Positions 1 through 29,294 of a stretch of DNA of 29,294 nt are shown here, piece after piece. The notes under the pieces are model-generated. The model worked only from the letters and a program-made list of their open reading frames with translations, made no database searches and was not told the origin of the DNA. Position 1 is the stretch's first letter; every line of letters begins with the position of its first letter. The DNA comes from a virus: positions 1 through 29,294 of the IMG/VR virus record IMGVR_UViG_3300042355_000858; one strand, 5' to 3'. The translations under genes and the position numbers were made by a program.

Positions 1-90
1 AGTCTGGTCGCGCACATCGGCCGAGCCCATGAATGAGTCCGAGCCGATCCATGCAGCGCCCGCGTGCTCGAGCGCCACGATACAGGTCAC
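1..90 (-). CDS. Ntn-hydrolase / proteasome-like protein, N-terminal fragment
   Basis: Only the first 30 codons are in the window; the gene runs off the left edge. I place the start at a GTG (88-90) that overlaps the TGA of the upstream gene as GTGA, the coupling used throughout this operon. The visible peptide opens with a short beta-strand TCIVAL, then a His-x-Gly turn and a W-I-G-S-D-S strand. A Thr right after the initiator, followed by two strands and a G-x-DS motif, is how phage and bacterial 20S-proteasome-like Ntn hydrolases begin; Thr2 would be the nucleophile after removal of the initiator. The family call rests on these few residues, so it is tentative. The role in phage is unknown to me. 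Confidence 0.55.
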   Translation of the reverse strand, partial: MTCIVALEHAGAAWIGSDSFMGSADVRDQT

Positions 91-344
91 GACCGCCGCC
101 GCTCTCTGAGAGCTAGAGCAAAGAGCAACCGCGCCGCTGCGTGCGCCAAAGGGTCTTCCCCGGTCTCGTGGTCGCAGTTGACTCCGGATTGCCATTCCAA
201 GACATGCCCGAGCGCCTTGCGGATATGGTGCTCCGCAGTCCGCGTCGGCCAGACCTCGGAGCCTGGCAGCTCGCCCACAGCGCGAGCGCGATAGGCCAGC
301 ACGCGCTCGATAGCGTCGAGAGCATCACTCGGTATCCGCGCCAT
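87..344 (-). CDS. DUF5664-like small protein
   Basis: An 85-aa protein starting at ATG 344 behind a GGAGGG stretch. The segment at about residues 36-80 has the order E-H-H, K-A-L-x-H-V-L-x-W, D-H-E-T-G and L-A-H-A-A followed by a hydrophobic helix. This resembles the phage family annotated DUF5664 or dATP/dGTP diphosphohydrolase-like, whose members carry a D-x-E-T-G and H-x-A-H-A-A core. If the resemblance holds, the His/Glu/Asp residues could bind metal as in all-alpha NTP pyrophosphatases, but I cannot show an active site. It overlaps the upstream 58-codon gene by 20 bp and the downstream Ntn-hydrolase start by 4 bp. Confidence 0.6.
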   Translation of the reverse strand: MARIPSDALDAIERVLAYRARAVGELPGSEVWPTRTAEHHIRKALGHVLEWQSGVNCDHETGEDPLAHAAARLLFALALRERRRS

Positions 345-501
345 GCGCCCTCCGCTCGTCCAAGCGCGCCGCCTGCTGACGCAGCATCCGCGCAGCCACC
401 TCTAGCGCCAGCGCCGTGCGCGGCCCCTCGACGACGGCCGGGGAGGCTCTGAGTGCATCCAGCGCCTCGGCCAGCTCCACCATCTCGACAGCGCGCTTCA
501 C
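325..501 (-). CDS. Hypothetical 58-aa protein
   Basis: A short gene read directly from the sequence. A GTG at 499-501 overlaps the TGA of the upstream gene (GTGA), and 58 codons follow before TGA at 325-327. The protein is one amphipathic, Ala/Leu/Glu/Arg-rich helical stretch (for example VEMVELAEALDAL near the N-terminus and ARMLRQQAARLDERR near the C-terminus), suggesting a small coiled coil. It fills the only gap between the 70-aa and DUF5664-like genes, and the stop/start overlap on its 5' side fits the operon. Function unknown. Confidence 0.6.
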   Translation of the reverse strand: MKRAVEMVELAEALDALRASPAVVEGPRTALALEVAARMLRQQAARLDERRAHGADTE

Positions 502-710
502 GCCCCGTCCTCGTCAGTCAGTTCGGCACGACGACGCTCGGCAGCCGCATGGACCGCCGACCCAAGCGGAGCCAGCCGGCGCACGCGCGCCACAAGCTCC
601 ACCAGCTCGGCCAGGATGACCTCCCGGCGCTGCTCATCGCTGCGGCCGATGGCGTCGATCACGACGCCCACCAGCTCGCCCAGGACGGCCCCGACAGTCT
701 GCGGCGTCAT
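498..710 (-). CDS. Hypothetical 70-aa helical protein
   Basis: ATG at 708-710 overlaps the TGA of the lipoprotein gene (ATGA). The 70 residues look fully helical: a hydrophobic N-terminal part (residues 1-22, V-G-A-V-L-G-E-L-V-G-V-V-I-D-A-I) is followed by a charged region with E-L-V-E-L-V-A-R-V-R-R and an acidic tail ending T-D-E-D-G-A. The N-terminal helix is amphipathic and not clearly a membrane segment. It sits just after the lipoprotein and holin-like genes, so a link with lysis is possible by position only. No family recognised. Confidence 0.6.
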   Translation of the reverse strand: MTPQTVGAVLGELVGVVIDAIGRSDEQRREVILAELVELVARVRRLAPLGSAVHAAAERRRAELTDEDGA

Positions 711-1207
711 GGCGTGCCCTCCAGCGGCCCCAGGATGGCCCCAGGCAGCGCCGGCACCTCTACGCCCACCTCGGCCAGCGCCGAGGCCACGGAGGCCCAT
801 ACGGCCAGCCAGCGCGCCCCAGCGACTAGCAGCGCGCCGAGGACGTCCTGGCCGCCATCGGCCAGCGCCGACAGGTGCAGCGCCTCGACCCAGCCCACCA
901 GCGCCAGCCTGGCTGTCTCATAGGCCGCCACGACCGGAGCCATTTGCCGCTCGACGTCCACGGTGCACGGGACATCGGTGCAGCCGTCGAGCCGCCGCTC
1001 GGTCTCCTCGAGGGCCAGCCGGTGCGCGCCCTCAAGCGCCACCGTCGCGACCGTAGCCGCGCGAGCCTGCGCCTGGATGGCCGACGCTCCGCAGCCGGTC
1101 AGCCACGCCGCCAGCGCGAGCATCGCCAACACCCCGCCGACGAACGCCACCACATCCTCGAGCAACACATAGCCGCTCAGGATGTGCCGCACGACTCGGG
1201 GCAGCAT
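707..1207 (-). CDS. Lipoprotein (possible lysis or spanin-like protein)
   Basis: A 166-aa protein whose ATG overlaps the stop of the holin-like gene as TGATG. The N-terminus has basic residues (R4, R7, H8), a hydrophobic stretch at about 19-35 and a lipobox L-T-G-C with Cys39, the pattern of a type II signal peptide. The mature part is Ala/Leu/Val/Glu-rich and helical, with two further Cys in the segment C-T-D-V-P-C, and its second half is hydrophobic. Lipoproteins next to a holin-like gene are often outer-membrane spanins (Rz1-like), but this one is much longer than classical Rz1 and not proline-rich. Lipoprotein export is well supported; the lysis role is positional inference. A lipoprotein would suit a Gram-negative host. 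Confidence 0.6.
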   Translation of the reverse strand: MLPRVVRHILSGYVLLEDVVAFVGGVLAMLALAAWLTGCGASAIQAQARAATVATVALEGAHRLALEETERRLDGCTDVPCTVDVERQMAPVVAAYETARLALVGWVEALHLSALADGGQDVLGALLVAGARWLAVWASVASALAEVGVEVPALPGAILGPLEGTP

Positions 1208-1461
1208 CAGGCCAGACCCGGAGCCCAGCCGCCCACCAGCGCACCGACGAGAGCGCCAGCGCCGGCCAGCGCCACAGCGCGCGGACGGCTCGCGGCACCG
1301 CCAGGCAGCACGAGCGCCGACGCCGCGCCGATAGCCCCGCCGACGACGGCATCCGAGGCATCCAGCGCGTGCAGGCTAATCGCTGCCAGCAAGAAGGCCG
1401 CGATGGTCCCGAAGCGCTCCAGGCGCTCCCACTTGGCGAGATCGACTTCGTACTTGTCCAT
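1207..1461 (-). CDS. Small membrane protein, holin-like
   Basis: An 84-aa protein with a charged N-terminus (D-K-Y-E-V-D-L-A-K-W-E-R-L-E-R) followed by three hydrophobic segments at about residues 18-33, 39-55 and 62-79. Small size, a charged end and two or three membrane segments are typical of phage holins. Its position between the tail-associated hydrolase and a lipoprotein also fits a lysis block. No endolysin is visible in this window, so the holin call remains an inference from topology. Confidence 0.55.
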   Translation of the reverse strand: MDKYEVDLAKWERLERFGTIAAFLLAAISLHALDASDAVVGGAIGAASALVLPGGAASRPRAVALAGAGALVGALVGGWAPGLA

Positions 1462-1470
1462 GAGTCCTCG

Positions 1471-2928
1471 TCAGGGCAGAGCCAAGAGCGTGTTCGCGAT
1501 GACACCAGCCATCACCGTATAGGTGGCGGCTGTCGGATGAGTGCCGTCATACAGCACGGCCACGTTATCGGCGGCCGCCTGGTTGGGCGTGGCGGCGGTC
1601 GTGTAGTCGCACAGGTAAACGCCGCCATGCGTCGAGTTCCATGTGCTCACCAGGCCAGGCAGCGCCGCGTTCCAATCATCAATGGCCGTGCGCTCGTTTG
1701 CCTCGGTAGAGCCGGTGGCGCAGCGGAGCGTGGTAGTCACCACAATCGGCCCCGTCCGCGTGACGCGCAGGCCGGCGATCTCGTCGTTCCAGTCGGTTGT
1801 CATCGCGGCCACGGCTGCAGCGGGAGTCTGGTTCAACTCGGCTGCACGACACCGCCTATAGATGTCGTTCCGGCCGAAGCTAAGAATGGTCACGCCCGCG
1901 GGGCCGATGCCGATCCCGCGGTCAGTCGCGACCGTAGAGAGCCGCGTGGTGCCGGCCGCCGGAGTAGCCCCGAGTCCCATACCGGAGACGCCCGTGTGGT
2001 TAGTGCTGAAGTCAGGCGTCAGGTTCGTCGTGACTGGCGTGTACTGGCCCGACATCGTGGCGTGCCTGGACGCATTGACGAGCTGCAACACCTCGCGCCG
2101 CCATCCGTTGCCATCGACTGGCCCAGATGCGCGGCCGAGCGTGATGGAATCCCCCATCGGCTCGATGCTGCCTAGTCCCGACGCGGCGCGGTTGTATGTC
2201 TTGAGCGTGGGCGAGCCCGTCGCCGTGTACGTCCCACCGCCCGTCCTCGGCGGGATAGTCGAGCCGTTGAAATCGGATGCCACGAGCACGTTCGTTTCGC
2301 CGCCTGCGGGGCAGACGGTGCCAACGGGCGATGCCGACCACGACGCAATCTGAGCGTCGGTGAGCGCAGCCGTCGTCGCGCGGATCTCGACCAGCGCGAA
2401 GTTTCCGTATCCCAACGTGGCCGCCGACACGCGGCGATTGATCGCCAGCGCATTCGTGCTGCCCAGCGACGTCGCGGCAGTCGTGCCCTGTCGGCCCACC
2501 TGGCGGCCATCGCGCCAATGCTGGATGCTTGAGCCGCTCACCAGACGCACCACATCAGTCCGCATCAAGCCAAGTCGGCCCGCCTGCGTGACGTCGCATC
2601 CATTGCCGATGCCTGCTCCGGGTGAGCTCGCATAGGCCCCGTTGAAAGCCGTTTCCGGCGCATACGTGAACCCGGTATTCGAATACGTGATCAGGTTGAA
2701 GTTGGCCGCGAAGTCGCCCACCATCGCGATCGAGAGCGTGCTATTCGCCGGCCGAGTCAGCGGCACCCATCGAACCATCACCGACAGGATCGTGCTGTTC
2801 CACGAGCCCGCCCCGCCGAGCACGTACTGAGAGCCCGAGGCGAACTCCAAGCCGATGACTTTGGACGAGCCGACAGCCGTCCTGTCGCCCGTGACCCTAG
2901 CAAGCCCTCCCGAGATGCTGCGGGCCAC
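1471..2928 (-). CDS. Tail-associated SGNH/GDSL hydrolase with LamG-like N-terminal domain
   Basis: A 485-aa protein starting at a GTG. Residues about 20-200 look like a concanavalin/LamG beta-sandwich, with a typical end of the domain (F-A-L-V-E-I-R, then L-T-D-A-Q-I-A-S-W). Residues about 253-485 carry the SGNH esterase blocks: G-D-S with nucleophile Ser261, the GRND block with Asn354, and a C-terminal D-G-T-H with Asp461 and His464. SGNH hydrolases remove O-acetyl or similar esters from sugars. A carbohydrate-binding sandwich joined to an esterase, downstream of the fibre gene, suggests deacetylation of a host capsule or O-antigen during adsorption. No signal peptide, consistent with a virion protein. 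The fold is well supported; the substrate is inferred. Confidence 0.8.
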   Translation of the reverse strand: MARSISGGLARVTGDRTAVGSSKVIGLEFASGSQYVLGGAGSWNSTILSVMVRWVPLTRPANSTLSIAMVGDFAANFNLITYSNTGFTYAPETAFNGAYASSPGAGIGNGCDVTQAGRLGLMRTDVVRLVSGSSIQHWRDGRQVGRQGTTAATSLGSTNALAINRRVSAATLGYGNFALVEIRATTAALTDAQIASWSASPVGTVCPAGGETNVLVASDFNGSTIPPRTGGGTYTATGSPTLKTYNRAASGLGSIEPMGDSITLGRASGPVDGNGWRREVLQLVNASRHATMSGQYTPVTTNLTPDFSTNHTGVSGMGLGATPAAGTTRLSTVATDRGIGIGPAGVTILSFGRNDIYRRCRAAELNQTPAAAVAAMTTDWNDEIAGLRVTRTGPIVVTTTLRCATGSTEANERTAIDDWNAALPGLVSTWNSTHGGVYLCDYTTAATPNQAAADNVAVLYDGTHPTAATYTVMAGVIANTLLALP

Positions 2929-2931
2929 GAC

Positions 2932-3273
2932 TCACGCTACCGGCAGATAGGCCAGCTTCCCCGACGTCGAGCCCTTGCGGAGCACCTTGGCGAAGGTGCC
3001 AGTCCCGGTCGCGCCGCCAGACGTCGAGCCGCCTCGAGGTACATCGATGACATGCGGAATGTTCGCCGGCATCCAGATGCTGTTTGCCGTCGTCGGAGCG
3101 GTCAGGCTGGCCGTAGTGCCGAAGCGGATGAACGTATCCACATCTGACACCATCCAATAGCGCACCGCAGTCAGGTTGACTGCCGAAGCGGTCGAGGTCG
3201 CGGTGCCGCTCACGGTAAGCTGACCGGCAGAATTTGGTGTGGCGTTGACCCTTAGTGCGTAGTTCGTGGCCAT
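2932..3273 (-). CDS. Small virion appendage-like protein
   Basis: A 113-aa protein starting at ATG 3273 with an upstream GGAG. It is Thr/Ser/Ala/Val-rich with few charges, contains alternating beta-type segments (Y-A-L-R-V-N-A-T, V-R-Y-W-M-V-S-D-V-D-T-F-I-R-F-G) and a Gly/Ser-rich linker (about residues 80-93). This composition is usual for phage head decoration or tail appendage proteins. It lies directly upstream of the SGNH esterase and downstream of the FlbD-like gene. No named family recognised. Confidence 0.65.
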   Translation of the reverse strand: MATNYALRVNATPNSAGQLTVSGTATSTASAVNLTAVRYWMVSDVDTFIRFGTTASLTAPTTANSIWMPANIPHVIDVPRGGSTSGGATGTGTFAKVLRKGSTSGKLAYLPVA

Positions 3274-3315
3274 ATCCGCTCCGTGCCCCTGGCATTTACC
3301 GGGGTTCGGCCAACG

Positions 3316-3540
3316 CTAGCACGAAGAACCGCCCAGCGCGACTCTCAGCAGCTCGCGGATCTCCTGGTATTCGGCAGCCACATAGAGGGTGAACCGCTGA
3401 TCCCGCAGTCGAACAATGGTAACTCCCACCTGTCCGTGGGCGGGACCGACCTCAACTACCTCCTCGGGATCGATGGCGTGGGACTTTCCCGACGTCAAAG
3501 GCAGCTCCACGAGGTGCCCGATTTGCCGAGCGCGGATCAC
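3316..3540 (-). CDS. FlbD-like small protein
   Basis: A 74-aa protein. I choose the GTG at 3540 because it overlaps the methyltransferase stop as GTGA; in-frame codons further upstream lie inside the methyltransferase. The core reads as a strand (H-L-V-E-L-P-L), a turn, I-D-P-E-E-V-V-E-V, then T-I-V-R-L-R-D-Q and L-Y-V-A-A-E-Y-Q-E-I. This is the layout of FlbD/PF06289-like proteins, where a short beta-barrel has an 'N/D-P-x-x-I' and ends in a V-x-E-x-x-x-E-I helix. Phages often carry such proteins of unknown role near tail genes. Family resemblance by eye only. Confidence 0.6.
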   Translation of the reverse strand: MIRARQIGHLVELPLTSGKSHAIDPEEVVEVGPAHGQVGVTIVRLRDQRFTLYVAAEYQEIRELLRVALGGSSC

Positions 3541-4109
3541 CGGCGCACCAGAACGGCGATGTGATCGACGGCCACGTTCCACATGCCTCGGAGCATCCAT
3601 GCCTGAGCCTCCGGAGCGCGCAACGTGAACGCCTGATCGACTGTGGGATTCAGCGCCTCGAGGCCGAAGTCGCAAGTCACGCGGTAGTGGTCGAGCGCGT
3701 TGGCCTTGCGCCACGCTGCGTCCAGATAGAGCATCGTCTCAGCCGGGATAAAGCGCCGGTGTGTCGGGTCTTGGAAGGCGCGCACGCTCTGTAAAGCAGG
3801 CCACACCACCGTCATTTTGCCTCCCGGCTTCAGCACGCGGTACGCCTCATCGAAGAACGCCAGTAGCAAATCCCGCCCATCACTCGTGCATCCCATCGGG
3901 ATGTGCTCGATGTAGTGGGAGCACCGCAGCTCATCCACGCTGGCCGTCTCAGCAGGCCACGGGAACTCCATCAGATCCACACGGCGCACGCTGGCCGTCT
4001 CCGGTGCCCACAAGTCCCATCCGGTCCAGCCATCGGCGGGACGCTGCCCGCTCCCGAGGTCGATACGCACGGGGTCGGTGTTCGTCACCACAGTCAACTC
4101 GCCATCCAT
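3537..4109 (-). CDS. SAM-dependent methyltransferase (Methyltransf_11 type)
   Basis: A 190-aa protein with ATG at 4109 and GGAGG (4116-4120) six bases upstream, which decides this start over an in-frame upstream ATG. Motif I is I-D-L-G-S-G (residues 16-21), the acidic strand follows at W-D-L, the post-II region is C-S-H-Y-I-E-H-I (63-70), and motif III is R-V-L-K-P-G-G (91-97). These are class I SAM methyltransferase features. It follows a GT-A glycosyltransferase gene, a pairing common in phages that modify surface glycans or their own virion. The acceptor is unknown; sugar is the likeliest. Confidence 0.8.
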   Translation of the reverse strand: MDGELTVVTNTDPVRIDLGSGQRPADGWTGWDLWAPETASVRRVDLMEFPWPAETASVDELRCSHYIEHIPMGCTSDGRDLLLAFFDEAYRVLKPGGKMTVVWPALQSVRAFQDPTHRRFIPAETMLYLDAAWRKANALDHYRVTCDFGLEALNPTVDQAFTLRAPEAQAWMLRGMWNVAVDHIAVLVRR

Positions 4110-4122
4110 CGTCAGCCTCCGA

Positions 4123-4842
4123 TCACCACACAATGCCTGTATTGATATCCAGGTGGCCCACCTTGACCCGGCAGTCCACGGCGAAACGCTTTCCAGCGGC
4201 TCGAGCACGCTGGCAGAAGTACAAGTCCTGCGTCATGTGCCCATGCACGCTGTCCTGCGTGGTGACGAACCACGGCCCCTTGATGTCGCGGAACAAGTCC
4301 ATGCGATACAGCGTGCAGCCCATCGCGATCCCGTTGCATTCCACGATGTGCCCACGCTCGACAGCAGCGCGGACGTCCCGAGGGCGAAAGCACATCGGCG
4401 CGAGCTGCGACGGATCGCCATAGCACATCGGCATGCCGCCCTCGCCCTTAGTGAAATACAACGCTCCCACCGCGTCGAACGGCCCCGCTTCGATGGACTC
4501 GATGAGCCGCAGATGCGCGTCGGGCGGCGGCAGATTGTCGTCCTCGATGGTCAGGACATAGCGCCATTTCCCGAGGTCGGGATGCGCCAGGATGGTGTCA
4601 ATCATCGCGTTGTATGCGTGGCCGACCTCGTGCCCCTCGCACGTGAGCACGGCCCGCTTCGCGTTCATCGGGCCTTGGACGTTGAAGATGGCTTGTGCGG
4701 CCCGCTGGTGCATCATCCCGCGCGACGGCAGGATGACTACCGTGGACACGTCCTTGTATGTCGTGCCCTTGAGATGGGCCAGATTTTCAAAGTTACGGCC
4801 CGCCGCGTAGGCGTTGGCCTGATCCATCGTCATCATCGTCAT
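4123..4842 (-). CDS. GT-A family glycosyltransferase
   Basis: A 239-aa protein starting at the ATG that overlaps the upstream stop as TGATG. It has the GT-A layout: an early strand V-V-I-L-P-S-R (35-41), then Y-V-L-T-I-E-D-D-N (95-103) carrying the acidic metal/nucleotide-sugar motif E-D-D, then A-V-G-A-L-Y-F, and a C-terminal T-Q-D-L-Y-F-C (204-210) and G-H (229-230), typical acceptor-side and metal-binding residues. No membrane segment. Similar proteins occur in many phage tail regions. It may act with the adjacent methyltransferase on a virion or host glycan; the donor sugar cannot be read from sequence. Confidence 0.8.
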   Translation of the reverse strand: MTMMTMDQANAYAAGRNFENLAHLKGTTYKDVSTVVILPSRGMMHQRAAQAIFNVQGPMNAKRAVLTCEGHEVGHAYNAMIDTILAHPDLGKWRYVLTIEDDNLPPPDAHLRLIESIEAGPFDAVGALYFTKGEGGMPMCYGDPSQLAPMCFRPRDVRAAVERGHIVECNGIAMGCTLYRMDLFRDIKGPWFVTTQDSVHGHMTQDLYFCQRARAAGKRFAVDCRVKVGHLDINTGIVW

Positions 4843-5090
4843 CAGAACCTCGTCAGTAGTCGCACCGCATGGTCGGCATCCACGGGGATGCCCAGCGTCG
4901 AGCGGCAATACGCCTCGACGTTAGCCAGGATAGTCGCCTCGAGCACGGCTCCATCGGCATCGGGGTTCAGCCCGTGAAGTTCCCACGATGTCACCTCGGG
5001 GCCGAGCGTGGAATGGATGTCCACATACGCGGTGATTCCGTCGTCGTCGATGCGTACCGAGCGCACCCATGCGATCGTCGTCGTCGTCAT
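4842..5090 (-). CDS. Hypothetical 82-aa protein
   Basis: The ATG at 5088-5090 overlaps the fibre stop as ATGA, and the downstream end overlaps the glycosyltransferase start as TGATG, so the reading frame is firmly placed. The protein begins with a Thr run and a strand T-I-A-W-V-R-S-V-R-I, followed by I-T-A-Y-V-D-I-H-S, then a helix A-V-L-E-A-T-I-L-A-N-V-E-A-Y-C. Beta-beta-alpha proteins of this size often follow phage tail fibre genes. No family recognised. Confidence 0.65.
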   Translation of the reverse strand: MTTTTIAWVRSVRIDDDGITAYVDIHSTLGPEVTSWELHGLNPDADGAVLEATILANVEAYCRSTLGIPVDADHAVRLLTRF

Positions 5091-6784
5091 GTGACCCTCG
5101 TGGAAAGCCGCCAATAAGGTACCAAGTTGACGCCGGCCTGCGTGATCTGCGAGATGCTGATGGTGCCAGGGAGCGACGTTAGACCGGCCACCGAATAGCT
5201 GCCGAGGCCGTGATACAGGTTGCCTCCGAGTCCTCCATAGAGGTTGGTGCCCGTTGAGTAGGCCGACGAAAACGAGCCCATTGGAGCAAGGCCGGTCAGC
5301 GTGTACGCCGAGCCATACAGGCTCAGACGAATCCCGCTGTTGAAGCTTGATGAGCTCTGCCGATGGTGCAGTCCGAACCAATACTGGCCGGCTGTCAGCG
5401 TCGAGCCGATATCTAGATTTAGCAACTTCAGGCCGGTGTAGCCGCTGCTGATATTGAGGCCCGCGCTGTTGGTGAGTCCGTAGCTGTACGACGGTCCGTA
5501 GTTCGTAGTCGTGACCTGAGAGATGCTGATCGACGAGGCGCTATAGGTGACTCCATAGCTCAGCGAGTCAGACCCAAGCAGGTTTAGCTGTGTTGACGAC
5601 GCGCCGGTGGGCCGCGTGTAGAGTCCCCATCGCAGCGTCCCCGACTGGCGGAAGCTCGATGCGCCGCCCGTGGTCATGCTCATCGAAACGACGATGCCCA
5701 TCAACTCGGCGGCAACGGGCGCTGCTAGCTGCATCGGGAACAGCATCATGGCCGCCGATGTGTTGCTCGACAGCGAGATGGCAGCTGTGCCCGTATTGGC
5801 GACGAATGGAGCCGGCTCAAAGGTGCTCAGCGTCCAACCGCCGCCGCCACCACCGCCCGATGCGGACGCGGTAATCGTCGCGCCATTGAGGCCGAAGGAC
5901 ACGCCATTGGCGTTGCTGAAAACCACCGCGCTTGCGTTGGTCGAGGTCGTGCCCGCGCTGACGTTGATGGCGCTGATGAGCCCCGCCGTGCTGGGTACCG
6001 TGTACGACGCCGTGATGCGCGTCGATGCCGACATGCCGAACGAGATCCCGTTGGAGTCGATGAACGCCACGCTCCCGCTGGTGGCCGTCTGAGATCCCGC
6101 TGCCAGCGCCCCGAGGTTGCCCGTGGCCGTCGCGCCTGCAGCCACGCTCGCAGTCACAGTCGAGCCGTTGGCTCCAAAACTTACACCGTTGGAGTTGCTG
6201 AGAACCACCGTGCCGTTGGTGATGGTGGAACCGTTCGCCGCGATGGCCGCAGGCGAGGTGCTTTGCGAGTACGACGCCGACGCGGTGATGGTCGAGCCGT
6301 TGCCTCCAAAGCTCACGTTGTTGCTGTTAGACAGCACGATACTCGGCCCAAGGACGTTCGTTGTACCGGCGCTGACAGAACGAATGCCGTCGTGACTGCC
6401 GGTAATGCGCGTCGAGCCCGACATGCCGAACGTCAGGCCGTTGGAGTTGGACAGTACGATGGTGCCGCTGGTGGCCGTCTGCGAGCTTGCTCCGATAGCA
6501 GCGATGCCGGCAGCCGCGCCAGGCACCACCGTCGCCGTGATGGTCGAGCCGCTCATCCCAAACGAAATGCCGTTAGAGTTGCTGAATACGACGGTGCCGC
6601 TCGAGACGCTGTTACCGCTGGCGCTGATGGCAGCGCCGCCACCGCCGGCTCCGTACTGAACCCAGGTAGTGCCGTTGTAGCCTTGCAGTAGGCCGTTGCT
6701 CGTGTGGATACGATGCGCCCCGACGTTCGCCGTAGTCGGCAACGCCGTGACGAAGTTGATTCCTACTGAGCCGGTGCCAGCCAT
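5087..6784 (-). CDS. Tail fibre with six degenerate repeats
   Basis: A 565-aa fibre. I take the ATG at 6784, which overlaps the upstream stop as TGATG, over one seven codons earlier. Residues 1-48 form a head ending in a Y-N-G-T-T-W-V-Q-Y strand common in fibres. Residues about 54-309 are six copies of a roughly 35-45-residue unit built on S-N-S-N-G-x-S-F-G-x-x-G-S-T-x-T-A-S. A Gly-rich linker (about 310-316) leads to a Ser/Thr/Tyr/Gly-rich C-terminal domain of about 245 residues, the likely receptor-binding or trimerisation part. The protein has very few charges. The repeats are common in phage fibres and probably form an elongated beta shaft. Receptor unknown. Confidence 0.8.
   Translation of the reverse strand: MAGTGSVGINFVTALPTTANVGAHRIHTSNGLLQGYNGTTWVQYGAGGGGAAISASGNSVSSGTVVFSNSNGISFGMSGSTITATVVPGAAAGIAAIGASSQTATSGTIVLSNSNGLTFGMSGSTRITGSHDGIRSVSAGTTNVLGPSIVLSNSNNVSFGGNGSTITASASYSQSTSPAAIAANGSTITNGTVVLSNSNGVSFGANGSTVTASVAAGATATGNLGALAAGSQTATSGSVAFIDSNGISFGMSASTRITASYTVPSTAGLISAINVSAGTTSTNASAVVFSNANGVSFGLNGATITASASGGGGGGGWTLSTFEPAPFVANTGTAAISLSSNTSAAMMLFPMQLAAPVAAELMGIVVSMSMTTGGASSFRQSGTLRWGLYTRPTGASSTQLNLLGSDSLSYGVTYSASSISISQVTTTNYGPSYSYGLTNSAGLNISSGYTGLKLLNLDIGSTLTAGQYWFGLHHRQSSSSFNSGIRLSLYGSAYTLTGLAPMGSFSSAYSTGTNLYGGLGGNLYHGLGSYSVAGLTSLPGTISISQITQAGVNLVPYWRLSTRVT
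5858..6625 (-). repeat. Six degenerate shaft repeats in the fibre gene
   Basis: Six tandem protein-level repeats with consensus 'SNSNG-[IVL]-[ST]-FG-x-[SN]-G-STITAS', each preceded by a variable S/T-rich strand (ATSG-T-V-V-F or similar). Copies 1, 2 and 5 keep F-G-M-S; copy 3 replaces NG by NN; copy 5 has I-D-S-N-G. At DNA level the copies have diverged, so the array looks old and maintained by selection rather than freshly expanded. Confidence 0.85.
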
Positions 6785-7803
6785 CAGGCCACCGAATCCA
6801 CCCAAATGGACACGCTGGCAACCTCGACGACGCGGGTACCATCACCGGCAATCTCGATCGTCAGCTCGTCGTTGCGGAATCCATCAACGGACGCGAAGTC
6901 GTCGGCCGACACGGTGATTGCTCTGGAAGTGATCCAGGCGAATGTGGTTCCCGTGATAGTGGCCGTGTCGTTCACTCCGGACAAGCTCGTGCTGAGCTTC
7001 ACCGAGCCGCCCGTGCCGCCCGACGTCGCCATGCGCGCATAGCAACTCCAATAGCATTGCGCCGTAGTAGCGCCCGAGTTGAGCTTTCCAATCTGGATTT
7101 TGGGCGGAAGATCCGTAATCGATTGCAGCGTTGCCGACAGCCGCGAGAACGCCTCGCCCGTGTCCAGCGCGATATGGAAGATGCCCACTCGGCGAGCGTC
7201 CATGTTCGCGAACGCATCGTAGACACCGCGCAAGCTCGTCTGTGCGACGTCGATCATCGGCGCTCGCGGCACCACCGTTTCGACGCGGATCCCATAGTCC
7301 GTGGCGTCGTCATTCAGCGCGGAGCGATCCTCCTCGTAGCAGCCGATCCCGAGCACGTTCGCCGTGCCGCCCGTCGCGGCAATGTCGATGGAAATCTCCT
7401 GCTCCGTGGACGACTTCGCGGTCAAGTCCTCGATGTACTGGAAAGGCTGCCAGAACAGCGCGCGGAACCCGATGTCGGTGGTAACCGCCGTGCCGGTAAC
7501 GGCGGGGGCACGGATGGTTACCGACGTCCCCACAGAGAAGGTGTTGGCCTGCAATAGCAGCCCCCACACGCGACGAATGGCCTTGCCTCGAGGCCGAACG
7601 CGGAACCGCAGCGTCTTCGTCACGCCGGCCGCCACCTGGAAATTCGTGCTGAAGAAGGGCACGAGCTGAGCGCCCTTTCCCGCGATCCATTGAATGCCGT
7701 CCGCAAGCTCGCGCCACGTACCGGCAGCACGCACGGGCGCACCGGGATTGACGAGCAAATAGCTAGGCTTCGTCCTCAGCAGATTACGCGGAACATACGT
7801 CAT
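6784..7803 (-). CDS. Tail tip / virion structural protein
   Basis: A 339-aa protein between the fibre and tail tip genes; start ATG 7803 overlaps the upstream stop (ATGA). The N-terminal 45 residues include a Pro-rich opening and W-R-E-L-A-D-G-I-Q-W-I. The rest is beta-rich with many Val/Thr/Ala strands (T-K-T-L-R-F-R-V-R-P, I-S-I-D-I-A-A-T-G-G-T-A-N) and a C-terminal strand V-V-E-V-A-S-V-S-I-W-V-D. Composition and position fit a virion protein, perhaps one that anchors the fibre. No named family recognised. Confidence 0.65.
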   Translation of the reverse strand: MTYVPRNLLRTKPSYLLVNPGAPVRAAGTWRELADGIQWIAGKGAQLVPFFSTNFQVAAGVTKTLRFRVRPRGKAIRRVWGLLLQANTFSVGTSVTIRAPAVTGTAVTTDIGFRALFWQPFQYIEDLTAKSSTEQEISIDIAATGGTANVLGIGCYEEDRSALNDDATDYGIRVETVVPRAPMIDVAQTSLRGVYDAFANMDARRVGIFHIALDTGEAFSRLSATLQSITDLPPKIQIGKLNSGATTAQCYWSCYARMATSGGTGGSVKLSTSLSGVNDTATITGTTFAWITSRAITVSADDFASVDGFRNDELTIEIAGDGTRVVEVASVSIWVDSVA

Positions 7804-8498
7804 GGATTACCATACCACTCGGTTGCCTGGAATGCGTGGAGCCTGGCGCTGTACAGGGCCGAGCTAGTCTCGGCGAATACGAACAACTGAACCAGGCATT
7901 GCGGCACGCCAGACGCGGCTCCTCCGATGTCGATCGGAGTGCCAGTCACGGTGATGAATGGCGCCGCCTCGTCGGCGGTCAAGGCAATCATCCGGTCCCA
8001 CCCGATCGTCCCCTGGGACTTGCCGGTTGCATATATGGGAGTCGTGCTGTTGACGTTGCTCGTAGTCGTCCACACCGAGTCGGTAGGGATCAGTCCGGAG
8101 ATCGCGTTCTCAACAGTCGTGAGCGGATCCGTCGGCGCTCCGAACCTCGACAGCACCACGGAGAAGTTAGCAGCGGCCAGCACATTCTCGGTGGCACCGC
8201 CGACGATGACGCGCACACGGTACGAACTGCCATCCTCACGCAGCGCAATCGGGAACGGCGCCGTCGTCAGAACGTTTTTCCACGATGTCGAGTTGGTGAA
8301 GTAATACGACTCCTTCGCTGGCCCGATGGAGCGCGACACGTAGTTGGCGCGCACCTGGCCGTGAATGTCGGCGTAGTGGTTGGTGTTGTTCACCAGGATC
8401 CATCGCGTGGCCTTGTCGCCGATGGGCCGATATGGCGCGTTGAATACGTCCGATGCCGTGTGACGAACTCGGTACTCAAGCTCGCTGGATCCGCTCAC
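7800..8498 (-). CDS. Tail structural protein
   Basis: A 232-aa protein with a GTG start overlapping the stop of the large tip gene (GTGA). It has a beta-rich pattern: W-I-L-V-N-N-T-N-H-Y-A-D-I-H-G, then S-Y-R-V-R-V-I-V-G-G-A and V-Q-L-F-V-F-A. No signal or membrane segment. Position directly after the 863-aa tip protein suggests a tail tip or fibre-attachment component. The family is not recognised. Confidence 0.6.
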   Translation of the reverse strand: MSGSSELEYRVRHTASDVFNAPYRPIGDKATRWILVNNTNHYADIHGQVRANYVSRSIGPAKESYYFTNSTSWKNVLTTAPFPIALREDGSSYRVRVIVGGATENVLAAANFSVVLSRFGAPTDPLTTVENAISGLIPTDSVWTTTSNVNSTTPIYATGKSQGTIGWDRMIALTADEAAPFITVTGTPIDIGGAASGVPQCLVQLFVFAETSSALYSARLHAFQATEWYGNP

Positions 8499-11086
8499 GA
8501 GAACACCTTTGCTTGGATGAAGCCGCCGCCCGTATTGATGGACTGGCTAGAGTCGGCCAGATAGGCGTGGAACTCTTGCTCAGCCGCGATGCCGTCGTCG
8601 GCAGAGTACCACCCCAGCACCCACGTACCCGTCGTGATGGCAGCCGCCGAGGTGCCGAATGTCACGCGCACCACGGAGCCCGTCACGCTCACCACAGCGC
8701 CCTTGACGAGCGAGCCCGTGCCATCGAACTCCCACACGCGCACGCCATATCCAGCGGCAAAATAGTCGCTAGCCGTCAGCGTGCCCATGTCCAGAGTCAG
8801 ATCCCATGTGTTGCCGCTGACGTTTACCTCGCTGAGAATCTGAAACTCTGGCACGTAGCCGGCGAGCTTGTCGGCGATGGTGATCCCGTGCAGTTTGACT
8901 TGCGGATCATACGGGCTCTTCTCGAACCCCGTCACCAGCATCGGCAGGTTCGACACGCCGAGCGTGCCCGTTGAGACGTCGGGGATGCGCGAGCTGGTGA
9001 CGTACACGACGTCGCCGTGTGCTCGAGCAGCGAAGCGGATATCAGTCGGGACAACCGTGTGCGCGTATGGGTAGGCGAAGAGCGCGAACTGCCTCCGCGC
9101 CGCCTCTACGACCTCGGAATACGACTCGGTGGGGACGATGAACGACTTGGGTTCGATCTTGATCGACAGCGGCCGAGGCGACATGCCGAATGCGGCGACG
9201 TCGCGCACCGTCACCGGCCTCTCTGCGTAGTCGTCGTCCTGGGAGCGATAGCCTCGCAGCAGAGTGACTTGGTTGGCCGTACCGCGCCCCATCGGCTGCC
9301 ACGACACATCACCTGTGGGCGACGAGATGACGTATCCAGTAGTCGTCAGCGTGCCGCTCACGATGGCGCCGGTGTTTGGAGGCTGCACCAGATAGAATCG
9401 GATCTGACCTGTTGCATTCAGCCCGAGCCCATAGCCAGCCAGTAGGCACTCTGGCTTGATGATGTCCATCAAGTCAGATGCGCCGAACGAGGTGTATCCG
9501 CGCCGGTTGACGATGCGGTCGGATATGGCCGGGAAAATATCGGGGAGCCCAGCCTCAAAGTCCGCCGTGCGAAGAGGCGGGACCGCTCCGAGATTCAGCG
9601 CCCCAGGCACAGCATCCACGATGCCTTTGAGGAAGTTTCCTAGACTGCCTGTGCCATAACTGCGACCAAAGCGGATCTCTGGCAGTAGCGCAGGAGTCCA
9701 CGCAAACAAAGTGCCCTCAGTCCTGTCCACGGATCGACTGAAGTCGATGTATCTCGTGGAGGCGCTGTAGCTGAGCACCGCATGATACGACTCGTCACCG
9801 CTGAAGGAGCCGAACTCCTTCCATTCGATCATGGCTCCTGTAAGGCCAGTCAGATCGATCCCGCCGCCGAGATAGATGCGCGTGTTTGGGTTCGTGCCCG
9901 CTGGTACTCCTGGACGTCCTAGGCGACTGAATCCGAAGATGCCTCGAGGTACGCCGCCTGCGCCCGGAGCCGACTCCGGTTGTGGATACCAAAAATACGT
10001 GGTGCCGGCGACGTACCCGCCCTCTACCGGCTCAGCGAACGGATCGTCCGCATCGTCTACCGGATACGGATTGAACACCGGCTCGATCGAGTTCGCGCCG
10101 GTTCTAGTCAGTCGTCCCACGCTGACGCGCACGTTCGCGCATCCCGTGTTAGCCAGCATCTCCAGATGCCACGACGAATCGCCGTCGGCCACGGCTGTCA
10201 TGCGGCATCGGTTGTTCGTCTCAAACGACGACGCCGAAATGGCGGCATTGATGTCGTCAATGAAGTCTTGGTTAGACTCCCAAAAACCGCGCAGGTTGAT
10301 CGGCAGGGTGCCAGAGATGGCATCCGACGAAAGCGTCAGATTGAAATACGAGTCATCGGGATAGTAGATGCCACGCGGTCGAGCTGAGTTGGCAATGTCC
10401 GCGTTGACGCTGCGCTCAAGGAGCACCGTCAACGGCTCGATGGACAGCGACCACGACGCGCCGTCGTACACCGGATCTTTCGTGACGATGCCGCGCCAGT
10501 ACAGCGTGCCGTTTCCCTGCGGATCGTCTGTCTGCTCGTAGCGGTACAGCCACGCTCTGCACCCCGCCATCGTCTGCGGGCGGTTGCTGACTTCGGGATA
10601 CCGAGTGTACCCTCCCGTGGATACGTAGTGCTTTTGCGGTGCGCTATCGAGCCGAGCCCTAGTGCAGCCCGTGAAGCGGTTGGGCGAGGTGCCGAGGCCC
10701 GTGTAGTCGATGGCTTCGCTGTCGAGCCACACGGTGCCGCTGGCAGGCCATCCCAACGCCGCCAGCGATGCCTGCACACGCATCGTCGCCGCGCTGGTTG
10801 CCATATCCGTGGTGAGCCAGGTGCGGAGCGACGGCCGCTGCCCGAACGACAGCGTGGCTCGTCCCAGGACGTCGGAAATCTTGCAGCTCAGCGACGAGAC
10901 CTCGGACTCCATCGTGAGCGGGTTGCTGATGTGCTTGACCTTGGCTCCACGTACCGAAAGGCCCATGTACCGCTTCGGCGTGACTGCGGCGTTCTCCATC
11001 GACTGATGAGTCACCCACGACTCGGGCCACCGCTCGATCAGCAGCCGATACGACAGCTCGCCGCTTCCTGTGACGGTCGAGGTCAT
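8495..11086 (-). CDS. Large tail tip / hub protein
   Basis: An 863-aa protein, the largest gene of the tail module, starting at the ATG that overlaps the upstream stop (TGATG). The N-terminal 250 residues carry short repeated beta units (L-S-V-R-G-A-K-V-K-H, T-V-W-L-D-S-E-A-I-D-Y-T-G-L, F-T-G-C-T-R-A) as in central tail tip proteins. Around residues 560-640 the text R-G-Y-T-S-F-G-A-S-D-L-M-D-I-I and G-L-G-L-N-A-T-G-Q-I-R-F-Y resembles hub domains. The C-terminal 100 residues look like a small beta domain ending in a fibre-attachment segment. No lysozyme-like catalytic pattern seen. Tail tip by position, size and composition. Confidence 0.65.
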   Translation of the reverse strand: MTSTVTGSGELSYRLLIERWPESWVTHQSMENAAVTPKRYMGLSVRGAKVKHISNPLTMESEVSSLSCKISDVLGRATLSFGQRPSLRTWLTTDMATSAATMRVQASLAALGWPASGTVWLDSEAIDYTGLGTSPNRFTGCTRARLDSAPQKHYVSTGGYTRYPEVSNRPQTMAGCRAWLYRYEQTDDPQGNGTLYWRGIVTKDPVYDGASWSLSIEPLTVLLERSVNADIANSARPRGIYYPDDSYFNLTLSSDAISGTLPINLRGFWESNQDFIDDINAAISASSFETNNRCRMTAVADGDSSWHLEMLANTGCANVRVSVGRLTRTGANSIEPVFNPYPVDDADDPFAEPVEGGYVAGTTYFWYPQPESAPGAGGVPRGIFGFSRLGRPGVPAGTNPNTRIYLGGGIDLTGLTGAMIEWKEFGSFSGDESYHAVLSYSASTRYIDFSRSVDRTEGTLFAWTPALLPEIRFGRSYGTGSLGNFLKGIVDAVPGALNLGAVPPLRTADFEAGLPDIFPAISDRIVNRRGYTSFGASDLMDIIKPECLLAGYGLGLNATGQIRFYLVQPPNTGAIVSGTLTTTGYVISSPTGDVSWQPMGRGTANQVTLLRGYRSQDDDYAERPVTVRDVAAFGMSPRPLSIKIEPKSFIVPTESYSEVVEAARRQFALFAYPYAHTVVPTDIRFAARAHGDVVYVTSSRIPDVSTGTLGVSNLPMLVTGFEKSPYDPQVKLHGITIADKLAGYVPEFQILSEVNVSGNTWDLTLDMGTLTASDYFAAGYGVRVWEFDGTGSLVKGAVVSVTGSVVRVTFGTSAAAITTGTWVLGWYSADDGIAAEQEFHAYLADSSQSINTGGGFIQAKVFS

Positions 11087-11892
11087 CAGTTATACCGGCC
11101 CAGCCACCGCGCCTCAAAAGGCACGATCCATTGATCGTCGTAGTCAGCCGTGACGCGCTGCGGGCGAAACGACGCGCCGGATGCAGTCAGTCGGAACACC
11201 GCGCCGTTCGACTCGCCCTCAAGCGTGTCGTTGACATAGAACGGGTGCGTCCCGCGCGTGTGCGCGAACCATTGTTGCCATGACCACGGGATGCTCGAGT
11301 TGCTTGCGGCCTTGTACGCCGCCCACTCATACACGGCGATCCGTGGCTCCATAGACTGCTGCCAGGTCATCACAAACTCGTTAGTCTTGCGCGTCACGAC
11401 GAACGCCTCGCCACCATCCGACACCGTCTCCTCGGCGATGTCGTCGGGCTCGTACTGGCCCATGACGTTCGTGCGTCCGAGGATTTCTGAGCGCACCACA
11501 TAGGCCGGAACGGCATCCGAGGTGTAGCTATTGGAACCGCTCTTGTCGCCGGTGAATCCCAGCGCAGCACGCAGCCGCAAGTCACTCGCCGAGCTGAACG
11601 TCAGCGTGAACGTGGTTGCCCGACTGATGGTATACAAACCAGTCGTGGTGCTGAACGTCACGGTGAACGTCGAGCCTGTGGCCGCATCGAATGCACTCTT
11701 CACAGCCGTAGTGAAGTTGGTGTACGCAGCGCCAGTCCACGATACACCTGGCGTCGGATACACCAGGGACGTCTGCATCGCCGGCATGTAGTAGCCATTG
11801 GCGATCGACGCTGGGCTACCGGCCACGGTCGCGGTCATAGCGGCACTCGCAGAGACTTGGAATCCGCTGCAATACAAGAGTCCGGACGGCAT
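11086..11892 (-). CDS. Distal tail-like protein
   Basis: A 268-aa protein located between tape measure and tip genes, the usual place of distal tail proteins. Residues about 60-115 contain F-T-T-A-V-K-S-A-F-D-A-A, a Tyr/Thr strand pair and the segment L-R-A-A-L-G-F-T-G-D-K-S-G, a motif I associate with phage tail proteins. The C-terminal part has S-W-Q-Q-W-F-A-H and P-F-Y-V-N-D followed by a strand W-I-V-P-F-E-A-R-W-L. The start is ATG 11892. Function by position, moderate confidence. Confidence 0.6.
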   Translation of the reverse strand: MPSGLLYCSGFQVSASAAMTATVAGSPASIANGYYMPAMQTSLVYPTPGVSWTGAAYTNFTTAVKSAFDAATGSTFTVTFSTTTGLYTISRATTFTLTFSSASDLRLRAALGFTGDKSGSNSYTSDAVPAYVVRSEILGRTNVMGQYEPDDIAEETVSDGGEAFVVTRKTNEFVMTWQQSMEPRIAVYEWAAYKAASNSSIPWSWQQWFAHTRGTHPFYVNDTLEGESNGAVFRLTASGASFRPQRVTADYDDQWIVPFEARWLGRYN

Positions 11893-11893
11893 C

Positions 11894-13402
11894 TCAGATG
11901 CTCCCCGCCGCGCTCACGGCTGCCTGCAGCTCGCGTCCTAGCTCGGCCTGCGTGCCCGCCGTGATCACAGGCGAGTTCCAGTTGATTACGACGTCTCCGC
12001 CCTGAGCGGCCTCGGCGCCACCTCCGGACTCGGGACGAGCCGGTGCGCTGGGAGCCGAGCCGATAGCAGCGGCGCCCACGCCAGTCGCGACCGCGATTGC
12101 AGTGAACGCCACGCCGGCTCCGATATGTGCCGCACCGCCTGCATAGTCGTATTTCGCGAACGATGCCGCAGCGTCGGCAAACTCTGTCGCCGCCTTCATC
12201 GTGGCGTATTGCGAGATCATCTCGAGGAACGCCTTGGCTAGTCCCTGGAACGCCTCCTCGGCGGTTTGTTCTCCTGTCGCGATAGCTGCCAGCGACTTGC
12301 CGAAGGCCATCGTGGCATCGCCCAGCAGGCCCATTAGCTCTCCATTTAGCGAGCGTCGGCGATCAAGACTGCGCTCCTCCTCGGCCTCTTGGTTTTCCTT
12401 CTCGGCTAGCTGGCCTTCGCGGATGCGCTCCTGTCGCTCGCGTTCCATCTCGGCGAGAGCTTCGTTGACTTCGCGTTGCCGCTCAAGCTCGGCGTCCTGA
12501 GCTTCGATTGCCATCTCTTTCAACGCCTCGTAATGCGCGTTCCGCTTCTCCTCGATCAGCGCATTGGCCTCGGCTTCGCGCTCGACACGCTCGGCTGCGA
12601 GTCGCTCCATTTCGGCGCCGATGTCGGCGATGTCGCGATTGCTCGCGCCGCCCTCGGACATCAGTTCCTCCACAGCATTTCTAGGCCGCTCAGCTCGTCC
12701 GCCGCCTCGTGCGCCTCCGCTTTCGGCGCGCCGTGGAGCGCCGATGGTGCGAGTCTCTTCTTCAATGTCTGAGCGTAGAGCTTCCTCCATTCGCGACAGC
12801 GTTCGAATGCGCTCTTCAAGGACCATCGCGCCGAGCGCATCTCCGCTGTCGCGCAATTCCACCAACTGGTCACTGAGCGACGTCAGCGTATTTCCAAGGC
12901 TAGTCAGTTCGTTGCGTCTAGAAGCAGTCGTCACCGATGCTAGGAATTGATCCATTGCCTCGGCGGCCGTGATAGCCGCGTCGCCTTCATCACGAATGGC
13001 GGATGTAGTCGATCGGATTTCTTCTCGTGCGTCGCTATGAGCGCTCGAAAGCGAAAGCATGCTTGACGCAAACCCAACGATACCGCCGACAACCGTCCCA
13101 GCGGGCCCCAGCATAGAGCCCATTGCGGCGAACTGAGCAGTAGCCCCAGCCACGGATGCCACGAGTCCCGCCGTTCGATCCGAAGAGCCAAGCGCAGACG
13201 TTAGAGACTGAATCGCCCCAGCGACTCCCTGGACGCGCTGAACCGTGCTCTGCGCTCGCTGAGCGAAGGTATTGAAATTGGCCGCCGCCGTGTCAGCAGA
13301 TGCTCCAACGCGCTGCACGCCACTAGATACTTCGCCTAGTTGGCGAACGGTTTGTTGGCTGCCATCAAACTCAACGCTGATTTCGATCTTCTCTTCAGCC
13401 AT
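11894..13402 (-). CDS. Tape measure protein
   Basis: A 502-aa protein. The N-terminus has the usual short strand pair (I-E-I-S-V-E-F-D-G-S), then a helical region, hydrophobic stretches at about 75-115 (G-L-V-A-S-V-A-G-A-T-A-Q-F-A, G-T-V-V-G-G-I-V-G-F-A), a long charged coiled coil at about 250-350 rich in Glu/Arg, and a second hydrophobic block near 425-455. The end is a small domain with V-V-I-N-W-N-S-P-V. This order is typical of phage tape measures, with the fold-back toward the tip at the C-terminus. At about 1.5 angstrom per residue it would set a short-to-medium tail near 75 nm; this estimate is inference. Confidence 0.8.
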   Translation of the reverse strand: MAEEKIEISVEFDGSQQTVRQLGEVSSGVQRVGASADTAAANFNTFAQRAQSTVQRVQGVAGAIQSLTSALGSSDRTAGLVASVAGATAQFAAMGSMLGPAGTVVGGIVGFASSMLSLSSAHSDAREEIRSTTSAIRDEGDAAITAAEAMDQFLASVTTASRRNELTSLGNTLTSLSDQLVELRDSGDALGAMVLEERIRTLSRMEEALRSDIEEETRTIGAPRRAESGGARGGGRAERPRNAVEELMSEGGASNRDIADIGAEMERLAAERVEREAEANALIEEKRNAHYEALKEMAIEAQDAELERQREVNEALAEMERERQERIREGQLAEKENQEAEEERSLDRRRSLNGELMGLLGDATMAFGKSLAAIATGEQTAEEAFQGLAKAFLEMISQYATMKAATEFADAAASFAKYDYAGGAAHIGAGVAFTAIAVATGVGAAAIGSAPSAPARPESGGGAEAAQGGDVVINWNSPVITAGTQAELGRELQAAVSAAGSI

Positions 13403-13766
13403 GGCGCCTCGCGTTCATCGTGGCCTGTCGTCGCATACGCTCGCGCTCGCGCTCCTCGTCTCGGATGCGCTGCTCGTCCGCCGTCGTCGCGACCTTGGCT
13501 CGCTGGTAGACGCCGAGCGCCACCGTGAGCTTGTGATCCGGGTCGGGACCGAGCACGGCGCCGAGCGCATTGGCCTCGCCGCACGCCCACGACACCGCCA
13601 GCACCTCGCGCACCACGGGCTCGTAGAAAGCCCTCCACGGGCACGTGGGCGGCCGTAGGCCCGTCACCCGCTCCACGGCCACCAGCACGCCGCGCGCGGC
13701 ATCCTGAGCGCGCCCGAGGTCGAGCTGCTCACTCCGCTCTACGCCGTCGCAGTCGCAGCCGTACAC
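13395..13766 (-). CDS. Tail assembly chaperone-like ORF 2
   Basis: A 123-aa ORF beginning at GTG 13766 with a GAGGGG stretch about nine bases upstream, and overlapping the tape measure start by 8 bp. It contains T-G-L-R-P-P-T-C-P-W-R-A-F-Y-E-P-V-V and ends in a charged helix (E-R-E-R-E-R-M-R-R-Q). It lies between chaperone ORF 1 and the tape measure. The same frame stays open well upstream inside ORF 1 and reads sensibly there (G-T-D-Y-E-R-L-R-G-W-R-E-V-Y), so this may be the second half of a frameshift product rather than a free-standing gene. I give the GTG form as the minimum. Confidence 0.6.
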   Translation of the reverse strand: MYGCDCDGVERSEQLDLGRAQDAARGVLVAVERVTGLRPPTCPWRAFYEPVVREVLAVSWACGEANALGAVLGPDPDHKLTVALGVYQRAKVATTADEQRIRDEERERERMRRQATMNARRHG

Positions 13767-13780
13767 CTCGCGCCAGCCCC

Positions 13781-14332
13781 TCAGCCGCTCGTAGTCGGTG
13801 CCGAGTCTGCTCCGCTCTTGCTCGGGGCTGAGGACGCATCCTGCTCGAGCGTCCGCTCCGCAAGGTGGTACGCGAGGGCCCCGACTGCGGCACGCGAGGT
13901 ATCCGGCAGCGGCCAGGCTGCCGGCCTCCCTTTTCCCAGGATGGATCTCCCGTAGATCGCCGCACCCACCTCCTGCACCTCGCCGAAATCGAACGTCGCG
14001 TCGATCACGGAGGATGCAACGGGCCGCTCGGGATCAGGGCGAACCCACTCCCGGCGACTGCCGTTTTCCGAGTACAGGTCCTCGCAGCGGAGGATTCCGC
14101 GTGCGAACGCAGCAGACAGCCTGTCGGACTCGGTGGCATAGCCATTCACGGCCTGCATCTCCGAGACCTTGAGACGGCGGCAATGAAACACCGTGGGCCG
14201 CATTCCATCTCGGAACTGAGCCTCGGCGAAGTCGCCAGTCTCGCGAAACCGACGCACCGCGCTGGATCCCATCGCCTCGGGATCCAGCGCAGGATCGAAC
14301 CTGCAAACCACCTTGAAGCCAGTATCAGCCAT
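13781..14332 (-). CDS. Tail assembly chaperone-like ORF 1
   Basis: A 183-aa protein between the tail tube and tape measure genes, where the G-type chaperone sits in siphoviruses. AAGGAG lies six bases before the second of two adjacent ATGs, so I start at 14332 rather than 14335. It has a beta-rich N-terminus (F-K-V-V-C-R-F-D, T-V-F-H-C-R-R-L), a helical middle with D-R-L-S-A-A-F-A-R-G-I, and a Ser/Ala/Asp-rich disordered tail. No named family recognised; call by position and paired-ORF layout. Confidence 0.6.
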   Translation of the reverse strand: MADTGFKVVCRFDPALDPEAMGSSAVRRFRETGDFAEAQFRDGMRPTVFHCRRLKVSEMQAVNGYATESDRLSAAFARGILRCEDLYSENGSRREWVRPDPERPVASSVIDATFDFGEVQEVGAAIYGRSILGKGRPAAWPLPDTSRAAVGALAYHLAERTLEQDASSAPSKSGADSAPTTSG

Positions 14333-14361
14333 CATGCACTCCTTGAGTCAGCCCTCGGCCA

Positions 14362-15621
14362 TCAGCCGAGGTGAATGCGGAACGGAGACTTGGCGACGTC
14401 CGTGGTCGTCACGCCGACGTCGGTATCGCGACGTCCCTTGAACATGATGACCTGAGCAGCCAAGCCAGCCGCATCCGCCTGGCGCTGCGGATTCAGAATC
14501 TGAATCGTCGGGCAACTCAGGATGACAGCCGATCCAGCGGCAACGCCTGCGACGTACTGACAGGCCAGGTCGCTGCGGTTGTTCCGGTGGTTGAACCACA
14601 CATTGCTCTCGTATGGCAGCGTGAACGAGCCTTGAACCGGAGCATCCATGTTCCGCGCAGCCACCCATTGACGAATGGTGTTGATGCCATTCGGCGAGGT
14701 GTACGGAATGAAGGTAGCCTGCGGCTCAAACGCGAGCGCCGACACGTGGATCGACTGAGCGGTGGAGAACGTGGCAGCGCCGACAGTCCAGACCTCAAAG
14801 TTGCCAGTCTCACCGACGATCGGATTGTACGCGCTGTATGTCGCGGTGCCGAGAGTGCCAGTCAAGCTCGAGCTGGTTTCGTCGCTGGCATACCATCGAG
14901 CGGCCGTGAAGTTGAACGTCACGCGGGGAATCGCGCCGCCGGTCAGGTCGAGCGCGATGGTCATCCCGCCGACAGCCTGACAGCCAGTCAGCAGCCAGCG
15001 ATCGTCGCTTTCCAGGCCCTCGACGATGAACGCCATCGAGGTCGTGACGTTCTCGGTGAAATGGTACGTCGCCGCCTGATACAGCACGTTTCCGTTTGCG
15101 GGAGCGCCGCTGAAACCGCGCTTGAGCGTGATCGCGTCAGTCGAACGTGACTCGACCTCGCGCCACTCCACTACGCCGGCCGCATTGGCCCAGCCCATCA
15201 GCGTCCCAGGATTCGCCCAGCGCGTGCCCGTGCCTACGGAGACGTTTACGACGCTGGCCGTCGATCCCGTCGATGCAGCCGAGCCGGTGCCCAGCACCTC
15301 AGCGCCCATGACGTTCTTGAGTACGAGCCCGAGCGCCGACGTCACCGCAGAGACGCCCGAGGCAGCAGCCGTGCCCGTGGGCGCGAGATTGAGCTGGAAG
15401 CTCAGCGTGGCGCTGCGCTTGCCGAGAACGCGCTCGCGGCCCTCGAGGCGGCTCTGCACGAGCTGGCCGGGATCCAGCTCATCGCGAGTCACGGTGACAG
15501 TCGCCGAGCCCTCGACAATCGGGAGATCGGTGAAGGAGCCAGCGGAGCCCGAGGAATCGGCCCCGAACGTGGCTTCCTGGAACCCACGGATGCGCTGTAC
15601 GGAATGGACTTCGATGCTCAT
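14362..15621 (-). CDS. Major tail tube protein
   Basis: A 419-aa protein with an ATGA start overlap. It begins I-E-V-H-S-V-Q-R-I-R-G-F-Q-E-A-T-F-G, then an E-G-S-A-T-V strand, as in tail tube proteins that open with a 'Q-E-x-x-F-G' segment. Later beta segments include A-T-L-S-F-Q-L-N, R-V-T-F-N-F-T-A-A-R-W-Y and S-V-x-x-N-V-S-V-G. The protein has low charge and is placed just after the terminator-like gene and before the chaperones. Its length is above that of simple tube proteins, suggesting an extra domain (about residues 290-400) exposed on the tail surface. Confidence 0.75.
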   Translation of the reverse strand: MSIEVHSVQRIRGFQEATFGADSSGSAGSFTDLPIVEGSATVTVTRDELDPGQLVQSRLEGRERVLGKRSATLSFQLNLAPTGTAAASGVSAVTSALGLVLKNVMGAEVLGTGSAASTGSTASVVNVSVGTGTRWANPGTLMGWANAAGVVEWREVESRSTDAITLKRGFSGAPANGNVLYQAATYHFTENVTTSMAFIVEGLESDDRWLLTGCQAVGGMTIALDLTGGAIPRVTFNFTAARWYASDETSSSLTGTLGTATYSAYNPIVGETGNFEVWTVGAATFSTAQSIHVSALAFEPQATFIPYTSPNGINTIRQWVAARNMDAPVQGSFTLPYESNVWFNHRNNRSDLACQYVAGVAAGSAVILSCPTIQILNPQRQADAAGLAAQVIMFKGRRDTDVGVTTTDVAKSPFRIHLG

Positions 15622-16157
15622 GGCGTCACCTGTGGGGCACCGCGCACGGTGCAGACAAAAAGATGGTCCGTCTCGATGATGCTCGCGCCGTCGTCAATCG
15701 GGCCGCGAACATCGGAGCTGCTTTCGAGATAGCTTAGCATCCCGGAGACGATTCCGGTCGCTGTTCCCGCCGTCGTGGTAGCCAGATTACCAGGATACCC
15801 GAGCGCCTGACACAGTACGTCGGCGTCCTGAAATGCTAGCGCCTTGACGGCGTCGCGAATGGCATCGTCGATTTGCGTCGTGCGGTCGAGCAGCCGTTGC
15901 ACCTTGATGCGCCACCGCATCTCATACAGCGACACGTTGCCGATGATGGGGGGGCTCGCAGGCGAGCGACGCACCGACAGCACGCGCGCCTCGACGCGGG
16001 CTCCTTCCACGGCGGCGCGGGCGCCCTCCATATCGTCGTCGCCCTCGGGAAACCCGCCGATGTACGAGCCCGCAGAGATAGTCCGCAGCGAACCGGCGGC
16101 CTGCTCCAGCACCTGGCGCACGCGCGTCTGAATCGGGCCTGCCGCGATGTACGCCAT
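15618..16157 (-). CDS. Tail terminator-like protein
   Basis: A 179-aa protein with ATG 16157 one base after the upstream stop. It starts with I-Q-T-R-V-R-Q-V-L-E-Q-A-A-G, a helix used by terminator and minor tail proteins, then Y-I-G-G-F-P-E-G. The middle has a strand-rich region Y-E-M-R-W-R-I-K-V-Q-R-L and a following helix (I-D-D-A-I-R-D-A-V-K-A-L-A), and the end E-T-D-H-L-F-V-C-T-V-R-G is another strand. The alpha-beta-alpha layout and the location between tail completion and tail tube genes suggest the tail terminator. Moderate confidence. Confidence 0.6.
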   Translation of the reverse strand: MAYIAAGPIQTRVRQVLEQAAGSLRTISAGSYIGGFPEGDDDMEGARAAVEGARVEARVLSVRRSPASPPIIGNVSLYEMRWRIKVQRLLDRTTQIDDAIRDAVKALAFQDADVLCQALGYPGNLATTTAGTATGIVSGMLSYLESSSDVRGPIDDGASIIETDHLFVCTVRGAPQVTP

Positions 16158-16158
16158 C

Positions 16159-16704
16159 TCAGGTCACCCGACCGGTGGCGATGTACGTGCGGACGGCGTT
16201 GCGGACATACGTCCAATGCGCGCCCGCGTTGCCTTGAGTCATCAGCGAGTAACCCGCCGCGCCGCCGCCAGCGATAGGCAGGAACGGCCGCGCCGGCACG
16301 CGCGTCGTCCACGGAGTGCCAGCCTCGCGCTTGACGCCTAGCCTATAGCTGCGTCGCTTGAGCTGGCCCGAGCGCGCGAAACCGAACTGATGAGGTGCCG
16401 CATACGGAGCCGAGCTGCCGAACTTCAACGACGTTCCTCGCCCATATGCCGTGATGCTGTTCCGTAGGTTCGACGTGTCCACCAGAGGCACGTTGCTGCC
16501 TTGACGACGACGCGCCACGGTGCTGTCGGCCAACGGAGCCCACGGCCTGTTTTCGGGCGTCGTGCTGCCCGCAAACGAGTCGTCAATGAGCGTCTTGGTG
16601 TCCTGTGCCGCGACGGTCAGGACGGGCGTCAGATCGCGAGCGCGAGCCGCCACCGCCTCGAGCTTGGCCTTCAGCTCGTCAACGCCGCGCACCTCGAGGC
16701 CCAT
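16159..16704 (-). CDS. Phage virion morphogenesis / tail completion protein (gpG/gpS-like)
   Basis: A 181-aa protein of the PF05069 type (Mu gpG, P2 gpS). It opens with V-R-G-V-D-E-L-K-A-K-L-E-A-V-A, then P-V-L-T-V-A-A-Q-D-T-K-T-L-I-D-D-S-F, a Pro-Trp-x-P-L segment (P-W-A-P-L), L-V-D-T-S-N-L-R-N-S-I, and a P-Y-A-A-P-H-Q-F-G pattern followed by R-V-P-A-R-P-F-L-P. The 'L-x-D-T-x-x-L-x-x-S' and 'H-Q-x-G ... P-A-R-P-F-L' elements are diagnostic for the family. It joins tail to head. The start overlaps the upstream stop as TGATG. Confidence 0.85.
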   Translation of the reverse strand: MGLEVRGVDELKAKLEAVAARARDLTPVLTVAAQDTKTLIDDSFAGSTTPENRPWAPLADSTVARRRQGSNVPLVDTSNLRNSITAYGRGTSLKFGSSAPYAAPHQFGFARSGQLKRRSYRLGVKREAGTPWTTRVPARPFLPIAGGGAAGYSLMTQGNAGAHWTYVRNAVRTYIATGRVT

Positions 16705-17150
16705 CAGAACCCGCTCAGCTTGCCGGGGCCGAAATACGTCGGGCGCGCGTTGGTGCCCACGGGCGAGGAGGACTCGTTTCCGCCGTATCCGCCGAGCAAG
16801 TCGGGAGTCAGCCCAGGGATTGGAAGCTTCTTGTTGTAGATGGCGTCGAGCCGCATTAGCGACTCGCTGATGGTGCCAGACGGATCGAACGGCAGGCGCA
16901 CGCCCTTGCGGTACTGATAGGCGTCTCGAACCATCACCTGGGCGCAGAGCTGAGCAAGGAAGCCGCCCGTGGGGCTTAGGTGATCGACGCTAGTACCAGG
17001 GCTGCTGTAGCCCGCATACTGCATCGCCGATAGCACCGTCCCACGAGCGGCCGCCTCGTAGTGATTGAACGTCCCGCCCGTCAGCCCGAGCGCCGTGCGC
17101 GCGGCGGTGCCGATCATCCTGTTCAGATAGTCGACATCGACCCACGCCAC
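16704..17150 (-). CDS. Head-tail connector, Mu gp36 / DUF1320-like
   Basis: A 148-aa protein starting at GTG 17150. The N-terminus (W-V-D-V-D-Y-L-N-R-M-I-G) and a following helix with F-N-H-Y-E-A-A-A-R-G-T-V-L-S-A-M-Q-Y-A-G-Y fit the connector proteins of Mu (gp36, DUF1320), which have an all-helical N-terminal bundle and a 'Y-x-x-R-K/G' region (here Y-Q-Y-R-K-G-V). The C-terminal 35 residues are Pro/Gly/Ser-rich. Its neighbours, a tail completion protein downstream and a capsid gene upstream, agree. Confidence 0.65.
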   Translation of the reverse strand: MAWVDVDYLNRMIGTAARTALGLTGGTFNHYEAAARGTVLSAMQYAGYSSPGTSVDHLSPTGGFLAQLCAQVMVRDAYQYRKGVRLPFDPSGTISESLMRLDAIYNKKLPIPGLTPDLLGGYGGNESSSPVGTNARPTYFGPGKLSGF

Positions 17151-17152
17151 GG

Positions 17153-17734
17153 TCAGCCGCCGTTCCGGACGGTCTGCTTCTGCGAGACAGCCTTGCCGAG
17201 CCCGTCCACGAGCTGGCTAATCAGATGCTCCAGGCGCTTGGATTCACGATTGGTGTCCGTGTCGGGCGCGTCCACCGTCTCCCTGACGACAGACCATGCC
17301 GTGACCGGAGGACGGCCGAGCGGATGCTTGCGCGCGAACTCAAGGCTTGGGGTCGTCTCGCCGTACTGCGCCAAGGCGCGCTCGCGCTTGATGCGGTACT
17401 GCTCGGAGCCGTCGTTCTTGCCGACAGCTCCGATGACCCACCGCTCGCGCTGGGCCTCATAGGATGCCACCGCGTCGTCCCAATCGCGGATCTGCTGAGG
17501 GCTCGCCGTGCGCGCCTTGAGATCTTCAAGCTCGCTCTTGTAGAGCACCACGCGATGTTTGCCCTGCTTCACGTGCTGTCCGCCGAGGCTGATTCCGTTG
17601 GTCGGGAACACCTCGACCTCGACTAGCACGCGCTGCTCGTCGCGCGCCGGAACGCGGTGCTCATACACCACGCCATCATGGCGCACGTGATTGCGGGGCA
17701 GGGGCGCATACAGACTACCGAGTGCACGTTCCAT
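17153..17734 (-). CDS. Hypothetical head-region protein
   Basis: A 193-aa protein starting at ATG 17734 behind GGAGGAT (17743-17749), one of the better ribosome binding sites in the operon. It has an N-terminal beta part (Y-E-H-R-V-P, V-L-V-E-V-E-V-F-P), a charged helical part (S-E-L-E-D-L-K-A-R-T, A-S-Y-E-A-Q-R-E-R-W-V-I-G) and a helical C-terminus (R-L-E-H-L-I-S-Q-L-V). It sits between the capsid and gp36-like genes; no family recognised. Confidence 0.65.
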   Translation of the reverse strand: MERALGSLYAPLPRNHVRHDGVVYEHRVPARDEQRVLVEVEVFPTNGISLGGQHVKQGKHRVVLYKSELEDLKARTASPQQIRDWDDAVASYEAQRERWVIGAVGKNDGSEQYRIKRERALAQYGETTPSLEFARKHPLGRPPVTAWSVVRETVDAPDTDTNRESKRLEHLISQLVDGLGKAVSQKQTVRNGG

Positions 17735-17742
17735 CGTTCGTC

Positions 17743-17749
17743 ATCCTCC
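17743..17749 (-). promoter_or_regulatory. Strong Shine-Dalgarno for the gene after the capsid
   Basis: GGAGGAT on the minus strand, eight bases before the ATG at 17734. It lies beyond the capsid hairpin and would give the next gene its own initiation, where most genes in this operon rely on overlapping stops and starts. Confidence 0.7.
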
Positions 17750-17763
17750 GTTCATGAGACAAC

Positions 17764-17799
17764 GCCGGGAGAGCCGCAGTCACCCGCGACCCTCCCGGC
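17764..17799 (-). terminator. GC-rich hairpin after the major capsid gene
   Basis: A perfect 8-bp inverted repeat (GCCGGGAG paired with CTCCCGGC) with a 20-base loop starts nine bases after the capsid stop codon. There is no T-run after it, so it is not a classical intrinsic terminator. It may attenuate read-through, or protect the 3' end of the capsid message to boost its level over the genes downstream. The inverted repeat is plain in the sequence; the role is inference. Confidence 0.5.
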
Positions 17800-17807
17800 A
17801 GTCAGTA

Positions 17808-18761
17808 TCAGGCGTTCCTGCCGTAGATGCACTGCGGCGCGTACCCCGTGATCGCCGCGGTGGCGCTCACGTAGTACTGGTACGCCGCGCGCTGGACCAT
17901 CGCCTCCGACGTCGGGCTGTCCACCACGACACCGGAGGGCGCGAGCTGCTGACCGACCGCGAGCGGGCGGACGTTCGGCTTCGACAGGTCCATGAGGTAC
18001 CAGTCGTTGTCGTTGGTACCGTTGGCGAACCGATCGACCACGAAGACCTGGAGTCGTCCGCCGATCCAGTTGCGGAGCGAAGCCGCCGCGACCACCGAGG
18101 CAGTCGCATCCGGCACGCCCGCGCTGCTGTACGCGACGAGGCGATCCGCACCCGTCAGGTCCAGCGCCTCGCGCTCAAGCGCAGGGCCGACGACGAGGTG
18201 CGTGGGGAAGAACCCCGCGGGCTCGCCGTTCTCAAACCGCAGCCCGCGCATCGCGACGATGCCGGCCTCGAGCGAGGTCTGCGTCAGCGCGTCCGTGGTC
18301 TTGTTGTCCCAGGTGCCCGATGCCGCGCCGTAGGGGTGCGAGTCGTTGAGCAGCGACACGCCGTCGATGCCGAGAGGGTTGCTGAGCAGGAGATCGATCA
18401 CCGGCTTCTCAAAGAAGTCGGCGACGCTCGCGAGGTAGTCGGCGAGACGAGCGCGGACGATGCCGCTCTTGTCGCCCTCGACGGTGATGCGCGGAAGCTC
18501 GAGACCGTCCGCCGAATACTCGACGACGGGCGTGGGCTTCGCGTAGGCGCGGAGCGAGGAGAACGGGCGGGATCCCAGCATCTTCGCGACAGCTGGGCTC
18601 GGGCCGATGGCGTCAAGCTCGAGGTAGGCACCGGGACACGGCACGACCTTGGCGAGCTGCGTCCAGACCGAGTCGGTCTTGCGGTTGAAAATGTCGGAGG
18701 CCATCGCGGCGAACTCGGTGTTCGCTGCGACATGGCTGAGCTGTCCAGTCAAGGCGGGCAT
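17808..18761 (-). CDS. Major capsid protein, Mu gpT-like
   Basis: A 317-aa protein with AAGGA five to seven bases before ATG 18761. It starts L-S-H-V-A-A-N-T-E-F-A-A-M-A, has R-P-F-S-S-L-R-A-Y-A-K-P-T-P-V-V-E-Y at about 65-82, then D-F-F-E-K-P-V-I-D-L-L-L-S-N, L-N-D-S-H-P-Y at about 137-143, H-L-V-V-G-P-A-L-E-R-E-A, and W-Y-L-M-D-L-S-K-P near the end. The D-x-x-H-P segment and 'L-V-V-x-P-x-L-E' are typical of Mu-like gpT capsids (PF10124, HK97 fold). It follows scaffold and decoration-like genes, and a hairpin follows its stop. Confidence 0.8.
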   Translation of the reverse strand: MPALTGQLSHVAANTEFAAMASDIFNRKTDSVWTQLAKVVPCPGAYLELDAIGPSPAVAKMLGSRPFSSLRAYAKPTPVVEYSADGLELPRITVEGDKSGIVRARLADYLASVADFFEKPVIDLLLSNPLGIDGVSLLNDSHPYGAASGTWDNKTTDALTQTSLEAGIVAMRGLRFENGEPAGFFPTHLVVGPALEREALDLTGADRLVAYSSAGVPDATASVVAAASLRNWIGGRLQVFVVDRFANGTNDNDWYLMDLSKPNVRPLAVGQQLAPSGVVVDSPTSEAMVQRAAYQYYVSATAAITGYAPQCIYGRNA

Positions 18762-18788
18762 GGTATTCCTTCTTTCGTCGTGTGCGGA

Positions 18789-19265
18789 TCAGACCGCGTT
18801 GGTGTCGCCGTACACGCGGAGGGCCAGCCAGCCCTGAGTCTTGGCCGCGTTGATTTCGGTTAGGCTGCCGATGTTCACGCGGACGGCAGCAGTGCCGGCA
18901 GCGGTGGTATCCGTGACCGCGTCGTCATCGAAGATGAAGACGTTCTTTCCGAGGTTGATGAACGTCCGCGCAGCCGTGCGGATGTCCACAAAGACTTCGT
19001 GGCCCCACGCGATCTTCGCGCGCACGGTACCAGCGGTGTTGCCGGTAGCAGCCGCGATGTTCACGCCGCTCTCGTTGACGATCTCCTCGACCACGCCAGC
19101 GGGCCGGAGGTTCGTCGCGGCCGCCGCAGCCTGCACGCGGCCGAGCGTGGTGAACGCCGCCAGCGAGCCGATATACAGCGTCTGCGAGGTGCGGATCGAG
19201 AACGTCTCGAGTCGCTTGTTGTGGATTCCGCGGCTAGCGCGGGTCTTGTCTGCCGAAAGAGCCAT
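18789..19265 (-). CDS. Small head decoration-like protein
   Basis: A 158-aa protein with GAGGAG seven bases before ATG 19265. It begins A-L-S-A-D-K-T-R-A-S-R-G, then L-Y-I-G-S-L-A-A-F, N-T-A-G-T-V-R-A-K-I, a beta strand with D-D-D-A-V-T-D-T, and ends in strand V-R-V-N-I-G-S-L-T-E-I and W-L-A-L-R-V-Y-G. This layout resembles phage head stabilising or decoration proteins (including the DUF2190 group), placed between scaffold and capsid as in many Mu-like phages. The exact family is uncertain. Confidence 0.6.
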   Translation of the reverse strand: MALSADKTRASRGIHNKRLETFSIRTSQTLYIGSLAAFTTLGRVQAAAAATNLRPAGVVEEIVNESGVNIAAATGNTAGTVRAKIAWGHEVFVDIRTAARTFINLGKNVFIFDDDAVTDTTAAGTAAVRVNIGSLTEINAAKTQGWLALRVYGDTNAV

Positions 19266-19276
19266 TGTCTATCTCC

Positions 19277-20224
19277 TCAGCCGGTGATCGGCTGTTCGCG
19301 TCGAAGGTGGTTGCGGACTAGCCGATCGATCGTCTCGGCGCGGGCCGATGCGTCGGTCGGGAACGTGCGAGCGTACGGATTGCTCGGATCGCTGTACGCC
19401 TTGTGAAGCTCGACGTAGCGCGGGTGCGAAGCGTCGATATTGGCCGCAGCCAGGCTCGAGGAAGACGAGGTGGGCGCCACCACGGGCGCTTCCTTCGCCA
19501 GCGGCACACGCACCGGCAGCGACTTCGCCAACGCGCGGAACTCGGCGGGCGCCTTGCGCGCGAGTGCAACGAAGCTCTCGCGACTACCAGGCAGGATGCG
19601 CCCAGCCGCGATGTGCGCCTCGACCTCGGCCACCAGCTCGGCATCGGCGCGCTTGGCCTGCTCGGAGCGATACGCCCCGACCTCGCGCGTCAGCTCGGCA
19701 ATGACTGCCTCCTGCGCGGTGGCCTTGGCCGACAGCGCCGAGTACGGCATCGCACCGCCATTCGCGCCCTGGAAGGCCGCGACAATCTGCTCCGAGTTCG
19801 CGTCGAGGCTCGCCATGAGCGAGGCGTTATCGAGCCCCGTCAGCTCGGCGAGCTTGGTCAGCAGCATCGCCGCCGCGTCCTGCGAAGACTCAGCGCCGCT
19901 CTCAGCCTCGGCGACGGCTTCGGCCGTTTCGGGCATGACAGCGGGCACCGCCATCGGAGCAGACGGCATCGCGGGCGGCGCAGCGGCCAGGCTGGCCTGC
20001 GAGCGACTGGCCGACTTAGAGCCAGGCTTGCACGCCATCTCGGCCATCTCGCCCTCGGGCTTCTCCTCGCCCTCCGGAGCCTCGATTTCAACCTCGACCT
20101 CGGGCATCTCCTCGGCCGACGCCTTGATGAACTCGACCAGCGCCTCGAGCTGCTTGGCCGAGATGGTGGCCCCCGACGCAAGAGCGTCGATCTTGCCCAT
20201 CAGATCCTTCTTGTCGATATCCAT
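19277..20224 (-). CDS. Internal start: free scaffold protein (Mu gene Z-like)
   Basis: Within the protease gene, ATG 20224 is in frame at the start of the scaffold region (M-D-I-D-K-K-D-L) and has a perfect AGGAG eight bases upstream. Phage Mu makes its scaffold from an internal start inside gene I in the same way, so a 315-aa free scaffold is likely in addition to the full-length protein. The SD is visible; its use is inference from Mu. Confidence 0.6.
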   Translation of the reverse strand: MDIDKKDLMGKIDALASGATISAKQLEALVEFIKASAEEMPEVEVEIEAPEGEEKPEGEMAEMACKPGSKSASRSQASLAAAPPAMPSAPMAVPAVMPETAEAVAEAESGAESSQDAAAMLLTKLAELTGLDNASLMASLDANSEQIVAAFQGANGGAMPYSALSAKATAQEAVIAELTREVGAYRSEQAKRADAELVAEVEAHIAAGRILPGSRESFVALARKAPAEFRALAKSLPVRVPLAKEAPVVAPTSSSSSLAAANIDASHPRYVELHKAYSDPSNPYARTFPTDASARAETIDRLVRNHLRREQPITG

Positions 20225-20803
20225 GCTCGCTGCTCCTAGTGCGCGACGGCTCAGCCGGATCGCGTGCTGGCCGTCAATGAACGGCTTGTTGGTCAGTCCG
20301 ATGGAATCGAGCTGACAGGGGATAGGTTCGCCAGTCTCACGGTCTGCCGCGTCCCATACGAAGACGCCCGAGCAGAACCGGTACTCTCCACCGCGCACCA
20401 TATCGGCGGCACGCTGCGTCAGCTCCACCAGCGCCCACAAGCCATCATCCCGCAGCGCCAGATCGAGCACGTATCCAGCGGCCGGCGTAGGCTGGCCGTC
20501 GAGCGGGCGCAGACTCGCGTGGTCGTAGTCCACGGGAGGCGGCGTCTTGCAGGCACGCAAAGCCGCGATGCACTGAGCGAAGCTCTTGCGGTCCAGCGAG
20601 AACGCGCCGCTCGGATGGCCTTCCCATTCGCCATCCATCGCCACGTGGATCCACGTAGTGCGCTTCTCGGGATCTCCGCCGGTCAGCCCAACGTGCCGGC
20701 CAACACCAACGGTGGGCGCAGCCAGTCGCACGGTCTGAACCGGAGCCGCTAGAGTCTTGGTCTTGCCGGTTGCCTTGAGAGCGAACGCTTCAAGGTGGGG
20801 CAT
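19277..20803 (-). CDS. Mu gpI-like capsid protease with in-frame scaffold domain
   Basis: A 508-aa protein; I use ATG 20803, which starts seven bases after the MuF stop, not an ATG 21 codons upstream inside MuF. Residues about 48-190 match the Mu I protease (PF10123): W-I-H-V-A-M-D-G-E-W-x-G-H, a V-D-Y-D-H (91-95), E-Y-R-F-C-S-G-V-F, and I-G-L-T-N-K-P-F-I (168-176). From about residue 194 the protein turns into an acidic Ala/Glu-rich scaffold with a Glu-rich stretch (about 245-275), a disordered Ala/Ser/Pro linker and helical C-terminus. The protease matures the prohead, cutting scaffold; the same gene encodes both. See the internal start entry. Confidence 0.8.
   Translation of the reverse strand: MPHLEAFALKATGKTKTLAAPVQTVRLAAPTVGVGRHVGLTGGDPEKRTTWIHVAMDGEWEGHPSGAFSLDRKSFAQCIAALRACKTPPPVDYDHASLRPLDGQPTPAAGYVLDLALRDDGLWALVELTQRAADMVRGGEYRFCSGVFVWDAADRETGEPIPCQLDSIGLTNKPFIDGQHAIRLSRRALGAASMDIDKKDLMGKIDALASGATISAKQLEALVEFIKASAEEMPEVEVEIEAPEGEEKPEGEMAEMACKPGSKSASRSQASLAAAPPAMPSAPMAVPAVMPETAEAVAEAESGAESSQDAAAMLLTKLAELTGLDNASLMASLDANSEQIVAAFQGANGGAMPYSALSAKATAQEAVIAELTREVGAYRSEQAKRADAELVAEVEAHIAAGRILPGSRESFVALARKAPAEFRALAKSLPVRVPLAKEAPVVAPTSSSSSLAAANIDASHPRYVELHKAYSDPSNPYARTFPTDASARAETIDRLVRNHLRREQPITG
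20233..20237 (-). promoter_or_regulatory. Internal Shine-Dalgarno for the scaffold start
   Basis: AGGAG on the minus strand (20233-20237), spaced eight bases from the in-frame ATG at 20224. It falls at the boundary between the protease and scaffold parts, where an internal start would be expected. Confidence 0.65.
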
Positions 20804-20810
20804 GTATGTC

Positions 20811-22574
20811 CTAGCGTGGGTTCCCGAAACCGGGGTCCGGCTGAATATCGAGTGTTGCAGAGTCAACCACTCGGGTCAAATCCACCTGCTCCGCGCGTCG
20901 AGTGACTATGGTGCATCGGCAGTTGCTAGTGACGATGCCTCCTGCTACGAGCACGCCAGTCTCAGTCTGGAGGTCAAAAACGTGTCTCGTAGAATTGAAC
21001 CGTCGAACGGAGATGACTTTCTCCAACGCTACGACTCCGGCGCTTCCGTCAAGCAGCTTGCGACAGAACGCGGGATCGCTCGTCACGTCATCTGCCGTTG
21101 GCTCAAAGAGGCCGGACGCGAGATCAGAGGCAGGGCCGACGCGGAAAGGATCAAGTGGGCGCAGATGTCCACTGAGTCCCGTATGCGGCAAGTCGCCGCC
21201 GCACACGCCGCTACTCGAGGTGTTCCCAAGAGCGCAGAATCCGTCGCCAAGTCGATTGCCACTAGATTCGCTAGGCAATCGTTCATCGGCCACGGAGAAA
21301 CCGACATCGCTAATCTGCTGTCCGGCCTCGGGGTGAGGACGGTTCAGCAATACCCCATCTACCGTTACGGCGTCGATGTCGCCGCTCCAGAACTTCGCCT
21401 CGCCGTGGAAATCCTCGGGCACTACCCGAATCTTGGAACTGTTCCGTACAGGAAGCGCGTTGAACACATCCTCGGCGCTGGCTGGACGATTCTGTGGGTC
21501 GATCTCGCCGTCAAGAGAAACCCAGACCGGTGCCTGATGGCAGAGCACCTCATGGCCCTCGTGAATGAGATTCGCAGGAACGAACCCGTCCACGGTCGCC
21601 AATGGGTGGTTTGCGGTCACAGTGACCGACCGTCCGGTATCGGTCCTAAGCTCCACAAACTCACCGGTGTAGAGTGCCCTGACCGCCGCAAGGAATGACC
21701 CGGACACGGTAGTCTCAGCAACAAAGCATTGGAACCCAAGCGGAGGATTGTACCTAGTCCACCCTGGATCATCCTGACGGAACACGACTCGGTTCAACGC
21801 CGCGTGACTTGGACGAACGCGGTTGTCACGCGCGGTGCGGTATTCGACGTATGGACGCGCAGCGACGACGACGGGATCCGTCATCTGGCGCAAGCGCCCT
21901 GCGCCGTAGGCGCTTTGTGTGTTCGTCCTAAAAATGTTCTCTAGGTAGCTCGGCGACGTCGCCGTAATGCCGAGGTCCACCTCGCCATCGCGCACCTGAT
22001 CGACGAACGACTGCAGGCTCGCGCCGCTCTCTAGCTCGCGCTGAAGAATCTCCTGCACGCGCCGCACAAGCTCGTCCGACGTCATCCGCGACACGGAGAA
22101 CGCGCGGGCTTTGGCGGCATCGCTCAGGCGTCGATATTCGGCGGGGCTGATGAGCCGCCGTTCGCGGAAGGACGCAATCGCTTCCTCAAAAGGCAGGTTG
22201 AAAAACGCGTCGGGATCGATGCGTGCGACAGCCAGCGATGCCTTGCGCGGCAGGGACTCGGGCACCTCGACGGTGCGGACGAAGAGCTGTCCGCCCATAT
22301 CGCCCTTCATGAGCGTTTCATACAGAAGCGCCGTGAAGTCCTCATCGGAGGCGATGCGCTCACCCCATCCGGCCAAGTCGTCGCGCTCGATAGCGCCGGC
22401 CAGCGAGTCGAGCCAGCTTGATGCAATCGGCACCGCGTCGATGACGCCTGCCGCGCTGACTTGCTGCGGGACGCCGATGGTCTCTAGGGCTTGCGAACGA
22501 TCGTCATCGCTGAGCGCCCATAGGTCGGAGTAGCCTAGCTGCCCGCCTCGGTCTGGCTCTCCACCAGCTCCCAC
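20811..22574 (-). CDS. MuF-like head morphogenesis protein interrupted by an intein
   Basis: The precursor is 587 codons from my chosen GTG 22574, which overlaps the portal end by 40 bp; there is no clear ribosome binding site, so the start is uncertain. Residues before the intein carry MuF (PF04233) features: R-T-N-T-Q-S-A-Y-G-A-G-R, then Y-V-E-Y-R-T-A-R-D-N-R-V-R-P-S-H-A-A-L, and N-P-P-L-G-F-Q. The family's Cys-Arg-Cys motif follows directly after splicing (G-F-Q joined to C-R-C-T-I-V). The intein occupies 269 codons (283-551), so the spliced protein is about 318 aa. MuF proteins link portal and head assembly. Splicing restores the motif and is needed for an intact protein. An antisense gene on the plus strand overlaps the intein. 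Confidence 0.85.
   Translation of the reverse strand: MGAGGEPDRGGQLGYSDLWALSDDDRSQALETIGVPQQVSAAGVIDAVPIASSWLDSLAGAIERDDLAGWGERIASDEDFTALLYETLMKGDMGGQLFVRTVEVPESLPRKASLAVARIDPDAFFNLPFEEAIASFRERRLISPAEYRRLSDAAKARAFSVSRMTSDELVRRVQEILQRELESGASLQSFVDQVRDGEVDLGITATSPSYLENIFRTNTQSAYGAGRLRQMTDPVVVAARPYVEYRTARDNRVRPSHAALNRVVFRQDDPGWTRYNPPLGFQCFVAETTVSGSFLAAVRALYTGEFVELRTDTGRSVTVTANHPLATVDGFVPANLIHEGHEVLCHQAPVWVSLDGEIDPQNRPASAEDVFNALPVRNSSKIRVVPEDFHGEAKFWSGDIDAVTVDGVLLNRPHPEAGQQISDVGFSVADERLPSESSGNRLGDGFCALGNTSSSGVCGGDLPHTGLSGHLRPLDPFRVGPASDLASGLFEPTADDVTSDPAFCRKLLDGSAGVVALEKVISVRRFNSTRHVFDLQTETGVLVAGGIVTSNCRCTIVTRRAEQVDLTRVVDSATLDIQPDPGFGNPR
20969..20973 (+). promoter_or_regulatory. Shine-Dalgarno of the antisense endonuclease
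   Basis: GGAGG on the plus strand, eight bases before GTG 20982. On the minus strand these bases lie in the Asp-Leu-Gln codons of intein block F, so this short stretch carries both a conserved intein motif and a ribosome binding site. It decides the GTG start against upstream in-frame ATGs that lie in extein DNA. Confidence 0.7.
20982..21698 (+). CDS. Putative HTH + Vsr/DUF559-like homing endonuclease, antisense within the intein
   Basis: A 238-aa protein on the plus strand, entirely inside the intein. Residues about 11-45 form a helix-turn-helix (F-L-Q-R-Y-D-S-G-A-S-V-K-Q-L-A, then V-I-C-R-W-L-K-E-A-G) as in resolvase-type or NUMOD-like DNA-binding domains. A charged linker follows (46-104). 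Residues 105-175 resemble the nuclease core of Vsr/DUF559/EDxHD enzymes: E106-T-D-I-A, V-Q-Q-Y-P-I-Y, Y-G-V-D132-V-A, L-A-V-E143-I-L-G-H-Y, and G-W-T-I-L-W-V. The acidic pair D132/E143 is the probable metal site. The C-terminal 38 residues (201-238) are antisense to intein block B. It probably cuts intein-less MuF alleles. The domain call is by eye. Confidence 0.75.
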   Translation: MSRRIEPSNGDDFLQRYDSGASVKQLATERGIARHVICRWLKEAGREIRGRADAERIKWAQMSTESRMRQVAAAHAATRGVPKSAESVAKSIATRFARQSFIGHGETDIANLLSGLGVRTVQQYPIYRYGVDVAAPELRLAVEILGHYPNLGTVPYRKRVEHILGAGWTILWVDLAVKRNPDRCLMAEHLMALVNEIRRNEPVHGRQWVVCGHSDRPSGIGPKLHKLTGVECPDRRKE

Positions 22575-24493
22575 GGCCGGCGTAAAGGGCGCTCCGGGGG
22601 CGCACCTCCGGACGCATAGGTAGTCTGCGACGGGGCCGCTGCTAGCTGCCCAGCGGGCGCAGACGCCACCACGACGGGCTCGGCGGGAGCCTCGACGGGC
22701 GCGGCGCGCTCCATAAAGGTCTTGCGAGCCCAGCGCCATTGACGCTTGGGATTCGGCCCGTCCAAGTCGCGGAACCAGACCGCGCTGTCATCGACGGCGA
22801 CTACCTCGAGGCGGTGGCCGTCCTCGGTGTCTGTCCATGTCTGGCCCGACTCGGGCTCGGCGCGGCGCGCTGCCTGGATGACTGGCGCGGCCTCGGTGGG
22901 CGCAGCGCCATCCGTGGGCGTCGGTGGCTGTAGCGCGGACTGTGCCTCGACCATCTGGATCGCCTCGGCCTCGGCGATGGTCGGGAAGCTCTTGCGGATA
23001 GCGACGACAGCCGCAGCGGGAGCCATCGTGCCAGCGGTGACAGCCGCCAGCAGCTCGACAAGGCTGGCGATCTGAGCGCCATTCAACGCGGTGTCGGCGA
23101 CAGCCTCGGGCGCCGCAGACGCGGGCGCATCCATCGGCGCAGCCATCGGCGCAGCGGCGAACATATCGATGCGCTTGGCCTTGGCGTTGCCGCCTCGAGC
23201 CGCGCCCCACTCGGGCAGTCCGTCGCGCTTCCGCAGCTCATCGACCGTCACCGCTCCGACGTCGATGAGGACGTCGCTCGGCTTGGGCGCAAGCTCCTCT
23301 TGAAAGCGCGTGGCGATGACAGGCAGCGCCGGCATCGTCCCGCCGTAGCGCCACAGGTTGAACTCCAAGAATGGCCGCACGAGATCGCGCGAGACCGTGG
23401 CCCACATGGACGATGCGGACTTTTTCAGTCGCGGGTGGATCGTCGTGCTGGCCTGAGACTCAGCCGCAGCGCGCGAGCCGATTGCGCCGATGTCGGTGTT
23501 CAGCGTCGAGCCAAGTACGGCCTTTGTCATGCCGTCATCGCACCACGACTCAAGCGCAGTCCACACCGACGACGAACCCTGCGCCGAGGGATTCAATAGC
23601 TGGATCTCCATGTCCTTCGACATGACAGCCACGCCCGACGCGCTTAGGTTGCTCAGGTTGTCGAATAGCTCTTGCCTTAGCGGCTGAGCCGTCTCGTTGG
23701 GATACTTGCCGATGGCGCGCGGATTCCCGGCGACTTCAGCGCCGTTGAGCCAGTATGCCGCCGCAGTCCACTTGACCCACCAATACCGAACGCACGCTCG
23801 CAGTAGTCCCGACGCGATGGTGTAGTCGGGAATGACGCGCGGCATGTGCACGACAAACTTGTTCTCGCGCAGCGGCAAGCCCGTCAGTCCGATCTGCGGG
23901 TTTGCTCCCGGCGAGTTTGCCAGCCTGCCGTCGTCCCACAGATAGGGCTTGATGAGTCTGTCGAAGCGGAACCGATGCGGCTCGAGGATCTCCATGCCCT
24001 CGGGCCACACCCACGAGCCACGGACTCCCCACATGATCTCCAAGACGGACCAGCCGACAAACTCAGCGTCAAGGATCGCGTCGAGATACGTGGGCAGATC
24101 CGACAGACTCGCCAGCATCCCGGCGACGTCCTGGGCAGCTAGCGCGTCCGCCTGAGTCGGGCCGCCGGGAGCGACGTCATAGCCAGCGCCAGCGACGGGA
24201 TCGACGCGAGTCCCCCGCAGCGCCAATAGGTGGCCGTCCTGGTACATGCGGCGGGTGAGCCGCGCCCAGTCCGTCGTGGCGCCGCTGGCCTCGGCCGTCT
24301 GCATCCAGCCCGCGACGTCCGCCCAGCTCAGCGTGCCCCACTGTCCGCCCTGCCAGCGCGTCAGCGTGGCCGGCGGGGCATCGCGTCCGGCGTAGCTCGA
24401 GGGCGCCAGCTCGACTACAGGCCCGCCGATGGGCTGCGCTGCTAGTGCGCGCTCGGCAGCGCGAGCGGAGAGATGTCGTCGGCCTGCGCCCAT
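22535..24493 (-). CDS. Portal protein, Mu gp29 / DUF935-like
   Basis: A 652-aa protein from ATG 24493; a further in-frame ATG lies 17 codons upstream, but the M-G-A-G-R start looks more natural. The DUF935 features run from about residue 80: M-Y-Q-D-G-H-L-L-A-L, L-D-A-I-L-D-A-E-F-V-G-W-S-V-L-E-I-M-W, I-L-E-P-H-R-F-R-F-D, F-V-V-H-M-P-R, then W-V-K-W-T-A-A-A-Y, A-V-L-G-S-T-L-N-T and R-D-G-L-P-E-W-G. The last about 200 residues are a Pro/Ala-rich, poorly conserved extension with a T-D-T-E-D-G-H-R-L-E-V strand region. The portal forms the DNA gate of the head. Its end overlaps MuF. Confidence 0.85.
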   Translation of the reverse strand: MGAGRRHLSARAAERALAAQPIGGPVVELAPSSYAGRDAPPATLTRWQGGQWGTLSWADVAGWMQTAEASGATTDWARLTRRMYQDGHLLALRGTRVDPVAGAGYDVAPGGPTQADALAAQDVAGMLASLSDLPTYLDAILDAEFVGWSVLEIMWGVRGSWVWPEGMEILEPHRFRFDRLIKPYLWDDGRLANSPGANPQIGLTGLPLRENKFVVHMPRVIPDYTIASGLLRACVRYWWVKWTAAAYWLNGAEVAGNPRAIGKYPNETAQPLRQELFDNLSNLSASGVAVMSKDMEIQLLNPSAQGSSSVWTALESWCDDGMTKAVLGSTLNTDIGAIGSRAAAESQASTTIHPRLKKSASSMWATVSRDLVRPFLEFNLWRYGGTMPALPVIATRFQEELAPKPSDVLIDVGAVTVDELRKRDGLPEWGAARGGNAKAKRIDMFAAAPMAAPMDAPASAAPEAVADTALNGAQIASLVELLAAVTAGTMAPAAAVVAIRKSFPTIAEAEAIQMVEAQSALQPPTPTDGAAPTEAAPVIQAARRAEPESGQTWTDTEDGHRLEVVAVDDSAVWFRDLDGPNPKRQWRWARKTFMERAAPVEAPAEPVVVASAPAGQLAAAPSQTTYASGGAPPERPLRRPWELVESQTEAGS

Positions 24494-24689
24494 GGCAAAG
24501 ACTAGCACGCCGAGCCCGCTAGTGCGCCATGCTGACACGGACAACGTGGCGCAGTGCGTAGCCTGGTTCGCGCATCAAAGACAAAATCCGCAACGATTTC
24601 GCGCGGCATAGCCTGGCATCTGGGATGCAATAACACCTCGCATCGCTGCACAACGCGGCGACGACAACCGACGCACAAGGAGCCGCACC
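24494..24689. promoter_or_regulatory. Divergent intergenic region between portal and plus-strand genes
   Basis: About 196 bases separate the leftward portal gene from the rightward 164-aa gene, so promoters for both directions are expected here. The octamer TAGCCTGG occurs twice in direct orientation (24559-24566 and 24609-24616), exactly 50 bases apart, a spacing that could suit an operator pair. I see no clear -35/-10 pair. A strong AAGGAG (24677-24682) lies seven bases before ATG 24690. Confidence 0.4.
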
Positions 24690-25184
24690 ATGACCAGCTA
24701 CTACCGCATCACGAACCGCACCTCGGGCCTCAGCCTCGGACTCTACTGGGGCGAGACTCCCGACGACGCCGTCGAGGCGATGGACCGCGCCGCGGGCTAT
24801 CGCTCCTCGCGGGACGCGGCCGAGGCGCTCGGGGAGACCGCAGAGTCGCTCCGCGCCGACCTGATCGTCGAGCCGGTCGCCGAGGGCGACGGCGAGGACG
24901 AGGACGAGGGCGAGGACGAGGGCGAGGCCGACGAGGCCGACGAGCACGCGATCCGCTGGATCGCCGAGCGCATGGTCGCGGCCGACCGCACATCGGGCGA
25001 CTGCGCGCCCGAGGTGCTGGACGACCCCTCGGCGGGCGACGGGAGCGGCTGGGACTACGCCGCGATTGAGGAGGTCGCGGAGCGCATCGGAGCGGCGCAC
25101 CTCGTCCGCTACGGGGTGCGGCGCGACGAGGTTCTGCGCGCCTACGCCGCCGCGTGGCGCGAGGCCGTCGAGGCCGTCCGATGA
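24690..25184 (+). CDS. Hypothetical acidic protein (plus-strand module, gene 1)
   Basis: A 164-aa protein with AAGGAG seven bases upstream of ATG 24690. The first 60 residues have a mixed alpha/beta look (Y-Y-R-I-T-N, D-D-A-V-E-A-M-D-R-A-A-G-Y). An acidic low-complexity run of Glu/Asp/Gly is at about 66-86, then helices follow, including A-I-R-W-I-A-E-R-M-V and L-R-A-Y-A-A-A-W-R-E-A-V. The acidic run is encoded by GAG/GAC repeats. Read against the structural operon, so likely expressed at another time. No family recognised. Confidence 0.65.
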   Translation: MTSYYRITNRTSGLSLGLYWGETPDDAVEAMDRAAGYRSSRDAAEALGETAESLRADLIVEPVAEGDGEDEDEGEDEGEADEADEHAIRWIAERMVAADRTSGDCAPEVLDDPSAGDGSGWDYAAIEEVAERIGAAHLVRYGVRRDEVLRAYAAAWREAVEAVR

Positions 25185-25423
25185 GCCGCGCCCGCCACTC
25201 CATTCTGATCCAGCTCGCCGACGGCCCGACGGGCGCTCAGCAGCGCGATGCCATCCTCCGGTGGGCTCGGCACCGCGTGGAGCTGGGCCAGTCCGCCACG
25301 CCCACGGCTGCGTTGCGGACCGTGGTTCTTGCTGCCGCCGACGCATCCGACCTCGACGCGCCGCCTAGCGATGCGTGGGCTGCGGGACGGGAGGCCGCGC
25401 GTAGCAAGCGAAGCGCGACGTAG
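25181..25423 (+). CDS. Hypothetical 80-aa protein (plus-strand module, gene 2)
   Basis: ATG 25181 overlaps the stop of gene 1 as ATGA, placing the frame with confidence. The protein is helical and Ala/Arg-rich, with H-S-I-L-I-Q-L-A-D-G near the start and R-D-A-I-L-R-W-A-R-H-R-V-E-L in the middle. The two Trp and clustered basic residues could point to nucleic-acid or protein binding, but I recognise no domain. Confidence 0.6.
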   Translation: MSRARHSILIQLADGPTGAQQRDAILRWARHRVELGQSATPTAALRTVVLAAADASDLDAPPSDAWAAGREAARSKRSAT

Positions 25424-25477
25424 AGCTATCGGCAGATGCCGCTAGGAACGAGAAGCCTACAAACAAGGGACCGACAC

Positions 25478-25699
25478 ATGGACACGAAAAGCGCACAGAT
25501 CATTGCAGACGCCATCATCCTTCACGCCGAGGCAATCAAGGGTTTGTCCAAGATTTTGGACAAGGCCACGGGTGCCACCAGGGATATGCCGTATTTGGAG
25601 GGGCTTGGGATCGCCATCGGAGGGGACTACCTCAAGCACGCAGTCGGAGAGCAGCTCGGCCGCTTGGCTGAGGCCATCGACGCAGCGAAAGACCGTTGA
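25478..25699 (+). CDS. Hypothetical 73-aa protein (plus-strand module, gene 3)
   Basis: I start at ATG 25478 because AAGGGA lies seven bases upstream; an in-frame ATG 14 codons earlier has no such site. The protein has two amphipathic helices: A-Q-I-I-A-D-A-I-I-L-H-A-E-A-I-K and L-K-H-A-V-G-E-Q-L-G-R-L-A-E-A-I-D. The region between is short and Gly-rich. Its base composition is slightly less GC-rich than its neighbours. Function unknown. Confidence 0.6.
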   Translation: MDTKSAQIIADAIILHAEAIKGLSKILDKATGATRDMPYLEGLGIAIGGDYLKHAVGEQLGRLAEAIDAAKDR

Positions 25700-25706
25700 C
25701 ACGACA

Positions 25707-25749
25707 GCGCCCCGAGAGGATCGATCCCGGCTCGCTACCGGGAGGGCGC
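25707..25749. terminator. Hairpin between convergent genes
   Basis: Between the end of the plus-strand genes and the end of the leftward DUF115-like gene lies a nested inverted repeat: outer arms GCGCCC/GGGCGC and inner arms CCCGG/CCGGG around a seven-base loop that contains the minus-strand TAG stop. Its position suits a terminator for both directions, but no T-run follows on either strand. Confidence 0.4.
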
Positions 25750-26919
25750 CTCTAGCCAGCCGCGCAGCTCCGCGCACGCCTCGAGCGTCGCGCGCGACAT
25801 CGGCCCGACCGTGCGTGAGCCGCGCCCCTGCATCTGCCTCAGCAGCCGCATCCGTGCGCCGACGCCGGCGAAATCCGGCAGCGGGCTACCTGCTAGCAGC
25901 TCGGGCACATCGGCGATGGCCGCGCCGTCGAGCACGGCACGCGCCACGGCCTCGGCACGACCGATCTGGGCGTGGGCCTCCTCGAGCAGCGTGCGCGCGT
26001 CCTGGGGGCTCGTAGACGCCTCGGCGTGGCCCCATCCGGCGATGGCCACATCGGGCTCGCTCTGGTAGCAAACGACGTGCGGATGGCGCGCAGCCCATTG
26101 CGCCAGCCATCGGCGGTCGTCCTCGAGGGTCTCCGGTGCCCACCTACGCGATCCGTCCACCGCCTCGAGCGGGATCATCCGCTCGACCCGCAGCGGAGGA
26201 CGCTGGCCCGATGCGGCGTGCAGCGATTCCTTCGCTTCCAGGCCGGCGATGTGCCCGACGTAGTGATCGACCGTGCCATCCGGATGCGTGGCCGCCTCGA
26301 CGCCCGTCAGCCGAATATCTTGCCAGTCAGAGCCCGACGCATAGGCCCGCCCATCGGGGGAGTACGCGCGCGAGCATCCCAGCAGCTCGACGCGGCTGCA
26401 TCCCCACATCTCGGCGATGGCAACAGCCGCGGTGACGTTCGATGTTCCTCCGTATACCGGTTCTTCTGACAACAGTTCCGAGATCCAGAAGTTTTGGAGC
26501 GATGCAGGGATGAACCACATCACGGGGATACCCAGCTCGCGACACGTCGCCGCAAATGCCGGGTGCACGCCAATATCCAGCAGAGCCGTGGTATCCCGAT
26601 GCGGCCACAGCTCAGCAGCGCGACGTAGCTGGCCGCTCATGTCGATCGACTCTCGACACAGGATGTACCTCGGCACATGCCCCCGACGCGCGAGCGGCAC
26701 AAGCGCCGAGTTGACGGCGATGGTCGTAAGCGTCGTCGGGATGTGGTCCGGCAGAGTCCAGCCAGCGCCGAGCACGAGATACGTGTGCGCCGGCATACCA
26801 GGCGGACAGCGCCTCACGCGGGGCTCGCGCATCATCGCCTCGAGGTTGACGGCCACGTGATGCGCGATGTGAGGCGCCTTGAAAATCGCAAACGCTTCGT
26901 CTCGTCGTGCCTTGTCCAT
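25735..26919 (-). CDS. Maf/DUF115-like putative glycosyltransferase
   Basis: A 394-aa protein with its ATG overlapping the upstream stop (TGATG); in-frame codons further upstream lie in the previous gene. A Rossmann-like start Y-L-V-L-G-A-G-W-T-L (47-56) leads to I-A-V-N-S-A-L (67-73) and P-R-Y-I-L-C-R-E-S, then V-Y-G-G-T-S-N-V-T-A-A-V-A-I-A (155-169), and G-C-S-R-V-E-L-L-G-C-S-R-A-Y-S-P-D-G-R-A-Y-A-S-G. This resembles Maf proteins (motility accessory factors, PF01973/DUF115), which transfer nonulosonic acids to flagellin. NeuB and cytidylyltransferase genes lie just upstream, so a transferase for the same sugar is a reasonable guess. The C-terminal 130 residues are helical and unassigned. 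Confidence 0.65.
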   Translation of the reverse strand: MDKARRDEAFAIFKAPHIAHHVAVNLEAMMREPRVRRCPPGMPAHTYLVLGAGWTLPDHIPTTLTTIAVNSALVPLARRGHVPRYILCRESIDMSGQLRRAAELWPHRDTTALLDIGVHPAFAATCRELGIPVMWFIPASLQNFWISELLSEEPVYGGTSNVTAAVAIAEMWGCSRVELLGCSRAYSPDGRAYASGSDWQDIRLTGVEAATHPDGTVDHYVGHIAGLEAKESLHAASGQRPPLRVERMIPLEAVDGSRRWAPETLEDDRRWLAQWAARHPHVVCYQSEPDVAIAGWGHAEASTSPQDARTLLEEAHAQIGRAEAVARAVLDGAAIADVPELLAGSPLPDFAGVGARMRLLRQMQGRGSRTVGPMSRATLEACAELRGWLEAPSR

Positions 26920-27116
26920 CAGTGCCACACCCGTCCATCCGACGACTTGCCTTGTTCGCGCAAGGCACGCTCGAGACGCTGCCACGCACGCTCTGTCTCG
27001 ATGCGCTCGCGCTCCTGATGAACGCCGCGCCAAAACTCGCGATGAGCCGCGCGCCATCGGCCAGACATCAACAGCCGAGCTACCCGGCGCCCCATTGATC
27101 GCAATGCATGGTTCAT
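26919..27116 (-). CDS. Hypothetical 65-aa basic protein
   Basis: ATG 27116 overlaps the methyltransferase stop (ATGA), and the stop overlaps the next start (TGATG), so the frame is secure. It is strongly basic (M-G-R-R-V-A-R-L-L, R-E-F-W-R-G) and helical, with R-E-R-I-E-T-E-R-A-W-Q-R-L-E-R-A-L at the C-terminal half. No domain recognised; it may be a small partner of the flanking enzymes, by position only. Confidence 0.6.
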   Translation of the reverse strand: MNHALRSMGRRVARLLMSGRWRAAHREFWRGVHQERERIETERAWQRLERALREQGKSSDGRVWH

Positions 27117-28306
27117 TTCGCCGCCTTGTTCAGTTGGTGCACGAGCCGATTCAGCACGTGAGCCAGCGCCGCGCCGATGCGCTGGGATTCTTGAGCCTGG
27201 CCGGCTCTGAGGCCACGCATCCACATATCGGCGTCCCAGCTAGGCCGAGTCTCGTGTGCCTGCTCCAATAGCCGCACGATGCTCGTCAACTCGCCGATGG
27301 CATCGGTGGCGCAAGCCCGCCACCGCACCAGTTCGTCTGCTGCGAAGTCCAGCGTGCCGCACGCCTCGACGTCGTCCGTGATTGATGCGCGCCAGTCCGC
27401 ATCCTCAAAGTCACGCATTCGCTTGATTGCAAGCTCCGTTGCCGCGCGCTCGCTCTCCCAAGCTTTCAGCTTGCCCACGACCTCTTCGGCCATCGGCCCG
27501 CCGTGAGGCTCATACGGCCGAGGGCCGCTGGAACCGCGCACGCCATACCCACACAAAACGGCTCCATCGTAGTCCGTGTGGACGTCATCCAAGCCCGCGC
27601 GATGCATCAACGCCGCCAGGGTATGCCGGCTGAAGTTGACCGTGTGCGGCTTCTGCAGAAAATGAGTCAGGCTCACATACGGGCGCTCGACGCAAGGCAC
27701 CTCGACGTAGACCATTCCGCCCTCGCGCACCTGGCGCACCATCGCGACCATATCCTCGACAGGACGCGCGAAATGCTCGACCACCTGCAGGGCGAAGGCG
27801 ACGTCAAAGCTGCCCTCGGCCTCGCCCGTGCTGGGGTCGTGGATGGGCACGCCACGCGCCAGCGCCTCGCCGGCCTTGCGCGAATCGCGCTCGAGCACGT
27901 ACACGCCACCGCCCAGCAGCTCGTGCATCGCGCCGGCCACGCTGCCGTCGCCGCTGCCCACCTCGAGGACGCGCTGTCCAGGCTCTAGCCCCAGGCCATG
28001 CACCAGCCGCCGCGCCGCGTGCGCCCCATGCCGCGTGCATGTCTCGGCGTAGCGCGCATCGTCGGGCGCGACCATCTCGTCGGTGGGCTGTCCGTCGTCG
28101 TCAATCCAGCGCTTCGGTAGGTCGTGGAACTCCCGCCGATACTCGCCCGAGGCGTAGTACACCGCGACGTCGTGCGGCGTGGCGTGCGGCACCGTCTGCA
28201 CGAGCGAGCACGACCGGCATGCCACCGTGACCATCGGCCCGGTGCGGCCCTCGTTGTGGACGTACACCGCATCAGTCAGCGGCGCATCGCACAGATGACA
28301 ACTCAC
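27113..28306 (-). CDS. SAM methyltransferase with N-terminal zinc-binding domain
   Basis: A 397-aa protein starting at GTG 28306, overlapping the NeuB stop as GTGA; upstream in-frame codons fall inside neuB. Cys pairs C3-x-x-C6 and C30-x-x-C33 form a probable zinc site as in Methyltransf_13-type sugar C-methyltransferases. The SAM domain has L-E-V-G-S-G-D-G-S (114-122), V-L-E-R-D-S, Q-V-V-E-H-F (174-179) and P-H-T-V-N-F-S-R-H-T. The last about 140 residues are helical (W-E-S-E-R-A-A-T-E-L) without an assigned domain. The arrangement suggests a sugar or nonulosonate methyltransferase acting in the cassette; the site of methylation is unknown. Confidence 0.75.
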   Translation of the reverse strand: MSCHLCDAPLTDAVYVHNEGRTGPMVTVACRSCSLVQTVPHATPHDVAVYYASGEYRREFHDLPKRWIDDDGQPTDEMVAPDDARYAETCTRHGAHAARRLVHGLGLEPGQRVLEVGSGDGSVAGAMHELLGGGVYVLERDSRKAGEALARGVPIHDPSTGEAEGSFDVAFALQVVEHFARPVEDMVAMVRQVREGGMVYVEVPCVERPYVSLTHFLQKPHTVNFSRHTLAALMHRAGLDDVHTDYDGAVLCGYGVRGSSGPRPYEPHGGPMAEEVVGKLKAWESERAATELAIKRMRDFEDADWRASITDDVEACGTLDFAADELVRWRACATDAIGELTSIVRLLEQAHETRPSWDADMWMRGLRAGQAQESQRIGAALAHVLNRLVHQLNKAAK

Positions 28307-29151
28307 GCCCACGACGTCCTCCGCATCGTCTCGATCTTGGCGCGCTCCTCGACGTCCACCGGACGCTCGGCTCCATACGTCAGCGCCGCCGACAACGCGC
28401 GAATCTCGCGCACCAATCGCATCAACTCCTCGGGCTCGACGCTGGCCGCCTGGTCGCTGCCCCATGCGCGACGGCTCAGCGTGATGTGCCGCTCGACAAC
28501 GGTGGCTCCCAGCGCCACCGCGCCAAGCGTGACGGCCTGATAGTCGGGCGACTCGTGCCCGCTGTAGCCCACCGGCAAGCCGTACCGCTGCCGCAGTTCC
28601 GACAGCACGCCAAGGCGCGCGGCCTCGGGACGATGCGGGTACACGCTGCAGCAGTGCATCAGAGTCACGCGCGCGGGCGTGGCATCCAGCACGCGCACGG
28701 CCTCATCGATCTCGTGCCAGCTAGCGCCGCCCGTCGAGACGTAGAGCGGGAGTCTCGTGTCCGCAGCCTGGCGCAGCGTCTCGTGGTCCGTGATGACAGC
28801 AGACGGGATCTTCAGCCACGGCACACGGAGCGAATGCAAGAACGCCACGCTCGGCGGATCGAAGGCAGACGCGCTCCACTCGATGCCAAGTCCAGACGCA
28901 GCACACGATAGCTGGGCGAACTCGACCTCGCCGAACTCTAGGCGTTGCTTGTAGTCTGGATACAGCATCGGGCCCCACGGAGTCGCGCGGCTCTGTAGAC
29001 GCATCGACGGTGGAATCGCTAGCTCCAAGTCGCGCTTCTGGAACTTGACAGCGTCACATCCGGCGAGCTTCGCGACACGCATCAGGTCCACGGCAGTCGC
29101 GACAGATCCGCTGTGGTTGATGCCGATTTCGGCGATGACCTTGACCCTCAT
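28303..29151 (-). CDS. neuB: Nonulosonic acid (NeuB-type) synthase, lacking SAF domain
   Basis: A 282-aa protein; ATG 29151 overlaps the upstream stop as ATGA. The NeuB signature is complete: A-E-I-G-I-N-H-S-G (7-15), A-V-K-F-Q-K-R (34-40), T-P-W-G (57-60), W-L-K-I-P-S-A (112-118), L-Y-V-S-T-G-G (136-142), M-H-C-C-S-V-Y-P (165-172), V-G-Y-S-G-H-E (194-200) and E-R-H-I-T-L-S-R-R-A-W-G-S-D-Q-A-A-S-V-E-P (220-240). NeuB enzymes condense phosphoenolpyruvate with a C6 sugar to make sialic, legionaminic or pseudaminic acid. Family members are usually about 330-350 aa and end in a SAF/antifreeze-like domain; here the protein stops after R-R-T-S-W, before that domain. The sugar made cannot be told from sequence. 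Confidence 0.88.
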   Translation of the reverse strand: MRVKVIAEIGINHSGSVATAVDLMRVAKLAGCDAVKFQKRDLELAIPPSMRLQSRATPWGPMLYPDYKQRLEFGEVEFAQLSCAASGLGIEWSASAFDPPSVAFLHSLRVPWLKIPSAVITDHETLRQAADTRLPLYVSTGGASWHEIDEAVRVLDATPARVTLMHCCSVYPHRPEAARLGVLSELRQRYGLPVGYSGHESPDYQAVTLGAVALGATVVERHITLSRRAWGSDQAASVEPEELMRLVREIRALSAALTYGAERPVDVEERAKIETMRRTSWA

Positions 29152-29294
29152 TCCGCACCCCATCCAAAGCGCCGCTGCGCTCGTTCCAGTTCTTGCGGAG
29201 TGTCGATGTCGATGGCTTCATCAGGATCCATCTCCATCGCTCGCATGTCGCCGCCCATGCGCGAGCCCGTGCGCTGCCAATGCGCGTGCGTCCA
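29148..29294 (-). CDS. CMP-nonulosonate cytidylyltransferase-like protein, C-terminal fragment
   Basis: The 48 C-terminal codons of a gene that enters from the right edge. The end reads D-E-A-I-D-I-D-T-P-Q-E-L-E-R-A-Q, the 'x-D-I-D-T-x-x-D/E-L' closing motif typical of CMP-sialate/NeuA-type and other sugar nucleotidyltransferases. Its TGA overlaps the neuB ATG. NeuA and NeuB are usually adjacent because CMP-nonulosonate is needed right after the synthase step. The assignment depends on one motif and the neighbour; the N-terminus and active site lie outside the window. Confidence 0.6.
   Translation of the reverse strand, partial: WTHAHWQRTGSRMGGDMRAMEMDPDEAIDIDTPQELERAQRRFGWGAE

Follow-up and report, generated by a model that had tools for sequence, protein, structure and literature searches.

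A MuF intein in a phage genome with a predicted homing endonuclease encoded antisense within its reading frame

Can the same codons encode an intein on one strand and its homing endonuclease on the other? This question is raised by a virus record of 29,294 bases (the window, meaning the whole stretch of DNA analyzed), whose minus strand carries head genes for a portal, a MuF protein, a head maturation protease and a major head protein. A first-pass annotation, made from sequence alone, proposed that MuF is interrupted by an intein and that a homing endonuclease is encoded antisense to it. Our analysis supports this interpretation: a mobile intein with a homing endonuclease encoded antisense within the intein reading frame is very likely the correct reading (probability approximately 0.9), with splicing, cleavage and expression being inferred rather than observed.

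Arrangement of the locus and its two proteins

The features of the locus are as follows.

20811-22739, minus strand: MuF-like gene for a minor capsid (head morphogenesis) protein, interrupted by an intein (Phage_Mu_F, 2.1e-13; PHROG 220, 8.8e-44)
21729-22739, minus strand: MuF N-extein
20922-21728, minus strand: intein of 269 codons, C1 to N269 with a +1 Cys (PHROG 15127, 8e-26; invariant residues; model with a Hint fold from the ends)
20814-20921, minus strand: MuF C-extein
20811-20813, minus strand: MuF stop codon
20982-21698, plus strand: antisense ORF for the predicted endonuclease, 238 aa, GTG start and TGA stop (sequence; conservation and purifying selection in homologues; model with helix-turn-helix and PD-(D/E)xK nuclease)
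20969-20974, plus strand: Shine-Dalgarno sequence GGAGGT, 7 nt before the GTG, antisense to the block-F Asp-Leu-Gln codons (bias of the Leu codon CTC)
20982-20984, plus strand: GTG start codon, the reverse complement of block-F His249 (CAC; His codon bias across loci)
20967-20984, minus strand: intein block F, HVFDLQ, residues 249-254 (alignments A2 and A8)
21606-21617, minus strand: intein block B, T38-A-N-H41, double-coding with the C-terminal part of the endonuclease (T38 and H41 invariant; both frames constrained)
21009-21110, plus strand: helix-turn-helix region of the endonuclease, residues 10-43 (HTH_58, 2.6e-5; model helices 10-18, 23-30 and 34-43)
21297-21410, plus strand: nuclease active-site region, with E106 at 21297-21299, D132 at 21375-21377 and E143 at 21408-21410 (invariant in 52 homologues; Vsr/I-Bth0305I fold)
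21399-21413, minus strand: 'DFHGE' motif of the intein, lying antisense to the nuclease strand 'RLAVE' to 'I' (alignments A1 and A2)

The intein begins CFVAETT, ends VTSN and is followed by Cys; it sits directly ahead of the Cys in the 'CRC' motif of MuF. The plus-strand ORF runs antisense to residues 11-249 of the intein with its codons aligned to theirs, such that intein codon position 3 is ORF codon position 1. The coordinates, the two frames and the exact register given in the first-pass annotation all held, as did its claim that blocks B and F are double-coding. The same pairing extends to the active site: in alignments A1 and A2 the codon for intein F107 is the reverse complement of the codon for catalytic E143, and the nuclease strand [hydrophobic]-[AS]-V-E that holds E143 is encoded by the reverse complement of the codons for the conserved intein motif DFHG[DE]. 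Pfam searches matched MuF (2e-13) and, below its curated cut-off, Intein_splicing (8e-5) on the minus strand, and HTH_58 (2.6e-5) and, also below cut-off, DUF559 (0.0087) on the plus strand. No sigma-70 promoter match was found for the plus-strand ORF, although phage promoters may differ. An intron in place of an intein was also considered and rejected, as there was no Rfam match in 20400-22300, even at an E-value of 5. Elsewhere in the window, several large ORFs have no PHROGs match at 1e-5: 1474-2928, 8498-11086, 11897-13402 and 14365-15621 (minus), as well as 24522-25346, 25738-27057 and 27116-28465, all minus.

By its residues and Hint fold, the minus-strand insert is a class 1 type intein; that it splices is inferred. 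Residues C1, T38, H41 and N269 are invariant in 43 homologues, the +1 Cys is present at nearly all loci and TIGR01445 matches 38 of the 43 members. In the structural model, both ends contribute to a Hint fold (end pLDDT mostly 85-98) that matches intein structures including 4oz6, 1am2 and 2imz at a probability of 1.0, with the whole-chain TM limited because the middle is unfolded. Residues 126-230 mostly have pLDDT values below 50, which predicts an unfolded segment. The intein frame has no LAGLIDADG or HNH Pfam match, as the first-pass annotation had claimed for the middle.

The plus-strand ORF encodes helix-turn-helix domains followed by a PD-(D/E)xK nuclease. Its AlphaFold model (mean pLDDT 79) has a core consisting of a helix, three strands, a helix and a strand, and the best fold matches are Vsr (Z 11.1), the I-Bth0305I catalytic domain (Z 9.9) and NGO0050 (Z 9.8). 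A PDB sequence search with the single protein gave only a weak helix-turn-helix match, and a family profile was needed to reach 3r3p (I-Bth0305I; E-value: 6.6e-6). MTES_1575 of Pfam matches 27 of the 52 family members. In the alignment to 3r3p, the first Glu and the VE strand align, while the column of D132 has no Asp in that structure. A fixed His-Asp pair was not seen in the family, the pattern of which is nearer to DUF559/MTES_1575 than to the EDxHD signature. Foldseek matches to Toxoplasma mitoribosome proteins were set aside, being read as a related nuclease-like fold and not as an indication of function. The fold, as predicted by the model, and the acidic triad (E106, D132 and E143) identify a Vsr/EDxHD-like PD-(D/E)xK nuclease; cleavage is inferred. 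The Vsr/DUF559-like nuclease core that the first-pass annotation had recognized on the plus strand is therefore borne out by both structure and profile.

When facing residues of the two models are compared, their pLDDT values are anticorrelated (rho -0.68, ten-residue means). The well-folded first half of the nuclease lies mainly opposite the unfolded intein spacer, and the unstructured tail of the nuclease (residues 214-238) lies opposite intein blocks A-B.

Conservation of the two frames and of the initiation site

Searches of phage records by tblastn with the intein and with the ORF converged on one set of loci, with hits on opposite strands in 110 and 91 records, respectively, mostly at 24-32% identity. 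Both the arrangement and the register are kept in about 130 relatives. At each of 25 reference loci examined in detail, a long antisense ORF crosses the intein in the identical register (25/25); these phages have Gordonia, Pseudomonas, Cronobacter, Vibrio, Escherichia, Salmonella, Klebsiella, Edwardsiella, Aggregatibacter and Idiomarinaceae hosts. A further 108 loci came mostly from scans of viral and genome contigs, for which smaller alignments were used because the broad alignments A1 and A2 contain no stretch conserved enough for collection scans. All 108 have an intein-profile match antisense to the endonuclease, and the register is zero in 113 of 113 matches. As this profile was built from inteins with a nuclease-antisense middle, a match to it is not in itself proof of an intein; splicing termini were therefore checked separately among these loci, and were absent from the Acinetobacter locus and from truncated contigs. 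The near-universal association with inteins is also partly built into the sample, since some loci were found with nuclease queries taken from intein antisense frames. Of ten diverse loci tested for the identity of the host gene, nine have the insertion in MuF. Where the intein is longer (about 316-329 residues), the added length mostly corresponds to an extra helix-turn-helix unit at the nuclease N-terminus. The family is mostly phage-borne, as a search of 369 genomes from one bacterial class recovered only the seed. Locus L032 was rejected as an example of a broken intein frame, the break being a frameshift relative to the near-identical L031 and possibly an assembly error. Separately, the MuF ORFs at L029:1751-4099 and L124:1697-4021 encode an ADP-ribosyltransferase-like domain after the intein (Pfam PF01129/PF03496).

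The decisive evidence for the antisense gene is this kind of comparison and not the openness of its frame. The first-pass annotation had cautioned that openness alone is weak evidence, and this held: based on the codon usage of the host exteins, 6.0 antisense stops are expected over the window ORF (P = 10^-2.85), and in the most GC-rich relatives, where just 1-3 stops are expected, openness is uninformative. For AT-richer phages, the corresponding P is 1e-8 or lower, down to 10^-13.

The two strands constrain one another in a manner that can be read from the substitutions. When close pairs are pooled, the overlap contains 280, 72 and 181 differences at intein positions 1, 2 and 3, with variation highest at position 1, the wobble position of the nuclease. 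The intein-only tail past the ORF start contains 5, 1 and 16 differences at these positions (Fisher p 0.001 for tail versus overlap), and in the exteins position 3 varies most. Of 15 pairs, 14 are more alike in the antisense frame than in the intein frame; within the overlap, for instance, the window is 97.9% identical to L007 in the antisense frame and 93.7% in the intein frame, and 69.3% and 63.9% identical to L009, respectively. Changes that are silent in the intein and alter the ORF (SN) occur in the overlap at 0.18 of the doubly synonymous rate (SS), compared to 0.99 in the exteins (z -7.8). Constraint is about equal on both frames in blocks A-B, and in the middle of the overlap constraint falls more heavily on the ORF than on the intein (NS 198 vs SN 89, p 2e-10). 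A naive pN/pS of 0.91 would indicate almost no amino-acid constraint on the intein middle; because NS/SS is 0.37 there (95% CI 0.25-0.55), this segment retains some constraint of its own and is perhaps not a pure shadow of the nuclease. Finally, synonymous shuffling of the intein codons, using the usage of each phage, produced antisense proteins far less alike than those observed (z 3.1-17.0, median 7, 136 pairs). These results show two conserved coding frames on opposite strands; in homologues the antisense frame stays open under purifying selection, the outcome that the first-pass annotation had required of its proposal.

A further signature lies in block F, whose consensus, H-V-[YF]-[ND]-L-[EQ], has the Shine-Dalgarno sequence and start codon of the ORF as its reverse complement. 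His occupies the start position in 61 of 70 distinct loci, encoded by CAT (an ATG start) in 55 and by CAC (a GTG start) in 6, versus a CAT:CAC ratio of 528:545 across the rest of these genes (p 2e-11). In one locus the codon at this position is Gln CAA, corresponding to a TTG start. The few members without the His (9/70) have to start elsewhere or else be inactive. Similarly, CTC, read as GAG from the opposite strand, encodes the block-F Leu in 51 of 64 cases (background 25%, p 1e-19). At L040, L042 and L085 this Leu is replaced, and AGGAG or GGAGG lies on neighboring Ser codons. We take such bias in both the start and Shine-Dalgarno codons as direct evidence of conserved antisense translation initiation. 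Conservation of the initiation site is shown, while expression of the ORF is inferred, as there are no RNA or protein data.

Signs of mobility and alternative explanations

A relative of the nuclease exists outside of any intein. In Acinetobacter phage BUCT629, MuF is uninterrupted and a homologous nuclease, annotated as a gene by the depositors, adjoins it on the opposite strand (L132, MZ712044.1, 1501-2394). This protein is 32% identical to that of Aaphi23 and its antisense frame contains 12 stops. The free-standing gene is a polymorphism of roughly 0.9 kb, present in 3 of 82 matching Acinetobacter phage records, with the other listed records keeping the flanks without the insert. A free-standing nuclease with a closed antisense frame indicates an autonomous mobile gene, the conservation of which is independent of an intein frame.

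Empty alleles and transferred inteins are both found. Two close relatives of the window (L135 and L136) have an exact empty site, with MuF 98% identical through the site. At the position of the Snoke intein, 136 Kagunavirus/Jerseyvirus-type records align to 80% or more of the joined empty site. Escherichia phage Snoke (L006) and Salmonella phage PST-H1 are 97.6% identical in overlap DNA and only 73.5% identical in the exteins, from which recent transfer is concluded. Escherichia phage KMB36 (L014, 1501-2394) and Snoke have MuF exteins that closely resemble each other, with antisense-endonuclease inteins at different MuF sites (TT^CRARDG and PN^CRST). Relative to L079, both L069 and L070 have a nonsense mutation in the endonuclease that is silent (a Ser codon) in the intein frame. 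Judging from sequence alone, L069 would be a natural endonuclease-dead allele of the kind predicted by a homing cycle. Recent transfer is shown, and empty alleles together with near-identical inteins in diverged hosts are as homing predicts; homing activity itself is inferred.

Based on these observations, we propose the following cycle. The minus strand would produce a MuF precursor that loses its intein by self-excision, as inferred from the invariant splicing residues and the fold. The plus strand would be transcribed separately to produce a helix-turn-helix and Vsr/EDxHD-like nuclease, using the ribosome binding site and start in the reverse complement of block F. This nuclease may then cleave MuF alleles that lack the intein, close to the point of insertion, and recombinational repair would copy the intein and nuclease gene together, as they are the same DNA. 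Sharing of the DNA would rest on a division of labor, with the end splicing blocks opposite the nuclease start and unstructured tail and the nuclease core opposite the unstructured spacer; for the most part this spacer seems to be an antisense shadow cast by the nuclease. As to origin, we can only speculate that a free-standing nuclease gene like that of Acinetobacter landed antisense in a mini-intein, in the single register keeping both frames open. It may then have recruited its start from block F and its tail from blocks A-B, leaving the spacer as a shadow of the nuclease core.

Three alternative explanations were considered. The first is that the antisense ORF is real and conserved but encodes a regulator or repair nuclease instead of a homing endonuclease. 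In its favor, a helix-turn-helix joined to a Vsr-like fold need not mean homing, and there are no cleavage data. Several observations make this alternative unlikely: I-Bth0305I, which both the profile and the fold match, is a homing endonuclease; the gene and the inserted element move as one exact unit, and empty alleles exist; and intein transfer is seen between diverged host genes.

The second is that the intein frame is the shadow, the insertion being merely an antisense nuclease gene whose peptide MuF tolerates or loses without splicing. The near-neutral naive pN/pS of the intein middle and its predicted lack of folding are consistent with this, and there is a precedent in ShiLan, where an out-of-frame HNH endonuclease is not accompanied by splicing domains. 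We consider it very unlikely for three reasons. First, little or no variation is seen at C1, TxxH, the C-terminal Asn or the Cys after it. Second, the intein-only tail varies normally at position 3 and blocks A-B are constrained in the intein frame. Third, the two ends form a Hint fold and most members match TIGR01445. The third alternative, a chance ORF from GC-rich codon usage with spurious nuclease similarity, draws support from the ease with which GC-rich DNA keeps this register open, but is excluded by the substitution classes, the synonymous shuffles, the AT-rich homologues, the Shine-Dalgarno and start codon bias and the free-standing homologue with its closed antisense frame.

Relation to known systems and significance

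The preferred reading, an intein with an antisense homing endonuclease, resembles several described systems without matching any of them. Like canonical large inteins such as PI-SceI, it would unite a splicing insert and a site-specific endonuclease in one mobile unit within a conserved protein motif. However, canonical large inteins carry an in-frame LAGLIDADG or HNH domain, whereas the protein here is separate, Vsr/EDxHD-like, encoded on the opposite strand and overlapping the splicing blocks. The first-pass annotation knew of no described system of this kind, a statement that must be qualified, as antisense endonuclease genes in introns and an out-of-frame phage endonuclease have already been described (PMC9548176, PMC11855218). 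Group I introns with antisense homing endonuclease genes include that of Didymium I-DsqI, in which the endonuclease gene likewise lies opposite the strand of the self-splicing element (PMC9548176). The I-DsqI gene is located in a peripheral ribozyme segment and is not antisense to a coding frame, whereas at the MuF locus both strands encode conserved proteins. The ShiLan insertion in a phage DNA methylase contains a hidden out-of-frame HNH endonuclease (PMC11855218). It is likewise a phage insertion whose endonuclease overlaps the translation of the host frame, with a GTG start near one end of the element. The ShiLan HNH gene shares its transcript with the host gene and is read in a different frame; no ribosome binding site could be detected and no splicing domains were found. 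The MuF element, unlike ShiLan, is antisense, with intact intein blocks and a Shine-Dalgarno sequence. The I-Bth0305I/Vsr-like (EDxHD) and MTES_1575/DUF559 nucleases have the same fold (Z 9.9-11.1) and an E..D..E core, and differ from the protein described here in its N-terminal helix-turn-helix repeats and antisense-intein context.

The open-access literature searched yielded no account of an endonuclease encoded antisense to, and overlapping, the coding frame of an intein. A preprint by Gosselin et al. (2025; 'Non-Canonical Architecture') reportedly surveys actinobacteriophage inteins and is cited for overlapping reading frames; it may describe the arrangement, at least for Gordonia phages, and it is possible that Gordonia MuF inteins are among those it includes. 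A bolder reading is that these loci constitute a widespread and previously undescribed phage intein family with a separate antisense homing endonuclease, mutual overprinting, and a ribosome binding site and start within a splicing motif. We favor this reading, if only by a narrow margin.

In public records, fragments of either strand are annotated as hypothetical proteins, or the intein alone is annotated, and the endonuclease was not named in any record viewed. Annotation is inconsistent at LC507823.1 (L134) 1521-2098 and in the Snoke record. Because most viewed phage records annotate just the longer MuF frame, the endonuclease family is mostly unannotated, even though it spans common phages of Salmonella, Escherichia, Klebsiella, Pseudomonas and Gordonia.

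Few conserved antisense double-coding genes have a known fold on both strands, and such cases are disputed. With an exact register and measurable constraint on both frames, the approximately 130 diverged loci provide a clean test case, and natural alleles exist in which one frame is broken by a change that is silent in the other. For inteins, the arrangement would offer a new way of being mobile, with an endonuclease that can be made on its own schedule and is swappable with free-standing relatives, and it suggests how inteins may gain or keep an endonuclease without fusion. Other inteins and introns are worth searching on the antisense strand. In this family, a selfish element appears to have packed two tools, a splicing insert and a probable spreading enzyme, onto opposite strands of the same codons.
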